This document shows, in pieces, positions 1 through 64,000 of a stretch of DNA of 64,000 nucleotides. Position numbers and translations under genes: made by a program. Positions within the stretch are counted from its first letter, which is position 1. Each line of letters opens with the position of its first letter. The notes beneath the pieces are model-generated. The model had not been told where the DNA came from. It worked only from the letters and a program-made list of their open reading frames with translations, and searched no databases. The stretch lies in contig JAUSFB010000045.1 in the NCBI GenBank assembly GCA_030651575.1, forward strand, positions 62,001 to 126,000. Reading direction: 5' to 3'. This DNA comes from Phaeospirillum sp. GTDB taxonomy: Bacteria > Pseudomonadota > Alphaproteobacteria > Rhodospirillales > Magnetospirillaceae.

Positions 1-608
1 CCACCGAGAATCGCATCTTCAAGCAGCGCGTGGTCGATATCGGCACCGTGACGGCGGAGCAGGCGCTGGACTGGGGCTTTACCGGCCCCAACCTGCGCGC
101 CTCGGGCATCGCTTGGGATCTGCGCAAGGCGCAGCCCTACGACGTCTATGACGAGATGGACTTCGACATTCCGGTCGGCAAGAACGGCGATGGCTACGAC
201 CGTTATCTGGTGCGCGTGCTGGAAATGCGCGAATCCGTCAAGATCATGAAGCAGTGCGTCGCCAAGATGCCCGGCGGTCCGGTCAAGGTGGAAGACAACA
301 AGATCACGCCGCCCAGGCGCGCCGAGATGAAGCGGTCCATGGAATCTCTGATTCATCATTTCAAGCTGTTCACCGAGGGCTTCCACGTCCCGGCCGGCGA
401 GGTCTATGCCGCCATCGAGGCCCCCAAGGGCGAGTTCGGCGTCTATCTGATTTCCGACGGCACCGGCAAGCCCTACCGCTGCAAGATCAGACCGCCGGGA
501 TATGTGCACCTCCAGGCCCTCGACATGATGTCCAAAGGACACATGCTGGCCGACGTGGTGGCCAATATCGGCTCCATCGACATCGTTTTCGGCGAGATCG
601 ACCGATGA
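1..608 (+). CDS. nuoD: NADH-quinone oxidoreductase subunit D, 3' part
   Basis: The 49-kDa subunit of complex I helps form the quinone-binding cavity at the base of the peripheral arm. Only the last ~202 residues are here and the 5' end lies outside the window; the frame is open from base 3. The stretch [13 protein letters not shown], then [17 protein letters not shown] and [19 protein letters not shown], is the conserved C-terminal half of NuoD, and the protein ends in DIVFGEIDR as in homologues. Its stop overlaps the nuoE start (ATGA), so translational coupling is likely. The GTG at 30 is internal and not a start. Confidence 0.97.
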
Positions 609-1213
609 GTGACATGACGCACGAACCTGCCAGCTTCGCCTTCACGGCGGAGTATGCCGCGAAGGCCGAGGCCTTCATCGCCAAGTATCCCGCCGGACGC
701 CAGCAGAGCGCGGTGATGCCGCTGCTCGATCTGGCCCAGCGCCAGGACGGCTGGGTCAGCCGCGCCGCCATGGAAGTCATCGCCGGGATGCTGGACATGG
801 CCCCGATTCGGGTGGAGGAGGTCGCGACCTTCTACACCATGTACAATCGCAGGCCGGTGGGTAAGTTCCATGTTCAGGTCTGCACCAACCTGCCTTGCAT
901 GCTGCGCGGTTCGGACGACGTGGTCGCCGCCGCCAAGGCCGCGTTGGGCGTCGATTTCGGCGACATGACCGCCGACGGGCTGTTCACCTTGTCCGAGGTC
1001 GAGTGCCTGGGCGCTTGCGTCAACGCCCCCATGATGCAGATCAACGACGATTATTATGAGGATCTGGACACCGACAGCACCAAGGCGGTGCTGGAGGCGC
1101 TCAAGCGCGGCGAGACCCCCAAGCCGGGTCCCCAGAACGGTCGCCAGTTCTCGTGCCCCGCCGGCGGGCCTTCCAGCCTCACCGAGCTCACCTTCCAGAC
1201 GGAGAAGGCCTGA
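605..1213 (+). CDS. nuoE: NADH-quinone oxidoreductase subunit E
   Basis: This is the 24-kDa subunit of the NADH dehydrogenase module and carries the N1a [2Fe-2S] cluster. It has 202 residues. The thioredoxin-like [2Fe-2S] ligands are visible as C93 and C98 (CTNLPC) and C134 and C138 (ECLGAC). The ATG at 605 overlaps the nuoD stop as ATGA and gives the usual N-terminus leading into [17 protein letters not shown]. The tail after the ferredoxin fold is polar and ends in QTEKA. The stop shares one base with the nuoF start (TGATG). It works with NuoF and NuoG in the NADH-oxidising arm. Confidence 0.97.
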
Positions 1214-2496
1214 TGCTGCGCGACTCGGATAGGATCTTCACCAACCTCTACGGCATCCATGACTGGCGGCTGGCCGGCGCGCGGTCTCGCGGCGACTGGG
1301 ACGGCACCGGGGCGATTCTGGCCAAGGGCCGCGACTGGATCATCGATGAGATGAAGAATTCCGGCCTGCGCGGCCGTGGCGGCGCAGGCTTCCCCACCGG
1401 GGTGAAGTGGTCGTTCATGCCCAAGACCGAAGGGGTCCGGCCGCATTATCTGGTGATCAACGCCGACGAGGGCGAGCCCGGCACCTGCAAGGACCGCGAG
1501 ATGATGCGGTTCGACCCGCATAAGCTGATCGAAGGCGCTCTGATCGCCTCTTTCGCCATCGGGGCTCATGCGGCTTATATCTACATCCGCGGCGAGTTCA
1601 TCCGCGAGGCCGAGCACCTTAACGTCGCCATCGACGAGGCTCGCGCGGCCGGGCTGATCGGCCCCAATGCCTGCGGTTCGGGCTGGGACTGCGAGGTCTA
1701 CGTCCATCGCGGCGCCGGGGCCTATATCTGCGGCGAGGAATCAGCGCTGATCGAAAGCCTGGAAGGCAAGAAGGGCCAGCCCCGCCTGAAGCCGCCGTTT
1801 CCGGCCGGCGTCGGCCTCTATGGCTGCCCGACCACCGTCAACAACGTCGAGTCCATCGCGGTGGCCCCCACCATCTTGCGGCGCGGCGCGGCGTGGTTCG
1901 CCGGTCTGGGCAAGCCCAACAACACCGGCACCAAGGTGTTTTGCATCTCCGGCCATGTGAATAAGCCGTGCAACGTCGAAGAGGAAATGGGCATTCCGCT
2001 CAAGGACCTCATCGAGAAGCATGCCGGCGGCGTGCGCGGCGGCTGGGACAATCTGCTGGCCATCATCCCCGGCGGCTCGTCGGTCCCCATGCTGAACAAG
2101 ACCCAGTGCGAGGAAGTCACCATGGACTTCGACGCACTGCGCGCCATGCGCTCGGGATTGGGCACGGCGGCGGTGATCGTCATGGACAAGTCCACCGATC
2201 TGGTGCGCGGCATCGCCCGGCTGTCCAAGTTCTACTGGCACGAAAGCTGCGGCCAGTGCACGCCGTGCCGTGAAGGCACCGGCTGGATGGCCCGCATGAT
2301 GGCCCGCATGGTCACCGGCGACGCCGAACTGTCTGAGATCGACCTGCTGGAGGAAATCTCCCGTCAGATCGAAGGCCACACTATCTGCGCCCTGGGCGAC
2401 GCGGCCGCCTGGCCGGTTCAGGGTCTGATCCGCACCTTCCGCCCCGAGCTTGAGCGCCGCATCAAAGAGCGCCAAGCCAAAACCCGCGCGGCCTGA
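1213..2496 (+). CDS. nuoF: NADH-quinone oxidoreductase subunit F
   Basis: NuoF binds FMN and NADH and is the electron entry point of complex I. It has 427 residues, normal for the family. The glycine-rich [10 protein letters not shown] (residues 54-63) and [14 protein letters not shown] form the FMN/NADH site. The C-terminal N3 [4Fe-4S] cluster ligands are C346, C349 and C352 ([12 protein letters not shown]) and C392 (GHTICALGD). The ATG at 1213 is chosen because it overlaps the nuoE stop and gives [14 protein letters not shown], the standard alphaproteobacterial start. It is separated from nuoG by 17 bp. Confidence 0.98.
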
Positions 2497-2513
2497 GAAG
2501 AGAGAAGACGGCA

Positions 2514-4589
2514 ATGCCCAAGCTGACGATCGACGGCAGGGAAATCGAGGTTGAAGCCGGGATGACCATCATCCAGGCGGCGGACCAACTCGGCATCGAG
2601 ATCCCGCGGTTCTGCTACCATGAACGCTTGGCCATCGCCGGCAATTGCCGCATGTGTCTGGTCGAGGTGGAGAAGATGCCAAAGCCGGTGGCCTCCTGCG
2701 CCATGCCGGTGGGCGAAGGCATGGTGGTCAAGACCAACACCCCGGGCATCCGCAAGGCGCGTCAGGGCGTGATGGAATTCCTGCTGCTCAACCATCCGCT
2801 CGACTGCCCGATCTGCGATCAGGGCGGCGAATGCGATTTGCAGGATCAGGCCATGGCCTACGGCTCGGATACGGGACGCTGTCAGGAGGGTAAGCGCGCC
2901 GTGCCGGACAAGGATTACGGTCCGCTGGTCCAGACCATGATGACCCGTTGTATCCAGTGCACCCGCTGTGTCCGCTTCATCTCCGAGATCGCCGGCACTC
3001 CGGTGTTGGGCGGCCTGGGGCGTGGCGAGCACATGGAGATTACCCGTTACGTCAACGCGGCGGTGTCGTCGGAGCTGTCGGGCAATCTGATCGATCTGTG
3101 CCCGGTGGGCGCGCTAACCAACAAGCCGGCCTCCTACACCTATCGCTCGTGGGAATTGAAGAAGACCGAGAGCGTCGACGCCATGGACGCGCTGGGCGCT
3201 TCCATCCGGATCGACACCCGTGGCAACGAGGTGATCCGCGTCCTTCCCCGCGTCAACGAGGACGTCAACGAGGAATGGCTGTCGGACCGTTCGCGCTTTG
3301 CCTGCGACGGGTTGAAGCGTCAGCGGCTGGATCGCCCCTATGTCCGCAAGGACGGCAAGCTGGTGGCGGTGACCTGGCCCGAGGCGCTGGCCGCCATCGC
3401 TGCCAGGCTGAAGGGCTTGAACGGCTCCAAGATCGCCGCCATCGCCGGGGATCAGGCCGATGCCGAGACCATGGTGGCCTACAAGGATCTGCTGGCCTCG
3501 CTGGGCTCGGCCCATCTGGATTGCCGCCAGGACGGCGCGGCGCTCGACCCGTCGGTGCGCGCCTCCTACCTGTTCAACAGCACGGCGGTGGGGATCGAGC
3601 AGGCCGACGCGCTGTTGCTGATCGGCGTCAATCCGCGCAAGGAAGCCCCCGTCCTCAACGCCCGCATCCGCAAACGCTGGCAGAAGGGCGGCTTCAAGGT
3701 GGCCCGCATCGGCCACAAGGGCGACCTGACCTATAAGTACGAGCATCTCGGTGACGAGGCCTCGGTGCTGAAGGACATCGCCGAGGGCAAGCATCCCTTC
3801 TTTGAGGTTCTTAAGAATGCCGCCAAGCCGGCGCTGATCATCGGCCAGGGGGCGCTGTCGCGCGCCGATGGCGCGATCCTACTGGGGCTGGCCCGCAAGC
3901 TGGCCGATGCCGCCGGTCTGGTGGGCGATGGCTGGAACGGCTTTAACGTGTTGCAGACCGCCGCCGCCCGCGTCGGCGGCCTCGACCTGGGTTTCGTGCC
4001 GCAGTCGGGCGGCAAGGACGTCGCCGGCATCCTCGACTCCGCCGGCAAGGGCGAGGTTGAAGTGGTGTTTCTGCTGGGGGCCGACGAGGTCGAGATGGCC
4101 GCCCTGGGCAAGGCCTTCGTGGTCTATCAGGGTACCCATGGCGATGCCGGGGCGCACCGCGCCGACGTCATCCTGCCGGGAGCCGCCTATACCGAAAAGA
4201 GTGCCACCTACGTCAATCTCGAAGGCCGCGCCCAGCAGACCCGCCTGGCAGTGTTCCCGCCCGGCGAGGCCAAGGAGGATTGGCGCATCGTCCGCGCCCT
4301 GTCCGACGCCTTGGGCAAGTCGCTGGCCTATGATTCGCTGAAAAGCGTGCGCGAGCGTCTGGTCAGGGCCAGCCCGGTTTTCGCTGTCATCGGCGAGGTG
4401 ACGCCGGCCGTCTGGGGCGCCGTCTTCGGTACCGAAGGCACGCCGGCCGGCGGGGCGCTGGTGTCCAATATCGACAATTTCTACATGACCGACCCGATCA
4501 GCCGTGCCTCCAAAACCATGGCGGAATGCACGGCAGCCTTCGGCGGTGGTTGCAACCACAAGCACAAGAAGACGGGGACCCATGGTTGA
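2514..4589 (+). CDS. nuoG: NADH-quinone oxidoreductase subunit G
   Basis: This is the 75-kDa iron-sulfur subunit that relays electrons from NuoF towards NuoB/D. It has 691 residues, the compact alphaproteobacterial/mitochondrial length. The N-terminal [2Fe-2S] ligands are C34, C45, C48 and C62. The H94/C98/C101/C107 set ([14 protein letters not shown]) holds N5, and C146/C149/C152 with C196 holds N4. A molybdopterin-oxidoreductase-like domain follows without an extra N7 motif that I can see. The C-terminus is short and basic ([10 protein letters not shown]) and overlaps the nuoH start by 8 bp. Confidence 0.97.
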
Positions 4590-5601
4590 TCTTCTGGCCG
4601 GGCTGCTGCCCCCCTTCCTCTGGCGTCTGATCGTAATCGTCGTTCAGATCGTCGCCATCGTCTTGCCGCTGCTGATCGCGGTGGCTTACCTCACCTATGC
4701 CGAGCGCAAGGTGATCGGCGCCATGCAGATGCGCAAGGGACCCAACGTGGTCGGTCCCTTCGGTCTGTTGCAGCCCATGGCCGACGGCCTGAAGCTGTTC
4801 TGCAAGGAGCTGGTGCTGCCCACCGCCTCCAATCCGGTGGTGTTCATCGGCGCGCCGATGGTGACCTTTTTCCTGGCGCTGATTTCCTGGGCGGTGATCC
4901 CGTTCGACAAGGGGTGGGTGCTGTCCGACCTCAATGTCGGCGTGCTCTACGTCTTCGCCATCTCGTCATTGGGCGTGTACGGCATCATCATGTCGGGTTG
5001 GGCCTCCAACTCGAAATACGCCTTCCTGGGCGGTTTGCGCTCGGCGGCGCAGATGGTGTCCTACGAAGTTTCGATCGGCTTTATCCTGATTTCGGTGCTG
5101 CTGACGGTGGGTTCGCTCAATTTGAGCGACATCGTGATGGCCCAGAAGAACATGTGGTTCATCATTCCGCATCTGCCCATGTTCTTCCTGTTCCTGATCT
5201 CCGGTCTGGCCGAGACCAACCGTTCGCCGTTCGATCTGCCCGAGGCGGAAGCCGAGTTGGTGGCCGGTTACAACGTCGAATACTCGTCCATGGCCTTCGC
5301 CCTGTTCTTCCTGGGCGAGTACGCCAACATGCTGCTGATGGGGGCGATGACCTCGATCTTGTTCCTCGGCGGCTGGCTGGCCCCGTTCGGATTGACCTTC
5401 ATCCCCGGCATCGTCTGGTTCATCTTGAAGATCTGCCTGGTGATGTTCGTATTCCTGTGGGTTCGCGCCACCTTCCCGCGCTATCGCTATGATCAGCTGA
5501 TGCGTCTGGGATGGAAGGTGTTCCTGCCGTTCTCGCTGTTCTGGTTGGTGCTGACCGCAAGTGTGCTGACCGCCTTCGGTCTGCTGCCGAACCAGGGATA
5601 G
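4582..5601 (+). CDS. nuoH: NADH-quinone oxidoreductase subunit H
   Basis: This membrane subunit links the peripheral arm to the proton-pumping arm and closes the quinone chamber. It has 339 residues with about eight hydrophobic segments. The conserved loop [19 protein letters not shown] and the quinone-site [20 protein letters not shown] are both present. The ATG at 4582 lies inside the last codons of nuoG and gives [15 protein letters not shown] longer in-frame extension into nuoG is not credible because it would translate nuoG sequence. Confidence 0.97.
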
Positions 5602-5612
5602 GAGCCTGACCG

Positions 5613-6101
5613 ATGTCGTTCCTCGACCGCACCACCCGCGCCTTCCTGCTGACCGAGCTGTTCCAAGGTCTGGCGGTGACGCTGCGCTATATGTTCAAGC
5701 CCAAGGTGACCATCAACTACCCCTACGAAAAGGGGCCGTTGTCGCCCCGCTTCCGCGGCGAGCACGCTTTGCGTCGCTACGCCAATGGGGAAGAGCGCTG
5801 CATCGCCTGCAAGCTGTGTGAGGCCATCTGCCCGGCCCAGGCCATCACGATCGAGCCGGAGCCGCGTTCCGACGGGTCGCGCCGGGCTCGGCGGTATGAC
5901 TTGGACATGACCAAGTGCATTTACTGCGGTCTGTGTCAGGAGGCCTGCCCGGTCGACGCCATTGTCGAGGGGCCGAACTTCGAGTACGCCACCGAGACTC
6001 GGGCCGAGCTGATGTACAACAAGAGTAAGTTGCTCGCCAACGGCGATCGTTGGGAGGTCGAATTGGCCTTCCGCATCGCCGCCGACGCGCCGTACCGGTG
6101 A
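5613..6101 (+). CDS. nuoI: NADH-quinone oxidoreductase subunit I
   Basis: NuoI is the TYKY subunit, carrying the two [4Fe-4S] clusters N6a and N6b between NuoG and NuoB. It has 162 residues. The two ferredoxin motifs are C63-C66-C69-C73 ([12 protein letters not shown]) and C102-C105-C108-C112 ([12 protein letters not shown]). An amphipathic N-terminus ([26 protein letters not shown]) contacts the membrane arm. It sits 11 bp behind nuoH in the same operon. Confidence 0.97.
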
Positions 6102-6116
6102 CAGGGGACTAGAGGC

Positions 6117-6725
6117 ATGTTCACGGCACTCATCTTCTACATGTTCTCGGGGCTCGCGGTGGCGAGCGGGGTGATGGTCATCTCGTCACGCAACCCGGTG
6201 CATTCCGTCCTCTGGCTGATTCTCGCCTTCTTCAACGCGGCGGGTCTGTTCCTGCTGCTGGGCGCCGAATTCCTCGCCATGGTTCTGGTCATCGTCTATG
6301 TGGGCGCGGTGGCGGTTCTGTTCCTGTTCGTGGTGATGATGCTCGACATCAACATGGTCGAGTTCCGCGAGGGCTTCCTGCAATACCTGCCGACCGGCGC
6401 GCTGATCGGTCTGGTGTTGCTGATGGAACTGCTGGCGCTGTTCGGCGGCTGGGCCTTCGCCCCGGATGTGGAGGCCCTGCTGAAAGCGCCGACCCCGACG
6501 CTGGATCAGGCCAGCAACACGGTGGCGCTGGGCAAGCTGATCTACACCAACTATGTCTACCTGTTCCAGGCATCGGGGCTGGTCCTGCTGGTGGCCATGA
6601 TCGGCACCATCGTGTTGACCCACCGCACCCGGACCGGTGTGCGCAAGCAGGTGATCGCCGATCAGGTCAACCGTTCATCCAAGTCGGTCGAGCTTCGCAA
6701 GATCCAGACGGGAAGGGGCATCTGA
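6117..6725 (+). CDS. nuoJ: NADH-quinone oxidoreductase subunit J
   Basis: This is a small membrane subunit of the proton-pumping arm (ND6 homologue). It has 202 residues and about five transmembrane segments. The pi-bulge region of TM3, [20 protein letters not shown], is present, followed by VVMMLDI. The C-terminal part, after TM5, is charged and cytoplasmic ([16 protein letters not shown]). The stop shares one base with the nuoK start (TGATG). Confidence 0.96.
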
Positions 6726-7036
6726 TGTTCGAGATCGGTCTGTCCCATTACCTTTCGGTCGCGGCGATTTTGTTCACGCTGGGCGTGTTCGGCATCTTCC
6801 TGAACCGCAAGAACGTCATTGTCATCATGATGTCCGTCGAGCTGATGCTGCTGGCGGTGAACATCAACTTCGTGGCGTTCTCGTCTTATCTGAACGATCT
6901 GGTGGGCCAAGTGTTCGCCATGTTCATCCTGACCGTTGCCGCGGCCGAGGCCGCCATCGGTCTGGCCATCGTCGTCGTCTTCTTCCGCAACCGCGGCTCG
7001 ATCGCGGTCGAAGAAATCAGCCAGCTCAAGGGGTAG
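6725..7036 (+). CDS. nuoK: NADH-quinone oxidoreductase subunit K
   Basis: ND4L homologue, 103 residues, three transmembrane segments. The conserved membrane glutamates of the proton path lie in [13 protein letters not shown] (TM2) and [13 protein letters not shown] (TM3). The ATG overlaps the nuoJ stop. The gene is six bases upstream of nuoL, consistent with one tightly packed operon. Confidence 0.97.
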
Positions 7037-7042
7037 AAGCGG

Positions 7043-8971
7043 ATGATCACTGCAACCGTATTCCTGCCGCTGCTGGGCGCGTTGGTCGCTGGCCTGTTCG
7101 GCCGCTTCATCGGCGACCGTGGGGCACAGATCATCACCTGCGGCTTGCTGCTGGTGTCCGCCGTGATGGCGGGACTGATCTTCCAGAAGGTGGCGCTGGG
7201 CGGCCATCCCGAAACCGTGATGATCGCCACCTGGATTTCGTCCGGAACCGTCGATGTGTCCTGGTCGCTGAAGGTCGATACCCTGACCGCCGTGATGCTG
7301 ATCGTGGTGACCTGGGTGTCGGCGGCGGTCCATGTGTATTCGGTCGGCTATATGAGCCATGATACCTCCATCGCCCGCTTCCAGAGCTATCTGTCGCTGT
7401 TCACCTTCGCCATGCTGATGCTGGTGACCGCCGATAATCTGGTTCAGATGTTCTTCGGCTGGGAAGGCGTCGGCGTCGCGTCCTATCTGCTGATCGGCTT
7501 CTGGTACGAGAAGCCTTCGGCCTCGGCCGCCGCCATCAAGGCGTTCGTGGTCAACCGGGTCGGCGATTTCGGCTTCGCGCTGGGCACCTTCGGCGTCTAT
7601 TTCCTGTTCGGCTCGATCAGCTTCGACGCCATCTTCGCCGCCGCCCCGGACAAGGCCGCCGCCACCGTCAATTTCTTCGGGATGGAATGGCACGCCATCA
7701 CCATCTGCTGCCTGCTGCTGTTCGTCGGAGCCATGGGCAAGTCGGCTCAGTTGGGCCTGCACACTTGGCTACCCGACGCCATGGAAGGCCCGACCCCGGT
7801 CTCCGCCCTGATCCACGCCGCCACCATGGTGACCGCCGGCGTGTTCATGGTCGCCCGCATGAGCCCGCTGTTCGAGTTCTCCGACACCGCGCTGACCGTG
7901 GTCACCGTGGTCGGCGCCGCCACCGCCATTTTCGCGGCGACGGTCGGCTGCGTGCAGAACGACATCAAGCGCATCATCGCCTACTCGACCTGCTCGCAGC
8001 TGGGCTACATGTTCTTCGCCATCGGCGTGTCGGCCTATCAGGCCGCCATTTTCCACCTGATGACCCATGCCTTCTTCAAGGCCCTGCTGTTCCTGGGCGC
8101 CGGATCGGTGATCCACGCCATGAGCGACGAGCAGGACATCCGCAAGATGGGCGGCATCTGGAAGCATGTGAAGGTGACCTGGGCCTTGATGTGGATCGGC
8201 TCGTTGGCCCTGGCCGGCATCCCGTTCTTCGCCGGCTACTATTCCAAGGACACGATCCTGGAAGCGGCCTGGGGCTCGCACACCCTGGCCGGGCAGGGCG
8301 CCTATTGGCTGGGCTGCGCCGCTGCCTTCCTGACCGCCTTCTATTCGTGGCGTCTGCTGCTGCTGACCTTCCATGGTCGTCCGCGCGCCGACGAGCACGT
8401 GATGGCCCATGTCCATGAAAGCCCGGCGGTGATGATCCTGCCGCTGCTGTTCCTGGCCGGTGGCGCCATGTTCGCGGGCTGGCTCGGCTATGACCTGTTC
8501 GTCGGCCATGCTAACCACGATTTCTGGGGGAGCGCCATCCTGACCACTGCCGCCCATCCGGCACTGGAGAACGCCCATCACGTCCCGTCCTGGGTGGCGT
8601 TGCTGCCGACGGTGGTGGCGGTGTCCGGCATCGCGCTGGCCTACCTGTTCTACTCCTTTGCTCCCGGCCTGCCGGTGGCGCTGGCCAACACCTTCCAGGG
8701 CGTCCACCGGTTCTTGCTGAACAAGTGGTACTTCGACGAGCTGTACGACAAGATTTTCGTGAAGCCCGCCTTCAAGCTTGGCCGCGGTTTGTGGCTGGGT
8801 GGCGACGGTGCGCTGATCGATGGTGTCGGCCCCGACGGAGTGGCGGCCGCCACGGTGGTGATCGCCAAGCGGTTCGGCCGCATGCAGAGCGGTTTCTTGT
8901 ACCACTACGCATTTGCGATGTTGATCGGTGTGGCGACGTTCGTCACCTGGTACGTTTTTAACGCGCGCTGA
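7043..8971 (+). CDS. nuoL: NADH-quinone oxidoreductase subunit L
   Basis: This is the largest antiporter-like proton-pumping subunit (ND5 homologue) and includes the long lateral helix. It has 642 residues. Conserved proton-channel elements include FFGWEGVGVASYLLIGFWY with the key Glu, the Lys in MGKSAQLGLHTWLPDAMEGPTPVSAL, and HAFFKALLFLGAGSVIHA. The C-terminal region contains the helix that spans NuoM/NuoN and ends in a final transmembrane segment. It lies 18 bp ahead of nuoM. Confidence 0.97.
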   Translation: MITATVFLPLLGALVAGLFGRFIGDRGAQIITCGLLLVSAVMAGLIFQKVALGGHPETVMIATWISSGTVDVSWSLKVDTLTAVMLIVVTWVSAAVHVYSVGYMSHDTSIARFQSYLSLFTFAMLMLVTADNLVQMFFGWEGVGVASYLLIGFWYEKPSASAAAIKAFVVNRVGDFGFALGTFGVYFLFGSISFDAIFAAAPDKAAATVNFFGMEWHAITICCLLLFVGAMGKSAQLGLHTWLPDAMEGPTPVSALIHAATMVTAGVFMVARMSPLFEFSDTALTVVTVVGAATAIFAATVGCVQNDIKRIIAYSTCSQLGYMFFAIGVSAYQAAIFHLMTHAFFKALLFLGAGSVIHAMSDEQDIRKMGGIWKHVKVTWALMWIGSLALAGIPFFAGYYSKDTILEAAWGSHTLAGQGAYWLGCAAAFLTAFYSWRLLLLTFHGRPRADEHVMAHVHESPAVMILPLLFLAGGAMFAGWLGYDLFVGHANHDFWGSAILTTAAHPALENAHHVPSWVALLPTVVAVSGIALAYLFYSFAPGLPVALANTFQGVHRFLLNKWYFDELYDKIFVKPAFKLGRGLWLGGDGALIDGVGPDGVAAATVVIAKRFGRMQSGFLYHYAFAMLIGVATFVTWYVFNAR

Positions 8972-8989
8972 AGACGAGGAAGACGTCAA

Positions 8990-10504
8990 ATGAACGATTG
9001 GCCCCTTCTCTCGCTGACGACGTTTTTGCCGCTGCTTGGCGCGTTGTTCATCCTGACCATCCGCGGCGAGGCCGAGGTGGTGACGAGGAATGCCCGCGCC
9101 GTGGCGCTGCTGACCTCGATCGCGACCTTCATCGTTTCGCTGTTCATCGCGGTGAAGTTCAACGGCGCCTCGCCGGATTTCCAGTTCAAGGAAACCGCCA
9201 CTTGGTTCCCCGGCACCACCATCGCCTATTCCATGGGCGTTGACGGCGTTTCCATGTGGTTCGTGATCCTGTCGACCTTCCTTACCCCGCTTTGCATCTT
9301 GTCGTCGTTCGCCGGCGTCACCAAGCGGGTCAAGGAATACATGGTCGCCTTCCTGATCCTGGAAACCATGATGGTGGGCATGTTCTGCGCCCTCGATCTG
9401 GTGCTGTTCTACATCTTCTTCGAAGGTGTACTGATTCCGATGTTCATCATCATCGGCGTCTGGGGTGGTCCGCGCCGGGTTTATGCGGCGTTCAAGCTGT
9501 TCCTCTACACCTTGCTCGGCTCGGTGTTGATGCTGCTGGCCATGATGGCGATCTATTTCGAGGCCCATACCACGGACATTCCGTCCCTGATGGCGCATTC
9601 GTTCCCGTTCGCCATGCAACAATGGCTGTGGCTGGCGTTCTTCGCGTCCTTCGCGGTGAAGGTGCCCATGTGGCCGGTCCACACCTGGCTGCCCGACGCC
9701 CATGTGGAGGCGCCGACCGCCGGTTCGGTGATTCTGGCCGGCGTGCTGTTGAAGATGGGAGCCTACGGCTTCCTGCGCTTCTCGGTGCCCATGATGCCTG
9801 ACGCTTCGGTCTACTTCACGCCGCTGATCTATACCTTGTCCATCGTCGCGGTGATCTACACCTCGCTGGTGGCGCTGGTGCAAGACGACATGAAGAAGCT
9901 GATCGCCTACAGTTCGGTGGCCCATATGGGTTACGTGACCATCGGCATCTTCTCCATGACCATGCAGGGGGTCGAGGGCGCCATTTTCCAGATGCTGTCC
10001 CACGGCGTGGTGTCCGCCGCCCTGTTCCTGTGCGTCGGCGTGGTCTATGACCGCATGCATACTCGCGAGATCAAGCGGTACGGCGGCCTGACCTCGCGTA
10101 TGCCCAAATATGCGGTGGTTTTCCTGTTCTTCACCATGGCCTCGGTCGGCCTGCCGGGCACGTCGGGCTTTGTCGGCGAATTCCTGGTGCTGCTGGGCGT
10201 GTTCCAGGTCAACACCTGGGTGGCGTTCTTCGCCGCCACCGGTCTGGTGCTGGGTGCGGCCTATATGCTGGTCTTGTACCGCGGCGTGATGTTCGGCCGG
10301 CTGGTGCGGGAAGACCTCAAGACCATTCTCGACCTCGACATGCGCGAGGTCGCGGTATTCGCGCCGCTGATCCTGATCGTGATCTGGATGGGCGTGTATC
10401 CGTCGACCTTCATCGACCCGATGCATGCCTCGGTGGCCAAGTTGATTGATAATTACGAGCTCGCCCGGGCCGCCCATGAGGGCCTGTCGGTAGCGGCGCG
10501 TTGA
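8990..10504 (+). CDS. nuoM: NADH-quinone oxidoreductase subunit M
   Basis: Second antiporter-like proton-pumping subunit (ND4 homologue), 504 residues with about 14 transmembrane segments. The Glu-bearing [17 protein letters not shown] and the discontinuous-helix motif [26 protein letters not shown] are clear. [12 protein letters not shown]-type sequence ([17 protein letters not shown]) follows. It is preceded by the purine-rich AAGACGAGGAAGACG, which can serve as ribosome-binding site. Confidence 0.97.
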
Positions 10505-10517
10505 GGGAGAATCCGAC

Positions 10518-11981
10518 GTGAGCATTATCCCCGACCTCGTCCCGGTGCTGCCGGAACTCTTTGTCGCCGTCGCCGGCTTGGCGCTGCTGATGCTTGGCGT
10601 CTTCCGCAAGGAAGACAGCACAAGGTCGATTTCAGTGCTGGTGATCATGGTGCTGGCCTCGGCCATGGTGCTGGTGTCGTCGCTGGGCAGCGACCGCCAC
10701 ACCGCCTTTAACGGGCTGTTCGTCGCCGACCGCTTTGCTGGCTTCGCCAAGGCCCTGATTTTGCTGGCTTCGGCCTTTGCCGTCGCCATGTCGCTTCAGT
10801 TCCTGGAAAAGGAACGGATCGGCCGCTTTGAATATCCGGTGCTGGTGTTGTTCGCCACCCTGGGCATGATGATGATGGTCTCGGCCAATGACTTCATGTC
10901 ATTGTATCTGGGCCTGGAGCTTCAGAGCCTGTCGCTTTATGTCCTGGCGGCGTTCCAGCGCAACAGCCTGAAGTCCACCGAGGCCGGCCTGAAGTACTTC
11001 GTCCTGGGCGCCCTGGCGTCGGGCATGCTGCTGTACGGCGTGTCGCTGCTGTACGGCTTTGCCGGAACCACCTCGTTCGAGGGGTTGGCCAATGTCTTTG
11101 CCGGCGGCCACGGCCATGGGGTGAAGCCCGGTCTGGGCATCATCGCCGGTCTGGTCTTCGTGCTGGCCGGTCTGTCGTTCAAGATTTCGGCGGTGCCGTT
11201 CCATATGTGGGCTCCCGACGTCTATGAAGGCGCGCCCACGCCGGTGACCGCGTTCTTCGCGGTGGCCCCCAAGATCGCGGCGCTGTGCCTGCTGGTGCGG
11301 GTCATGACCGGCCCGTTCGGCGACCTGACCGAGCAGTGGCGTCAGGTGGTGACCTTCATTTCCATCGGCTCCATGGCGGTCGGGGCTTTTGCCGCCATTG
11401 CCCAGACCAATATCAAGCGCCTGATGGCCTACAGCTCGATCGGCCATGTGGGTTTCGTGCTGGTGGGCGTCGCCGCCGGGTCCAATCTCGGCATCCAGGG
11501 CGTGCTGATCTATCTGGCCATCTACCTGTTCATGAATGTGGGCACCTTCGCGGTGATCTTGTCCATGCGTCAGAAGGGCCGGATGGTCGAGGGCATCGCC
11601 GATCTGGCGGGTCTGTCCAAGACCAATCCGGTGATGGCGTTCGTCATGGCGGTGCTGATGTTCTCCATGGCCGGCATTCCGCCGTTGGCCGGGTTTTGGG
11701 GCAAGTTCTACGTCTTCATGGCGGCGATCGAGGCCCAGCTTTACACCCTGGCCATCCTGGGCGTCCTGTCCTCGGTGGTAAGCGCCTTCTACTATCTGCG
11801 CATCATCAAGATCATGTATTTCGACGAGCCGGACGAGGCGCTGGATCGGCCGGTCGGCCGCTCGATGGCGCTGGTGATGGCGGTCAGCACCCTGGTCGTG
11901 CTTGCCTTCACCTTTGTGCCGGCACCGCTGGTGACGGGGGCCAAGGCCGCCGCCTCGGTGTTGTTTCCCGCCGCCGGATGA
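10518..11981 (+). CDS. nuoN: NADH-quinone oxidoreductase subunit N
   Basis: Third antiporter-like proton-pumping subunit (ND2 homologue), 487 residues. [18 protein letters not shown] holds the membrane Glu. [26 protein letters not shown] and [14 protein letters not shown] are family signatures. The start is GTG at 10518, preceded by GAGGGAGAATCC; no ATG alternative fits the first transmembrane helix. The last four bases overlap the start of the biotin ligase gene, so that gene is translationally tied to the complex I operon. Confidence 0.96.
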
Positions 11982-12721
11982 GCAGTCCGACACTGCCGCC
12001 ACCTTTTGGCCTGATCGGGCTGGGACAAGTCGGCAGCACCAATGATGAAGCGCGGCGGCGGGTGTCCGAGGGCACCGCCGCCGATCTTCTGGTGATCATG
12101 GCCGAGACTCAGACCGCCGGTCGCGGGCGTCGCGGTCGGGAATGGCGCAGTCCGGCCGGCAATCTCCATGCCTCGATTCTGATCCGGCTGGATCGCGGTT
12201 TGGCCGAATCGGCCCAGATCGGCTTTGTTGCCGCCCTGGCCCTGGTCGAGGGGCTCGGAGAATTGGCCCCAGACGCCGATTTCCGCTGTAAATGGCCCAA
12301 CGACGTCCTCTGTAACGGCAAGAAGATCGCCGGCATGCTGCTGGCGACCGCTGGCGACGGCTGGCTGGTGCTTGGCCTTGGGGTCGATGTGGCGCAGGCC
12401 CCGCCCCCCGGCGAAGCCTTGTATGCGGCGATTGCGCTGGCGGAACTGGGCTGGAACGGAGAAACTGCGACGGTGCTTGCGGCGTTCTGCCGTCGGTTCG
12501 GCCCCTGGCTGGAGCAGTGGCGCGCCGCCGGCTTCGCCCCGGTGCGGCGGGCTTGGCTGGAGCGGTCGCGCGGTTTGGGAGATCAAGCGGTGGTGCGGCT
12601 CGAGTCCGAGACGCTGACCGGGCGGTTTACCGGCCTCGATCATGACGGAGCCCTGATGCTGGATCAGGGCGAGGGTGGCGTCCGCCGGATTCTGGCGGGC
12701 GACGTGTTTTTTCCGGGCTAG
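11978..12721 (+). CDS. birA: Biotin--[acetyl-CoA-carboxylase] ligase, catalytic-only type
   Basis: BirA activates biotin as biotinyl-AMP and transfers it to a lysine of biotin-carboxyl-carrier proteins. This 247-residue form starts directly with the catalytic domain. [31 protein letters not shown] (the GRGRRG biotinyl-AMP loop), [17 protein letters not shown] and LGLGVDV are all visible. The N-terminal winged-helix repressor domain of E. coli BirA is absent, so it should not act as biotin-operon repressor. The ATG overlaps nuoN by four bases. The nuoN-birA-coaX-rnj order is widespread in alphaproteobacteria. Confidence 0.95.
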
Positions 12722-12730
12722 GAGTCTCCC

Positions 12731-13513
12731 ATGCTGTTGGCCATCGACTCGGGCAACACCAACATCGTCTTTGCCGTTTATGACGGCGACCAATTGCGCG
12801 GCGAGTGGCGCGCCTCGACCGATTCCGAGCGGACCGCCGACGAGTTGGGGGTCTGGCTCACTCAGTTACTGACCATCGAGGGGCTTAATCGCCTGGACAT
12901 CACCGCCGCGATCATCGCCAGCGTGGTTCCGGCCATGGTGTTCGGTCTGAAGACCCTGTGCCGCCGCTATTTCCGCTGCGAGCCGCTGGTGGTGGGCGAC
13001 GAGGGCGTCGATCTGGGCCTGTCGATCCAACTGGACCGGCCCGAGGAAGTGGGCGCCGACCGGCTGGTCAACGCGGTGGCGGCCCACAAGTATTACAAGG
13101 GGCCGCTGATCGTCATCGACTTTGGCACCGCCACCACCTTCGACGTGGTCGACGCCGCCGGCAATTACTGCGGCGGCGCCATCGCCCCCGGCATCAATCT
13201 GTCCCTGGAAGCGTTGCACACCGCAGCCGCCAAGCTGCCCCGCGTCGCCATCGGCCGGCCCAAGACGGTGATCGGCCGGGCCACCGTTCCGGCCATGCAG
13301 TCGGGTATCTTCTGGGGCTATGTCAGCCTGATCGAGGGGTTGGTGCGACGCATCACCGAGGAATTCGGAGAAGAGATGCTGGTGGTCGCCACCGGCGGTC
13401 TGGCCCCGCTTTTCGCCGACGCGACCAAGGCGATCAACTTTCTGGACGCCGATTTAACCCTGCGGGGGCTGTTGGAAATCCACCGCCGCAATTGTGGATT
13501 GGCCAAGGAATGA
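12731..13513 (+). CDS. coaX: Type III pantothenate kinase
   Basis: This enzyme phosphorylates pantothenate in the first step of coenzyme A synthesis and is of the ASKHA fold. It has 260 residues. [18 protein letters not shown] is the phosphate-1 motif with the catalytic Asp. [23 protein letters not shown] (phosphate-2) and [11 protein letters not shown] complete the active site. A GGAG sequence precedes the ATG. The stop overlaps the RNase J start as ATGA. Confidence 0.97.
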
Positions 13514-15171
13514 CCAGGACCCCGACGGATACCGAACTTTTCTACCTGCCCCTGGGCGGGGTGGGAGAGATCGGCATGAATTTGTCCCTGTACGGTTGCG
13601 ACGGCAAGTGGCTGATGGTGGATCTGGGGGTATCGTTCGGCGACGATTCCATGCCCATGGTTGATGTGGTGATGGCGGACCCGGCCTGGATCGAGGAGCG
13701 GGCGGACAAGCTGGTCGGCCTCGTACTGACCCATGGACACGAGGACCATCTGGGGGCGGTGCAGTATCTGTGGAAGCGGCTGCGCTGCCCTGTCTGGGCG
13801 ACGCCGTTCTCGGCCTCGCTGCTGCGGAGCAAGCTGCACGAGACCGGACTTCATACCGAAGTGCCTATCAATGTAGTTGAATTGGGCGGGCGGTTCACCG
13901 TCGGACCGTTCGAGGTCGAAATGATCTCGGTGACCCATTCCATCCCCGAACCGAACACCCTGGCCATCCGCACCAAGGCCGGCACCGTCATCCATACCGG
14001 CGACTGGAAGTTCGATCCCGACCCGCTGCTGGGGCTGCCCACCGATTTCGAGGCGTTGCGCCGGGTGGGCAAGGAGGGCGTCCTGGCGCTGGTGGGGGAT
14101 TCGACCAATGTCTTCACCCGAGGTCATTCCGGCTCCGAATCGGAAGTGCGCGCCAGCCTGATCGAGCTGTTCGGCCGGTTCGACGGCCGTATCGCGGTAT
14201 CGTGTTTCGCCACCAACGTGGCGCGGCTGGAGAGTATCGCGGTGGCGGCCCAGGCCAATGACCGCAGTGTCGCCTTGGTGGGGCGTTCGCTGTGGCGGCT
14301 GGACAAGGCTGCGCGCGAGAACGGGTATCTGTCCGATATCCCGGCCTTCTTGAACGAGCATGACGCCGGTTATCTGCCTCAGGACAAGTTGCTTTATATC
14401 TGCACCGGCAGCCAGGGCGAGCCCCGCGCCGCCCTGGCGCGGATCGCCTCGGGCGATCATCCCCATGTGCGGCTGGGTAAGGGCGATGTGGTGATTTTCT
14501 CGTCGCGGATCATTCCCGGCAACGAGAAGGAAATCTACCGGCTGCAAAACGATCTGGTCCGCCTGGGGGTCGAACTGGTGACCGACAAGGACGCCTTCGT
14601 CCATGTCTCCGGCCATCCCGCCCGCGAGGAGATGGAGGAGATGTACCGCCTGACCCGCCCCAAGATCGCGGTGCCGGTCCATGGCGAGGCCCGCCATCTT
14701 CAGGAACACGCCCGGTTGGCCAAGTCCTGCGGCGTGGCCGAGGCGGTTGAAATCTCCAACGGCACCATGCTGCGTCTGGCCCCTGGACCGGTCGAGGTGA
14801 TCGACCACGTCCCCACCGGCCGGCTTTGCGTCGACGGGCCGCGTCTGGTGCGGCTGGATTCCGAGATTCTCCGCAATCGCCGCCGCATGGTGTTCAACGG
14901 CTCGGCGGTGGTAACGGTGGTGCTGGACAAGGCCGGCAAGCTGTTGGGCGACCCCCAGCTGACGGCGTTGGGGCTGCTGGATGCGGGCCACGAGGCCGAG
15001 GAGCATGACGTGGTGGTCGAGGCGGTCCGCGACGCCATCGAGGATCTGCCGCACAAGTCCCGCCGCGACGACGGCGTGGTGCGCGAGGCGGCCCGGCTGG
15101 CGGTGCGGCGGTCGCTGCGTGACAGCCATGGCAAGAAGCCCATCACCGACGTCCATCTGGTGCGGGTATAG
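13510..15171 (+). CDS. rnj: Ribonuclease J
   Basis: RNase J is a metallo-beta-lactamase/beta-CASP ribonuclease with 5'-to-3' exonuclease and endonuclease activity in RNA maturation and decay. It has 553 residues. The zinc motif HGHEDH is at residues 75-80, followed by [12 protein letters not shown]. Beta-CASP elements [15 protein letters not shown] and PVHGEARHL are all present. The C-terminal ~100 residues form the small RNase J dimerisation domain. The ATG at 13510 overlaps coaX; a much longer upstream frame runs through coaX and is spurious. RNase E is also encoded in this window, so both RNA-decay enzymes coexist, as is common in alphaproteobacteria. Confidence 0.96.
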
Positions 15172-15232
15172 AAGCATTCCGATTCGGCGGAATTCAGCTA
15201 TAGTGAGCGGGTCTCCAGCCGGGTGTGATTGA

Positions 15233-15637
15233 ATGTCATTGATCGAATGGGACCCTTCGTTCAGCGTCGGCTCGGCGCGCATGGATGCCGATCATCAGCG
15301 TCTGGTGGCGTTGCTCAATCGTCTCTACGACGCATGGCATGGCGGCGAGGGGGTCGATGAGTTGGGCTGGTTGTTCGATGAATTGCTGTCTTACGCCAGC
15401 ACCCACTTTGAAGCCGAGGAGATGGCGCTTCGGGCCAAGGGGTATGCGCGGCTGGAAAAGCAGCAGGCCGACCATCTCGCCCTCAAGGCTTCGGTGCTTA
15501 ACTTCCGCAACCGCCATCTCGGTGGGGCGGAGCCGGCCGTTCTGACCGAGGAGATGACCCTGTTCCTCAAGAGCTGGCTGCTGGAGCATATATTGGGTGA
15601 AGATATGCTCTATAAGTCGATCTTCGCGGAAGACTGA
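15233..15637 (+). CDS. Bacteriohemerythrin-like protein with one altered iron ligand
   Basis: Hemerythrins are four-helix bundles that bind O2 at a di-iron centre, used for O2 delivery or sensing. This 134-residue single-domain protein shows H21, H58, E62 (HFEAEE), H81, H119 and D124 in the expected spacing. The position that normally carries the fourth His, four residues before H81, is Q77 (LEKQQADH instead of the usual H-x3-H). This may weaken or change the di-iron site. There is no signal peptide. The gene starts 61 bp after rnj and is followed after 5 bp by a methyltransferase gene, so the two may be cotranscribed. Confidence 0.9.
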   Translation: MSLIEWDPSFSVGSARMDADHQRLVALLNRLYDAWHGGEGVDELGWLFDELLSYASTHFEAEEMALRAKGYARLEKQQADHLALKASVLNFRNRHLGGAEPAVLTEEMTLFLKSWLLEHILGEDMLYKSIFAED

Positions 15638-15642
15638 GTGCA

Positions 15643-16596
15643 ATGGATGCAAATATTGAGCAGGCCATAAAACTCTTTCGTGATGGAGCTTATTCGGAAG
15701 CATTCGAAAAAAGTATCGAAATACTGACTCTTGATTTCACGTCAAAATACCCACAATATATTGCTATTGCGGTAATAAAAGGGACGCAGGGCAATCTTGC
15801 GAAATTTTTGTTGCAGCGCTGGATCGAAGGTTGTCATTTTGGTAATTTAAGTAATGCAGCTCTGATCATTCGTGACACTTTCGATGATAGTGACGTATAT
15901 CTGATGTCATCGTCATTGGCGGGGATTGCCGCTAATCTTGGTGATCACGTCTCCGCTCTGGAGCTGTTTGGAAACTGCCTTACCGAAGATCTTTCCGTAT
16001 CGCTTTCAAAGCAGGACGTGGTCCAGGAATACGAACAAGAGGCCACGATCTATGACAGCCAGCCGGTTCATTGCGAATCCATCAATGACTTCATGGAGTT
16101 TCTTGGCCGGTCCCTAGGTCCCGCCGGCGACATGACCGTCATCGACATCCCGTGTGGCACGGGACAGGCGGGAACGCTCCTCCGGCCTTGGGCGGCTTGG
16201 CTGATCGGCAGCGACCTGTCTCCGGATATGCTGGCCTGCGCCGAAGCCACCGGCAGTTATGATCAGCTGATCTGTGGCGACCTGTTCGATATCTTGCCGG
16301 GACTGTCGGCGAATATGGTTGTTTGTCTTGGTTCGCTCTACTATTTCCAGGACCTGGACCCGGTCGTAGCGGCGGCGGTGGCGGCCTTGCAGCCGGGTGG
16401 CTATTTCGCTTTCACCGATTTTCCGGCCTCCAGGGGGGTGATGCGGACCATTGGCGGCAATATGCGTTATTGCCGCGCTCCGGCTTTAGTCCGCGAGACC
16501 CTGGCGGCACATAACTTCATCGAGGTTTCCGCGGAATTCGGTCAGTCCTTCGGCTTGCTCTGCATCTACTGGCTGTTCCGCAAGGGGCCGTCATGA
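15643..16596 (+). CDS. SAM-dependent methyltransferase with helical N-terminal region
   Basis: The protein has 317 residues. Residues ~1-125 are helical and TPR-like in character (AIKLFRDGAYSEAFEKSIEIL; DHVSALELFGNCL). Residues ~130-315 form a class I methyltransferase domain. Its motif I is VIDIPCGTGQAG (166-177), followed by LIGSDLSPDML and an acidic GDLFDILPGL. The substrate cannot be named. The first ~370 bp are markedly AT-rich and use codons unlike the neighbours, while the methyltransferase half is GC-rich, suggesting a composite or partly transferred gene. Convergent with the next gene. Confidence 0.85.
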   Translation: MDANIEQAIKLFRDGAYSEAFEKSIEILTLDFTSKYPQYIAIAVIKGTQGNLAKFLLQRWIEGCHFGNLSNAALIIRDTFDDSDVYLMSSSLAGIAANLGDHVSALELFGNCLTEDLSVSLSKQDVVQEYEQEATIYDSQPVHCESINDFMEFLGRSLGPAGDMTVIDIPCGTGQAGTLLRPWAAWLIGSDLSPDMLACAEATGSYDQLICGDLFDILPGLSANMVVCLGSLYYFQDLDPVVAAAVAALQPGGYFAFTDFPASRGVMRTIGGNMRYCRAPALVRETLAAHNFIEVSAEFGQSFGLLCIYWLFRKGPS

Positions 16597-16608
16597 GAGC
16601 CGCTGGCG

Positions 16609-17559
16609 TCAGTCGACAATCAACACGATCTTGCCGCGCACATGGCCAGATTTGCTGCGTTCCAGCGCCTCGGCGGCTTGGTGCAGGGGCATTTCCACGA
16701 TCTCGGGAGGGTGCAGGGTGCCACCTTCCACCAGACCGGCCAACCGGCGCAGTTGTTGCCCGTTGGGTTGGACGAAGACGTATTTGACCCGGATATTACG
16801 TCGTTCCGCCTCGGCCTTATCGGTTTTATCGGTGATGGAGACCAGGAGTCCGCCCGGTTTGACCACGGCGTAGGAGCGGGTCAGAACCTCGCCACCAACG
16901 GTGCCGAACGCCATGTCGACCCCCTCGGGGCAGAGGGCCTTGGTGGCGGCGACGAAGTCGGCGGTGGCGTAGTCGATGACGTGGTCGGCCCCCAGGCTCC
17001 GCACATAGTCGTGATTCTCGGTCCGCGCGGTGGCGATCACGGTGGCGCCGGCCCACTTGGCCAGCGGTACCGCCATGCTGCCGACGCCGCCGGCTCCGGC
17101 GTGGATCAGCACGCTTTGGCCGGGGCGGAGCGCCGCCACGTCGAACAGGGATTGCCACGCGGTCAATCCCGCCAGCGGAATGGTCGAGGCCTCGGCGAAG
17201 GATAGATTGGTCGGCATGGGGGCCACCGATCCGGCGGGCATAGCGACGTATTCGGCGTAGGTGCCCCACTGGATGTCGGTCTTGCGGCAGAATGACCACA
17301 CCCGCTCGCCGATGGCAAAGCCGGTAACGCCATCGCCGAGGGCGGCGATGGTTCCGGCGGCGTCCCAGCCCAGGATCAGCGGGAATTTGCACGGAAACAG
17401 CCGCGCCAGCCCGCCTTCACGAATCTTCCACTCCACCGGATTGATGCTGGCGGCGCGGATGCGGATCAGCACCTCGCCGGGGCCGGGGACCGGGGTGGCG
17501 ACCTCGGTCATGGACATGGCTTCGGCCCCGCCGAACGCGTTGATCACCATGGCCTTCAT
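16609..17559 (-). CDS. Zinc-independent MDR family NAD(P)H:quinone/enone oxidoreductase
   Basis: The protein has 316 residues and the medium-chain dehydrogenase fold of the quinone oxidoreductase group. The N-terminal GroES-like part includes SINPVEWKIREG and GWDAAGTIAALGDGV. The Rossmann motif AGAGGVG is at 154-160, followed by VIATARTENHDYVRSLGADHVIDY. The catalytic and structural zinc cysteines of true alcohol dehydrogenases are missing. It lies three bases after the acyl-CoA ligase stop in the same - strand operon, so a role in reducing an intermediate of the same pathway is plausible but not shown. Confidence 0.9.
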   Translation of the reverse strand: MKAMVINAFGGAEAMSMTEVATPVPGPGEVLIRIRAASINPVEWKIREGGLARLFPCKFPLILGWDAAGTIAALGDGVTGFAIGERVWSFCRKTDIQWGTYAEYVAMPAGSVAPMPTNLSFAEASTIPLAGLTAWQSLFDVAALRPGQSVLIHAGAGGVGSMAVPLAKWAGATVIATARTENHDYVRSLGADHVIDYATADFVAATKALCPEGVDMAFGTVGGEVLTRSYAVVKPGGLLVSITDKTDKAEAERRNIRVKYVFVQPNGQQLRRLAGLVEGGTLHPPEIVEMPLHQAAEALERSKSGHVRGKIVLIVD

Positions 17560-17562
17560 GGG

Positions 17563-19062
17563 TCAACCCGCCTCTCGCAGTTTGAACCTCTGCACCTTGC
17601 CGGTGGCGGTCCGCGGGATGGTTTCGAGGAAGCGGACGGTGCGCGGGCACTTGAAGATGGCCAGCTTGGACCGCAGCGATTCGACGATGCGCGCCTCTAG
17701 AATCGGCTCGTGCTCGCCCACTTCGGCGACGGCGTAGAGCACGAGGCGGATCAGGCCGTCCTCGTTGGGAATGCCCACCGCGACCGCGTCGGCGACGCCG
17801 GCGACCGACAGGGCGGCTTCCTCCACTTCCGAGGGGCTGACCCACTGGCCGGAGACCTTGATCATGTCGTCGGAGCGGCCCTGCGGCGTCCACCAGCCCT
17901 CGGCGTCAAAGCTGAAGACGTCGCCGCTTTTCCACCATCCATCCCGCAGCACCCGTTGGGTGACGTCGGGGCGGTTGTGATAACGGCGGAACAGCGAGGC
18001 CATCTTGACCCACAGATCCCCGGCGGTGTCGGGGGTGGTGATCAGTTCGCCGGTGGGGGTGCGCAGTTCGACCTCGGTCCAGGGCAACGGCCGTCCGCAG
18101 GCTCCCGGCTTCATGGCGAAAGGCGTGCTGGCGATGAACAGGAACAGCGATTCGGTGGAGCCGATGCCTTCCAGCATCATGCCGCCGGTCTCGTCCATCC
18201 AGCGCCGGCACAGCTCCTCGGGCAGGTTTTCGCCGGCCGAAACCCAAGTGGTGACGCTGCGAAAGGCTTCGGTGGCGGCGACGCCGTCCTTCAGCATCAG
18301 GCGGTAGAGCGATGGGACTGACAGCACCACCTTGGGCCGTGTGCGGCCGATGACCTCGACGGCGGCCTTGGCGTCGGGCCAGCCCCGGTGAAGCACCAGG
18401 GTGGCGCCGCAGCGCAGGGCTCCGATCAGGCAGTGGCCCAGCGGATAGGCGAAGAACAGCTTGGAGGTGGAAAAGATGCGGTCGCCGGGGCCGACGCCCA
18501 GATTCTCCCGCACATGCCGCTCGCCCAGGGCGATGGAGGCATGGACATGCACGGCGCCCTTGGGCTGGCCGGTGGTGCCCGAGGTGTACATCCACAGCGC
18601 CATGTCCTCGGGCGCCATATCGGCCGAGGCCAACTGGTCCGAAGCATCGGCCAGGAAATCGTCGAATTGGGCGGTCCCGATCACGCGGGGCTTGGCCGGG
18701 GTCAGGGTCAGGGCCTCGGTGGCCAGCGCCATCAGGTCGCTTTCGGCCAGCAGCAGCGGCGCGCCGCTGTCGCCCAGCGCATGGGCCAGATCCTTGGCCG
18801 CCATGCGGGTGTTGAGGGCGACGGCCACCAGACCGGCCTTCATGGCGCCCAGATAGGCGGCGACAAGCTCCGGGCCGTCGTCGAGCAACAGCAGGACCGG
18901 CTGCTGGCGGGTGACGCCGGCGGCCAGCATGGCATTGCCGTAGCGGCAGGCCGAGCGGTTCAACTCGTCATAGCTTTGGCTGCGGTCGCCACAGATCAGG
19001 GCAAGCGCCTCCCCCCGACCGGCCGCGAGGCTCGGTCCCAGAATGTCATCCGCACCGTTCAC
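17563..19062 (-). CDS. Benzoate-CoA-ligase-like acyl-CoA synthetase
   Basis: An ANL-superfamily enzyme that would form an acyl- or aroyl-CoA from a carboxylic acid, ATP and CoA. It has 499 residues. The P-loop YTSGTTGQPKG is at 159-169. STSKLFFAYPLGH, GIGSTESLFLFIAS and DGWWKSGDVF follow the pattern of benzoate/4-hydroxybenzoate-CoA ligases, and the catalytic lysine sits in PRTATGKVQRF near the C-terminus (about K489). Substrate remains an inference. It is separated from the upstream binding-protein gene by a hairpin terminator and is closely followed by the MDR gene. Confidence 0.88.
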   Translation of the reverse strand: MNGADDILGPSLAAGRGEALALICGDRSQSYDELNRSACRYGNAMLAAGVTRQQPVLLLLDDGPELVAAYLGAMKAGLVAVALNTRMAAKDLAHALGDSGAPLLLAESDLMALATEALTLTPAKPRVIGTAQFDDFLADASDQLASADMAPEDMALWMYTSGTTGQPKGAVHVHASIALGERHVRENLGVGPGDRIFSTSKLFFAYPLGHCLIGALRCGATLVLHRGWPDAKAAVEVIGRTRPKVVLSVPSLYRLMLKDGVAATEAFRSVTTWVSAGENLPEELCRRWMDETGGMMLEGIGSTESLFLFIASTPFAMKPGACGRPLPWTEVELRTPTGELITTPDTAGDLWVKMASLFRRYHNRPDVTQRVLRDGWWKSGDVFSFDAEGWWTPQGRSDDMIKVSGQWVSPSEVEEAALSVAGVADAVAVGIPNEDGLIRLVLYAVAEVGEHEPILEARIVESLRSKLAIFKCPRTVRFLETIPRTATGKVQRFKLREAG

Positions 19063-19079
19063 GAGGCACGTCCTTTATG

Positions 19080-19123
19080 TATAAAGAAAAGGAAGGGGCG
19101 AGCCGCCAAAGCGGTCTCGCCCC
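19080..19123 (-). terminator. Intrinsic terminator after the binding-protein gene
   Basis: On the - strand a strong stem (GGGGCGAG, then CCGC paired around a short loop with GCGG and CTCGCCCC; 19095-19123) is followed by the T-rich tail TTCCTTTTCTTTAT. It lies just downstream of the binding-protein stop and just before the acyl-CoA ligase start. It probably limits read-through so that the binding protein is made in excess. Confidence 0.8.
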
Positions 19124-19131
19124 GATTGATG

Positions 19132-20289
19132 CTAGTCCGCCAACAGGACCCAGTCACCGTTCTTGATCTCGACCAGCTTAAAGGATTCGAGACCCAGGCC
19201 CATATGATCGGTGGGCGAGTAGGTGTAGATGCCGGTGGTGGCGACGAAGTCCTTGGTGGCTTCGATGGTGTCGCGCACCTTGGCCTTGTCGGTGGTGCCG
19301 GCGCGCTTGAAGGCGTCCAGCGCCATCATCAGGGCGTCGAGGCCGTGACCGGGCAAGGGGCTGACTTCCAGCGGCTTGTTGTGCTCTTCGTATTCCTTCT
19401 TGAAGGTCGTGACGACCGCCTTCTGGCGGTCATTGGCGGGCAGTTGCTCGGCCACGGCCTGGGCGCCGGCCGGCAGGCGGGTGCCGTCGGCGGCGGTGCC
19501 GACCAGCTTCAGGAACTCCTTGGAGGCGACGCCATGCGACTGATACAGCGGCAGGTTGAGGCCCAGCTGCTTGACGTTCTTGGTGGCGACGGCGGGACCG
19601 GTGCCGGTGCCGAAGATGAACAGCGCCTGCACGCCGGCAGTGCCGCGAATCTTGGTCAGCTGCGGAGTGACGTCGGGATCCTTGGGCGAATAGACTTCAT
19701 CGACCGCGATTTCGATACCGTATTTCGGCGCCAGCTTCAGGGTTTGGTCGTGGCCGGACTTGCCAAAGCCCACATTCTCCGACAGCAGAGCGATCTTGGT
19801 CAGGCCGCGCTTCTTGAGATCGACCAGGACCTTTTCCGCCGCCAGACGGTCGGACTGCGGGAATTTGAAGGTCCACTTGCGGACCGGATCGCCGATGGCG
19901 GTGCCGCCGCCCAGCGACATGTACGGAATCTCGGAGCGTTCGATCAGGCTGAGCACCGCCATGCTGGTGGGCGTGCCCGATCCGCCGATGATAAGATCGA
20001 CCTTGTCGTTCTCGATCAGGCGCTTGACGAAGGTGGTGGCCTTCTCCGGCTCGGAGCCGTCATCATAAACGATCATCTCGACCTTGCGGCCGAGGACGCC
20101 GCCCTGGGCGTTGATCTTTTCGACCATGTAGTCGAAGGTCCGCTTCTGGGGATCGCCCATGGGCGACATCTGGCCGGTCACCGAAAGAAACGCGCCGATC
20201 TTGATCGGGTCGGCCGCAACGGCGGCGGTGGTTCCGCTGACACTCATCATCACCGCCAGGCTGATCCCGGCCGTAAGCTTCCAATTCAT
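19132..20289 (-). CDS. ABC transporter substrate-binding protein, branched-chain amino acid (LivK) type
   Basis: A periplasmic binding protein of the type I fold used by HAAT-family ABC importers. It has 385 residues. A Sec signal peptide is clear (MNWKLTAGISLAVMMSVSG, then cleavage near AVAA/DP), and the mature part begins DPIKIGAFLSVTGQMSPMGDP, a classic start for this family. The ATG at 20289 is chosen because GGGAGG stands 7-8 bases upstream; five upstream codons in frame are not needed. No permease or ATPase genes are adjacent. Relatives beside acyl-CoA ligases often bind aromatic acids; that is inference here. Confidence 0.92.
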   Translation of the reverse strand: MNWKLTAGISLAVMMSVSGTTAAVAADPIKIGAFLSVTGQMSPMGDPQKRTFDYMVEKINAQGGVLGRKVEMIVYDDGSEPEKATTFVKRLIENDKVDLIIGGSGTPTSMAVLSLIERSEIPYMSLGGGTAIGDPVRKWTFKFPQSDRLAAEKVLVDLKKRGLTKIALLSENVGFGKSGHDQTLKLAPKYGIEIAVDEVYSPKDPDVTPQLTKIRGTAGVQALFIFGTGTGPAVATKNVKQLGLNLPLYQSHGVASKEFLKLVGTAADGTRLPAGAQAVAEQLPANDRQKAVVTTFKKEYEEHNKPLEVSPLPGHGLDALMMALDAFKRAGTTDKAKVRDTIEATKDFVATTGIYTYSPTDHMGLGLESFKLVEIKNGDWVLLAD

Positions 20290-20341
20290 AACATAACCTC
20301 CCACACTGTGAAAAAAGGACGGGCCTTATGGCTCTATTTTG

Positions 20342-20359
20342 TCGGTATTGTAGTACCGA
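20342..20359. promoter_or_regulatory. Inverted repeat, candidate operator of the divergent GntR regulator
   Basis: TCGGTATTGTAGTACCGA is an 18-bp inverted repeat with perfect six-base arms (TCGGTA/TACCGA). It lies between the divergent binding-protein and GntR-family genes. It overlaps TACAAT, a reasonable -10 box for the binding-protein gene with TTCGCT 17 bp upstream. The FadR/FCD subfamily usually binds short palindromes at such positions. The assignment to the adjacent regulator is inference. Confidence 0.6.
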
Positions 20360-20472
20360 ATTGCGCAAAAGCGAAGGCTTCTGTTTGATGATGGTGACCC
20401 AGGGTGGCTTGACGATGCAACCCTCCAAGCGCAAGCTTTGGACATGACGTAAATGTGACTGTGGCGGTCCCG

Positions 20473-21222
20473 ATGAGGCAGACAATCAAGCCCGCGAGCA
20501 AGACGGCCAAGTCGGTTCCCAAGGTGGGCGGACTGGTGTCGGAACGTGTGGCCGACATGCTTTTGGCCCATATCGCCTCGGGCGAGTGGGGTCCCGGACA
20601 CCGCTTGCCGGGGGAGCGCCAACTGGCCGAGGACATGGGGGTCAGCCGGGTTTCTGTGCGCGCCGCCCTCCAAGCCCTCAAGACCCAAGGCCTGCTCGAC
20701 GCGGTGCAGGGCGGCGGCACCAGGGTCATCGCCTCGTCGGCGACCATGGACCCCGGGATGCTGGAGCTGGTTCGGGTCAACTGCGAGAACCTCACCGACC
20801 TTGCCGAGATTCGCTCCATCCTGGAAGTCTGGGCGGTCGGTCGCGCCGCCCGCCGCCGGACTGACGAGGACATGGCCGAACTCGACGCCGTCATGGCGGC
20901 GACCGAGGCCGATATCGTCGCAGGGAAGCACAAGATCGAGAACGACGTCCGCTTTCATCTGGCCATCGCCAAGGCGGCGCGGAGCGGCATCTATCTGCAT
21001 TTTGTCGCCGTCATCCGGGGCGTTCTGCGCGAGATGGTGGACTATCACCGCTATGAGCTGTTCCCGACCCGCGAGGATGATCGCGACATCCTAAGCCAGC
21101 ACCACGCCATCCATGACGGAATCAAGGCCCAGGACCCACAGGCGGCGGAGGCGGCCATGCGGGCGCATCTCGGTTGGGTGCTGGAGCGTTACGCCAAGGA
21201 GCGGGCGAACAAGAAAATGTAA
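20473..21222 (+). CDS. GntR family transcriptional regulator, FadR/FCD subfamily
   Basis: The protein has 249 residues from ATG 20473; a GTG at 20455 would add six. The winged-helix domain is at about residues 20-85 (SERVADMLLAHIASGEWGPGHRLPGERQLAEDMGVSRVSVRAALQ, split here at family-conserved points). The all-helical FCD effector domain follows, with its metal/ligand residues visible in NDVRFHLAIAKAA and QHHAIHDGI. It is divergent from the binding-protein/acyl-CoA-ligase/MDR genes and probably controls them in response to a carboxylate or acyl-CoA. The 3' end is 69 bp before pyruvate kinase. Confidence 0.92.
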   Translation: MRQTIKPASKTAKSVPKVGGLVSERVADMLLAHIASGEWGPGHRLPGERQLAEDMGVSRVSVRAALQALKTQGLLDAVQGGGTRVIASSATMDPGMLELVRVNCENLTDLAEIRSILEVWAVGRAARRRTDEDMAELDAVMAATEADIVAGKHKIENDVRFHLAIAKAARSGIYLHFVAVIRGVLREMVDYHRYELFPTREDDRDILSQHHAIHDGIKAQDPQAAEAAMRAHLGWVLERYAKERANKKM

Positions 21223-21291
21223 TCGAGCCGGTGGTATGCCCAGGGCAACGCCTCTGCTATGGTGCGCCAGCACTATTCATGAGGGTTGTCG

Positions 21292-22764
21292 ATGAAAAGA
21301 AGACGGAACGCCAAGATCATTGCCACGCTGGGGCCAGCCTCGTCGACCGCCGAGGCGATCGAGAGCTTGTTCATCGCTGGCGCGGATGTCTTCCGGTTGA
21401 ATTTCAGCCATGGCAGCCACGAGGATCACAAGGCCCGTCTCGACGCCATCCGTGAGTTGGAAAAGAAGGTTCTCCGCCCCATCGCCGTTCTGGCCGATCT
21501 TCAGGGGCCGAAACTGCGGGTGGGCAACTTTGTCGATGGGCGGGTCGCGCTTGCCAATGGCGCCACCTTCCGTCTCGACATGAATGACGCCCTGGGCACC
21601 GTGGATCGCGCGCCGCTGCACCATCCCGAGGTCTTCGCCGCGCTGACGGTCGGCAGCGAGTTGCTGATCGACGACGGCCGGGTTCGCCTGCGGGTCGAGC
21701 GCCATGGGCCGGATTTCGCCGAGACCAGGGTGCTGGTCGGCGGCGAGGTGTCCAATCACAAGGGCGTCAACGTCCCCAACGTCATGCTGCCAATCTCGCC
21801 GCTGACCGAAAAGGATCGCCGCGACCTGGAATTCGCGGTGGAAATGGGAGCCGACTGGATCGCCCTCAGCTTCGTGCAGCGTCCGTCCGATGTGGCGGAG
21901 GCGCGCCGGCTGGTGTCGGCCCATGTGGGGTCGCGGGTCCGGTTGCTGTCGAAACTGGAAAAGCCCTCGGCCATTGAACATTTGTCCGAGATTATCGAAT
22001 TGTCGGACGCGGTGATGGTGGCGCGCGGCGATCTTGGGGTCGAATGCCCACCCGAAACCGTGCCGATCCTGCAAAAACGCATCGTGCGCGCCTGTCGGCT
22101 GGCCGGCAAGCCGGTGGTGGTGGCGACCCAGATGCTGGAGTCCATGATTCACTCGCCATCGCCGACTCGTGCCGAGGCCTCGGACGTGGCCACCGCGATC
22201 TATGACGGTGCCGACGCCGTGATGCTGTCCGCCGAAACCGCGTCCGGCGACTTTCCCGTCGAGGCGGTCACCATGATGGACCGCATCATCGCCGAGGTGG
22301 AGCAGGACGAGCATTATCGGGTTATCGCCGAGGCCTCGCGGCTGGAGCCGGAGCACACTACCCGCGACGCCATCAGCGCGGCGGCGCGTCAGGTGGCCCA
22401 TACCCTGCGGGCGGCGGCCATCGTCACCTTTACCTCGTCGGGCTCGACCACGTTGCGGGCGGCGCGCGAGCGACCGGAACAGCCGATCCTGTCGGTGACT
22501 TCTGATATGGAGGTGGCGCGGCAGATGGCCATCGTGTGGGGCGCCCATTCGGTCATGGCCAAGGATGTGCGCAGTTTCACCGAGATGGTGCAAAAGGCGG
22601 TGCATTACGCCCAGAGCGAGGGCTTCGCCAAGGTGGGAGACCGGGTCATCATCACCGCCGGCGTGCCGTTCGGTTTTTCCGGCACCACCAATATTCTGCG
22701 GGTGGCCGAGATCGAGGATCCCACCGCTCCACACGGACCCTATCGGCCGCACCACTCGGATTAG
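21292..22764 (+). CDS. pyk: Pyruvate kinase
   Basis: Converts phosphoenolpyruvate and ADP to pyruvate and ATP. It has 490 residues. KIIATLGPASS, FRLNFSHGSHEDH (K+/nucleotide site), ADLQGPKLRVG, VMVARGDLGVE and VATQMLESMI are all present and in order. The C-terminal allosteric domain includes VTFTSSGSTTLRAARERP. ATG 21292 follows GAGGG at good spacing; the TTG six bases upstream is less likely. The gene stands alone, with a GC-rich hairpin directly after its stop. Confidence 0.97.
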   Translation: MKRRRNAKIIATLGPASSTAEAIESLFIAGADVFRLNFSHGSHEDHKARLDAIRELEKKVLRPIAVLADLQGPKLRVGNFVDGRVALANGATFRLDMNDALGTVDRAPLHHPEVFAALTVGSELLIDDGRVRLRVERHGPDFAETRVLVGGEVSNHKGVNVPNVMLPISPLTEKDRRDLEFAVEMGADWIALSFVQRPSDVAEARRLVSAHVGSRVRLLSKLEKPSAIEHLSEIIELSDAVMVARGDLGVECPPETVPILQKRIVRACRLAGKPVVVATQMLESMIHSPSPTRAEASDVATAIYDGADAVMLSAETASGDFPVEAVTMMDRIIAEVEQDEHYRVIAEASRLEPEHTTRDAISAAARQVAHTLRAAAIVTFTSSGSTTLRAARERPEQPILSVTSDMEVARQMAIVWGAHSVMAKDVRSFTEMVQKAVHYAQSEGFAKVGDRVIITAGVPFGFSGTTNILRVAEIEDPTAPHGPYRPHHSD

Positions 22765-22774
22765 AATACCGCCT

Positions 22775-22797
22775 CGCCCCCAGCCTCGCTGGGGGCG
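22775..22797. terminator. Hairpin between convergent pyk and a hypothetical gene
   Basis: CGCCCCCAG and CTGGGGGCG pair perfectly around a five-base loop. The hairpin begins 11 bases after the pyk stop and ends 7 bases before the stop of the convergent gene. There is no U-tract on the + side, so it may act weakly or with Rho. Position suggests a shared terminator. Confidence 0.6.
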
Positions 22798-22803
22798 TTG
22801 GGG

Positions 22804-23313
22804 TCAGGGCGACGGGCAGCGCGGCAGTTTTGCGGCCTGTTCCAGCGTCGCCGTGGCGGCGGCGCGGGCGCGGCAGGCCGGCTCGGCGGGGTGCGGCATG
22901 GATTCGATCGCCGATTTCGCCATGGGGCGTTGTTTCACCACCTGCACGACCGGCATCTGGACGGGGGGCGTCTGGACGACCGGCGTCTGGGTCGGTATCG
23001 TCACGGCGGGTGGGGGAGGGGCGACGATCTTGGCGGGCTCTGGCGGCGGCGGGGCCGCCACGACCGGCTTGGCCGCGACCGGCGGCGGGCTGGAAGCGCC
23101 CACATCCGGCAGATTGAGGGGGGGCGGGGTGCTGGAGAGCGGTGGGCCGACCAGGATCTTGAGAATACCGCCGACTCCACCGACGACATCTTCCAGAAGC
23201 TCCAGGGCGGCCCCTCCGGCATCCGTGCTGCTTTGGGCGGGAGCCTCGTCGGCAAGGGCCGAGGCGGCTGTCAGAAGCAGGAGCCCGGCCGGCAGCAGGG
23301 TACGGAATCGCAT
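22804..23313 (-). CDS. Secreted proline-rich protein of unknown function
   Basis: 169 residues. A signal peptide is visible (MRFRTLLPAGLLLLTAASALA, cleaved near ALA/DEA). The mature part is low in complexity: a short region LELLEDVVGGVGGILKILVGP, then a proline/valine-rich linker with PPPPEPAKIVAPPPPAV and repeated Q-T/M-PVVQ motifs, then a C-terminal piece with two cysteines (CRARAAATATLEQAAKLPRC). I do not recognise a family. It starts 10 bp after the purS stop and may be cotranscribed with purC-purS. Confidence 0.65.
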   Translation of the reverse strand: MRFRTLLPAGLLLLTAASALADEAPAQSSTDAGGAALELLEDVVGGVGGILKILVGPPLSSTPPPLNLPDVGASSPPPVAAKPVVAAPPPPEPAKIVAPPPPAVTIPTQTPVVQTPPVQMPVVQVVKQRPMAKSAIESMPHPAEPACRARAAATATLEQAAKLPRCPSP

Positions 23314-23322
23314 ATCCGAGGG

Positions 23323-23574
23323 TCAGTCCGCCAGATCGATGGTGTAGTTCTCGATCACGGTATTGGCGAGCAGGCCCTTGCACATCTGTTCGACGATGGT
23401 CCGGGCCTTGGCCGGATCAGTTTCGGCCAGATCCAGTTCGATATACTTGCCCTGGCGCACGTCATTGACGCCGCCAAAGCCGAGGGAGCCGAGGGCGTGC
23501 TGGACCGCCTTACCCTGGGGATCGAGGACACCGGTCTTGAGAGTGATGTGGACTTTGGCTTTCACGGGCGTCAT
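23323..23574 (-). CDS. purS: Phosphoribosylformylglycinamidine synthase subunit PurS
   Basis: PurS is the small dimeric subunit that bridges PurL and PurQ in the FGAM synthase complex of purine synthesis. It has 83 residues. VKAKVHITLKTGVLDPQGKAV, LGFGGVNDVRQGKYIELDL and the C-terminal CKGLLANTVIENYTIDL match the family throughout. It lies downstream of purC. The usual partners purQ and purL are not adjacent: a secreted protein gene and pyk follow instead. Confidence 0.95.
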   Translation of the reverse strand: MTPVKAKVHITLKTGVLDPQGKAVQHALGSLGFGGVNDVRQGKYIELDLAETDPAKARTIVEQMCKGLLANTVIENYTIDLAD

Positions 23575-23609
23575 TCCGTCTGTCTGGGGCGGGAAAAGGG
23601 AGAGGAGGC

Positions 23610-23626
23610 GGGGGGCTCTGCCCCCC
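23610..23626 (-). terminator. GC hairpin between purC and purS
   Basis: On the - strand GGGGGG-CAGAG-CCCCCC forms a six-pair stem abutting the purC stop codon. It is followed by CGCCTCCTCTCCC, not a U-tract. It could lower read-through to purS or stabilise the purC 3' end. Confidence 0.45.
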
Positions 23627-24391
23627 TTATTGCATGGTCGCCGGACCCTTGAGATCGCGGGGGCCGCCTTCGGGCAGAATGCCCAGGCGGCGGGCCACTT
23701 CCTGGTAGGCTTCCTCGACGCCGCCGAGGTCGCGGCGGAAGCGGTCCTTGTCCATCTTGTCGCCGGTCTTGATGTCCCACAGGCGACAGGAATCCGGGCT
23801 GATTTCGTCGGCCAGCACGATCTGCATGTCGTCGCCGTTGTATAGGCGGCCAAACTCGATCTTGAAGTCCACCAAGCGGATGCCGACGCCCAGGAACAGG
23901 CCGGTCATGAAGTCGTTGATGCGCAGGGCCAGCGACATCATCTCATCCAGGTCCTGGGTATTGGCCCAGCCGAAGGCGGTGATGTGCTCTTCCGACACCA
24001 TGGGGTCGTTGAGGGCGTCCGACTTGAAGTAGTACTCGACGATGCAGCGCGGCAGCGGCGTGCCTTCGGACAGGCCGAACCGTTCCGCCAGCGAGCCGGC
24101 GGCGACGTTGCGGACCACGACCTCAAGCGGAACGATCTCGACCTCGCGGACCAGCTGTTCGCGCATATTGAGGCGACGCACGAAATGGGTGGGCACGCCG
24201 ATCTCGCCCAGGCGCAGCATCAGGTACTCGGAAATGCGATTGTTCAGCACGCCCTTGCCCGTGATGGTTCCCCGCTTCTTGTTGTTGAAGGCGGTGGCGT
24301 CGTCCTTGAAGTACTGGACCAGGGTGCCGGGCTCGGGGCCTTCGAAAAGCACCTTGGCCTTGCCTTCGTAAATCTGTCTGCGTCTGGCCAT
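23627..24391 (-). CDS. purC: Phosphoribosylaminoimidazole-succinocarboxamide synthase
   Basis: SAICAR synthase joins aspartate to CAIR with ATP in purine synthesis. It has 254 residues. [16 protein letters not shown] is the ATP-binding start, followed by [42 protein letters not shown] and [13 protein letters not shown] 24391 gives [10 protein letters not shown] as in homologues; the extra upstream codons in frame are not supported. The extension after [22 protein letters not shown] is standard. Confidence 0.97.
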
Positions 24392-24528
24392 GGAAGGTAT
24401 CCGGGTATGATTGGCGCGTAAGCTGACGCGCAACGGTGATGATCAAGCTCGCCGTCGATAAGGATCGGGCTTGGTATAGCAGGGATGTCGGGGGGAGACA
24501 ACGCACGTCTGGTCGGGGCCGGCCGGCC

Positions 24529-25296
24529 CTACCGCATGGCGACGGCGTCGAAGGCGGTACGGTCGGGCCGCCCGGCGGCAAAGCGCCAGACCGGCGGCAT
24601 GGGGGCGATCCGGGGGGCGGGCAGGGCGATCAGCGAGCAAGACACCGTGCCGAATCCGTTGGCGCGGGTAAAGCACATGGACGGGGTCTCCTCGCCATCG
24701 GGACCGTCGCGGCCGGTGTCGGCCAGCAGTCCGGTCCAGTCGGCCCAGTCGCCGCCCAGGGGATGGTCGGGGTCGGGGCGGGGCGGGGCCGAAGCCTGGA
24801 AGCGCCCAAGATAGGCCTCGATGCGCGGGCTGGCGCGGTCGTCCAGTTCCAGCGCGCTCAACATGTGCAATCCGGGCGCGATGGGCAGTGCCTGGATGGT
24901 TCGGCCATCGGCCCGCAGCCAGAAGGCGTCGCGATTATCCGCGATAACCATGTTGAACGGCCGGTAGGACGAGGCCTTCAGGCCGGACAGCGCCTGGGCG
25001 GCATCGGCGGCGTCGGCATGGTCGAGAGCCTCCAGCACCAGTTCCCCGCGTGAGCGTTTGCCCGGCTGCGGTCCCAGCGTTCCCATACGGTTGAGAATGG
25101 CGGCCATCACGCCGGTCTCGTTGACTCCCAGCCAGGAACCACCGGCCAGGATGTCCTGTCCGGCCACGATCTCGGGACGATCCTCCCACCACCGACCCGG
25201 CGGCCGCGAGGGCCGATCCGCCATTTCGTCGCGATTCGCCGCCATGATCAGCGGCCACGGTTCGGATGGACGACGGAGCAGCACCAGGGTGCACAT
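24529..25296 (-). CDS. TANGO2/NRDE family protein
   Basis: 255 residues. The N-terminus MCTLVLLRRP, with a processed-type Cys2, leads to the family signature AANRDEM (NRDE motif). The central WLGVNETGVMAAILNR is also conserved. Members have an Ntn-hydrolase-like fold. Animal TANGO2 is linked to Golgi organisation and to acyl-CoA or heme handling, but the bacterial function is not established. The gene is divergent from the small zeta-subunit gene. Confidence 0.88.
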   Translation of the reverse strand: MCTLVLLRRPSEPWPLIMAANRDEMADRPSRPPGRWWEDRPEIVAGQDILAGGSWLGVNETGVMAAILNRMGTLGPQPGKRSRGELVLEALDHADAADAAQALSGLKASSYRPFNMVIADNRDAFWLRADGRTIQALPIAPGLHMLSALELDDRASPRIEAYLGRFQASAPPRPDPDHPLGGDWADWTGLLADTGRDGPDGEETPSMCFTRANGFGTVSCSLIALPAPRIAPMPPVWRFAAGRPDRTAFDAVAMR

Positions 25297-25391
25297 GGGG
25301 AAAATTTCCGTTTCTGGTCATCTGGAAGCTGGTTATAACACACCCGGTGTTATCAAATGACGTCTTGCCGAAGGAGGCTCAATCGCCAAAC

Positions 25392-25718
25392 ATGAACGTC
25401 TTCGATGATCGCGAGAAGGCCTTCGAAGCCAAATTCCGTCTCGATCAGGAGATGGAGTTTAAGGTCAAGATCCGCCGCGACAAACTCTTGGGCCACTGGG
25501 CCGCCGAGCAGATGGGGATCAGCGGCGATTCCGCCAAGGCCTATGCGCTGTCGGTGGTCGATGTCGAATTCGATGCCAGCGATCACGACGCCGGCCACAA
25601 GGTGGCCCGCGACTTCATGGCCAGTGGCGTGGCAGTGGACGAGGCGGCGATCCGGCACCAGATGACGCTGCTGTTCGAGATCGCCAAGGAACAGATCATG
25701 ACGGAGCTGTCGAAGTAG
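25392..25718 (+). CDS. F1-ATPase inhibitor subunit zeta (DUF1476)
   Basis: 108 residues, all helical. MNVFDDREKAFEAKFRLDQE is the conserved inhibitory N-terminus of the alphaproteobacterial zeta subunit, which blocks F1FO ATP hydrolysis in Paracoccus. The four-helix-bundle part, KIRRDKLLGHWAAEQMGISG, follows. ATG 25392 is chosen because it starts exactly at the family N-terminus; AAGGAGGC lies about 20 bases upstream, which is rather far. No atp genes are near, so it is an unlinked gene. Confidence 0.9.
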   Translation: MNVFDDREKAFEAKFRLDQEMEFKVKIRRDKLLGHWAAEQMGISGDSAKAYALSVVDVEFDASDHDAGHKVARDFMASGVAVDEAAIRHQMTLLFEIAKEQIMTELSK

Positions 25719-25730
25719 CCTGATCGGCGA

Positions 25731-27041
25731 TCAGTTGATCGGGGCGTCGTAGTCGATCTCGTCCTGGGGCGTGTTTTCCGAGTAGAAGCAAAAGCCGTTG
25801 CGGCCGGCGTGCTTGACCCGATACATGGCGATATCGGCGGCTTTGCAGACGTCTTCCATGGTGGCGCCGTCGTCGGGGAAGATGGCGACGCCGATGGATG
25901 CGCCGATCTGGCACTGGTGGGTCATATAGATCACGGGCCGCGCCAGAGAGTCGATGATCTTGCGGGCCACCATGGAGGCCTCGCCCGGCCGCCCGATTTC
26001 CTCGACCACCACCACGAACTCGTCACCGCCGACCCGCGACACGGTGTCGGAGCTGCGGATGCAGGTGGTCAGCCGCCGGGCGACCTCGCACAGGACCGCG
26101 TCGCCGGCCTCGTGCCCCAGGGTGTCGTTGATCGGCTTGAACCTGTCCAGATCGACGTACAGCACCGCCATGCGGCCGCCGTGACGACGCACGCGGGCCA
26201 GGGCGTGGCTGATGCGGTCATTCAGCAGGTTGCGGTTGGGCAGGCCGGTCAGGCTGTCGTGATGGGCCAGGCGTTTGATGCGGTCTTCGTTTTCCTTGCG
26301 CTCCGAAATATCGCGCAGGATGCCGGTGAACAGGCGGCTTTTGCCGTGGCGCAGTTCGGAGACCGAGATTTCCATGGGAAACATCGAGCCGTCGGCGCGA
26401 CGGCCCAGATTCTCCACCGAGCGGCCCATCAGGCGGTTGGAGCCGGTGAGATAGCGTCCGAACAGCTCCTGGTGGCGGTCATGCAGGTCTCCCGCCATCA
26501 GGACGCTGATATGCTGGCGCACCAGTTTGCCGGAGGCGTAGCCGAACATGCGGTCCACCGCCGGGTTGGCGGTTTCGATCAGGCCCTGCTCGTCGACGGT
26601 GATGATGCCCTCGGCCACCGAGGCCAGGACGCCTTGCAGCCGCTCCTCCCGCTCACGCAGGGACTCGGCCGATCGGACGAATTTCGAGATGTCGCGGGCT
26701 TCGACCAGGAACTGATCCTCGGAGGACGGCACCCGGCGAACCCGGATCTCGGCCTCGAACATTCCACTGCCGCTTCGGTGCAGTTTCAGCGGCAGGACGT
26801 CTTCCTCGGCCAGCAGGTCCCAGCCGGCCTCTACCAGGAAGCGATAGTCGTTTTCAACATACTCGACGAAGGCGGTGCCCAGCGCATGGTCGGCATCGCC
26901 CAGGCCCAGCATCTTGACGCCGGCCTGATTGATGAACACGACGTTTCCCTCGCTCAGAATGCAGACAAGACCAGAGACGAGCTCAAGCAGCTCATGATCT
27001 AGTCCGACTTCTCCCGACTTCAAGGCAGCGGATGAGGGCAC
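25731..27041 (-). CDS. PAS-PAS-GGDEF diguanylate cyclase
   Basis: 436 residues. Two PAS domains occupy about 15-130 and 140-265 (LRDISERKENEDRIKRLAHHD marks the end of the second). A GGDEF domain follows with the catalytic motif RVGGDEF at about 335 and VDLDRFKPINDTLGHEAGD before it. It should make cyclic di-GMP from GTP. There are no transmembrane segments, so the PAS domains sense something in the cytoplasm. The GTG at 27041 is chosen because AGGGGGA stands just before it; a TTG 54 bases upstream also opens the frame. No EAL domain is fused. Confidence 0.9.
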   Translation of the reverse strand: MPSSAALKSGEVGLDHELLELVSGLVCILSEGNVVFINQAGVKMLGLGDADHALGTAFVEYVENDYRFLVEAGWDLLAEEDVLPLKLHRSGSGMFEAEIRVRRVPSSEDQFLVEARDISKFVRSAESLREREERLQGVLASVAEGIITVDEQGLIETANPAVDRMFGYASGKLVRQHISVLMAGDLHDRHQELFGRYLTGSNRLMGRSVENLGRRADGSMFPMEISVSELRHGKSRLFTGILRDISERKENEDRIKRLAHHDSLTGLPNRNLLNDRISHALARVRRHGGRMAVLYVDLDRFKPINDTLGHEAGDAVLCEVARRLTTCIRSSDTVSRVGGDEFVVVVEEIGRPGEASMVARKIIDSLARPVIYMTHQCQIGASIGVAIFPDDGATMEDVCKAADIAMYRVKHAGRNGFCFYSENTPQDEIDYDAPIN

Positions 27042-27119
27042 GGTTCCCCCTGAAAATGGCGGGCCGATGGTCGGCCGAAACGCCAGTGATGTCAATATCT
27101 GCGACGTATCCCATCCGTC

Positions 27120-28070
27120 TCAGTCAATCCTTAGATGAGACGACACTTCGGCGAGGCGGCCAAAGGGGGATACGTCCGGAGGTAGCGTCAGATCCTTGGC
27201 CCGCCGGACGCCTTCGCGGCCAAACCGTTCCCGCACAGCTTCCTCCAGCCAAGCCTCTGCCTGACCGTGGCGAGCCCGCTGCAACCTGTCGGCTCCGGCA
27301 AGGTGGATGGCGTGGGCGTCGATGTCCTCGACCAGCTTTTTGATACCCTCGCGAGTATTAGAAGATACCATCAGGACCGGGATCGTCCAGCCTTCATTGC
27401 CGTCGTCGCCGCCCAGGCTGAGGGCGCCCAGGACGTCGGCGCGGGCGCGTTGGGCGGCGGCCCCCATATCGGCCTTGGTCACCACCACCACATGGGGAAT
27501 CTCGGCGATGCCGGCCTTCATGAATTGAAGTGAGTCGCCCGATCCCGGCTGGACGCAGAACAGGACCGTATCGGCGACGCCGACCACGTCGGTCTCCGAT
27601 TGGCCGACGCCAACGGTTTCAATCAGGACGATGTCGTATAGCGCCCGCATCAGCACCATGGCAGAGACCGTCAGGGCGGACAGGCCGCCCAACCGATCGC
27701 GCGCCGCCATGGAGCGGACGAAGATTCCCTGATCTTCCGGGTCGGTGGTCAGGCGGGTGCGGTCGCCCAGCAAGGCGCCGCCGGACCGCCGCGATGATGG
27801 ATCGACGGCGATGCAGCCGACCCGACGTCCGCTCTGTCGCCATGTGGCGATCAGGGCGTTCATCAAGGTGGACTTGCCGACGCCCGGTGGTCCGGTCATT
27901 CCGACCACATGGGCGATCGGCGCGGCAAAGGCGGCATCCAGCAAGGCCACGGTGGCGGGGGCGTCGGGGGCGCGTTCGACTTCCGCCAACGCCCTCGCCA
28001 ACCCCGCCTTTCCGCTCGTCCTTACCTCGTCAAGCGTCATGCCGCTCAGGAGATCAGCCGGTTCCACCAT
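27120..28070 (-). CDS. meaB: MeaB/ArgK-type P-loop GTPase (methylmalonyl-CoA mutase chaperone)
   Basis: 316 residues. GxxGxGKST is GPPGVGKST, followed by CIAVDPSSRRSGGALLGDRTRL, IETVGVGQSETDVVGVADT (Walker B/switch) and VTKADMG (the NKxD-type base motif). MeaB protects adenosylcobalamin-dependent methylmalonyl-CoA mutase. No mutase gene is nearby, so the partner is inferred. The ATG at 28070 overlaps the RNase E stop by 25 bases; ATG 28040 is an alternative. The same strand and overlap suggest cotranscription with rne. Confidence 0.88.
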   Translation of the reverse strand: MVEPADLLSGMTLDEVRTSGKAGLARALAEVERAPDAPATVALLDAAFAAPIAHVVGMTGPPGVGKSTLMNALIATWRQSGRRVGCIAVDPSSRRSGGALLGDRTRLTTDPEDQGIFVRSMAARDRLGGLSALTVSAMVLMRALYDIVLIETVGVGQSETDVVGVADTVLFCVQPGSGDSLQFMKAGIAEIPHVVVVTKADMGAAAQRARADVLGALSLGGDDGNEGWTIPVLMVSSNTREGIKKLVEDIDAHAIHLAGADRLQRARHGQAEAWLEEAVRERFGREGVRRAKDLTLPPDVSPFGRLAEVSSHLRID

Positions 28071-30745
28071 CCCCGACGGGGCGGGCCGGCCGGGACGGGG
28101 GCCAGCGCCTCCTCGGTGGAAGCGGCCGGTTCGGCTGACGGAGCCGGAGCGTGCTCGACCGTGGTGGGGCCCGCCGCCATGGGCTCGGTCGCCACGGGTT
28201 CCATCGGCGTGGGTTCCGGGGCCGGTTCGGCTACGGAGTCCGGTTCGGCGACGACCTCGACAACCGCTTCGGTGACGGCCTCCACCTTCTTGCGCGGCGC
28301 GCGCTTGCGCTTGGGCTTCTCCTCGGCGACGGCTTCGGTCGTCTCGGATTGGTCCGCCTCGCCGGCAACCGCTTCGGTGACGGCCTCCACCTTCTTGCGC
28401 GGCGCACGCTTGCGCTTGGGCTTTTCGGGCGTCACGGCCTCGGCGGCGGGAGCCTCGTCGGCTTCGGCCGTCTCGACGGTTCCGGTTTCGACCAGAGCGG
28501 CCCCGGCTTCGTCGGACGCCTCGCCTTCAACCTCGCCCTCACCTTCGCCTTCGCCTTCAACCTCGCCCTCGGCTCCACCTTCGGCTTCGCCATCACGACG
28601 GCGACGGCGACGGCCGCCACGGCGTCCACGGCGACGCTTGCGCGGGAGTTCGCCATCGGCCAGTTCGGTGCGGTTTTCCTCACCCTCGCCGTCCTCGTCT
28701 TCGTCTTCGTCCTCGGCGGCGGATTCAGTCGCGGCGGTGTCGGACGGCTCGGCCGAGCCATCACCCTCACCCTCGGAGGCTTGGCCTTCGCTCGGCTGAC
28801 CGTCACCGGGACGCCGCTTCTTGCGACGGCGACGGCGGCGCTTGCGATTGGCCGCGTCGGCTTCGGATTCGCCTTCGGGCGCGCGCTCCGTGGAGGTCTC
28901 TTCGTCCTCGGCTTCGTCCTCATCCTCAACGACCTCATCGGCCTCATCGGCCTCGACGGGGGGGCGGTTGGCGGCGTCGTCCATGCTGATGGCGACGCGG
29001 GCCGGCTCGTCCGGCCGGAACTCGGCCTTGACCCGGTCCATGCGGAAGGCGGGCGGGATCAGGGTGTCGTCACCGGCCAGCAGGACGCTGAACTCGTAGC
29101 GTTCCTCGATGGCGGCCAGGGCGCCGCGCTTCTGGTTGAGGATGTAGAGCGCGATGGCGGTCGGCACATGCACGGTGACCTCGGAGGAGCGGCGGCGGAT
29201 GCCTTCCTCCTCGATGGCGCGCAGCACATGCACGGCGGCGGATTCCACCGAACGGATCAGGCCGGAGCCAGCGCAGTGCGGGCAGGGGCTGAAGGTGGTT
29301 TCCTGCAAGGACGGGCGCAGGCGCTGACGCGACAGCTCCAGCAGGCCGAAGGCGCTGATCTTGCCGACCTGGATGCGGGCGCGATCATTCTTCAGCGCTT
29401 CCTTGAGGCGACGTTCGACCGCATGGTTATTGCGGCTTTCTTCCATGTCGATGAAGTCGATGACGATCAGGCCGGCCAGATCGCGCAGGCGCAACTGGCG
29501 GGCCACCTCGTCCGAGGCTTCCATATTGGTCTTGAACGCCGTCTCCTCGATATGCCGTTCCTTGGTGGCGCGGCCGGAATTGACGTCGATGGCGACCAGC
29601 GCCTCGGTCTGGTTGATGACGATATAGCCGCCCGACTTCAACTGGACGATGGGGCTGTGCATGGCGTCGAGTTGGGCTTCCACCTGATAGCGGTGGAACA
29701 TGGGCATGACCGGGTCTCTGTAGGGCTGGACCTTCTTGGCATGCGACGGAGTCAGCATGCGCATATAGTCCTTGGCCAACCGGTAGCCTTCGTCGCCGTC
29801 GACCAGAACCTCGTCGATATCGCGTGAGTACAGGTCGCGGATCGAGCGCTTGATCAGGCTGGCCTCTTCGTAAGTCAGCGCCGGGGCGGACGACTTCAGG
29901 GTCAGTTCGCGCACGCTGTCCCACATGCGCAGCAGGTATTCGTAGTCGCGCCGGATCTCGGTCTTGGACCGTTCGGAACCGGCGGTGCGGATGATCACCG
30001 CCATTCCGTCCGGAATATCCAGTTCGTTGGCGATGGTCTTCAGCCGGCGGCGGTCAGTGGAGCTGACGATCTTGCGCGACACCCCGCCGCCCCGGGCGGT
30101 GTTGGGCATCAAGACGCAATAACGGCCGGCCAGCGACAGATAGGTGGTCAGCGCCGCGCCTTTGTTGCCGCGTTCTTCCTTGACCACCTGGACCAGCATG
30201 ATCTGGCGGCGCTTGATCACTTCCTGGATCTTGTAGTGGCGCAGCAGGCGGGCGCGCCGGCGCTCGTTATCGGCGTCGTCGTCGCCGCCCACGGTTTCCA
30301 GCTGCTGCTTGCGGCGGGGCTGTTCGTCCTCGGCCGGCTCCGACGGGGCGTCCTCGACCACGGCGCCGTCGGTGACTTCGGCGACGGCCTCGGCGGCCAG
30401 ATGGCCTTCACCGATCGGTTCGGCATCGTCGCGGTCGCCGCTGGCTTCGCGCATGACCTCGGCCCGCTGGGCGGCCAGCAGGGCCTGGCGGTCGGCGACC
30501 GGGATCTGGAAGTAATCCGGGTGAATTTCGCTAAAGGCGAGGAAGCCGTGGCGGTTGCCGCCATACTCCACGAAGGCGGCCTGGAGCGACGGCTCTACCC
30601 GGACCACCTTGGCCAGATAGATGTTACCCTTCAGTTGCCGCTTGGTGGATGTCTCAACATCCAGTTCTTCCAGGCGGGTTCCATTGACGACCACAACCCG
30701 AGTCTCCTCCGGGTGGGTGGCGTCGATCAACATACGTTTGACCAT
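28046..30745 (-). CDS. rne: Ribonuclease E
   Basis: Essential endoribonuclease that starts mRNA decay and processes rRNA and tRNA. It has 899 residues. The start ATG 30745 gives MVKRMLIDATHPEETRVVV, with GGAG 11 bases upstream; ATG 30754 is an alternative. An S1 domain lies at about 35-130 with an acidic insertion, then RNase-H-like and catalytic parts (VDVNSGRATKE; DFIDMEESRNN). The zinc link CPHC is at about 488-491. The C-terminal ~330 residues are a disordered scaffold of alternating acidic and arginine-rich blocks (RKRRRGRRGGRRRRRRDG). It includes a tandem duplication. Confidence 0.96.
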   Translation of the reverse strand: MVKRMLIDATHPEETRVVVVNGTRLEELDVETSTKRQLKGNIYLAKVVRVEPSLQAAFVEYGGNRHGFLAFSEIHPDYFQIPVADRQALLAAQRAEVMREASGDRDDAEPIGEGHLAAEAVAEVTDGAVVEDAPSEPAEDEQPRRKQQLETVGGDDDADNERRRARLLRHYKIQEVIKRRQIMLVQVVKEERGNKGAALTTYLSLAGRYCVLMPNTARGGGVSRKIVSSTDRRRLKTIANELDIPDGMAVIIRTAGSERSKTEIRRDYEYLLRMWDSVRELTLKSSAPALTYEEASLIKRSIRDLYSRDIDEVLVDGDEGYRLAKDYMRMLTPSHAKKVQPYRDPVMPMFHRYQVEAQLDAMHSPIVQLKSGGYIVINQTEALVAIDVNSGRATKERHIEETAFKTNMEASDEVARQLRLRDLAGLIVIDFIDMEESRNNHAVERRLKEALKNDRARIQVGKISAFGLLELSRQRLRPSLQETTFSPCPHCAGSGLIRSVESAAVHVLRAIEEEGIRRRSSEVTVHVPTAIALYILNQKRGALAAIEERYEFSVLLAGDDTLIPPAFRMDRVKAEFRPDEPARVAISMDDAANRPPVEADEADEVVEDEDEAEDEETSTERAPEGESEADAANRKRRRRRRKKRRPGDGQPSEGQASEGEGDGSAEPSDTAATESAAEDEDEDEDGEGEENRTELADGELPRKRRRGRRGGRRRRRRDGEAEGGAEGEVEGEGEGEGEVEGEASDEAGAALVETGTVETAEADEAPAAEAVTPEKPKRKRAPRKKVEAVTEAVAGEADQSETTEAVAEEKPKRKRAPRKKVEAVTEAVVEVVAEPDSVAEPAPEPTPMEPVATEPMAAGPTTVEHAPAPSAEPAASTEEALAPVPAGPPRRGWWNRLIS
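28262..28424. repeat. rne: 58-bp direct repeat inside the RNase E tail
   Basis: Two copies (28262-28319 and 28367-28424), 105 bp apart, differ at one or two bases. Both encode the same EKPKRKRAPRKKVEAVTEAV segment. The shift is a multiple of three, so the frame is kept. It is a simple in-frame duplication adding a second basic RNA-binding patch. Confidence 0.9.
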
Positions 30746-31256
30746 AAAGTCCATATCTCCGTGGCGCCGCTCGCGACGCGAAAAACACATGCGAGCAGCT
30801 GTCTGATCCAGCGAAGCCGGCGCGTACGGACACGCGACCACAAGTTTCACCGGTCAAGCCGGCGCCGCCTGAAGAGGATTCCACGATCCTGGTATGTTGG
30901 ACGGGCATCATAATGGCGATAAACCTGATCACGGGCGTCACGCCCGGCTTCGAATTCAAGTCTGGCGGCGCAGGCCGAGGAGTGGTGTTCCGCCCGAGGC
31001 CGCACGAGGTGCGAAGGGGGCGTGGAACCACCGTCCGGGATTGGACGCTCGGAAATTGCGTGCTCATACGTGTCAAAATAGCCGTAGCGGATCATTTCGA
31101 CAACGTTCTTGTTGCACCGTTGGGAAGATCCTCCGGCGAAGGGGCGGGGACCCCGCGATTTTTAGCCGAAGAGTCTGCTGAATCAATGCGTTTAGAGTTG
31201 AGCTTGAGTCTTTGTCTGCGGTATAGGTGTCGCAATGTGACGACCACTGGCCGGGT
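30746..31256. other. Long divergent intergenic region between rne and the amidase gene
   Basis: About 510 bp without a convincing gene. On the - strand TTGTCG-N17-TATTTT (around 31072-31103) could be an rne promoter. That would give a 5' leader of about 320 nt, in line with the long autoregulatory leaders known for RNase E genes. GC-rich inverted repeats such as GGGCGTCACGCCC (near 30947) could fold in that leader. Short frames here look random. No RBS-supported small ORF was accepted. Confidence 0.5.
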
Positions 31257-32891
31257 ATGACGGAACGCATGACTCGAAGACGCGGAACCGCTTTGCCGAT
31301 ACTGATCCTGGGCGCGCTTCTGGCGCTGTCCGGGCCGGTGGGCGCCTGGGCGGCGACCGCGTCGGGCGCCCGGCTTGGAATTCATGGCGAGGGCGTGACC
31401 CGTTTCGTGGTGGACCTGTCGGAGTCCACCGCGTTCAGGACCATGACCCTTGCCGATCCCTACCGCGTGGTCATCGAGCTTCCGGGCATCGAATGGGGTG
31501 GCGGCAACGCCATCGCCAAGCCGTGGGGCGCGGTCAACGGCATGCGGACCGAGGAGGGGCGGCTGGTTCTGGACCTCCGCAAGCCCGCCATCGTCAAGAA
31601 CGCCTTCATCATCGCCCCGCGCGACGGCCTGGGCTGGCGTCTGGTGGTCGATCTCGGCGAAACCACCCGCGAGGGTTTTTTGGCTTCGGTCGACGGGGCC
31701 GTCCCGGCGTTGAAGCCTCCCGCCGCCGTCAAGCCGGTCAGGCCCGTCGTCGCCAAGCCGCCGCCTGCCGTCATCGCCGTCGAGGAGCCCCCGCCGGAAC
31801 CGGTGGTCGAGGCCATTCGGCCGTCGCCCGGGCGGATCGTCGTCAACAGCCCCAATGCTTCCCCGGTCCCGGTCGAGGCGGCCCCTGTCCAGCTCGCGCC
31901 GATAGCGGCGGCGCCCGTCGTCATCATCGCCCCCCCCGCACCGCCCCCCTTGGTTTCCACACAAATAGTCCCGACTCCGGTCGAGCGGCCGGTTCGCGGC
32001 AATCCCATGCTGTCGGCTCCCATGCCGCCGCCGCCCGAACGCCCCGCGCCGGTGCTGGCCGCGCCGGTGCAGCCCGCGCCGGTGCAGCTCCCGCCGGCCC
32101 CGGTGATCGAGGCGGCACCGCCTCCCCCGCCCCCGCCGGTCGTGGCGGTTTCCGCTCCGGCCGCCAAGGGCGGCGGCCGCGCCAAGGCGCACGACGGCGT
32201 GCCGGTGATCGTCATCGACCCCGGCCATGGCGGCGTCGACCCCGGCGCCACCAGCGTGTCGGGGGCCTATGAAAAGCACATCACCCTGGCCATGGCGCGC
32301 GAGTTGAAGGCCGCACTGGAAAAGAACGGCCGTTACCGCGTCCATCTGACCCGCGATCGCGACGTCTTCATCCGGCTGCGCGAGCGCGTCGCCCTCGCCC
32401 GGCAGCATGGCGCCGACCTGTTCGTCTCGCTGCATGCCGACGCCGTGCAAAATCCGCAGATTCGCGGGCTGTCGGTCTATACCTTGTCGCAGAACGCCTC
32501 CGATTCCGAGGCGCAGGCGCTGGCGGAAAAGGAAAACAAGGCCGACCTGATCGCCGGCGTCGATCTCAGCCACGAATCCCCCGACGTGGCCGGCATCCTG
32601 ATCGATCTGGCCCAGCGCGAGACCATGAATCGCTCCGCCGGCTTCGCCACCGAGCTGGTAGACGAGGTCGGTCAGGAGATGGATTTGCTGGGCAATACTC
32701 ATCGCTTCGCCGGCTTCGCGGTGCTGAAGGCCCCCGACGTGCCGGCGGTGCTGGTGGAGATGGGCTATCTGTCCAACGAGTTCGAGGAAAAGCAGCTGCG
32801 TCAGCCGCAATACCGCGCCCGCCTCGCCAAGGCGATGGCCAAGGCGGTCGAGCGTTATTTCCCGTCATCCCTCAAGGCCAAGCGGCCGTAG
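31257..32891 (+). CDS. amiC: N-acetylmuramoyl-L-alanine amidase, AmiC type (AMIN + Amidase_3)
   Basis: Periplasmic zinc amidase that cleaves the stem peptide from glycan strands during cell separation. It has 544 residues. A Sec signal peptide is at 1-33 (ending VGAWAA). An AMIN domain (about 35-150: GVTRFVVDLSESTAFRTMTLADPYRVVIELPG, split) targets the septum. A long proline/valine-rich linker (about 155-310) follows. The Amidase_3 domain starts at VIDPGHGGVDPGA (about 315), with FVSLHADA and the zinc/catalytic Glu region VLVEMGYLSN. ATG 31269 is an alternative start. It overlaps the next small gene by one base. Confidence 0.94.
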   Translation: MTERMTRRRGTALPILILGALLALSGPVGAWAATASGARLGIHGEGVTRFVVDLSESTAFRTMTLADPYRVVIELPGIEWGGGNAIAKPWGAVNGMRTEEGRLVLDLRKPAIVKNAFIIAPRDGLGWRLVVDLGETTREGFLASVDGAVPALKPPAAVKPVRPVVAKPPPAVIAVEEPPPEPVVEAIRPSPGRIVVNSPNASPVPVEAAPVQLAPIAAAPVVIIAPPAPPPLVSTQIVPTPVERPVRGNPMLSAPMPPPPERPAPVLAAPVQPAPVQLPPAPVIEAAPPPPPPPVVAVSAPAAKGGGRAKAHDGVPVIVIDPGHGGVDPGATSVSGAYEKHITLAMARELKAALEKNGRYRVHLTRDRDVFIRLRERVALARQHGADLFVSLHADAVQNPQIRGLSVYTLSQNASDSEAQALAEKENKADLIAGVDLSHESPDVAGILIDLAQRETMNRSAGFATELVDEVGQEMDLLGNTHRFAGFAVLKAPDVPAVLVEMGYLSNEFEEKQLRQPQYRARLAKAMAKAVERYFPSSLKAKRP

Positions 32892-33223
32892 TGGCGGCTG
32901 TCCGGCTTCCCCTGCTCCTGGCCGCGTTGGCCGTATTCGGCGGGATCATCCCCGCCATCGCCGCCAATAAACAGGAAAATCTGTGCCTGACCTGTCCGAG
33001 GCCGGAACCGGCCTGCTGGATGGTGGTCTATAGCTGGCAGGACTACAACCTGAAGGGCGGTTTTGGCACCATGGTGGTGGTGACCGGGGGGGCGGCCCCG
33101 ACCGAGGCTGAGAAGGCCCGCGCCAAGGCCGATCTGCTGCGCACCCTGGCCCCGACCACCACCGTCACCATCACCAAGAATAGCCGGATTTCCTGTCCGC
33201 CGGGGGCGCGGGTGGGGCCGTGA
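32891..33223 (+). CDS. Small exported cysteine-containing protein, unknown function
   Basis: 110 residues from a GTG that shares one base with the amidase stop, suggesting translational coupling. A signal peptide is clear (LPLLLAALAVFGGIIPAIAA/NK). The mature part holds four cysteines: CLTC near the start, one in EPACWMVV, and one in ISCPPG. A WMVVYSWQDYNL segment lies in the middle. I do not recognise a family. Its place between an amidase and PBP1A hints at a cell-envelope role only by association. Confidence 0.6.
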   Translation: MAAVRLPLLLAALAVFGGIIPAIAANKQENLCLTCPRPEPACWMVVYSWQDYNLKGGFGTMVVVTGGAAPTEAEKARAKADLLRTLAPTTTVTITKNSRISCPPGARVGP

Positions 33224-33315
33224 CCACGATCCCCGGCCGGTCCGAGCAGGCCGATCCGTTCGCCGCACTTGACGACGGATGGGCCAAGGCGCTACCACCG
33301 CCTTGATCCGGTCGA

Positions 33316-35880
33316 ATGCTTGGCCGGAGGGATCGGACGCTGTCCTCGATGCTTCGCTTCTTTGCCTGGTTGACCTCCTTGCTGTTGCTGCTGGCCATCG
33401 CCGGGGCGGGCGGCGTGCTGTTCGTGTTCTGGCACTATGGCCGGGATCTGCCCGACTACCATCAGCTGGCCCATTACGAGCCGCCGGTCACCACGCGGGT
33501 CTATGGCGGCGACGGCCGTCTGGTGGCGGAATACGCGGTGGAAAAGCGGGTTTTCGTGCCGCTTTACGCGATTCCGCAGGTGGTCAAGGACGCCTTTCTC
33601 TCGGCCGAGGACAAGAACTTTTACAGCCATGCCGGCGTCGATCCGGTCGGTATCGCGCGCGCCATCGTGATCAATCTGCGCAATCGCGGCATGGGCGGCG
33701 ACCGCCGCCCGGTGGGGGCTTCGACCATCACCCAGCAGGTGGCCAAGAACTTCCTGCTGACCAACGAGGTGTCGGTCGAGCGCAAGGTCAAGGAAGCGAT
33801 CCTGGCCTTCCGGATCGAGCGGGCCTTCTCCAAGGATCACATCCTCGAACTCTATCTGAACGAGATTTATCTTGGCGTCGGCTCCTATGGCGTGGCGGCG
33901 GCGGCGCTGAACTATTTCGACAAGGGTCTGGACGAGTTGTCCATTCACGAGGCCGCTTATCTGGCAGCGCTGCCCAAGGCTCCCAACAATTACAACCCCC
34001 ATCGTCATTATCAGGCCGCCAAGGAGCGCCGGGACTGGGTGGTGGGGCGCATGTACGAGGACGGCAAGGTCTCCCAGTCGGAATATCAGGTCATGGTCGC
34101 CATGCCCCTGGAAGTCCGCTCGCGCAAGGAGATGCAGGCCACCCAGGGCGCCGATTACTTCGCCGAGGACATCCGCCGCGAACTGGCGGCCAAGTTCGGC
34201 GAAAGCGCCTTGTACAAGGGCGGGCTGGTGGTGCGCGCCTCCATGGACGCCCGCTTGCAGGCGGTGGGGTCGCGGCTGCTGCGCCAGGGGCTCGCCTCCT
34301 ATGATCGCCGTCATGGCTATCGCGGGCCGTTGACCCGGATTTCCGCGACCTCGACCTGGCCGCAGTCGCTGGCGGCGGTGCCCAAGCCCGGCGGAGCCGC
34401 CGAGACCTGGGAAACCGCCGTGGTGATCGGCCTCACCGAGACCGAAGCCACCTTGGGCCTGTCGGGCAACCGCACCGGCAAGCTGCCCTTCGCCGAAATG
34501 AAATGGGCGCGCCCGACCCTGGAAAAGCAGGCGGTGGGGCCGATGCCGCGCCGCGCCGGCGATGTGGTCGCCCAAGGCGACGTGATCTTGGTGGAGCCGG
34601 TGGCCAAGTCCGACGATGGCCATGCCTACCCCGCCGCCACCTTCAGCCTGCGCCAGATTCCCAAGGTCGAGGGGGCTCTGGTGGCGATCGATCCCCATAC
34701 CGGGCGGGTGCTGGCCATGGTCGGCGGCTGGTCCTATGGCAAAAGCCAGTTCAACCGCGCCAGTCAGGCGCTACGTCAGCCGGGCTCGTCGTTCAAGCCG
34801 TTCATCTATCTGGCGGCGCTGGAAAGCGGTTATACCCCGTCCTCGCTGGTGCTGGACGCCCCCATCGCCCTGCCGCAGGGGCCGGGCCTGCCGCTGTGGC
34901 GGCCAAAGAACTATCACGACGACTATCTGGGGCCGACGACGCTGCGGGTCGGAATCGAGAAGTCGCGCAACCTGATGACGGTGCGCCTCGCCCAGGCACT
35001 CGGCATGGAAAAGGTGGCCGATTACTCGCAGCGTTTCGGCATCTATGACAATCTGCCGCACCAGCTGGCCATGGCGCTGGGTGCCGGCGAGACCACGCCG
35101 CTGAGGCTGACCGCCGCCTATGCTATGCTGGTCAATGGCGGCAAGCGGGTGCGTCCGACCCTGATCGACCGTATCCAGGACCGCAACGGCAAGACCGTCT
35201 TTAGCCATGATCCGCGCTTTTGCGAGGGCTGTTCCGCGCCGCGCTTCTCGGGTCAGGACATGCCGCTGCTGCCCGATATCCGCGAACAACTGGTCGATCC
35301 GGTCTCGGCCTATCAGATGGTCAGCATCATGGAAGGCGTGGTTCAACGCGGCACCGGGACCTCGGTCCGGGCGGTGGGCAAGCCGCTGGCCGGCAAGACC
35401 GGCACCTCCAACGACTCCAACGATGTCTGGTTCGTCGGCTTTTCGCCCGATCTGGCGGTGGGGGTGTTCGTCGGCTTCGACGACCCGGCTTCCCTGGGGG
35501 CCAAGGAGACCGGCGGCTCTATCGCGGCCCCGATCTTCCGCGACTTCATGATCGAAGCCCTGAAGGACAAGCCGCCGACCGCGTTCCGGGTGCCACCGGG
35601 CGTCCGTCTGGTCCGGGTAGACGCCCGTACCGGCAAGCCCGCCATGCCGGGCGACGCCAAGGCCATCCATGAGGCATTCAAGAGCAGCGACCGGATGCCC
35701 GGCGACGAGGAGGAGGTGCTGGAGGGTGGCGTCGATGCCGGCTTCAGCTTCGCGCCCTACCTGAATGCCGAGGAAGGCGCTGGCCCCAGCGGCGAGCTGA
35801 TCCCGCCCCCCGGCGCGGGCGGGGTGGCCCCGGTCCCGCTTCCGGCCGGCCCGGCTCCCACGGCCGGCGGTCTGTATTAG
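33316..35880 (+). CDS. mrcA: Penicillin-binding protein 1A (bifunctional transglycosylase/transpeptidase)
   Basis: Polymerises and cross-links peptidoglycan. It has 854 residues from ATG 33316; ATG 33349 (MLRFFAWLTS) is equally possible, and neither has an ideal RBS. One N-terminal transmembrane anchor is followed by the GT51 domain with FLSAEDKNFYSHAGVD (catalytic Glu near residue 97) and GASTITQQVAKNF. An OB-like insert separates it from the transpeptidase. There the active-site SSFKPF is near 491 and KTGTSND near 693. The C-terminal ~70 residues are proline/glycine-rich and disordered. It follows an amidase gene, so this is a small cell-wall cluster. Confidence 0.95.
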   Translation: MLGRRDRTLSSMLRFFAWLTSLLLLLAIAGAGGVLFVFWHYGRDLPDYHQLAHYEPPVTTRVYGGDGRLVAEYAVEKRVFVPLYAIPQVVKDAFLSAEDKNFYSHAGVDPVGIARAIVINLRNRGMGGDRRPVGASTITQQVAKNFLLTNEVSVERKVKEAILAFRIERAFSKDHILELYLNEIYLGVGSYGVAAAALNYFDKGLDELSIHEAAYLAALPKAPNNYNPHRHYQAAKERRDWVVGRMYEDGKVSQSEYQVMVAMPLEVRSRKEMQATQGADYFAEDIRRELAAKFGESALYKGGLVVRASMDARLQAVGSRLLRQGLASYDRRHGYRGPLTRISATSTWPQSLAAVPKPGGAAETWETAVVIGLTETEATLGLSGNRTGKLPFAEMKWARPTLEKQAVGPMPRRAGDVVAQGDVILVEPVAKSDDGHAYPAATFSLRQIPKVEGALVAIDPHTGRVLAMVGGWSYGKSQFNRASQALRQPGSSFKPFIYLAALESGYTPSSLVLDAPIALPQGPGLPLWRPKNYHDDYLGPTTLRVGIEKSRNLMTVRLAQALGMEKVADYSQRFGIYDNLPHQLAMALGAGETTPLRLTAAYAMLVNGGKRVRPTLIDRIQDRNGKTVFSHDPRFCEGCSAPRFSGQDMPLLPDIREQLVDPVSAYQMVSIMEGVVQRGTGTSVRAVGKPLAGKTGTSNDSNDVWFVGFSPDLAVGVFVGFDDPASLGAKETGGSIAAPIFRDFMIEALKDKPPTAFRVPPGVRLVRVDARTGKPAMPGDAKAIHEAFKSSDRMPGDEEEVLEGGVDAGFSFAPYLNAEEGAGPSGELIPPPGAGGVAPVPLPAGPAPTAGGLY

Positions 35881-35941
35881 TCTTGCCAGGTCTGGCGGAC
35901 TTCCTTAAAAAGTCCGCTCCACGCAGTCGAGAGGAATGACC

Positions 35942-37057
35942 ATGCGCGCCGAAATCGAGGCGCTCACCCAAGAGATCCATCGCTCCGTCGCGCTGCTCAA
36001 GCGTCATCTCGACTGGGATGCCGCGCTGATGCGCCTCGACGAGCTGAATGCCTTGGCTGAGAACCCGGATCTGTGGAACGACGCGACCGAAGCGCAAAAG
36101 ATCATGCGCGAGCGCAACGAACTGGACCTTTCGATCCAGGGCGTGCGGTCGAGCGAGCGCGAGCTGGCCGATCTGCTGGAGCTGATCGAGATGGGCGAGG
36201 CCGAGGGCGATCAGGGGGTGGTCGACGACGCCGAGGCCCAGATCCGCGCCATCAAGGACAAGGCCGCCAAGATGGAGCTGGAGACCCTGCTTTCGGGCGA
36301 GGCCGACCACAACGACTGCTACATGGAAATCAACGCCGGCGCCGGCGGTACCGAGTCCCAGGATTGGGCCGAGATGCTGTTGCGCATGTACACCCGCTGG
36401 GCCGAACAGCACGGCTACAAGGTGGACTGGCTGGAGGAAAGCGCCGGCGAGGCGGCGGGCATCAAGTCCGCCACCATCCGGGTCGCCGGTCATAACGCCT
36501 ATGGTTGGCTGAAAACCGAAAGCGGCGTCCACCGGCTGGTGCGGATTTCGCCCTATGACAGCGCGGCGCGTCGCCATACCAGCTTTTCCTCGGTCTGGGT
36601 CTATCCGGTGATCGACGACACCATCGATATCCAAATCAATGAAAGCGAGTGCCGCATCGATACCTACCGCGCCTCGGGCGCTGGCGGGCAGCACATCAAC
36701 AAGACCGATTCCGCGGTCCGTATCACCCATCTTCCCACCGGCATCGTCGCCGCCTGCCAGATGGAGCGGTCGCAGCACCAGAACCGGGCGCGGGCCTGGG
36801 ACATGCTGCGGGCGCGCATGTACGAGGCCGAACTGCAAAAGCGGGAAGCCGCCGCCCAGGCCATGGAAGACCAGAAGACCGATATCGGCTGGGGCCACCA
36901 GATCCGCTCTTATGTGTTGCAGCCTTACCAGATGGTCAAGGACCTGCGCACCAATGTGGAGACCTCGGACTCCCAGGGTGTGCTCGACGGCGATCTCGAT
37001 CAGTTCATGGCGGCGTCGCTGGCTAGCCGTATCAAGGGCGAGGTCGGCGGCGGTTAA
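35942..37057 (+). CDS. prfB: Peptide chain release factor 2
   Basis: RF2 releases the peptide at UGA and UAA codons. It has 371 residues. The GGQ loop ([19 protein letters not shown]) is near 248-250. The stop-codon recognition loop reads SPY ([16 protein letters not shown]) where E. coli has SPF. The gene runs in one continuous frame with no in-frame TGA near codon 25, so the programmed frameshift of many RF2 genes is absent. ATG 35942 is preferred because GAGAGGA lies at proper spacing; ATG 35936 would be too close. It follows PBP1A, as in many alphaproteobacteria. Confidence 0.95.
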
Positions 37058-37136
37058 ATTTCAGCGACCGATTTGCTTTCCGCCCGGAACGGCTTATACC
37101 TTATGGCATCGAGACTTCTTCTCGCGAAGGACGGCC

Positions 37137-38159
37137 ATGAAGCGGATCATTTTTTCGGTACTCCTCGCCTTGACCCTGGCGGTTGCGGGCATGGGCGATG
37201 CGCTGGCCAAGGCCGGCAGCACCTCTCGGTCCAGTGGCGGCAGCATGGGCTCGAAGGGCTCGCGGACTCACGAGTCCGCTCCCATGGAGCGCAGCCTGAC
37301 GCCGCCATCGCCGCAGAGCGGCGCTCGCAATACCGTTCCGCCCGCGCCCCAGGCAGCACCGCGCCCCGGCAATGTGGACTCGGCCCCGCTGGCGGGACGT
37401 CCCGGAGCGGTGACCCCCATGGGCCAGCCCATGGCTCAACCGGGCTTCTTCCAGCGCAATCCGTTCATGGCCGGTCTGGCCGGTGGATTGGTCGGTGCCG
37501 GCATCGGCGGCATGCTGTTCGGCCATTCGCCGTCCCTGGCGGCGGCGGGCGAGGCGTCGCCGGGCGCCGGCTTCCTGGGTCTGTTGCTGCAATTGCTGCT
37601 GATCGGCGGGCTGGTCTGGCTGGGGGTGCGCATGTTCCGCTCCCGGACGGCCGCTCCCGAGAATGCGGGCAATCCTTATCTTCGCGCCGCGCAGGGCCAG
37701 CATGTGGAACCGGCGCTGAATACCGCCGCCGCCGCCCCGCGGGTGGAGCGTGAGTTCGAGCCGAGCGGCGAGGATCAGCAGGCCTTCACCGAGATCCTGT
37801 TTGGTGTCCAGCAGGCTTGGAGTGAAGGCGATCTGATGGGCTTGCGTCGCTGGGCCACGCCCGAGGTGGTGTCGTTCCTGTCCGAGGACCTTAGCCGCAA
37901 TGCCAGCGAGGGGCTGGTCAACAAGGTGGAGAACGTCAGCCTGCTCAAGGGCGATGTCAGCGAAAGTTGGAGCGAGAACGGCTTTGACTACATCACCACC
38001 GTGCTGACCTTCCAGTGCGTCGATTACATGGTGCGGATCGACACCGGCGCGGTGGCCAGCGGCAGCCCCGGCACTCCGGTGCAGCATACCGAGTCCTGGA
38101 CCTTCGTCCGCTCCACCTCCGGCGGCCGTTGGCTGCTGTCGGCGGTACAGCAGGCCTAG
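37137..38159 (+). CDS. Tim44-like domain membrane protein
   Basis: 340 residues. A signal-anchor-like start (MKRIIFSVLLALTLAVAGMGDALA) is followed by a Ser/Pro-rich stretch. A glycine-rich hydrophobic segment comes next (GLAGGLVGAGIGGMLFG) and then a transmembrane helix (FLGLLLQLLLIGGLVWLGVRMF). The C-terminal ~150 residues match the Tim44/MBA1-like cone fold (FTEILFGVQQAWSEGDLMGLRRWATPEV; ending ESWTFVRS and WLLSAVQQA). Bacterial members are of uncertain function, perhaps in membrane protein handling. A strong terminator follows. Confidence 0.88.
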   Translation: MKRIIFSVLLALTLAVAGMGDALAKAGSTSRSSGGSMGSKGSRTHESAPMERSLTPPSPQSGARNTVPPAPQAAPRPGNVDSAPLAGRPGAVTPMGQPMAQPGFFQRNPFMAGLAGGLVGAGIGGMLFGHSPSLAAAGEASPGAGFLGLLLQLLLIGGLVWLGVRMFRSRTAAPENAGNPYLRAAQGQHVEPALNTAAAAPRVEREFEPSGEDQQAFTEILFGVQQAWSEGDLMGLRRWATPEVVSFLSEDLSRNASEGLVNKVENVSLLKGDVSESWSENGFDYITTVLTFQCVDYMVRIDTGAVASGSPGTPVQHTESWTFVRSTSGGRWLLSAVQQA

Positions 38160-38182
38160 ACTCAAGGCCGAGACAAAAAGAG

Positions 38183-38216
38183 AGGGACCTTTCATCGAAA
38201 GGTCCCTTTTTCTTTT
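38183..38216 (+). terminator. Strong intrinsic terminator
   Basis: AGGGACCTTT pairs with AAAGGTCCCT around a five-base loop (38183-38207) and runs into TTTTTCTTTT. An A-run (CAAAAAG) precedes the stem, so it may also act for the convergent gene on the - strand. Confidence 0.93.
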
Positions 38217-38234
38217 GCCCCGAAGGCGGCGGGG

Positions 38235-38537
38235 TCAGCGCCCGAAATAGTCCGTTGAATAGCCGACGCGACCACAGCGGAAGGCGGCGACTTCGGGGGT
38301 CAGGATGCCGCAGCGAAGCGGCGTCCAGCTTTGGCCCAGCAGCGATTTGACATCCATGCCGGACCGCTGGCACTGGCGCGCCGCGATGGCGCGAATTTCT
38401 TCCGGTTCGGAGAGCCAAGTGTTGTAGCAGACATAGCTGGCCGGACCTTCATCCGTGTCGGGAACCAGCGGCCGGGGCGTGGTCGAGCAAGCCCCCAGCG
38501 CCGTCGCCAACGTGACCGCCAGCATTATTTTGCGCAT
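38235..38537 (-). CDS. Small lipoprotein of unknown function
   Basis: 100 residues. The lipobox LGAC (residues 14-17) ends a lipoprotein signal peptide (MRKIMLAVTLATALGAC), so it should be membrane-anchored. The mature part has four further cysteines (YVCYNTW, QCQRSG, LRCGIL, FRCGR), which could form two disulfides in the periplasm. GGGGGATT precedes the ATG on the - strand. I do not recognise a named family. Confidence 0.75.
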   Translation of the reverse strand: MRKIMLAVTLATALGACSTTPRPLVPDTDEGPASYVCYNTWLSEPEEIRAIAARQCQRSGMDVKSLLGQSWTPLRCGILTPEVAAFRCGRVGYSTDYFGR

Positions 38538-38619
38538 GCCTAATCCCCCCTCCCTGTGCGTCTCTCTCTCTCTCCGAGAGGTAGCGTCGCCTGACGGGAT
38601 TGGCAAGCGGTTTCGGGGG

Positions 38620-39324
38620 TTAACGACCGTCCGCCGAGGCAAAAGCGCGAAATGCGGTGGGCATTCCCATAAGGTAGGAGCGGACCAACTGGGTGACGAC
38701 CGTATCCATGTCCTCCGGAGTCTGGGTCTTGTAGACCCAACGGCGCAGCCCGACATAGCCGATGGCGCCGTGCAGCCCGGCCACCAGTTCGATCTCCAGC
38801 GGTGACAGCGGGGCGTCCGAGGCGACGCCGGCCTCTGCGCGGATTTCGTGACAAAGCGGTACGAACAGGTGTTCGCGCACATGGGCCATGTAGCGGTTGG
38901 CGATGGACTCGTCCTTCAGCCCGGCGAACATGAACAGCCGGACCCGCTCGTAACTGAAATTGGCTCTGGTGTAGTTCAGGTAGAACTCCTCCGCCCGGTC
39001 CACCAGGGGGCGCGAGCGGTCGGCCAGCGCCAGATTCCAGCCGGCATCCCAGCCGCCAAGGAAGACATCGCGGTAAACCCGGTCGATCAGCGCGTCCTTG
39101 TCGGGAAAATAGCGGTAAAGCAGGGGCTGGGTGACTCCCAGGCGTTGAGCCAGGGCGCGGGTTTGGCCTTCGAATCCGACTTCGGCGAAGAATCTGATCG
39201 CTTCGGCGACGATCATTTTTTCCCGCTCCTTGCGGGGCAGACGGCGGCGGGCCGTGGCGGGACCGGGAGTATCCTGGTTCGGGACATCCTGGGGGAGGGG
39301 GGTGGCGATGGGGGATGCGTCCAT
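38620..39324 (-). CDS. TetR family transcriptional regulator
   Basis: 234 residues. The N-terminal HTH lies at about 30-80 (EREKMIVAEAIRFFAEVGFEG, then TRALAQRLGVTQPLLYRYFPDKDALIDRVY). The ligand domain has no motif that names an effector. An inverted repeat lies 21-42 bp upstream, so it probably represses itself. The gene lies downstream of coxG on the same strand. Confidence 0.92.
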   Translation of the reverse strand: MDASPIATPLPQDVPNQDTPGPATARRRLPRKEREKMIVAEAIRFFAEVGFEGQTRALAQRLGVTQPLLYRYFPDKDALIDRVYRDVFLGGWDAGWNLALADRSRPLVDRAEEFYLNYTRANFSYERVRLFMFAGLKDESIANRYMAHVREHLFVPLCHEIRAEAGVASDAPLSPLEIELVAGLHGAIGYVGLRRWVYKTQTPEDMDTVVTQLVRSYLMGMPTAFRAFASADGR

Positions 39325-39344
39325 TCTTGAAAGCCCTCACATAC

Positions 39345-39366
39345 CGTCACGTAACGTTTTGTGACG
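39345..39366. promoter_or_regulatory. Inverted repeat, candidate TetR operator
   Basis: CGTCAC-N10-GTGACG is a perfect-arm inverted repeat just upstream of the tetR-family start, with a near-palindromic centre (GTAACGTTTT). Its length and place fit an autoregulatory TetR operator. Confidence 0.6.
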
Positions 39367-39391
39367 AACCAGTATAGGTACAATCCACAGG

Positions 39392-39847
39392 TCAGATGCA
39401 ATCAGGTTCAGACCCGAGCCGATCATTTAGCCGCTGAAAAAAGGCGGCGGCGGTTTTGCTGGCGAAGCCGTGGACCAGTCGTCCACCTACCGAGGCCAGC
39501 CGGCCGCCGATTTCCCCGGCCGCGGTCCAGCGTAGCAGGGTGCCTTCGCCGTCGTCGCTCAACAATACGCGGGCCGAGCCGCTGACAAAGCCGGCAATGC
39601 CGCCCTGTCCCTGGCCTTTCAGGGTATAGGCTTCGGTCTCGATCACGTCTTCCAGGGTGAGGGTGCCGGAGAAACGCGCCTTCAACGCGCCGATGCTGAC
39701 AGCCACCGTCGCGGCGTAGGTGGCGGGCGCGGTCTGTTCCAGACGCTCGCAGCCGGGAATGCATCCGGTCAGAATCCGGGCGTCGTTCAGGGCGCGCCAC
39801 ACATCGGCGCGGGGGGCTGCGATCAGGTGTTCGCCGTCGAAATCCAT
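39392..39847 (-). CDS. CoxG-like SRPBCC protein (carbon monoxide dehydrogenase subunit G family)
   Basis: 151 residues. MDFDGEHLIAAPRADVWRALNDARILTGCIPGCERLE is the conserved start of the CoxG family, and ATYAATVAVSIGALKARFSGTL follows (both described in pieces). In Oligotropha CoxG helps anchor CO dehydrogenase to the membrane. The family is broad and often sits beside xanthine-dehydrogenase-type enzymes. No coxMSL-type genes are adjacent here, so the role is open. It is divergent from an EamA transporter. Confidence 0.85.
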   Translation of the reverse strand: MDFDGEHLIAAPRADVWRALNDARILTGCIPGCERLEQTAPATYAATVAVSIGALKARFSGTLTLEDVIETEAYTLKGQGQGGIAGFVSGSARVLLSDDGEGTLLRWTAAGEIGGRLASVGGRLVHGFASKTAAAFFQRLNDRLGSEPDCI

Positions 39848-39920
39848 TGCCGTCTCCTTTGATCCTGGATCATGCCATGCCGCCATGACAGAGTCGCCCT
39901 TGTCAGAATGGGAGGGTGGG

Positions 39921-40814
39921 GTGAATTCAAGGGCGGTCGTATTGCTGGCGTTGCTGGTGATGGTGTGGGGCGCCAACTGGCCGATCATGAAGATGGGGCT
40001 TGGCCATATTCAGCCCTTCTGGTTCGCCTCGTTCCGGTTGATGATCGGTGTGGCGAGCATGGTGCTGATCTTGTTGCCCACCGGCCGTCTTCGCCTGCCG
40101 CCTCGGGGGGACTGGCCGGTCATCGCCTCGCTTGGCCTGCTGAACATGGGCCTGTTCATGGTGTTGAGCAATCTGGCCTTGCTGGTGGTGCCGGCCGGCC
40201 GGTCGGCCATCCTTGCCTATACCACGCCGCTGTGGGTCGCCCCGGGGGCGGCGCTGTTTCTGGGCGAGCGCCTGACCCGGGGGCGGGTGGCGGGGGTAAT
40301 CCTCGGCCTCGGCGGGATCGTGGTTTTGTTCAATCCGGTCGGATTCGACTGGGGCGATGGGGCGGCGTTGCTGGGCAATGGCCTGCTGCTGCTGGCGGCG
40401 CTGATCTGGGCCGCCGCGATCTTGCATGTGCGTGGCCATGTCTGGCGGTCGTCGCCGCTTGATCTGGCGCCGTGGCAGATGATGGTCGCGGTGGTGCCGG
40501 TGACGGCCCTGGCCGCCATCGTCGAGGGAGCGCCCCGGCCGGATGGAAGTTTCGAGTTGATCTGGACGCTGGTCTACAACGGAACCCTGGCGACCGCCTT
40601 TGCCTTCTGGGCGGCGGTGACCGTCAATCGCCTGCTGCCGGCGTTGACGGTGTCGCTCAGTTTCCTGTGCGTGCCGGCGGGCGGCCTAGTGTTCTCGATG
40701 CTGATGCTGGGCGAGGGGGTGTCGCTTACCAATCTGGGTGGGCTGGCGCTGATCGTGGCCGGAGTCGCCACCGTGGCGGTGGTGGGGGCGCGCGAACGAA
40801 CCGCCTCCCCCTGA
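39921..40814 (+). CDS. EamA/DMT family transporter
   Basis: 297 residues with ten predicted transmembrane helices in two EamA repeats. The first repeat starts VVLLALLVMVWGANWPIMKMGL and the second is around GNGLLLLAALIWAAAILHVRG. PAGRSAILAYTTPLWVA and a C-terminal LMLGEGVSLTNLGGLALIVAGV are typical of drug/metabolite exporters. The GTG at 39921 is preferred because GGGAGG stands five bases upstream; ATG 39885 would add 12 residues. Substrate unknown. Confidence 0.88.
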   Translation: MNSRAVVLLALLVMVWGANWPIMKMGLGHIQPFWFASFRLMIGVASMVLILLPTGRLRLPPRGDWPVIASLGLLNMGLFMVLSNLALLVVPAGRSAILAYTTPLWVAPGAALFLGERLTRGRVAGVILGLGGIVVLFNPVGFDWGDGAALLGNGLLLLAALIWAAAILHVRGHVWRSSPLDLAPWQMMVAVVPVTALAAIVEGAPRPDGSFELIWTLVYNGTLATAFAFWAAVTVNRLLPALTVSLSFLCVPAGGLVFSMLMLGEGVSLTNLGGLALIVAGVATVAVVGARERTASP

Positions 40815-40823
40815 AATCAGCAA

Positions 40824-40855
40824 CCCCGCCCCGGCAGGGGATGTCCGGGGCGGGG
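40824..40855 (+). terminator. GC-rich hairpin after the EamA gene
   Basis: CCCCGCCCCGG and CCGGGGCGGGG form an 11-pair stem around a ten-base loop, beginning 10 bases after the stop. There is no U-tract. Confidence 0.6.
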
Positions 40856-41085
40856 GCCAAAGTCCCCGCCTCCTGGGGGGGAGGGGGCGGGAGCGGTCTT
40901 GGATGCCCTCTCGATCCGTTCGATCGGAAAAGGAGATCGGGAGAGGATCTAATCATGCACTATTTTCCTGCTTTCGGATTCGCAGGCTTGGAATATCAGC
41001 CATGCACCCTCTGCCGGCTTGCCTTGATGCCGCCATATTTCAGGTGTTTGCTGACGGTCGTCGCCGTGGCGATCCGATCGGTCCC

Positions 41086-41114
41086 TTGATTTTACGGGTG
41101 CGGGTTATCATAAT
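41086..41114 (+). promoter_or_regulatory. Predicted sigma-70-type promoter for rpoH
   Basis: TTGATT (41086-41091), a 17-bp spacer and CATAAT (41109-41114). The predicted start near 41121 gives an rpoH leader of about 200 nt. Confidence 0.6.
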
Positions 41115-41209
41115 ATTCACAGTCGGGGCCCATGGTGGGACCGACTGATCGGTTGATCGGGGTGCTGCCCTTGGGGCGGATTCCGAGTCATGTTGCTCAA
41201 CTGGAGGAT

Positions 41210-41245
41210 ATGACGATGTTCGTGCGTTTCGGATTTCTCGACTAG
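41210..41245 (+). CDS. Possible 11-codon leader peptide upstream of rpoH
   Basis: MTMFVRFGFLD with a perfect GGAGG directly upstream (41203-41207); the second ATG (41216) has the better spacing. It stops 74 bp before rpoH, inside the predicted leader. It could be a regulatory upstream ORF, or chance. Confidence 0.3.
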   Translation: MTMFVRFGFLD

Positions 41246-41319
41246 CTGACTTTCCGGTTTCCGTAATGCCCGCCGCCGTGACCGGCGCGTGGGGTGGCGT
41301 TGTGCTGGGGAGGTTGGCT

Positions 41320-42192
41320 ATGTCGGTTGCATCTTTGCCTGTCGTCGACAGTGATGACGGTCTTGCAAAATATCTTAGGGAAATTAGGGTGTTCCCGCTC
41401 CTCGAACCCGAGGAGGAATTCATGCTGGCCAAGCGGTGGGTCGATTACGAGGACACCGCCGCCGCCCACAGGCTGGTGACCAGCCATCTGCGGCTGGTGG
41501 CCAAGATCGCCATCGGTTATCGCCATTACGGCTTGCCGGTCGCCGATCTGATTTCCGAAGGCAATATCGGCCTGATGCGGGCGGTCAAGAAATTCGACCC
41601 GGATCGCGGCTTCCGTCTGGCCACTTACGCCATGTGGTGGATCAAGGCGTCGCTGAACGAGTTCGTGTTGAACTCGTGGTCCATGGTCAAGATCGGGACG
41701 CTGGCGGCCCAGAAAAAGCTGTTCTTCAACCTGCGCCGCATCAAGTCGCGGCTGCGGTTGCTGGAATCCGGCGATCTGGCGCCCGAGCATGTGACCACCA
41801 TCGCCACCGAGCTGGGGGTCGAGGAACACGACGTGGTCGCCATGAACCGGCGTATGGCCGGGCGCGACTCGTCGCTGAATCTTCCGGTCGGTGAGGGCGG
41901 TACCGAGATTCAGGATCTGATGGCCGATCAGGCCGACAATCAGGAGGTTGCCTACGCCCGCAACGAGGAACTCAGCAAGGGCCGCCAACTGATCTCCCAG
42001 GCGCTTGGGGCGTTGACCGAGCGTGAGCGGGAGATTTTCGTCGAGCGTCGTCTTGCCGAGAACCCGCCGACCCTGGAAGAGCTGGGAACCCGTTATGGCG
42101 TCTCGCGCGAGCGGATCCGTCAGATCGAGGTCAAGGCGTTCGAGAAGGTCCGCGATCTGGTCCAGGCGGGCTTTATCCCGGAAGCGGCCTGA
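41320..42192 (+). CDS. rpoH: RNA polymerase heat-shock sigma factor (sigma-32)
   Basis: 290 residues. Region 2 is seen in HLRLVAKIAIGYRHYGLPVADLISEGNIGLMRAVKKFDP and FRLATYAMWWIKASLNEFVL (in pieces). The RpoH-specific AAQKKLFFNLRRIK (RpoH box, target of FtsH/DnaK control) distinguishes it from RpoD. Region 4 ends with TLEELGTRYGVSRERIRQIE. ATG 41320 (MSVASLPVVDSD) follows GGGGAGG at good spacing; an upstream in-frame ATG at 41266 lacks an RBS. Confidence 0.96.
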   Translation: MSVASLPVVDSDDGLAKYLREIRVFPLLEPEEEFMLAKRWVDYEDTAAAHRLVTSHLRLVAKIAIGYRHYGLPVADLISEGNIGLMRAVKKFDPDRGFRLATYAMWWIKASLNEFVLNSWSMVKIGTLAAQKKLFFNLRRIKSRLRLLESGDLAPEHVTTIATELGVEEHDVVAMNRRMAGRDSSLNLPVGEGGTEIQDLMADQADNQEVAYARNEELSKGRQLISQALGALTEREREIFVERRLAENPPTLEELGTRYGVSRERIRQIEVKAFEKVRDLVQAGFIPEAA

Positions 42193-42216
42193 CTTTCGAC
42201 GAGGAAAATGGAAAGG

Positions 42217-42252
42217 CAAGGAGCCCGGACCGAAGTTCGGGCTCCTTGTTTA
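42217..42252. terminator. Bidirectional terminator between rpoH and actP
   Basis: CAAGGAGCCCG (42217-42227) pairs with CGGGCTCCTTG (42238-42248) and is followed by TTTATT on the + strand. It sits between two convergent stops (42192 and 42254), so it can serve both genes. Confidence 0.85.
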
Positions 42253-42253
42253 T

Positions 42254-43921
42254 TCAATGCGCCACGGCGCCTTCCGCCCCGATGCCGGTTTCTGACCGAA
42301 CATACTGATAGAGGAAGCGGCCGCGCTCGGCCTTGCCCCGCTCGCTGCCGTCGGTCACCGAGAACAGCCAAGTGCCGCCAAAGGCCAGCAGGATCGAAAA
42401 CAGCGCCGAGTGCTCGTAGGGGAAGATGGGGGTGGGATTCTTCAATACCGCCACCCACACCGTCGGCCCCAGGATCACGAAGGTCAGCGAGCTGAACAGG
42501 CCGGCAAAGCCGCCGATCAGCGCGCCGCGCGTGGTCAGGCCGTTCCAGAACATGGACAGCGCCAGGATCGGAAAATTGACCGATGCCGCCATGGCGAAGG
42601 CCAGACTGACCATGAAGGCGATGTTCTGGTTCTCGAACAGCATGCCAAGGGTGATGGCGATGGCGCTGAGACCCAGCACGGCGATGCGCGAGACCAGGAT
42701 TTCCTGTTTCTCGGTGGCGCGGCCGTGGCGGAAGACATTGGCGTAAAGGTCGTGCGACACCGCCGAGGCCCCGGCCAGGGTCAGACCGGCCACCACCGCC
42801 AGGATGGTGGCGAAGGCCACCGCCGAGATGAAGCCCAGGAACAGGTCGCCGCCCACCGCCTTGGCCAGATGGACCGCCGCCATGTTGCCGCCGCCCAGGA
42901 TCTTGCCCGCCTTGTCCAGGTAGTCGGGGTTGGTCCCCACCAGGACGATGGCGCAAAAGCCCAGCATGACGGTCAGCATGAAGAAGTAGCCGATGAAGCC
43001 GGTGGCGTAGAACACCGATTTGCGCGCCGCCTTGGCGTCGGCCACGGTGAAGAAGCGCATCAGGATATGGGGCAGGCCGGCCGGGCCGCAGATCAGGGCC
43101 AGCGACAGACTGATGGCCGAGATTGGGTCGGTGATCAGGCCGCCGGGCTTCAGGATCTTCTCGTGCATGGCATGGGCCTCAACCGCCTTGGTCAGCATGA
43201 GTTCGGGGTTGAAGCCGAACTTGGACATGGCCAGGGCCACCAGCACGGTGACGCCGCCCAACAGCATGCAGGCCTTGATGATCTGCACCCAGGTGGTCGC
43301 CAGCATGCCGCCGAACAGTACGTAAAGGGTCATCAGAACGCCCACCAGCACTACGGCATAGGCGTAGTCCAGGCCGAACAGCAGCTGGATCAGCTTGCCC
43401 GCGCCCACCATCTGGGCGATCAGGTACAGGCAGACGGTGACCAGCGAACCGGTGGCCGCCAGGGATCGGATCGGCACGCGGGCCAGACGGAACGACGCCA
43501 CGTCGGCAAAGGTGTACTTGCCCAGATTGCGCAGACGCTCGGCGATCAGGAACAGCATGACCGGCCAGCCCATCAGGAAGCTGACGGTATAGATCAGGCC
43601 GTCATAGCCCTTGGCGAACACCATGCCCGACAGGCCCAGGAACGCCGCCGCCGACATGTAGTCTCCGGCGATGGCCAGGCCGTTCTGAAAGCCGGTGATG
43701 CCGCCGCCGGCGGTATAGAAGTCGGAGGCCGAGCGGGTGCGCTTGGACGCCCACCAGGTGACGCCCAGGGTCAGGACGACGAAGGCCATGAACATGGCGA
43801 TGGCGCTGATATTGACCGGCTGGCGCTGTACCGCGCCGGCAATGGCGTTACCGGCCGCCTGGGCGGCGGTGGAGGCCAGCAGGGCCGCTCCGGCGGTCAG
43901 GGAGAGAAGGCGGCGGTTCAT
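42254..43921 (-). CDS. actP: Cation/acetate symporter (SSS family)
   Basis: Sodium-coupled uptake of acetate and related short-chain monocarboxylates. It has 555 residues. A cleavable-type N-terminal helix ([22 protein letters not shown]) is followed by 13 transmembrane segments. [28 protein letters not shown] (in pieces) is the SSS/ActP signature. The DUF485 partner gene overlaps its start by four bases (ATGA), the usual yjcH-actP arrangement. Confidence 0.94.
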
Positions 43922-44229
43922 CGTCCCGCCTCCTCGATCAGGTCGCGGTTGAGCGCGTCGAATTCGCTGTTGGCGCGACGCACATAGACGCCGGTCAGGA
44001 TGAAGCTGACGATCATCACGGCAAAGCCGGCCGGCAGACCGATGGTCATGGTCATGCCCGGGCTGATCGCGCGGCTGATGGTGTCGGGCATCAGCACCGC
44101 CACGAACAGATAGGCGTAGTAGATGACCAGGACCGAGACGACCAGGATGATGCTGAAGCGGTTGCGCTTGGTGGTCAGCTCGGCGAATTTTGGGTTTGCG
44201 ATGATTCTTTCGTTGACGTCCGATGACAT
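43918..44229 (-). CDS. DUF485 membrane protein (YjcH type), ActP partner
   Basis: 103 residues with two transmembrane helices ([22 protein letters not shown] and [20 protein letters not shown], in pieces). The conserved [15 protein letters not shown] precedes TM1. The family almost always lies before actP and is thought to help acetate transport. The gene heads a two-gene operon divergent from a large sensor kinase. Confidence 0.92.
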
Positions 44230-44513
44230 CTGAACGCTCCCTGCCAGAGTTGGGGGGCGGTGTTCCGCTCCCTCTTGACGGCAGGCCTAGCAGATGAGTT
44301 TTGCCGAACTTTCACCCGATTCCGACGAATTGTGAACGGAGCGGCGTCGCATCCGGTTCCGGCTCGCCTCACCCTTCGAGGCGCCGCGCTCCTCGGGACG
44401 AGGCGATCCGCCGTACGATTGGTTACAATCGGTCGTCATGGCGGCGATGCGCGCGGGCGGCTTGAGCCGGCCGGCGAAGGCGGCGATGATCGAGCATCGG
44501 TGTCAGGCTCGCC

Positions 44514-47276
44514 ATGGGAGGCAGGGTGATCAAGTCCCGGCTGTTTTTTCGAATTTTCTCGACGATCATGGTCACGGTGGGACTGTTCTCGTCGGCCATC
44601 TACCTGTTCTCGGTCCCGCTGATCGAGGAGAAGGGCTATGAGATTGAGCTGAACGCCAGCCGCACCATCCTCGACAACGTCTTTGTCATGACCAGCAAGA
44701 TCAATGGCAGCCTGGAGGACCAGCGCGCCATCACCGTCGACGCCTATAAGCGCCAACTGACCAATGTGGTGTCGCTGGCCGCCTCCTATGTGGATTCTGT
44801 CTTTGCCCGCATGGAGCGCGGCGAGATGACGGAGGCCGAGGCGCGGCGGTTGGTGTTCGACGGGTTGCGGGCCTTCAAATACGGCAACAACGACTATATC
44901 TGGGTCACCGATTACCATTCCGTGCTGCAATCCCACCCCGATCCCGGCTTTCAGGGCCGCGACGCCGGCGACTTGCGCGATATCTCGGGCGAGTTGATCC
45001 TTCCCACCATCATCCGTATCGCGCGAGAGCGGGGCGAGGGGTTCCATACCTATCACTGGCGGCGGCTGGAGGCGACCCAGACGTTGGAGAAGATTTCCTA
45101 CTTCAAGAATCTGTCTCGCTGGGGACTGGTGATCGGCACCGGCGCCTATCTCGATGATATCGACGAGGAGGTGGCGCGGCGCAAGGCCGAGGCTATCGAC
45201 GATCTGCGTCAGGCGCTGCGCAATATCCGTATCGCGCGCACCGGCTACGTCTACATCTTCGACTCCGCCAACACCATGATCATCCATCCCAACGCCAATA
45301 TCGAGGGGACCGTGTTCGGAGCCCTGACCGATCCCGCCACCGGGCGGCCGATCAGCGAGGAGTTGAAGGCGATCGCCGACAGCGACCAGCCGCTGTCCTA
45401 TCTGTGGGACAAGCCCACCGAGCCGGGCAATTACGCCTATGAGAAGATTTCGTTCGTGCGCCACTTCAAGGGGTTCGACTGGTATATCGCGTCCTCGGTC
45501 TATGTGGAGGAGCTGAAACGCTCGTCGGCGGTGCTGGGCAACCGGCTGCTGACCATCTCCATCACCATCATGGTGTTGGCCAGCGGGCTGGGCTATTTCG
45601 CGGTTCGGCGGCTGGTGCGGCCCCTGAACCGGCTGGCCGAGACGGCGACCCTGGTCCGCGCCGGCCATCTGGATGCGGAAAGCGGCATCACCCGCGATGA
45701 CGAAATCGGAACCTTGGCCGCCGCTTTCGACGGCATGATCCGTCGGGTGCGCGACGATATCGTCACCCTGGACTCCCGCGTTCGCGAGCGCACCAAGGCC
45801 CTGGCCGAGTCCGAAGCGTGGCGGCGCCTGATTCTCGACGCGATCCCCGCCGCCATTGCCTATATCGGGCGGGACGAGATCGTGCGCTTCGCCAACCGGC
45901 CCTGGGCCGAGCTGGTGCGCCAGGACAAGGAAACGGTGATTGGCCGCAGCCTGGAAGCCGCCATCGGACGTCGCGCCCATGCCAGCATCGCGTCTCATCT
46001 GGAAGCGACCTGGGCGGGGGTGCAGACCACCTTCGATTACGCCTTCACCACCGCCGAGGGTCTGTCCGTCATCACCAAGAACAGCCTGATTCCTCAATTC
46101 GGCCTGGATGGCGACGTGACCGGGCTGTTCGTGTTGGCGCTGGACGTCACCGACGAAAAGGAAACCGAGCAGCAATTGATGGAGGCTCAGCGTATGAAGG
46201 CGGTGGGGCAGCTGTCGGGGGGCTTGGCCCATGACTTCAACAATCTGCTGTCGATCATTTTGGGTAATCTGGCGGCGGCGCGGGAGAAATACGCCGAGGT
46301 CGAGGGGCTCGACTCCTACCTTGAGCCGGCCCAGCGGGCCAGCCGGCGCGGCGCCGACATCACCAGCCGGTTGTTGGCCTTCTCGCGCCAGCATCCCATG
46401 AAGCCCGAGCCGGTCGAGGTCTGCACCCTGGTGCGCGAGATCGCCATCTTGCTGCGGCGCTCGCTGCCCAACTCCATCGAGCTGGCATGGCCGGACGGCG
46501 ATCGGCCGTGCTGGGCCATCGCCGATCAGAGCCAGCTGGAAAACGCCCTGATCAATCTGGCGCTTAACGCCCGCGACGCCATGCCGGGCGGCGGTCGGCT
46601 GGAGATCGGCGTCGCCATTCGCAAGGTGGCCGAGCCCCTGGCCTTCGACGAGAAGGTGGCCCCCGACGACTATCTGGAAATCCGGGTGAGCGACGACGGC
46701 GGCGGCTTTGCTCCCGACGCGCTGATCCGCGCCTTCGAGCCGTTCTTTACCACCAAGACCTTGGGTTCCGGCCTGGGCCTGTCCATGGTCTATGGCTTCG
46801 TCAAGCAGTCGCGCGGCTATATCCGGTTGGACAGCGCGCCGGGCGAGGGGACCACGGTCACCATCTTGCTGCCCCGCGCCGATCCGGTTCCAGCGGCCGA
46901 GCCGGTTGTTCCATCCTTGGCGGAAGGCCGCTGGCAGGGGCAGCTGGCCCTGGTCGCCGAAGATGACGACGATGTCCGCCAAGTGATGCGACAGCAGCTG
47001 ATGGATATGGGATTTTCGGTGATCGAGGCGCAAAGCGGCGACGAGGCCGCCGAACTGATCGGACGGATCGAGGGGCTCTGCCTCGTCGTTTCGGACATTG
47101 TCATGCCCGGCCTTGGCGGTATCGAGCTGGCGCGACGGGTGCGGGCGACCCACCCAGCCATTCGTATTATTTTAGTCAGCGGATTCTCGGTGGACGGTAG
47201 CGAAGACATGGCGGATCTGGTCATATTGAGGAAGCCATGGGACAAGCACGAGCTGATGGAGGCCATCGCTTCGTGA
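44514..47276 (+). CDS. Hybrid sensor histidine kinase (Cache-HAMP-PAS-HisKA-HATPase-REC)
   Basis: 920 residues. TM1 (about 11-35) and TM2 (about 345-368) bracket a ~300-residue periplasmic double-Cache region. It has two similar modules (YGNNDYIWVTDYHSVLQSHP and ARTGYVYIFDSANTMIIHP) of the type that binds small carboxylates. HAMP, a PAS domain, HisKA with H573 in GGLAHDFNNLL, a HATPase_c domain and a C-terminal REC domain (acceptor Asp about 861 in VVSDIVMPG) follow. It stands divergent from the acetate permease operon, so acetate or a related acid is a reasonable ligand guess. A response regulator gene starts 21 bp after its stop. Confidence 0.93.
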   Translation: MGGRVIKSRLFFRIFSTIMVTVGLFSSAIYLFSVPLIEEKGYEIELNASRTILDNVFVMTSKINGSLEDQRAITVDAYKRQLTNVVSLAASYVDSVFARMERGEMTEAEARRLVFDGLRAFKYGNNDYIWVTDYHSVLQSHPDPGFQGRDAGDLRDISGELILPTIIRIARERGEGFHTYHWRRLEATQTLEKISYFKNLSRWGLVIGTGAYLDDIDEEVARRKAEAIDDLRQALRNIRIARTGYVYIFDSANTMIIHPNANIEGTVFGALTDPATGRPISEELKAIADSDQPLSYLWDKPTEPGNYAYEKISFVRHFKGFDWYIASSVYVEELKRSSAVLGNRLLTISITIMVLASGLGYFAVRRLVRPLNRLAETATLVRAGHLDAESGITRDDEIGTLAAAFDGMIRRVRDDIVTLDSRVRERTKALAESEAWRRLILDAIPAAIAYIGRDEIVRFANRPWAELVRQDKETVIGRSLEAAIGRRAHASIASHLEATWAGVQTTFDYAFTTAEGLSVITKNSLIPQFGLDGDVTGLFVLALDVTDEKETEQQLMEAQRMKAVGQLSGGLAHDFNNLLSIILGNLAAAREKYAEVEGLDSYLEPAQRASRRGADITSRLLAFSRQHPMKPEPVEVCTLVREIAILLRRSLPNSIELAWPDGDRPCWAIADQSQLENALINLALNARDAMPGGGRLEIGVAIRKVAEPLAFDEKVAPDDYLEIRVSDDGGGFAPDALIRAFEPFFTTKTLGSGLGLSMVYGFVKQSRGYIRLDSAPGEGTTVTILLPRADPVPAAEPVVPSLAEGRWQGQLALVAEDDDDVRQVMRQQLMDMGFSVIEAQSGDEAAELIGRIEGLCLVVSDIVMPGLGGIELARRVRATHPAIRIILVSGFSVDGSEDMADLVILRKPWDKHELMEAIAS

Positions 47277-47297
47277 TGTGTTGAGGGGAACCGCCAG

Positions 47298-48017
47298 TTG
47301 GTCAGCAAAAAGCGCCTTTACCTGATCGAGGATGACCCCGATATCCGCAAGCTGGTGCGGAGCCTGCTGGAAGGCTATGGCTATGACGTCCAGACCTTTG
47401 CCAATGGCGGCGCCGCCCGACAGGCCATCCGGCGCGAGGTGCCCGACCTTTGTATCGTCGATCTGGGACTCCCCGACATGGACGGCCTGACCCTGGTTCG
47501 CGAATTGTGGGAGGATGTGCGCTTTGGCGTCATCATCCTGACCGGCCGGGGCGACGTGTCCGACCGGGTGCTGGGGCTGGAGCTGGGGGCCGACGACTAT
47601 ATCGTCAAGCCGTTCGAGCCGCGCGAACTGGTGGCCCGCGTCAACAGCGTCATCCGTCGCCGCGACCAGTTGGCCGAGGCCAGGGGAACCGCCCAGTCCG
47701 GCCAGGCTCGCTTTGGCGATTGGGTGTTCGATCTGGGAAATCTGATCCTGACCGCCACCGATGGCCGTCAGGAGAGTCTGACCGCCGCCGAGGCCGGCCT
47801 GCTGATCGCCTTGCTCAAAGCGCCCAAGCGGGTGCTGTCGCGAGAGCAGCTTCAAGGCGACGATCAGGACCGCGATGATTTCGCCTTCGACCGCAGCATC
47901 GATGTGCGCATCTCGCGCATCCGCAAGAAGATCGAGCCCGATCCCAAGTCGCCGCGCCTGATCAAGACGGTCTACGGCGCCGGCTACCTGTTCACCGCCG
48001 AGGTTGGCTGGGGGTAG
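47298..48017 (+). CDS. OmpR/PhoB-family response regulator
   Basis: 239 residues. The REC domain has the acidic pair EDD, the phospho-acceptor Asp in CIVDLGLPDMDG, Thr in ILTGRG and Lys in VKPFEPRE. The C-terminal winged helix (about 145-235) contains LTAAEAGLLIALLKAPKRVLSREQL and RSIDVRISRIRKKIE. The start is TTG at 47298 with GAGGGG upstream; there is no better start. It is the probable output of the kinase just upstream. Confidence 0.93.
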   Translation: MVSKKRLYLIEDDPDIRKLVRSLLEGYGYDVQTFANGGAARQAIRREVPDLCIVDLGLPDMDGLTLVRELWEDVRFGVIILTGRGDVSDRVLGLELGADDYIVKPFEPRELVARVNSVIRRRDQLAEARGTAQSGQARFGDWVFDLGNLILTATDGRQESLTAAEAGLLIALLKAPKRVLSREQLQGDDQDRDDFAFDRSIDVRISRIRKKIEPDPKSPRLIKTVYGAGYLFTAEVGWG

Positions 48018-48140
48018 GGTCAAGTCCCGGCTACAATTCGTCATAATCCAGAGAAAATTCGATAACGCCGCCCTGCTAGACCCTCCACAACACCGCAGGC
48101 AAGAGCGGCAGGCAATCAATGCCGGAAGGGAGAACAGTCA

Positions 48141-49766
48141 ATGTCCGTCACCAATCAGTATGAGCTTGGACTCGGTCGCAACGACGCCAACTTCGTCGCC
48201 CTGACTCCGCTCACCTTCCTGGAACGTGCCGCATCGGTCTGGCCGGATCGCACCGCCATCATCCATGGCCCGCTGCGTCGGACCTGGGCCGAGACCTTCA
48301 CCCGCTGCCGCCAGCTGGCCGCCGCGCTGACCCGGCGCGGCATCGGCCTGGGCGACACCGTCGCGGTGATGGGGGCCAATACGCCCGAGACTTTCGAGGC
48401 TCATTTCGGCGTGCCGCTGTGCGGCGCGGTGCTGAACGCCATCAACACCCGGCTGGACGCCGACGCCATCACCTTCATCCTCAATCATGCCGAAGCCAAG
48501 ATCCTGATCACCGACCGCGAGTTCTCGCCGGTGGTCAAGCGGGCGCTGGCGGCGCTGGGCCGCACCCTTCCGGTGATCGATATCGACGATCCTCAGTATA
48601 GCGGCGGCGAGCGTCTGGGCGAGGCGACCTACGAGGATTTGCTGGCCGAGGCCGGCTCCGATCTGCCCTGGACCATGCCCACCGACGAGTGGCAGGCCAT
48701 CTCTCTCAATTACACCTCGGGCACCACCGGCAATCCCAAGGGCGTGGTCTACCATCATCGCGGCGCCTATCTCAACGCCGTGTCCAACGCCCTGTCCTGG
48801 CAGATGGAGGCGCCGATCTATCTGTGGACGTTACCCATGTTCCATTGCAACGGCTGGTGCTTCCCCTGGACCATGGCGGTCACGGCGGGGACCAGCGTCT
48901 GCCTGCGCCATGTGCGGGTCGAGGCCATCCTGGGCGCCATCCGAGACGAGGCGGTGACCCATTTCTGCGGCGCGCCCATCGTGCTCAACATGATCAACAA
49001 CGCGCCGGTCAAGCTGAAGGAAGGCATCACCCATAAGGTCAAGGTGATGACCGCCGGGGCTGCCCCGCCGGCTCCGGTCATTGCCGGCATGGAGCGCATG
49101 GGCTGGGACGTCACCCATGTCTACGGCCTGACCGAGTGCTATGGCCCCACCGTCCAGTGCGTCTGGCATGACAAATGGGATGGGCTGTCGCTGGAGGAAA
49201 AGGCCCGGATCAAGGCCCGCCAGGGCGTGCGCGGCCCCATGCTGGAAGGCCTGATGATCGCCGACCCGCTGTCCCTGGAGCCCATGCCCAAGGACGGCTG
49301 CACGGTGGGCGAGATCTTCATGCGCGGCAATAACGTCATGAAAGGCTACCTCAAGAATGAGAAGGCCACCGAGGAAGCCTTCGCCGGCGGCTGGTTCCAT
49401 ACCGGCGATCTGGCGGTGTGGCATGCCGATGGCTATATGGAGATCAAGGACCGCTCCAAGGACATCATCATTTCCGGTGGCGAAAATATTTCCTCCATCG
49501 AGGTCGAGGATGTCCTTTACGCCCATCCCGCCGTTCTGGAGGCGGCGGTGGTGGCGCGCCCCGACGAAAAGTGGGGCGAGACCCCCTGCGCCTTCATCTC
49601 GCTGAAGGAAGGGGCCGAGGTTGCCGAGGCCGACATCATCGCCTTCTGCCGCGAGCGGATGGCCCATTTCAAGCTGCCGCGCACCGTCGTGTTCGGGCCG
49701 TTGCCCAAGACCTCCACCGGCAAGGTCCAGAAATTCCAGCTTCGTCAGATGGCAAAGGATCTGTGA
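48141..49766 (+). CDS. Acyl-CoA synthetase (AMP-forming), AlkK/DmdB-like
   Basis: 541 residues. The P-loop is NYTSGTTGNPKGVVYHH, followed by TLPMFHCNGWCFPWT (typical of the medium-chain/DmdB/AlkK group). GLTECYGP, GWFHTGDLAVWH and the catalytic lysine in PKTSTGKVQKF complete the domain. GGAAGGGAG precedes the ATG. The substrate cannot be decided: medium-chain fatty acid or methylmercaptopropionate are both possible. It is followed by an acyl-CoA dehydrogenase, so the pair would activate and then oxidise one acid. Confidence 0.92.
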   Translation: MSVTNQYELGLGRNDANFVALTPLTFLERAASVWPDRTAIIHGPLRRTWAETFTRCRQLAAALTRRGIGLGDTVAVMGANTPETFEAHFGVPLCGAVLNAINTRLDADAITFILNHAEAKILITDREFSPVVKRALAALGRTLPVIDIDDPQYSGGERLGEATYEDLLAEAGSDLPWTMPTDEWQAISLNYTSGTTGNPKGVVYHHRGAYLNAVSNALSWQMEAPIYLWTLPMFHCNGWCFPWTMAVTAGTSVCLRHVRVEAILGAIRDEAVTHFCGAPIVLNMINNAPVKLKEGITHKVKVMTAGAAPPAPVIAGMERMGWDVTHVYGLTECYGPTVQCVWHDKWDGLSLEEKARIKARQGVRGPMLEGLMIADPLSLEPMPKDGCTVGEIFMRGNNVMKGYLKNEKATEEAFAGGWFHTGDLAVWHADGYMEIKDRSKDIIISGGENISSIEVEDVLYAHPAVLEAAVVARPDEKWGETPCAFISLKEGAEVAEADIIAFCRERMAHFKLPRTVVFGPLPKTSTGKVQKFQLRQMAKDL

Positions 49767-49825
49767 TGTCGAACGTCCAGGTCGCGACCCTTGACGCCGT
49801 CACCGCCGCCGCGTTGGGAGACTAA
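49766..49825 (+). CDS. 19-codon mini-ORF between the synthetase and dehydrogenase genes
   Basis: Starts with an ATG sharing one base with the synthetase stop (TGATG) and encodes MSNVQVATLDAVTAAALGD. The RBS of the next gene (GGGAG) lies in its last codons. It looks like a coupling ORF or the remnant of a deleted gene; no family can be assigned. Confidence 0.35.
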   Translation: MSNVQVATLDAVTAAALGD

Positions 49826-49828
49826 ACC

Positions 49829-51607
49829 ATGACCGCCTATATTCCGCCGTTGCGCGATATCAAATTCACCCTGGAAGAGCTGGTCGGCCTCGACGAGGTC
49901 AACGCCTTGCCGGGATTCGAGGAAGCGTCCCCGGAGCTGGCCGACAGCATCCTGGAGGAAGCCGGCCACATTGCCGAGGGTGTCCTGGCTCCGCTTAACC
50001 GGGTCGGCGACGCGGACGGCGCCGTCATGGAGAATGGCGAGGTCCGCACTGCCAAGGGTTGGGGCGCCGCCTGGAACACCCTGGTGGATGGCGGCTGGAA
50101 CGGCCTGCCTTTCGCCGCCGAATGGGGTGGAATGGGCTTGCCCAACGTGCTGAACACCGCTGTTCACGAGATGTGGCAGGCGGCCAATATGGCTTTTACC
50201 TTGTGCCCCATGCTGACCCAGGGCGCGGTCAACGCCATCCGGCTTTACGGTTCGGCCGGGCAGAAGGCGTTCTATCTGCCCAAGATGGTGTCCGGCGAGT
50301 GGACCGGCACCATGAATCTGACCGAGCCTCAGGCCGGCTCGGACCTGTCGGCGGTTCGTTCCAAGGCGGTTCCCGATGGTGATCGATTCCGGCTGTCCGG
50401 CCAGAAGATCTTCATTACTTACGGCGATCACGACATGGCCGGCAATATCGTCCATCTCGTCCTCGCCCGCTTGCCCGACGCCCCGGCCGGAGTCAAGGGG
50501 ATCTCGCTGTTCGTGGTGCCCAAGGTCAATGCGGATGGCAGCCTCAACGACGTCAAATGCGTCTCGCTGGAGCATAAGCTGGGCATCCATGGCAGCCCCA
50601 CGGCGGTGATGTCGTTCGGCGATCATGGCGGTGCGCTGGGCGAGTTGATCGGCCAGCCCAATCGCGGCCTGGAATACATGTTCGCCATGATGAATCACGC
50701 CCGTCTCGCGGTCGGACTTCAGGGCCTCGCCATCGCCGAGCGCGCCTATCAGCAGGCGCGCAATTACGCCCGCGAACGGGTGCAGGGCCGGCCGGTGGGC
50801 TGGACCGCCAGCGGCCCGGCCGGCATCGTCCATCATCCCGATGTGCGCCGTCTGCTGATGACCATGAAATGCCAGATCGAGGCCATGCGCGCCATTCACT
50901 ACACCGCCGCCGCCGCCGTCGATGTGGCGCACGGCCATCTCGACCCCAATCGGCGCTACGAGGCGCATCTGATGGTCGAGCTGCTGACTCCCATCGCCAA
51001 GGGCTGGTGCACCGAAGTGGGCCAGACCATCGCCTCGCTGGGGCTCCAGGTCCATGGCGGCATGGGCTATATCGAGGAAACCGGGGCGGCCCAGCATCTG
51101 CGCGACGCGCGAATCACCACCATCTACGAAGGCACCACCGCCATTCAGGCCAACGATCTGGTCAACCGCAAGATCCTGCGCGACAAGGGCGAGGGCATCG
51201 GCAAGCTGCTGGCCGAGATCAAGTCGGTCGCGGTCGAGATGACCGGCGCGGATGACGAGACCCTGACCATCATCGGAACCCGCATGTTCGAGGCGGTCGG
51301 TTCGGCCGAGCGCGTGGTGACGTGGCTGCAAGACGCCCAAGCCCAGGACCCGCGGTTGCCGGCGGCGGCGGCGGTGCCGGTGCTGGAAATGATGGGCCAA
51401 GTGGTGGGCGGTCACATGATGGCCCGCGCCGCCCGCATCGCCAAGGCACGCCTGACCGAGGGCGCCGACCACGACGGTTTCTACGCCGCCAAGATGGTCA
51501 CCGCCCGCTTCTTCGCCGAGCACATTTTGTGCCATGTGGCGGCACTGGAGCGAACCGCCATCAGCGGCTCGGCGACGGTGATGGGGCTGGACGAAACACT
51601 GCTGTAG
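49829..51607 (+). CDS. Acyl-CoA dehydrogenase, long form (DmdC-like)
   Basis: 592 residues, the length of the group with an extra C-terminal domain rather than the ~380-residue basic enzyme. WNLTEPQAGSDL-type sequence (MNLTEPQAGSDLSAVRSKA) binds FAD, FITYGDHDMAGN and LEHKLGIHGSPTA follow. The C-terminal GGMGYIEETGAAQHLRDARITTIYEGTTAIQ (in pieces) is the FAD/catalytic region. The last ~120 residues form the AcylCoA_DH_C-type extension. It oxidises an acyl-CoA to the enoyl-CoA. Homologues include 3-methylmercaptopropionyl-CoA dehydrogenase DmdC, but substrate is not decided by sequence alone. Confidence 0.93.
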   Translation: MTAYIPPLRDIKFTLEELVGLDEVNALPGFEEASPELADSILEEAGHIAEGVLAPLNRVGDADGAVMENGEVRTAKGWGAAWNTLVDGGWNGLPFAAEWGGMGLPNVLNTAVHEMWQAANMAFTLCPMLTQGAVNAIRLYGSAGQKAFYLPKMVSGEWTGTMNLTEPQAGSDLSAVRSKAVPDGDRFRLSGQKIFITYGDHDMAGNIVHLVLARLPDAPAGVKGISLFVVPKVNADGSLNDVKCVSLEHKLGIHGSPTAVMSFGDHGGALGELIGQPNRGLEYMFAMMNHARLAVGLQGLAIAERAYQQARNYARERVQGRPVGWTASGPAGIVHHPDVRRLLMTMKCQIEAMRAIHYTAAAAVDVAHGHLDPNRRYEAHLMVELLTPIAKGWCTEVGQTIASLGLQVHGGMGYIEETGAAQHLRDARITTIYEGTTAIQANDLVNRKILRDKGEGIGKLLAEIKSVAVEMTGADDETLTIIGTRMFEAVGSAERVVTWLQDAQAQDPRLPAAAAVPVLEMMGQVVGGHMMARAARIAKARLTEGADHDGFYAAKMVTARFFAEHILCHVAALERTAISGSATVMGLDETLL

Positions 51608-51732
51608 CCATTGGCCGCCGGACGGTTCACCCGTCTGACCTATTTCCCTGGGGCAAAGGGCGCCATCTCGACACCAACGCCACGTCGCCGGTTGCGGGTT
51701 GAAACGAAAACCCACCGCCAAACATCGGCCCA

Positions 51733-51749
51733 CCCCCCCGCGTGGGGGG
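51733..51749. terminator. GC-only hairpin at the edge of the accessory region
   Basis: A C7 run and a G6 run pair around GCGT. It lies between the convergent acyl-CoA dehydrogenase and vsr genes, 125 bp after the former and 41 bp after the latter. There is no U-tract on either side, so terminator activity is uncertain. Confidence 0.4.
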
Positions 51750-51789
51750 CGACGCGTTAATGGTTTCCGGCATTATGTAGCAAACACAC

Positions 51790-52236
51790 CTAACCTCGAC
51801 GGGTTGGCGTGGCCTTGATCGCCTCGGCCAACTCACCCAGTTTCCCCGGTCCCTTCACCTCGCACTCCCACACCACCAGCACGGTCCATCCGAGGGCTTC
51901 AAGCGCTAGGCGCACCTCAATGTCCCGCCTCTGGTTTCGGCCGATCTTCGCTGTCCAGTATTCGGTTCTGGTCTTTGGGATGCGGTGACGAGAACACCCC
52001 TCGTGTCCATGCCAAAAGCAGCCATGGACGAACAGGGCTATCCGCTTGGAAGAAAAGATGACGTCCGGCTTGCCGGGGAGCGCTTTGGCGTGAAGCCGGT
52101 AGCGGAGACCGGCGCGCCATAGCGCCTTTCTGACGGCCAACTCCGGCCCGGTGTCGGCTCCCTTGACGGCCCGCATGACGCGGGACCGTTCGGGATCAAT
52201 CGGAATCGTCTCCGCTGTCTTCGCCATTTTCCACAT
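51790..52236 (-). CDS. vsr: Very short patch repair (Vsr) endonuclease
   Basis: Vsr nicks at T:G mismatches produced by deamination of 5-methylcytosine, starting repair at the sites of a cognate cytosine methylase. It has 148 residues from ATG 52236; ATG 52227 (MAKTAET) is an alternative. RVMRAVKGADTGPELAVRKALW, the catalytic-site LPGKPDVIF and the zinc-binding FVHGCFWHGHEGC are all clear. It overlaps the 3' end of the GIY-YIG gene by 41 bp, so it must be translated from the same message. Confidence 0.95.
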   Translation of the reverse strand: MWKMAKTAETIPIDPERSRVMRAVKGADTGPELAVRKALWRAGLRYRLHAKALPGKPDVIFSSKRIALFVHGCFWHGHEGCSRHRIPKTRTEYWTAKIGRNQRRDIEVRLALEALGWTVLVVWECEVKGPGKLGELAEAIKATPTRRG

Positions 52237-52969
52237 CTACCGAAGCTTCGCCGCCCAATGCCCGGTAACGGCGCTCGGCCAGCCATTGAAGACGCTTCGC
52301 CTGGGTGAGCAAAGTACGGCGAAGACCACCCTGTACCTTGCGCTCTGCGATGACTTGAGACAACCGGCTGATGATCAGCGCGCGCCGGGCATTGCGGAAG
52401 TCCGGGTGGGATCGAATGTCGTGTACCTCGTTGGAGACGATGCAGGCCCGATGCGAAGTCGGCTCCTCGATCTCCACCGTCGGCGCCGGGGGGTCTTTCT
52501 CATTGAGAACGGCCTTGAACTGACTGTTTTCAATGGCGCGCTGGTAAATTAGATCTTCCAGCGCGTCGAGATGCGCCTTGGCCTCCACGAAAGCCGGTGT
52601 TTTTTTGTTTCTGCCGCTGACCTCCTGAAATTGAGGCAGCGGCCACACCTCGATCTCATAGACCTCGAATGGGTCGAGAACGGACATCGCCACGGCGTCG
52701 GTGCGCTGGTTGGTGAGGTGGCGGCGAATACGAGTACGGAGCATTTCGTTCGTCTGACCGACATAGATCGGCTCGCCGTCATAGTCGAAGAAGGCGTAGA
52801 CGCCCCATTTGAAGTTGCCGACCTTGCGGGATTTGCCCGTTACCGGATCGTCAAACGGAGCATCCAGGAAGGCTTCCAGGTTCTTGCGCAGATCTTCCGT
52901 CTCGAACGGAGGAAAATTCACCGCGTCTGGATCGCGCTTGCCTTCTTTTGGGCTTTTCGCCATGTCCAT
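52196..52969 (-). CDS. GIY-YIG nuclease, probable restriction endonuclease of the cassette
   Basis: 257 residues. The GIY-YIG core is GVY (56-58) and YVG (69-71), with Arg in RTRIRRHL (78-83), Glu138 in ALEDLIYQRA and Asn156 in KAVLN, the complete catalytic set of the superfamily. A conserved N-terminal extension (EDLRKNLEAFLDAPFDDP) resembles those of GIY-YIG restriction enzymes such as the Eco29kI group, by pattern only. The C-terminal ~90 residues are basic and could bind DNA. It lies between a C5 methyltransferase and vsr, so restriction is the best guess; a repair role is the alternative. Confidence 0.82.
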   Translation of the reverse strand: MDMAKSPKEGKRDPDAVNFPPFETEDLRKNLEAFLDAPFDDPVTGKSRKVGNFKWGVYAFFDYDGEPIYVGQTNEMLRTRIRRHLTNQRTDAVAMSVLDPFEVYEIEVWPLPQFQEVSGRNKKTPAFVEAKAHLDALEDLIYQRAIENSQFKAVLNEKDPPAPTVEIEEPTSHRACIVSNEVHDIRSHPDFRNARRALIISRLSQVIAERKVQGGLRRTLLTQAKRLQWLAERRYRALGGEASVDVENGEDSGDDSD

Positions 52970-53028
52970 TGCCCCGCTTTGATTGTGCAGGACAATGGAC
53001 CATAGTCAGGCGAAATAGTCGAGGCCCC

Positions 53029-54198
53029 TTATTCCGCCGCGATCGCGGCAGGTAATAGCCCGTTGGCCGCGAGAATGGGTTCAAAGAGATTGGCCGCGAG
53101 ATGACGAACGACCGGCAGGGCCACCCCGTCGCCAGCGATGTGGTAGGCGTCGTGATAGCCGGGGGGTAGCTTGTAGGTGTCGGGCAACCCCATCAACCGC
53201 ACGGCCTCACGCGGCGACAACAGACGCGACCGCACCCGCTGGCCATCCACGACGATGATGCTCTGTCGGGATGACCCGCCGGACGGAGTGCGGAGGCAAC
53301 CGGCGAGGTTATCGAACCGCACTTCTGCGCGCTGGGCCTTCACGCCGGACTCGACGCGGGTGCGCTTGTAGACGCCGCCCACGATGCGACGACCGGCCTT
53401 CTTCGCTTCTTCCACCTTGGCGAGGTGTCGGGCATTCATCATGCCCAGCAACGTCGCCGTCTCGGCTTTGGTGTGCCAATCGCACCCTTCCGGCTCATCT
53501 TGGATAAGGTCGGCGAAGTTGATGGTCATTTCCGGCGTCTCGGGCAGATTCCACCAAACCCACTTCCGCTTGGCATCAGACGACAACAGGTCGTAGGCGC
53601 TAAGAAGCGCCTGGGGATGCCAGGAATCGGATGGACCATCCGCGCGCAGCGCAGAGGGGATAGCCACATCGGCGCGCACCCCCAGCACGAACAGCCGAGG
53701 GCGGGAATGGGGAAGGAACCGCTTGGCGTCCACGATCATCGCCCCGAAGCGATAGTCGGAGCCGGAGAAGCAGGCGGCGATGGCCGCGAAATCCTTGCCG
53801 CCGTTAGACGTGAGCGCGCCGTAGACGTTCTCAAGGACGATCATGCGGGGAGCGCGGCCTTCGTCGCCCAGGCGGCGCATGAGCCGCCAGAACGGCCAGA
53901 AGGTGCCGGATCGGGTCTGTTCGCGGTCGGCCCAATGCCCAATGCCCTCGTAATTGCCAGCCAGAGACAGGTCTTGGCAAGGGAATGAGGCCCAGGTCAA
54001 ATCCACCTGCCCCGGAAGGTCCGAGGTGGAGACGAGGTTCACGTCCTTCACCAGCAGGTGGTCGCCTCCCCAATTGGCCCGATAGGCGGCGGCTTTCATC
54101 TCGTCAAAGTCATTGGCGAAGGTGCAGTTCCACTCTTCGCCGAGGCCAGCATGCGCCATTCCGCCGCCGGCAAAGAACTCGTAGAAATTAGGCATCAC
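53029..54198 (-). CDS. DNA (cytosine-5-)-methyltransferase
   Basis: 389 residues. Motif I is YEFFAGGGMAHAGL, motif IV with the catalytic Cys is ASFPCQDLSLAG, motif VI is VLENVYG, motif VIII is the SRPRLFVLG region. Motifs IX and X are seen in LLSPREAVRLMGLPD and VALPVVRHLA. The variable target-recognition region (about 210-300) names no sequence. ATG 54198 overlaps the RHH gene by 11 bp; the second Met, three bases on, is also possible. It forms an operon with the RHH gene before it and the GIY-YIG and vsr genes after it. Confidence 0.95.
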   Translation of the reverse strand: MMPNFYEFFAGGGMAHAGLGEEWNCTFANDFDEMKAAAYRANWGGDHLLVKDVNLVSTSDLPGQVDLTWASFPCQDLSLAGNYEGIGHWADREQTRSGTFWPFWRLMRRLGDEGRAPRMIVLENVYGALTSNGGKDFAAIAACFSGSDYRFGAMIVDAKRFLPHSRPRLFVLGVRADVAIPSALRADGPSDSWHPQALLSAYDLLSSDAKRKWVWWNLPETPEMTINFADLIQDEPEGCDWHTKAETATLLGMMNARHLAKVEEAKKAGRRIVGGVYKRTRVESGVKAQRAEVRFDNLAGCLRTPSGGSSRQSIIVVDGQRVRSRLLSPREAVRLMGLPDTYKLPPGYHDAYHIAGDGVALPVVRHLAANLFEPILAANGLLPAAIAAE

Positions 54199-54397
54199 GC
54201 TTCCCCTCGTTAAGTCCCAATTCCACTTGCGGCGCCGGCCGCTGGAGAGCGCTCACGGCGCGGTCAATCTTTTCCTGGATGGCTATTGCGATCCAGGTGT
54301 TGCGCGACACGTTACCGGGCAGGCGCTTCCGAAGATCGTCAATCGACTCATATGTCTCGGCGCTTAGCCGAAGATTGGCGCGGTGTTCGTGTTCCAT
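54188..54397 (-). CDS. Ribbon-helix-helix (CopG/Arc-type) regulator
   Basis: 69 residues from ATG 54397. HRANLRLSAETYESIDDLRKRL is a beta strand plus helix A, and NVSRNTWIAIAIQEKIDRAV is helix B of an RHH fold. The reading frame extends upstream to 54460, but the promoter elements lie inside that extension, so the shorter start is preferred. The predicted transcript begins at about this ATG (leaderless). It is the first gene of the methyltransferase/nuclease/Vsr operon and probably its repressor or timing controller; most known controllers of such cassettes are HTH proteins instead. Confidence 0.75.
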   Translation of the reverse strand: MEHEHRANLRLSAETYESIDDLRKRLPGNVSRNTWIAIAIQEKIDRAVSALQRPAPQVELGLNEGKRDA

Positions 54398-54403
54398 CGC
54401 GAC

Positions 54404-54432
54404 ATTATGGCGCCACAATGGCGCCAGTGCAA
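54404..54432 (-). promoter_or_regulatory. Promoter of the methyltransferase cassette with built-in operator
   Basis: On the - strand, TTGCAC (54432-54427), exactly 17 bp, then CATAAT (54409-54404). The spacer holds two perfect palindromes TGGCGCCA (54408-54415 and 54419-54426), 11 bp apart centre to centre, i.e. one helical turn. That spacing is what tandem RHH dimers need. The expected +1 falls at or next to the ATG at 54397. Confidence 0.75.
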
Positions 54433-54533
54433 CACCTAGTTTGCTGACCGCGCGGTTCACACAATTGGTGCCAGAGCAAGCTGATTAGTCAACCGCACAG
54501 CAGGTACATTAAGAGAACACGCGGCGAATGTTG

Positions 54534-54857
54534 TCAAGTTGTTCTGTCCTGTTCTGGTGGTGCCGCGGTGATCCGCCGCACCGCATCCGTCGCGGCAGGG
54601 TCGGCGACAATGGCAAGCTCGGCGACCACGGGATGAAGGCGAACGCCGGGAGCGTCGCCGACCATGAATTCTATGCCCGCATTCTCCAGGGTGCGGCGAA
54701 CGCTTTGAACTGTGTCGTAGTGACCGCGCACCTGCCCGTCGCTAGCCTCCATTCGCTGGATGGTTGGCAATGACACGCCGGATTTCACGGCGAGCGTTTT
54801 TTGGTCCCAGTCGAGCCACAGCCGAGCGGCCTTGATGTGTCTAGCCAGAAAAGTCAC
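54534..54857 (-). CDS. XRE-family HTH transcriptional regulator
   Basis: 107 residues. The HTH is at about 7-62 (IKAARLWLDWDQKTLAVKSGVSLPTIQRMEASDGQVRGHYDTVQSVRRTLENAGIEF, in pieces), with the characteristic short AGIEFMVG-G..GVRL end of this family. The C-terminal ~35 residues are not conserved in type. It lies upstream of, and on the same strand as, the RHH-methyltransferase operon but is separated by that operon's own promoter. A second regulator of the cassette is possible; most relatives are simply abundant in alphaproteobacterial accessory DNA. Confidence 0.82.
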   Translation of the reverse strand: MTFLARHIKAARLWLDWDQKTLAVKSGVSLPTIQRMEASDGQVRGHYDTVQSVRRTLENAGIEFMVGDAPGVRLHPVVAELAIVADPAATDAVRRITAAPPEQDRTT

Positions 54858-54966
54858 GTATCACCCATCAAATATGGTGCACAGCACTTTATTGTATGCG
54901 CCATGTATGGTTATGTATGCATGGAGCATCACATTGCAAGCCCCGCACATCATACGGAACGTTGCC

Positions 54967-55235
54967 ATGCCCCGGATCAAAGGCCAGCATTTCCTCCTCT
55001 CCGCCGAGGCACGCACGCTGTCGCTACGCGACGTGCTGCGCATGACGGACGATCAGGCCATGATGATATTCCGGGCTATCCGCTGGGCCTCGACCGAAGG
55101 CGAGCCAGTCTGCCCGGATTGCGGCTGCCTGGGGTGCTACGAGTACGCCTCGCGCCCTATCTTCAAATGCAAGGGTTGCGGCAAGCAGTTCTCCGTGACC
55201 TCGAGAACGATCTTCGCCGGGCGTAAGCTGACGAA
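54967..55235 (+). pseudogene. Truncated IS1595-family transposase
   Basis: From ATG 54967, MPRIKGQHFLLSAEARTLSLRDVLRMTDDQA leads to the zinc-ribbon CPDCGCLGCYEYASRPIFKCKGCGKQFSVTSRTIFAGRKL (both in pieces), the N-terminal domain of IS1595-type transposases. The similarity stops after about 88 residues. The DDE-type catalytic domain is missing and the frame runs into unrelated sequence. No terminal inverted repeats were found. Confidence 0.8.
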
Positions 55236-55237
55236 CC

Positions 55238-55346
55238 GGGCGCCACACATCCGGCAATTCTCAAACATCATCACACCCGAGAGCGTCGCTTCGCGGAAAT
55301 CGGCGACATCCAGTCTTGCGTGATCGAAGCCGACAAGGGCAGCCAA
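55238..55346 (-). pseudogene. Pentapeptide-repeat protein remnant
   Basis: Reading on the - strand, ARLDVADFREATLSG and MMFENCRMCGARF show the A(D/N)LXX five-residue periodicity of pentapeptide-repeat proteins. Only about 30 residues remain. There is no ATG (the frame opens at a TTG after a stop), and the 3' side joins the transposase fragment. It is probably debris from an insertion or deletion. Confidence 0.5.
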
Positions 55347-55428
55347 CTGCGCTCCTCAAAAACTGGCGGCGGTCATCCACATACACGCTGGTCCACGCCC
55401 AACCAGTGCGTTGACGCTGCTGCACAGA

Positions 55429-55815
55429 TCAGAACACCCCAAGAACACTCGTCATTTTTTGCTGCAACGTCCCGGCATTGAATGGCTTGACGATATAGTT
55501 CGAAACACCAGCCTCCTTCGCCGCCACCACGTTCTCGACCTTCGATTCGGCGGTCACCATGATGAAGGGGATCGCATTCAGCTTGGCGTCAACGCGCACC
55601 TCACACAGGAGCTGGAGCCCGGTCATCGGCTCCATGTTCCAGTCCGAAATGATCAGACCGTAGCCACCCATTCGCAACATTTGCAGCGCCATGGAGCCAT
55701 CCGTGGCCTCATCAACGTTGTTGAACCCAATCTGCTTCAAAAGATTACGAAGAATGCGCAGCATCGTCTTGTAGTCGTCAACGATCAGGACGGGCATATT
55801 TTTGTCGACAGGCAC
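55429..55815 (-). CDS. CheY-type single-domain response regulator
   Basis: 128 residues, one REC domain. The acidic pocket DD (VLIVDDYKTM), phospho-acceptor Asp in LIISDWNMEP, Thr in MVTAESK and Lys in IVKPFNAGT are all present. DYKTMLRILRNLLKQIGF and SDWNMEPMTGLQLL are close to true chemotaxis CheY. The GTG at 55815 has AAGGAG seven bases upstream. The acceptor motif and the neighbouring cheW remnant suggest a former chemotaxis cluster. Confidence 0.93.
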   Translation of the reverse strand: MPVDKNMPVLIVDDYKTMLRILRNLLKQIGFNNVDEATDGSMALQMLRMGGYGLIISDWNMEPMTGLQLLCEVRVDAKLNAIPFIMVTAESKVENVVAAKEAGVSNYIVKPFNAGTLQQKMTSVLGVF

Positions 55816-55848
55816 GGAATTTCTCCTTTCCGGAGCTCATGGATTCTC

Positions 55849-56034
55849 TTATCCACGTTCCCCGACAATTTCATGGACATCCTCGGGAGAGATGGCTTGA
55901 CCGAGAATCCGGCTGGCAACCTTGGCTGCCGCCTGCCGAACGGCGCGCGGCACCCCGGTGCCGATAAGCCCTTGCTCGCGGGCTGCCAGACTTGCTTCCC
56001 GATAGGCGCGAAGAATAATTTTTTCCCTATTCAC
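55849..56034 (-). CDS. Small helical protein between cheY and the cheW remnant
   Basis: 61 residues from GTG 56034 with GGAG seven bases upstream: MNREKIILRAYREASLAAREQ, then ISPEDVHEIVGERG. No family recognised. The good RBS and the position 33 bp upstream of cheY on the same strand favour a real gene in that operon. Confidence 0.6.
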   Translation of the reverse strand: MNREKIILRAYREASLAAREQGLIGTGVPRAVRQAAAKVASRILGQAISPEDVHEIVGERG

Positions 56035-56052
56035 TCTTAGCTCCGTTCAATG

Positions 56053-56180
56053 TCAGCCGTTCCTGATGAAATCCAGCAGCTTGATGATGTCGAGCACCAC
56101 CACGAGTTTTCCATCCAACCGGTAGATACCTATCGAGAACTCTCGCCACGCTTGGTCAAGGGTTGGAGGATTGGCGGCAG
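56053..56180 (-). pseudogene. cheW 3' remnant
   Basis: The end of the frame, IGIYRLDGKLVVVLDIIKLLDF followed by IRNG, matches the C-terminus of CheW-type coupling proteins (ligand-loop strand and final helix). The upstream part loses similarity around 56180, and a repeat-bearing intergenic stretch follows, so about three quarters of the gene are missing. No valid start is visible. Confidence 0.65.
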
Positions 56181-56224
56181 GACCAGGTGGACCGTCTCTA
56201 CCCCTAACCGGCACCGCGCACTCC

Positions 56225-56274
56225 CCCCATTTGGGGATGCCCGGAGAAAGCCGCAAAGCACCCCCCAAATGGGG
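56225..56274. repeat. Inverted pair of the CCCCAAATGGGG motif
   Basis: CCCCATTTGGGG (56225-56236) and CCCCAAATGGGG (56263-56274) are exact reverse complements 26 bp apart, extended by one or two further C/G pairs. They could form a 13-pair hairpin. The pair lies between the cheW remnant (-) and an orphan gene (+). Confidence 0.85.
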
Positions 56275-56303
56275 GCTTCAAACGCCCCTCATCCTCCATA
56301 GTA

Positions 56304-56774
56304 TTGGCGCCGGATCAGTACTGTCGGAGACATGGATCCTTGTTCGCTCATTGCCGCCACACAGAACTGGTCACCGAAATTTCCGCCACCATCGATGTGG
56401 CGGAGGGGTATCGGGACTATCTGGCTAACCCCGAGGCCCGGGCCAAGTGGCATGGGATATGGCTATCCATAGAAGCCATGCTGGAATGGCTTTTCGAACA
56501 AGAAGCCAGGATTCTTCATGCTTCCTGCATCATGGATTGGCTGGCGGTCGCCAATACGCATGCGATTGTGGTGGCGCCGGTTTGCACAATGATCGACGAA
56601 TGCAAGTCGGGCCGCGCCCACAGGCGAGCCAACCTTGCCGCATTGGAGCACGTCGTCCTGATGCTGTCCCAGCACAAGGCTCAGTACGACAAGGTGGGCA
56701 CGCCGAAACCGTCCTTGAGCCCCGCGGACGATCATCCGCGACAGGAATACACCGCCGTTCAATGCCCATCATGA
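56304..56774 (+). CDS. Orphan protein of unknown function
   Basis: Up to 156 residues if TTG 56304 is used; the real start is unclear and may be a GTG at 56397 (giving MAEGYRDYLANPEARAKWHG). The middle is coherent and protein-like: WLSIEAMLEWLFEQEARILHASCIMDWLAVANTHAIVVAPVCTMIDEC (in pieces). Three cysteines and several His are present. I do not recognise a family. It starts right behind the inverted CCCCAAATGGGG pair. Confidence 0.5.
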   Translation: MAPDQYCRRHGSLFAHCRHTELVTEISATIDVAEGYRDYLANPEARAKWHGIWLSIEAMLEWLFEQEARILHASCIMDWLAVANTHAIVVAPVCTMIDECKSGRAHRRANLAALEHVVLMLSQHKAQYDKVGTPKPSLSPADDHPRQEYTAVQCPS

Positions 56775-56866
56775 ACAGAAGGCCGGTCGGCCTGCGGCGA
56801 CGAGACACCTTCATCGCGGTTTCCAGAAAGCCGTAGTGGGACGCCCTGCCGCCACTGTAGGGACAG

Positions 56867-57118
56867 ATTCTGCGCAGGATCAAGGACGTCTTTGACCAGA
56901 TCAGCGATGTCGCCGGCACCGACATTCCCGTCGATTACCCAGGCGTGACCGCCGCCTGCCTGCCGCTGGTGGATGCCGTCGCCAAGGATGATTTCCGGGG
57001 AATTCTGGCGGCCGTCAACGATCACGACGACTACATGAGCGGTAAGCTCGACCAGCACTTGCTGTCCATGTTCCGCGAGGTGTTCCTGGATTCCGGTCTC
57101 GACCGCAGTCACGAATAG
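56867..57118 (+). pseudogene. Headless reading frame, 3' part of an unknown gene
   Basis: After an in-frame TAG, about 84 codons read ILRRIKDVFDQISDVAG, then AKDDFRGILAAVNDHDDYMSG and LLSMFREVFLDSGLD before the stop at 57116-57118. Composition is that of a real acidic helical protein, but there is no ATG, and the only GTG is far inside. Likely the tail of a broken gene. It overlaps the stop of the convergent regulator by ten bases. Confidence 0.45.
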
Positions 57119-58122
57119 TCGGAAGGCGGATCGTTCCCATCGGATAAGGTGGGCGGCATCGCCGTCACGAAGAGCCGGACCAGCTCGGCCTGACGCTTCG
57201 TTCTGGTCTTTCCGAACAGGATCTTCAGATACGTGCGGGCCGTCTGCACGCTGATGCCTACACGCTTGGCCGCTTCCTTGAGATCGAAGCCGGCAGCAAG
57301 TTCATGGGCCAGCTTGGCTTCGGAGCCGGAAAAGTCGAACAGGCGCCGCAAGTTGTCCACCGAGGGAATAGGGTAGCGGTGGATGTCCTGCACGAACAGC
57401 AGTACCGAATCCGCTCGGCCATTGTCATCCCGATCGACCAGGATAGAGTACTGGCGCTCACCGGCAGCATCCATCATCGCGAGTACGGTGGGCTCGCCCT
57501 CCGTCAAGACCTTGTCGATGGAACGGTGGAGCATCGCAGTCTGTTGAGGCGTGGAGGCGCGGCACCGGCCGGCCGCATCGGCAAAGAGCACAGCCCCTGC
57601 GGCCACCAGCTTGGCCCCTTCCTTGTTCATGAAGCCGATCCGCTTGGCAGCATCAAGGGCAAGAACCGCCGACGACAGACGGTCGGCCACAACCGTCTGC
57701 ACAGCGGTTCCCTCCCTCTGCCTGATGGCGTCGGCGATCCCCTCGACAAGGCGGGAAGACGGATATGGCTTGGTGTAATAACGGAACACCCTCAGGTTGT
57801 TGATCGCCTCGAGGGCGGAGGCCATGTCGCCCGTGCCGGTCAGGATGATCGCCTCGGCCTCCATGCCCTTGGCGCGCAGCCGTTCCAGCAGTTCCAGGCC
57901 GTTCATGTCCGGCATCCGCAGGTCCGTCACGATCACCTTGCACGACATCGCTTGCGGCGCATCCAGCACCGCGTGTGGATTGTCGAAGAAGGCTATCTCC
58001 CAATCCACATCCATCTCGACCAGAGCGCGGCGGATACCGTCGAGGACGACCTGTTCGTCATCGACGAACAGGACCTCAGGCTTTGGGGTCGGTACAGCTT
58101 GCGACAGGCAAGTCTTCTTCAC
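57109..58122 (-). CDS. Response regulator with REC, PAS-like and LuxR-type HTH domains
   Basis: 337 residues. REC occupies about 15-130 (LFVDDEQVVLDGIRRAL; acceptor Asp in VIVTDLRMPDMNG; Thr in LTGTGD; Lys in YYTKPYPSS). A PAS-like middle part is at about 145-250 (VLALDAAKRIGFMNKEGAKLV). A C-terminal LuxR-type HTH (AAGFDLKEAAKRVGISVQTARTYLKILFGKTRTKRQAELVRLF, in pieces) follows. REC plus internal PAS plus HTH is an uncommon order. It is next to a chemoreceptor gene on the same strand, 21 bp apart. Confidence 0.88.
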   Translation of the reverse strand: MKKTCLSQAVPTPKPEVLFVDDEQVVLDGIRRALVEMDVDWEIAFFDNPHAVLDAPQAMSCKVIVTDLRMPDMNGLELLERLRAKGMEAEAIILTGTGDMASALEAINNLRVFRYYTKPYPSSRLVEGIADAIRQREGTAVQTVVADRLSSAVLALDAAKRIGFMNKEGAKLVAAGAVLFADAAGRCRASTPQQTAMLHRSIDKVLTEGEPTVLAMMDAAGERQYSILVDRDDNGRADSVLLFVQDIHRYPIPSVDNLRRLFDFSGSEAKLAHELAAGFDLKEAAKRVGISVQTARTYLKILFGKTRTKRQAELVRLFVTAMPPTLSDGNDPPSDYS

Positions 58123-58143
58123 TTCAACCTCTCTGGCGATGCC

Positions 58144-60120
58144 TTACAATGCATCGCTCTTCCTCCCGGTGAATGCAAGATGCCTCTGCAAAGTGGCGGG
58201 GTCCTCAACCTCCTTGCCGAGGTGATCGAGACGGTCGACGACCTCCACCGACGCTGCCTTCAACCGGCGGAACGCCTCGTCGGCAGCCTTTCGATCGCCA
58301 TCCCACAAGAAGCCGAGAGCTTCCTTACCCACGATATGGACGCGCTGATGGGGTTCGACCAGGATCTTAAAGGAAGGACAGGCCAGGATCCGCGCATCGG
58401 TCACGCTGTCGTACCATTTGCCCAGCCGGCAGGTGTGATTGTTGGCCAAGTCGGATGCCTTGAGACGCGACTTGCCTTCGAAGACCTCGGCGATGCTCTC
58501 GACGAATCGCTTGTGATCCTGCTTCGCCCGCTCGATCACCATCCGGGCCCCAGTCTCGGCGACCTGCGCAAGCAGTGTGGGCTCCAAGCGATCGGTCGGC
58601 TCGAAGGCCATGTGGAGAAAGTTGCCGGGGGCCACTACCCGGCCCTTGCGGTTTCGCGCCAGGGCCGGACTGGCCACCTCAACCGCACTGCCGAGGCCAA
58701 GGCCGTTGCCGTCGCAGTGCAGGCAGAGCCCGCCCTCGCTGACGTTGGTGGCCACGGCTTGGCGACGGACGCCGCCGGCATCGATGGCCACCTCCAGCAA
58801 GGATCCAAACCGGGGCGTGCGTCTGCGGTCCACCTCGGGACAGGACGAGCGGACTTCCCGGGTGATCGCCCGGCCGAGAACCAGCACCGCCTCGGTCATT
58901 CGACCGATGTCCTTCTCCACGTCCGTGGACAGCTCACTGCCGCGGGAGGCGACATCGGCAAGCGTGCCCATCAGGTCCGACACGTGGCCGACAGCTCCGG
59001 CCGACTGTACCACGGTGCGGGCGATCTCGCGCGTTGCCGCCGACTGCTCCTCGACCGCCGCGCCGATGGTGGTGAAGGCGATTTCGACATTGCGAATGAC
59101 GCCCGAAATCGCCACGATCGCGTCGATGGCCTTGGAGGCCACGGAGCGAATAGATTCGACTTGCGCGATGATGTCGTCGGTCGCCGTCTGGGTCTGATTG
59201 GCCAGATCTTTCACTTCGTGCGCCACCACCGCGAACCCCTTGCCGGCATCCCCCGCCCGTGCCGCCTCGATGGTGGCGTTGAGCGCCAGCAGATTGGTCT
59301 GGGCGGCGATGCCGCTGATGAGGCCGACGATCGACCCGATCGCATGGGTGGCCTGGGCGAGGCCGTCGACGATGGTTTTCGCCGCCCCGGCCCCCTCGAC
59401 CGCCTGGCCGACCAGGGCACGAGAATACTCTGCCTGGCGCGCAATCTCCGCGATGGACGCCTGTAGTTCCTCGGCAGCAGCCGCGACGGTCTCGGCGCTT
59501 GCCATCGCCTCCGCGGATTTTTCCGCAGCAGCTGCGGCGCTCCGGTTGGTTTCATCGGTGACATTGTGCAGGCCAGAGGCGTCGCGGGTCATGTCGCGGG
59601 CCAGGCGATCCACGTCGCTTATCGAACCCACGACCGCGTGGTCGATGGTCTCGGCCAGCGCTCGCAGCGACCGCTTCCTCGCGGCTTCAGCCTCGGCGCG
59701 GATGCCGTCCTGCTCCGCCTGGATACGGGTATTCTCCTCCGCCGTGCGCCGGAAGACGTCGAGCGCGCGTGCCAGATCGCCGATCTCATCCTTGCGAGCC
59801 GTGTAGGGCGGCAAACTGACCGTCAGATTGCCTTGAACCAGCAAGCCGATCGTGTCGATGCAGCGCCGCAACGGGGGAATGACCGACAGGACCAGCCAAA
59901 CCACCGGCACGCTGCCGATCATGATAGCCACCAGCCCCAGCACGGTGGCCGTCACGGCATCCTGGTCACGCCCGCTGCTCTGCAGGGAGACGACGTAGAG
60001 CACGAAGAACAGCCACGCCAACCCGATGGGCGGAAAGAAGGACAACAATACGCGCAGACCCATGCCGCGCGTGAAGCTCCCTATCAGCCACGGAATGGAC
60101 CACGATTGGTGTCCACTCAT
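58144..60120 (-). CDS. Methyl-accepting chemotaxis protein with PilZ and CZB domains
   Basis: 658 residues. Two transmembrane segments lie near 22-45 and 58-80 with almost no periplasmic loop, so sensing is not periplasmic. HAMP follows ([15 protein letters not shown]...[15 protein letters not shown]). The signalling domain has the tip [22 protein letters not shown] PilZ domain starts near 430 (RRRTPRF, then [13 protein letters not shown]: RxxxR and D/NxSxxG c-di-GMP motifs). A CZB zinc-binding domain ends it, with His in [15 protein letters not shown] (about 563-569) and EPHQRVH. AAGGAGTG precedes the ATG. It should couple c-di-GMP and zinc or oxidant levels to the chemotaxis pathway. Confidence 0.92.
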
Positions 60121-60177
60121 CCCGACACTCCTTGAACATTAGCCGTTCATAATGGCATATGGCCGCGGTCTGCCCCC

Positions 60178-60233
60178 CCCCAAATGGGGAGGGCCAGACT
60201 TTCCTGAGTTCCGCCGACCCTCATTTGCGGGGG
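60178..60233. repeat. Second inverted pair of the CCCCAAATGGGG motif
   Basis: CCCCAAATGGGG (60178-60189) and a degenerate partner CCCTCATTTGCGGGGG (60218-60233). The pair lies between the divergent chemoreceptor (-) and histidine kinase (+) genes, within ~130 bp of both starts. Confidence 0.7.
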
Positions 60234-60304
60234 CCAGGATTCAGACTTCCCTGCGCCCTATTTCCTCCTTTACATTCGGTGCGACCCTTTTCTGTCCTTG
60301 GACC

Positions 60305-61534
60305 ATGCCGAATCAACGCCACTACTCGAAAGACATGATTGCCCAATCCCGGCGAGGAGAGCTGGCTGCCTGTCGTCGCCTGCGGGAGGCCCATCGCATG
60401 GCGGGGTTGGGATGCATGGAGCGCCAATCCGCAGACGGATGGCTGGCGGATGATAATGCCAAGGATATGCTCGGGTTGCCCGCCGATGGGGATTTTTTCC
60501 GGCTCGATGTGGTTTTCCAGAACATCCATCCCGATGACCTTCCACAACTTGAAGCATTACTCGGGGGCAAGGTGGAGGAGACCGACGTCGAATTCCGCGT
60601 CCTCGGCGACCCCGAGCGCCTCATCCATCTGCTTGGCGCATCCTCTTCGACAGTTGGAATGATCGTGCTGCTTCAGGACATATCCGCCCGGTTGACGACG
60701 AAAAGGCAGCGGACGGAAACGATCGAGCACATCGCCGAGACCAACCGCCTCGAAACCCTGGGCACGCTGGCCAGCGGTATTGCCCACGAGATCAACAATC
60801 CCGCCCAGTACATCAGCGACAATCTCGTCTTCATCGAAGGATCGGCCAGGAAGCTGCTGAATCTCGCCAATGAAGCGGAAAAAGCCGCCCTTGACGGCGG
60901 TAATTGGGAACCGGTGGTAACAGGGCTTGCCAGCCTCAAGCTCGACTTCCTCCGCAAGGAGTTGCCGATCGCGACCCGTCAAGCCATCGAGGGAATCGAA
61001 AGGATCGGCACCATCGTCCAGGCTATTCGGGATTTCTGCTATCCCTCGACGACCACTCGCACCCTGTTCGACCTCAATCACCTGATCGAGGTGACCGCCG
61101 CGATGACCAGGAACAAATGGAAACATGCGGCAACCTTGGACATCGACCTCGAAGAAGCATTGCCCATGATCAGTGGGGTCGAGGGGGAGATCATGCAGGT
61201 TCTGATTAACCTCATCGTCAATGCGACCCAGTCGATCACTGATCGGAAAGCCTCGCAACGCGGGTGCATCACTGTGCGGACACGAAAAGTCGAGGATTCC
61301 GTCGAGATCGCCGTGGCGGACACCGGCGTCGGCATACCAGGTGAGAACATGCATCGAATTTTTGAGATGTTCTACACCACGAAGGCTCCCGGACAGGGGA
61401 CCGGACAGGGACTGGCCATCAGCCAAGCCATCATCCTCCGCCACAATGGACGGATCCTGGCCGAGTCCAGTCCGGGAGAGGGAGCATGCTTCCGTATTCT
61501 GCTGCCACTCGACTGCGTGGATACCGGGCACTGA
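60305..61534 (+). CDS. PAS-containing soluble histidine kinase
   Basis: 409 residues. A short PAS-like N-terminus (about 25-130; MLGLPADGDFFRLDVVFQNIHPDD) is followed by HisKA with H161 in ASGIAHEINNPAQYI and a HATPase_c domain (NLIVNATQSI; DTGVGIP; GTGQGLAISQ). There are no transmembrane segments. The ATG at 60305 is taken as start. The longer frame, from 60152, would translate the CCCCAAATGGGG repeat and is doubtful. The REC-HDOD gene starts one base after its stop. Confidence 0.9.
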   Translation: MPNQRHYSKDMIAQSRRGELAACRRLREAHRMAGLGCMERQSADGWLADDNAKDMLGLPADGDFFRLDVVFQNIHPDDLPQLEALLGGKVEETDVEFRVLGDPERLIHLLGASSSTVGMIVLLQDISARLTTKRQRTETIEHIAETNRLETLGTLASGIAHEINNPAQYISDNLVFIEGSARKLLNLANEAEKAALDGGNWEPVVTGLASLKLDFLRKELPIATRQAIEGIERIGTIVQAIRDFCYPSTTTRTLFDLNHLIEVTAAMTRNKWKHAATLDIDLEEALPMISGVEGEIMQVLINLIVNATQSITDRKASQRGCITVRTRKVEDSVEIAVADTGVGIPGENMHRIFEMFYTTKAPGQGTGQGLAISQAIILRHNGRILAESSPGEGACFRILLPLDCVDTGH

Positions 61535-61535
61535 C

Positions 61536-62759
61536 ATGGAAAGCAGGCCATTCATCCTTTTCGTCGATGACGAGCAGGCCATTCTCGACGGCCTGTTTCG
61601 AAGTCTTTCGGCCATGGATGAGCCTTGGAACATGCTGTTCTCCACCAGCGGGACGCAGGCGCTGGAACTGATCGCCAGACACAGGATCGACGTGATCGTC
61701 TCCGATCTCAGGATGCCCGGGATGGATGGCGCCGAACTTCTTGCGACCGTGCGGCGCCTATCCCCCGAAACCACGCGGATCATCCTGTCGGGATGCTCGG
61801 AGCGCGAGGTCCCGTACCAGACCGTTGGTCCAGCCCACCAGCACTACACCAAGCCGTGCAGCAGCGTGAAACTCTCCGAGGCCATCAACCGCGCCTTGGC
61901 CGTCCGTCGGCGGCTGCGCTCGCCGGAGGTCCTGTCGCTTGTCTCGGGAACGAAATCGGCCCCGACCGTCCAGAAATCCTTGGCGGACCTGTTCGCCGAA
62001 ATCCAGTCGCCACGCGGCTCGGCCGCCAGTGTCGCCCGCATCATCGAGCGGGATATCGGGCTGACCGCGCAATTGCTGAAATTCGCCAATTCCGGCTTCT
62101 TCCGCGTGGCGGCGCCCATAAGCGACGCCGCTCACGCCGCCCGCCTGCTCGGCTTGGAGATCATCCGGGCGCTGTTCGTCATGGGCAAGACCTTCGAGAC
62201 ATTTCGCGGCCCCGGCATCGACATCCGTATCGTCAACCGATTGCAGGAACGCAGCTTGGTGATCGGCCTGCTCGCCCGCCGGATAGCTGCGGCCGAAGGG
62301 ATGCCCAACCAAGTCGTCGAGCAGGCCCAGTGCGCCGGCATGCTCGCCCATATCGGGTCGCTGCTTCTTCTCAACGCCATGAAAGACAAGGTCAAGGATA
62401 TCGCTGATGAACTCGACATCTCGGGTGGAGTCATCACCGATGTCGAGCGTAAGGTCCTGGGCGTCACCCATGCCGATTGCGGCGCGGCCCTCCTGGACCT
62501 GTGGGGCTTCCCCAGCGCCGTGGTCGAGGCCGTCCTGTTCCACCACGAACCCAGCCAGCGCGGTGGACAGTCCTGCGTCACAGCGCTCACCGCCGTTCAT
62601 GCGGCACAAGCCCTGGTCAAGTTTTCGACCACACAACTCGGCCAGCCCAAAGTCCTGCTGGCCGCCCTTGACGGGGACCACCTGCGGCAGAGCGGCACCC
62701 TCGACCATGTAGGCAGTTGGGGACAGATCGCGCGATCGGTGCTGGCGGGCGCCGGGTGA
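61536..62759 (+). CDS. REC-HDOD response regulator
   Basis: 407 residues. REC is at about 1-125 (LFVDDEQAILDGLFRSL; acceptor Asp in VIVSDLRMPGMDG; the usual Thr is Ser in IILSGCSE; Lys in YTKPCSS). An HDOD domain is at about 150-340 (LFAEIQSPRGSAASVARIIERDIGLTAQLLKFANSGFF, in pieces; ALLDLWGFPSAVVEAVLFHHEP). HDOD proteins are non-catalytic relatives of HD-GYP domains and act in signalling scaffolds. It is cotranscribed with the kinase just upstream and is its likely partner. Confidence 0.92.
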   Translation: MESRPFILFVDDEQAILDGLFRSLSAMDEPWNMLFSTSGTQALELIARHRIDVIVSDLRMPGMDGAELLATVRRLSPETTRIILSGCSEREVPYQTVGPAHQHYTKPCSSVKLSEAINRALAVRRRLRSPEVLSLVSGTKSAPTVQKSLADLFAEIQSPRGSAASVARIIERDIGLTAQLLKFANSGFFRVAAPISDAAHAARLLGLEIIRALFVMGKTFETFRGPGIDIRIVNRLQERSLVIGLLARRIAAAEGMPNQVVEQAQCAGMLAHIGSLLLLNAMKDKVKDIADELDISGGVITDVERKVLGVTHADCGAALLDLWGFPSAVVEAVLFHHEPSQRGGQSCVTALTAVHAAQALVKFSTTQLGQPKVLLAALDGDHLRQSGTLDHVGSWGQIARSVLAGAG

Positions 62760-62833
62760 CGCCGCCAGCGACATCAGCACCTTGTCCTGTTCAATTCCGG
62801 GACGGCAAATCTATTGAATACTTTCGCTCCACG

Positions 62834-62849
62834 CCCCCCATTTGAGGAG
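62834..62849. repeat. Single degenerate copy of the CCCCAAATGGGG motif
   Basis: CCCCCCATTTGAGGAG, matching the ATTT orientation with one insertion-like change. It lies between the REC-HDOD stop and the stop of a small convergent gene. Confidence 0.5.
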
Positions 62850-62854
62850 CTCCC

Positions 62855-63046
62855 TCAGCGTGGGCCGAGACGCTCGACCCATTCAATCGCCTCGGCCCCG
62901 CCCATGTTGGGATACCTCATCAGAATGGCCATGGCGGCGATCTTCACCTGTTCCTGTTCGTCCTTTCCGGCGACCTGCGCCACCGTCATGGCCTTGACGA
63001 TCAGTTTTTTCGCTTCCCATCGGTCGATGGTGCAGCCGCCGGTCAT
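62855..63046 (-). CDS. Small protein of unknown function
   Basis: 63 residues from ATG 63046 (MTGGCTIDRWEAKKLIVKAM, then AAMAILMRYPNMGGAEAIEWVERLG). A GTG at 63058 is an alternative. It is helical and soluble with no recognised family. It lies behind the partial chemoreceptor on the same strand. Confidence 0.45.
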   Translation of the reverse strand: MTGGCTIDRWEAKKLIVKAMTVAQVAGKDEQEQVKIAAMAILMRYPNMGGAEAIEWVERLGPR

Positions 63047-63181
63047 GGCCGCCAGCACGCGCAGACCAGAGCAGCCACGACGACCACGGCGAAGAGGTAA
63101 CAAAACCGCTTGGGTTGTGGTCGGGGGCGCGGGGCGAGGTGAATGGTCAATATCGCAGGCCGAAGTTTTCCCAACGGGTTC

Positions 63182-64000
63182 CTACGCATTCCTGACCTCA
63201 TGCAACAGCGTCGCAACCTCCCGTTCCAACGCCTGGCTGGCCGCCATCAGTTTGCCCACGATGCGGATCACCCCCTGGGCCATCTGGTCGGTTTCCGATG
63301 CGGCATCGGCCACATCGCCGATGGATCGGGATACCTCGGCTGTTCCCTTCGATGCTTGATCGACGCTGCGAGCGATCTCGGCCGTGGCCGCCCCCTGCTC
63401 CTCAACCGCTCCGGCAATGGCCGTCGACAGCTCGCTGATATGGGAGATGGTCGTGGTGATGCCGCCGATGGCCCCGACCGCGGCCTTCGTCTCTTCCTGC
63501 ACCGAGGTGATCTGCTGCCGGATTTGGCCGGTGGCCTGGGCGGTCTGGCCGGCGAGCCCCTTGACCTCAGTGGCGACGACGGCGAAGCCCTTGCCGGCCT
63601 CTCCCGCCCTTGCCGCCTCGATGGTGGCGTTGAGCGCCAGCAGATTGGTCTGACTGGCGATGTCGTTGATGAGACCGACCACATCGCCGATCCTGCCGGC
63701 GGCATTAGCCAAGCTGCCGATCCTCACATTCGCGGCCTGCGCCTCGTCTCCTGCGGATGAAGCGATCGAGGCCGCCTGCTGGACCTGGCGGGAGATCTCC
63801 TGGATCGAGGCCGTCAGTTCCGTGCCCGCTGCCGAAACCGTCTGGATATTAGCCGTCGCCTGCTGGGTGGCCGAGGCCACCTCGGCACTTTTCTTGAGGG
63901 TCTCCTGCGCAGCCTCCTGCAGACCCTCGGCGTTACCGTCGAGAAACTCGACCGACTTGACGACCTCCGCCACCACCCGCGTTATCTGCTGCTCGAATCG
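63182..64000 (-). CDS. Methyl-accepting chemotaxis protein, 3' part
   Basis: 272 residues of the cytoplasmic signalling domain; the gene runs off the right edge (the frame is open at base 64000). The conserved tip is [21 protein letters not shown], and long helices of heptad character flank it ([34 protein letters not shown], in pieces). It ends shortly after with [15 protein letters not shown], without PilZ or CZB. A 41-bp stretch encoding the tip (about 63611-63651) is identical to one in the 58.1-60.1 kb chemoreceptor gene, so the two are recent relatives or conserved by function. Confidence 0.92.

What the first reader, a model, noticed from the sequence alone, without database searches (positions are those of the whole stretch)
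51790..54432. Four-gene restriction/modification/repair cassette led by a ribbon-helix-helix protein
RHH regulator, C5-cytosine methyltransferase, GIY-YIG nuclease and Vsr lie on one strand in overlapping or nearly touching order. Known type II systems with a controller mostly use an HTH C-protein. Here an RHH protein sits in that place, and the putative restriction enzyme is a GIY-YIG protein fused to unfamiliar N- and C-terminal extensions. The combination and order may be an undescribed cassette type.
Basis: partly seen in the sequence, partly recalled or inferred. Interest (0 to 1): 0.72.

Follow-up and report, generated by a model that had tools for sequence, protein, structure and literature searches.

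The report
Restriction-modification cassette with ribbon-helix-helix repressor
A small mobile bacterial DNA-defence cassette (a DNA-marking enzyme, a probable DNA-cutting enzyme and a repair enzyme) appears to be switched by an unusual small repressor that binds a paired DNA site at its own promoter, and in many relatives also seems wired to the cell's DNA-damage alarm.

Summary
Confirmed: on the minus strand RHH (54188-54397), C5-cytosine methyltransferase (53029-54195), GIY-YIG nuclease (52196-52969) and Vsr (51790-52227) lie in tandem. Best reading: a type II restriction-modification cassette. The GIY-YIG protein keeps the nine signature residues I checked in 35 of 35 sequences, matches no Eco29kI-type model, and lies within 2 kb of this methyltransferase in 37 of 40 loci (3 misses are contig ends). 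Relatives of the methyltransferase carry other nucleases in that slot, matched by PADLOC restriction-enzyme models, so GIY-YIG looks like an exchangeable third nuclease.

The RHH gene is a real controller candidate: 20 of 21 loci with a homologue have GGCGCC-N5-GGCGCC (11-bp period) at the RHH start; the exception has an altered RHH. None of 43 loci without it has the pair. In the window's genome the exact consensus pair occurs once, here.

Unexpected: 25 of 42 alphaproteobacterial loci have a perfect LexA-type box upstream (0.6 expected). The window itself has only a one-mismatch box, which chance would give. Cleavage, target sequence and repression are untested. New variant of a known kind.

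The parts
54188..54397 (-). RHH (Arc/CopG-like) regulator, 69 aa from ATG 54397; the ORF is open up to GTG 54460
   Evidence: homologues before the MTase in 20 other loci; profile support weak
54408..54426 (.). Predicted RHH operator: TGGCGCCA-N3-TGGCGCCA, two 8-bp palindromes 11 bp apart, ending 10 bp before the RHH ATG; a weaker third subsite (2 mismatches) at 54397-54404
   Evidence: exact match only once in the 4.23-Mb genome
54404..54432 (-). Possible promoter: TTGCAC (54432-54427, 3 of 6 to the -35 consensus), 17-nt spacer lying within the operator, CATAAT (54409-54404, 5 of 6 to the -10 consensus)
   Evidence: read from the sequence; the consensus scan reported no promoter here, so this is inference
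54504..54518 (-). GTTCTCTTAATGTAC: LexA-box-like, one mismatch to GTTCN7GTTC; not significant on its own
53029..54195 (-). C5-cytosine DNA methyltransferase, 388 aa from ATG 54195 (GTG 54198 possible)
   Evidence: PCQ, ENV, RPR motifs; best PADLOC model DruM2 9e-166, MTase_II 6e-95
52196..52969 (-). GIY-YIG nuclease, 257 aa, candidate restriction endonuclease
   Evidence: G56 Y58 Y69 G71 R80 R82 H84 E138 N156 invariant in 35 of 35; model pLDDT 88
51790..52227 (-). Vsr T:G mismatch endonuclease, 145 aa

Best explanation
A mobile type II restriction-modification cassette. Shown by sequence: gene order, family assignments, conserved signature residues, the linkage of the GIY-YIG nuclease to this MTase family, and the association of the RHH gene with a tandem palindromic site at its own start. 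Inferred: the MTase marks a C5 target; the GIY-YIG protein cuts the unmarked target; Vsr starts repair of T:G mismatches left when 5-methylcytosine deaminates; RHH dimers bind the two subsites side by side on one face of the DNA, within the promoter or over the start codon, and repress the RHH-MTase-GIY-Vsr message. On entering a new cell no RHH is present, so the operon is read strongly with the MTase first; RHH then builds up and sets a low steady level. In many alphaproteobacterial relatives a LexA-type box lies just upstream, so there the cassette is probably also derepressed by DNA damage.
For: MTase within 2 kb of GIY in 37 of 40 GIY loci, the 3 misses being contig ends; tblastn MTase hits in all 14 GIY-bearing plasmid records. 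Signature residues invariant, 35 of 35. The same MTase family carries DUF4928 or a ~285-aa protein in the nuclease slot; the three of these tested match PADLOC REase_II. RHH: tandem site in 20 of 21 loci, 0 of 43 without RHH; 10 RHH variants under 90% identical all have it while flanks are not conserved. Carriage on plasmids down to 9.6 kb. No MTase match at E up to 1e-60 in 16 sampled congeners, as expected of an acquired cassette. LexA-type box in 25 of 42 alpha loci against 0.58 expected; the window's own lexA gene has GTTCTAGGCCCGTTC about 50 bp upstream.
Against: No activity, target or binding data. GIY-YIG resembles UvrC domains (Foldseek E 0.024); among the 50 of 196 matches shown the only one named a restriction enzyme is a 5hmC-specific one at E 0.44. 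Some relatives have GIY-YIG and the ~285-aa REase together (L016, L017, L082-L084, L088-L090, L098, L100, L110; L006 weakly), so GIY-YIG may be accessory there. RHH profile matches are weak. 43 of 64 loci have no homologue of this RHH. The window lacks a perfect LexA box; in its genome the box pattern is not enriched overall (84 hits against 88 for the reversed control), and recA there has only one-mismatch boxes.
Confidence: 0.76

Rival explanations
1. The GIY-YIG protein is not the restriction enzyme but a repair or accessory nuclease (UvrC/Cho-like) that works with Vsr on lesions in methylated DNA, and the MTase is effectively solitary.
For: Closest folds are UvrC GIY-YIG domains; some relatives have a separate REase_II as well; LexA-type boxes upstream fit repair genes; Caulobacter ScmA/VsrA shows a solitary C5 MTase functionally linked to a Vsr-like protein and SOS (PMC12907096, abstract and passages).
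Against: GIY-YIG goes with the MTase in every locus with room, while Vsr hits are in only 19 of 40; DUF4928 or the ~285-aa REase takes the same slot in other cassettes; carriage on small plasmids.
Confidence: 0.15
2. The tandem GGCGCC site is the MTase's own recognition sequence, and promoter methylation rather than the RHH protein regulates the cassette.
For: GGCGCC is a plausible 5mC target (M.BsaHI methylates GRCGYC, PMC2413257, passages); promoter methylation regulates some RM systems (PMC3874152, passages).
Against: The site follows the RHH gene, not the MTase: 20 of 21 with RHH, 0 of 43 without, although an MTase is present in all; the one locus with an altered RHH (L103) lacks it; the 11-bp period of two palindromes suits a tandem-binding RHH.
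Confidence: 0.07
3. The HTH gene at 54534-54857 is the true controller (a C protein) and the RHH is incidental.
For: Same strand, just upstream; weak match to PADLOC Control_protein, 1.9e-5.
Against: No homologue of it (tblastn E up to 1e-2) in the 34 related loci, whereas the RHH gene recurs and overlaps the MTase start. One relative (L086) has another HTH gene nearby.
Confidence: 0.04
4. GAACN7GAAC upstream of relatives is a target of some other regulator, not LexA.
For: LexA binding was not tested; 17 of 42 alpha loci lack a perfect box.
Against: Matches the alphaproteobacterial LexA consensus (recalled) and stands upstream of the window genome's own lexA; the single hit among 22 other loci, L088, is identical over 1.7 kb to the Sphingomonas locus L016.
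Confidence: 0.12

Closest known systems
Type II R-M with GIY-YIG endonuclease (R.Eco29kI, R.Cfr42I, R.Hpy188I; PMC4081073, passages)
   Same: GIY-YIG signature residues including an R-x3-H pair (its presence in Eco29kI is recalled), MTase nearby
   Different: No Eco29kI-family Pfam hit; none of these enzymes among the 50 of 196 Foldseek matches shown; different N- and C-terminal parts; a C5 MTase and Vsr in the cassette
C-protein controlled R-M systems (PvuII, Kpn2I, AhdI)
   Same: Small DNA-binding regulator before the RM genes, on a repeated site at its own promoter
   Different: C proteins are HTH activators/repressors (PMC3874152, passages); here an RHH-like protein, probably a pure repressor, placed before the MTase
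RHH repressors Arc, MetJ, omega, PaaR
   Same: Short sites bound side by side (Arc and MetJ site geometry recalled); omega and PaaR regulate toxin-antitoxin loci (PMC3874152, passages)
   Different: None of these controls an R-M system, as far as recalled and seen; TGGCGCCA operator
Plasmid cassettes RHH-MTase-DUF4928 (pAX22) and MTase plus ~285-aa REase (pTB3)
   Same: Same MTase family; in pAX22 a homologous RHH and the same tandem site
   Different: Different nuclease in the slot
Caulobacter ScmA / VsrA (PMC12907096, abstract and passages)
   Same: Alphaproteobacterial C5 methylation with a Vsr-type protein and an SOS link
   Different: MTase solitary and unlinked to vsrA; relation of ScmA to this MTase not tested

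Membership tests
Type II restriction-modification system | C5 MTase with catalytic motifs | tested here: met
   (PCQ 72, ENV 122)
Type II restriction-modification system | Nuclease gene linked to the MTase across genomes | tested here: met
   37 of 40 loci, 3 misses at contig ends
Type II restriction-modification system | Nuclease cuts the MTase's unmethylated target | not testable with these tools
   no activity data; the slot shared with REase_II families is indirect
GIY-YIG nuclease superfamily | GIY-YIG domain and signature residues | tested here: met
   PF01541 29.8 bits against cut-off 22.6; residues invariant in 35 of 35; UvrC domain fold match E 0.024
Eco29kI-type restriction enzyme family | Match to its Pfam model | tested here: not met
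   only PF01541 and a sub-threshold DUF7508 returned at E up to 1
Vsr endonuclease | TIGR00632 above cut-off, similarity to E. coli Vsr | tested here: met
   142.5 bits against 97.85; 1cw0 E 2e-30
RHH superfamily | Profile match above curated cut-off | tested here: not met
   none for the window protein; RHH_1 0.033 for 1 of 8
RHH superfamily | Strand-helix-helix layout and tandem operator | tested here: inconclusive
   two helices, no strand, in a low-confidence monomer model; operator association strong
HTH C-protein controlled R-M | Controller is an HTH protein | tested here: not met
   no HTH model matches the protein in that place
Druantia type II | DruE/DruF/DruG beside DruM | tested here: not met
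   MTase hits DruM2, but the eight proteins scanned are GIY-YIG, Vsr, MTase, RHH, HTH, acyl-CoA dehydrogenase, IS1595 piece and response regulator
LexA (SOS) regulon | Perfect GTTCN7GTTC upstream of the window's cassette | tested here: not met
   one mismatch only; met in 25 of 42 alpha loci

The most novel reading that the evidence does not exclude
A class of R-M cassettes whose controller is an Arc-like RHH repressor on a tandem TGGCGCCA operator instead of an HTH C protein, moving as an RHH-MTase unit with interchangeable nucleases, and in Alphaproteobacteria also under LexA, so that restriction and modification are raised by DNA damage or by DNA entry.
Probability: 0.55. Interest if true: 0.72.

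Novelty: new variant of a known kind. Interest (0 to 1): 0.58.

Why it matters
How R-M systems time methylation and cutting when they enter a new cell is a long-standing question, studied mostly with HTH C proteins and self-repressing MTases. An RHH repressor with a defined operator would be another, directly testable answer, and this MTase family is carried on plasmids typed as conjugative (22 of 44 records) or mobilizable (14 of 44). A LexA link would connect restriction to the SOS response, which conjugation and phage infection can trigger (recalled). The GIY-YIG family would also be an additional restriction enzyme family without a model of its own in the libraries searched.

Tried and rejected
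Eco29kI-type membership: rejected. Druantia II: rejected, no partners. The HTH gene as part of the cassette: rejected, no homologue in the 34 related loci. Gamma/beta-type (CTGTN8ACAG) and Gram-positive LexA boxes: no enrichment. Promoter consensus scan: nothing found. RHH fold search: no meaningful hit. Target sequence: papers on BsaHI (PMC2413257), a mitochondrial R-M (PMC8099122), Methylomonas DH-1 (PMC7720504) and Methylococcus (PMC13390346) were seen in passages only and gave no link; no target is proposed. PMC3346939 (passages): its RHH protein is a partition protein, not an R-M regulator. The ~285-aa protein is not DUF4928-like. The only other genome with an RHH hit in the class sample (L095) is weak and has no tandem site; that search scored at most 15 candidates per genome, so its tally is a lower bound. 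For one search I left out 3 loci without MTase (L003, L032, L035) and 4 whose upstream was cut (L026, L027, L098, L106). The alpha group was assigned from record titles, taxonomy lines or the 'same class' handle; the window's own class is inferred, no tool named it. Near-copies are counted in the locus totals (for example L088 and L016); the 10 distinct RHH variants are the safer number.

Literature: (open-access PMC library only; 23, 83 and 109 listed only part of the papers found). No title or abstract start listed there describes an RHH-controlled or LexA-controlled R-M system; most listed papers were not opened.
Full report
Observation. The four genes are present in tandem on the minus strand: RHH 54188-54397, MTase 53029-54195, GIY-YIG 52196-52969, Vsr 51790-52227. 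RHH and MTase overlap by 8 nt, GIY-YIG and Vsr by 32 nt, and 59 nt separate MTase and GIY-YIG. Outside lie an acyl-CoA dehydrogenase gene (plus strand, ends 51607), an HTH gene (54534-54857) and a piece of an IS1595-type transposase (54760-55323).

Families. MTase: DNA_methylase 1.6e-38 and TIGR00675 above cut-off; best PADLOC model DruM2 9e-166, without Druantia partners. Vsr: TIGR00632 7e-42, E. coli Vsr 2e-30. GIY-YIG: PF01541 7.7e-7 above cut-off, no Eco29kI-type match, no PDB sequence match by phmmer. In an alignment of 35 sequences, G56, Y58, Y69, G71, R80, R82, H84, E138 and N156, which I take as signature and active-site residues (assignment recalled), are invariant. AlphaFold2 on 29 sequences gave pLDDT 88, with a GIY-YIG core, an N-terminal helix and a C-terminal helical part. 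Foldseek's best PDB matches are UvrC GIY-YIG domains (E 0.024); none of 196 matches reached 0.001, and 50 were shown.

Linkage. A scan of the species-genome collection by degenerate patterns gave 34 relatives of the GIY-YIG protein; with the window, four loci from a sample of 385 genomes of the class (5 of 385 positive, the window's genome included) and one viral contig this makes 40 loci. An MTase homologue is present in 37; in L003, L032 and L035 the contig ends within 1 kb. In L016-L018 GIY-YIG is divergent, with the RHH gene between. Eight of the MTases seen beside GIY-YIG are distant (32-44% identical to the window's: L019, L029, L037, L039, L087, L096, L097, L099). Vsr hits occur in 19 of 40 (some loci have short flanks). 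All 14 GIY-bearing plasmid records hold an MTase hit, in L085 and L098 with other genes between. Of 3 phage-collection hits one was fetched (L088), and its DNA is identical over 1.7 kb to the Sphingomonas locus L016. The window's 16 sampled congeners have no MTase match at E up to 1e-60, so the cassette is probably acquired.

Exchangeable nuclease. Relatives of the MTase carry other nucleases in the same slot: DUF4928 (L079-L081, L101-L103) or a ~285-aa protein (L104-L109); one DUF4928 protein and two ~285-aa proteins were tested and match PADLOC REase_II models. Some loci have the ~285-aa protein and GIY-YIG (L016, L017, L082-L084, L088-L090, L098, L100, L110). The segment E-x-R-x-D-x3-GCLRT-x2-GGSS-x-Q is present in all 19 MTase rows printed, GIY- and DUF4928-linked alike, but the whole target-recognition region (window residues 181-318) varies from 20 to 68% identity to the window's, so a common target is possible, not shown. 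In an MTase tree of 51 rows the window's well supported group of six holds, besides the window, two DUF4928-linked MTases, one GIY-linked one and two for which none of these nucleases was found; RHH presence needs 6 changes, at least 4 forced by starred branches.

RHH operator. Two or three copies of GGCGCC exactly 11 bp apart stand before the RHH gene. Over all loci with MTase and readable upstream: GGCGCC-N5-GGCGCC in 20 of 21 RHH loci and 0 of 43 others. The exception, L103, has an altered RHH (TLRL for NLRL, SHKTW for SRNTW). The 10 RHH variants below 90% identity that keep the site include alpha- and betaproteobacterial records; flanks and centre are not conserved, the two blocks are (consensus TGGCGCCA-N3-TGGCGCCA; the outer T or A varies in L010, L082, L083, L102). 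In the window genome the exact pair occurs once, at 54408-54426; in window shuffles 0.15 matches are expected at up to 2 mismatches. In the window it lies between TTGCAC and CATAAT, 17 nt apart; in 7 of the 12 rows it abuts the RHH ATG. This placing suits repression. Close RHH relatives are rare: 2 of 385 class genomes at E up to 1e-6, the window's own and a weak one without the site (a lower bound, since at most 15 candidates per genome were scored). Other RHH genes precede the MTase in L007 and L105 (RHH_1 above cut-off) and perhaps in L030/L031 and L085 (below cut-off), so an RHH protein has probably come to this place more than once.

LexA-type boxes. GAACN7GAAC or GTTCN7GTTC, perfect, within 350 bp upstream of the MTase in 25 of 42 alphaproteobacterial loci against 0.58 expected from the rest of the same loci, and in 1 of 22 other loci, L088, which is Sphingomonas-like DNA. 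It is present in 14 of the 21 RHH loci, upstream of the operator. The window's lexA gene has such a box about 50 bp before its profile match. Against: in the window genome the pattern as such is no commoner than its reversed control (84 against 88), and recA has only one-mismatch boxes. The window's cassette has only a one-mismatch box (54504-54518); matches at up to one mismatch occur about 1.3 per kb there, so this is no evidence of SOS control of this copy. L076, from the window's family, has a perfect one, but its MTase frame holds an internal stop and its contig ends there.

Literature. Mruk and Kobayashi (PMC3874152, passages) describe RM controllers as HTH C proteins or MTases with HTH domains, and RHH only for the TA regulators omega and PaaR. 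Ten searches (listed in Tried and rejected) showed no RHH- or LexA-controlled R-M system in the titles and abstract starts listed; the library is open-access only, so absence from print is not shown. PMC12907096 (abstract and passages) links a solitary C5 MTase, a Vsr-like protein and SOS in Caulobacter.

Verdict. A type II R-M cassette in all likelihood, with an unusual controller; new variant of a known kind. Most secure: gene content, MTase-nuclease linkage, RHH-operator association. Less secure: GIY-YIG as the cutter. Least: SOS control in the window copy.

Noticed in passing
window 54534-54857 (-): HTH protein with weak matches to Y4mF-type antitoxins and PADLOC Control_protein, directly upstream of the cassette; no homologue in the 34 related loci.
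   Followed up: partly
window 54760-55323 (+): Zinc-ribbon piece of an IS1595-type transposase, overlapping the HTH gene; sign of a mobile region.
   Followed up: no
L030/L031 upstream of the MTase; L105 upstream of 2786: L030/L031: a RelB/RHH_9-like gene (below cut-off) preceded by the inverted repeat GGATACAcaaaagTGTATCC. L105: a CopG gene (RHH_1 above cut-off) preceded by TGCACCA/TGGTGCA repeats. Possible operators of other RHH controllers.
   Followed up: partly
L012, -104 of the MTase: No RHH gene but a single TGGCGCCA just after the LexA-type box; may be a relic of a lost RHH operator.
   Followed up: no
L088 (MT837621.1): UNVERIFIED 'Bacteriophage sp.' scaffold identical over 1.7 kb to Sphingomonas locus L016; probably bacterial or plasmid DNA.
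   Followed up: yes
L084 (Sphingomonas naphthae plasmid), locus 1-2223: SIR2, TIR and toll/interleukin-1 receptor domain genes next to a vsr gene near the cassette: a possible plasmid defence island.
   Followed up: no
L104-L109: A ~285-aa protein with a D...ExK-like stretch (HDY..IELKG in L108) and no Pfam hit (tested for L082's copy) follows this MTase on six plasmids of 6 to 82 kb; PADLOC REase_II for L108.
   Followed up: partly
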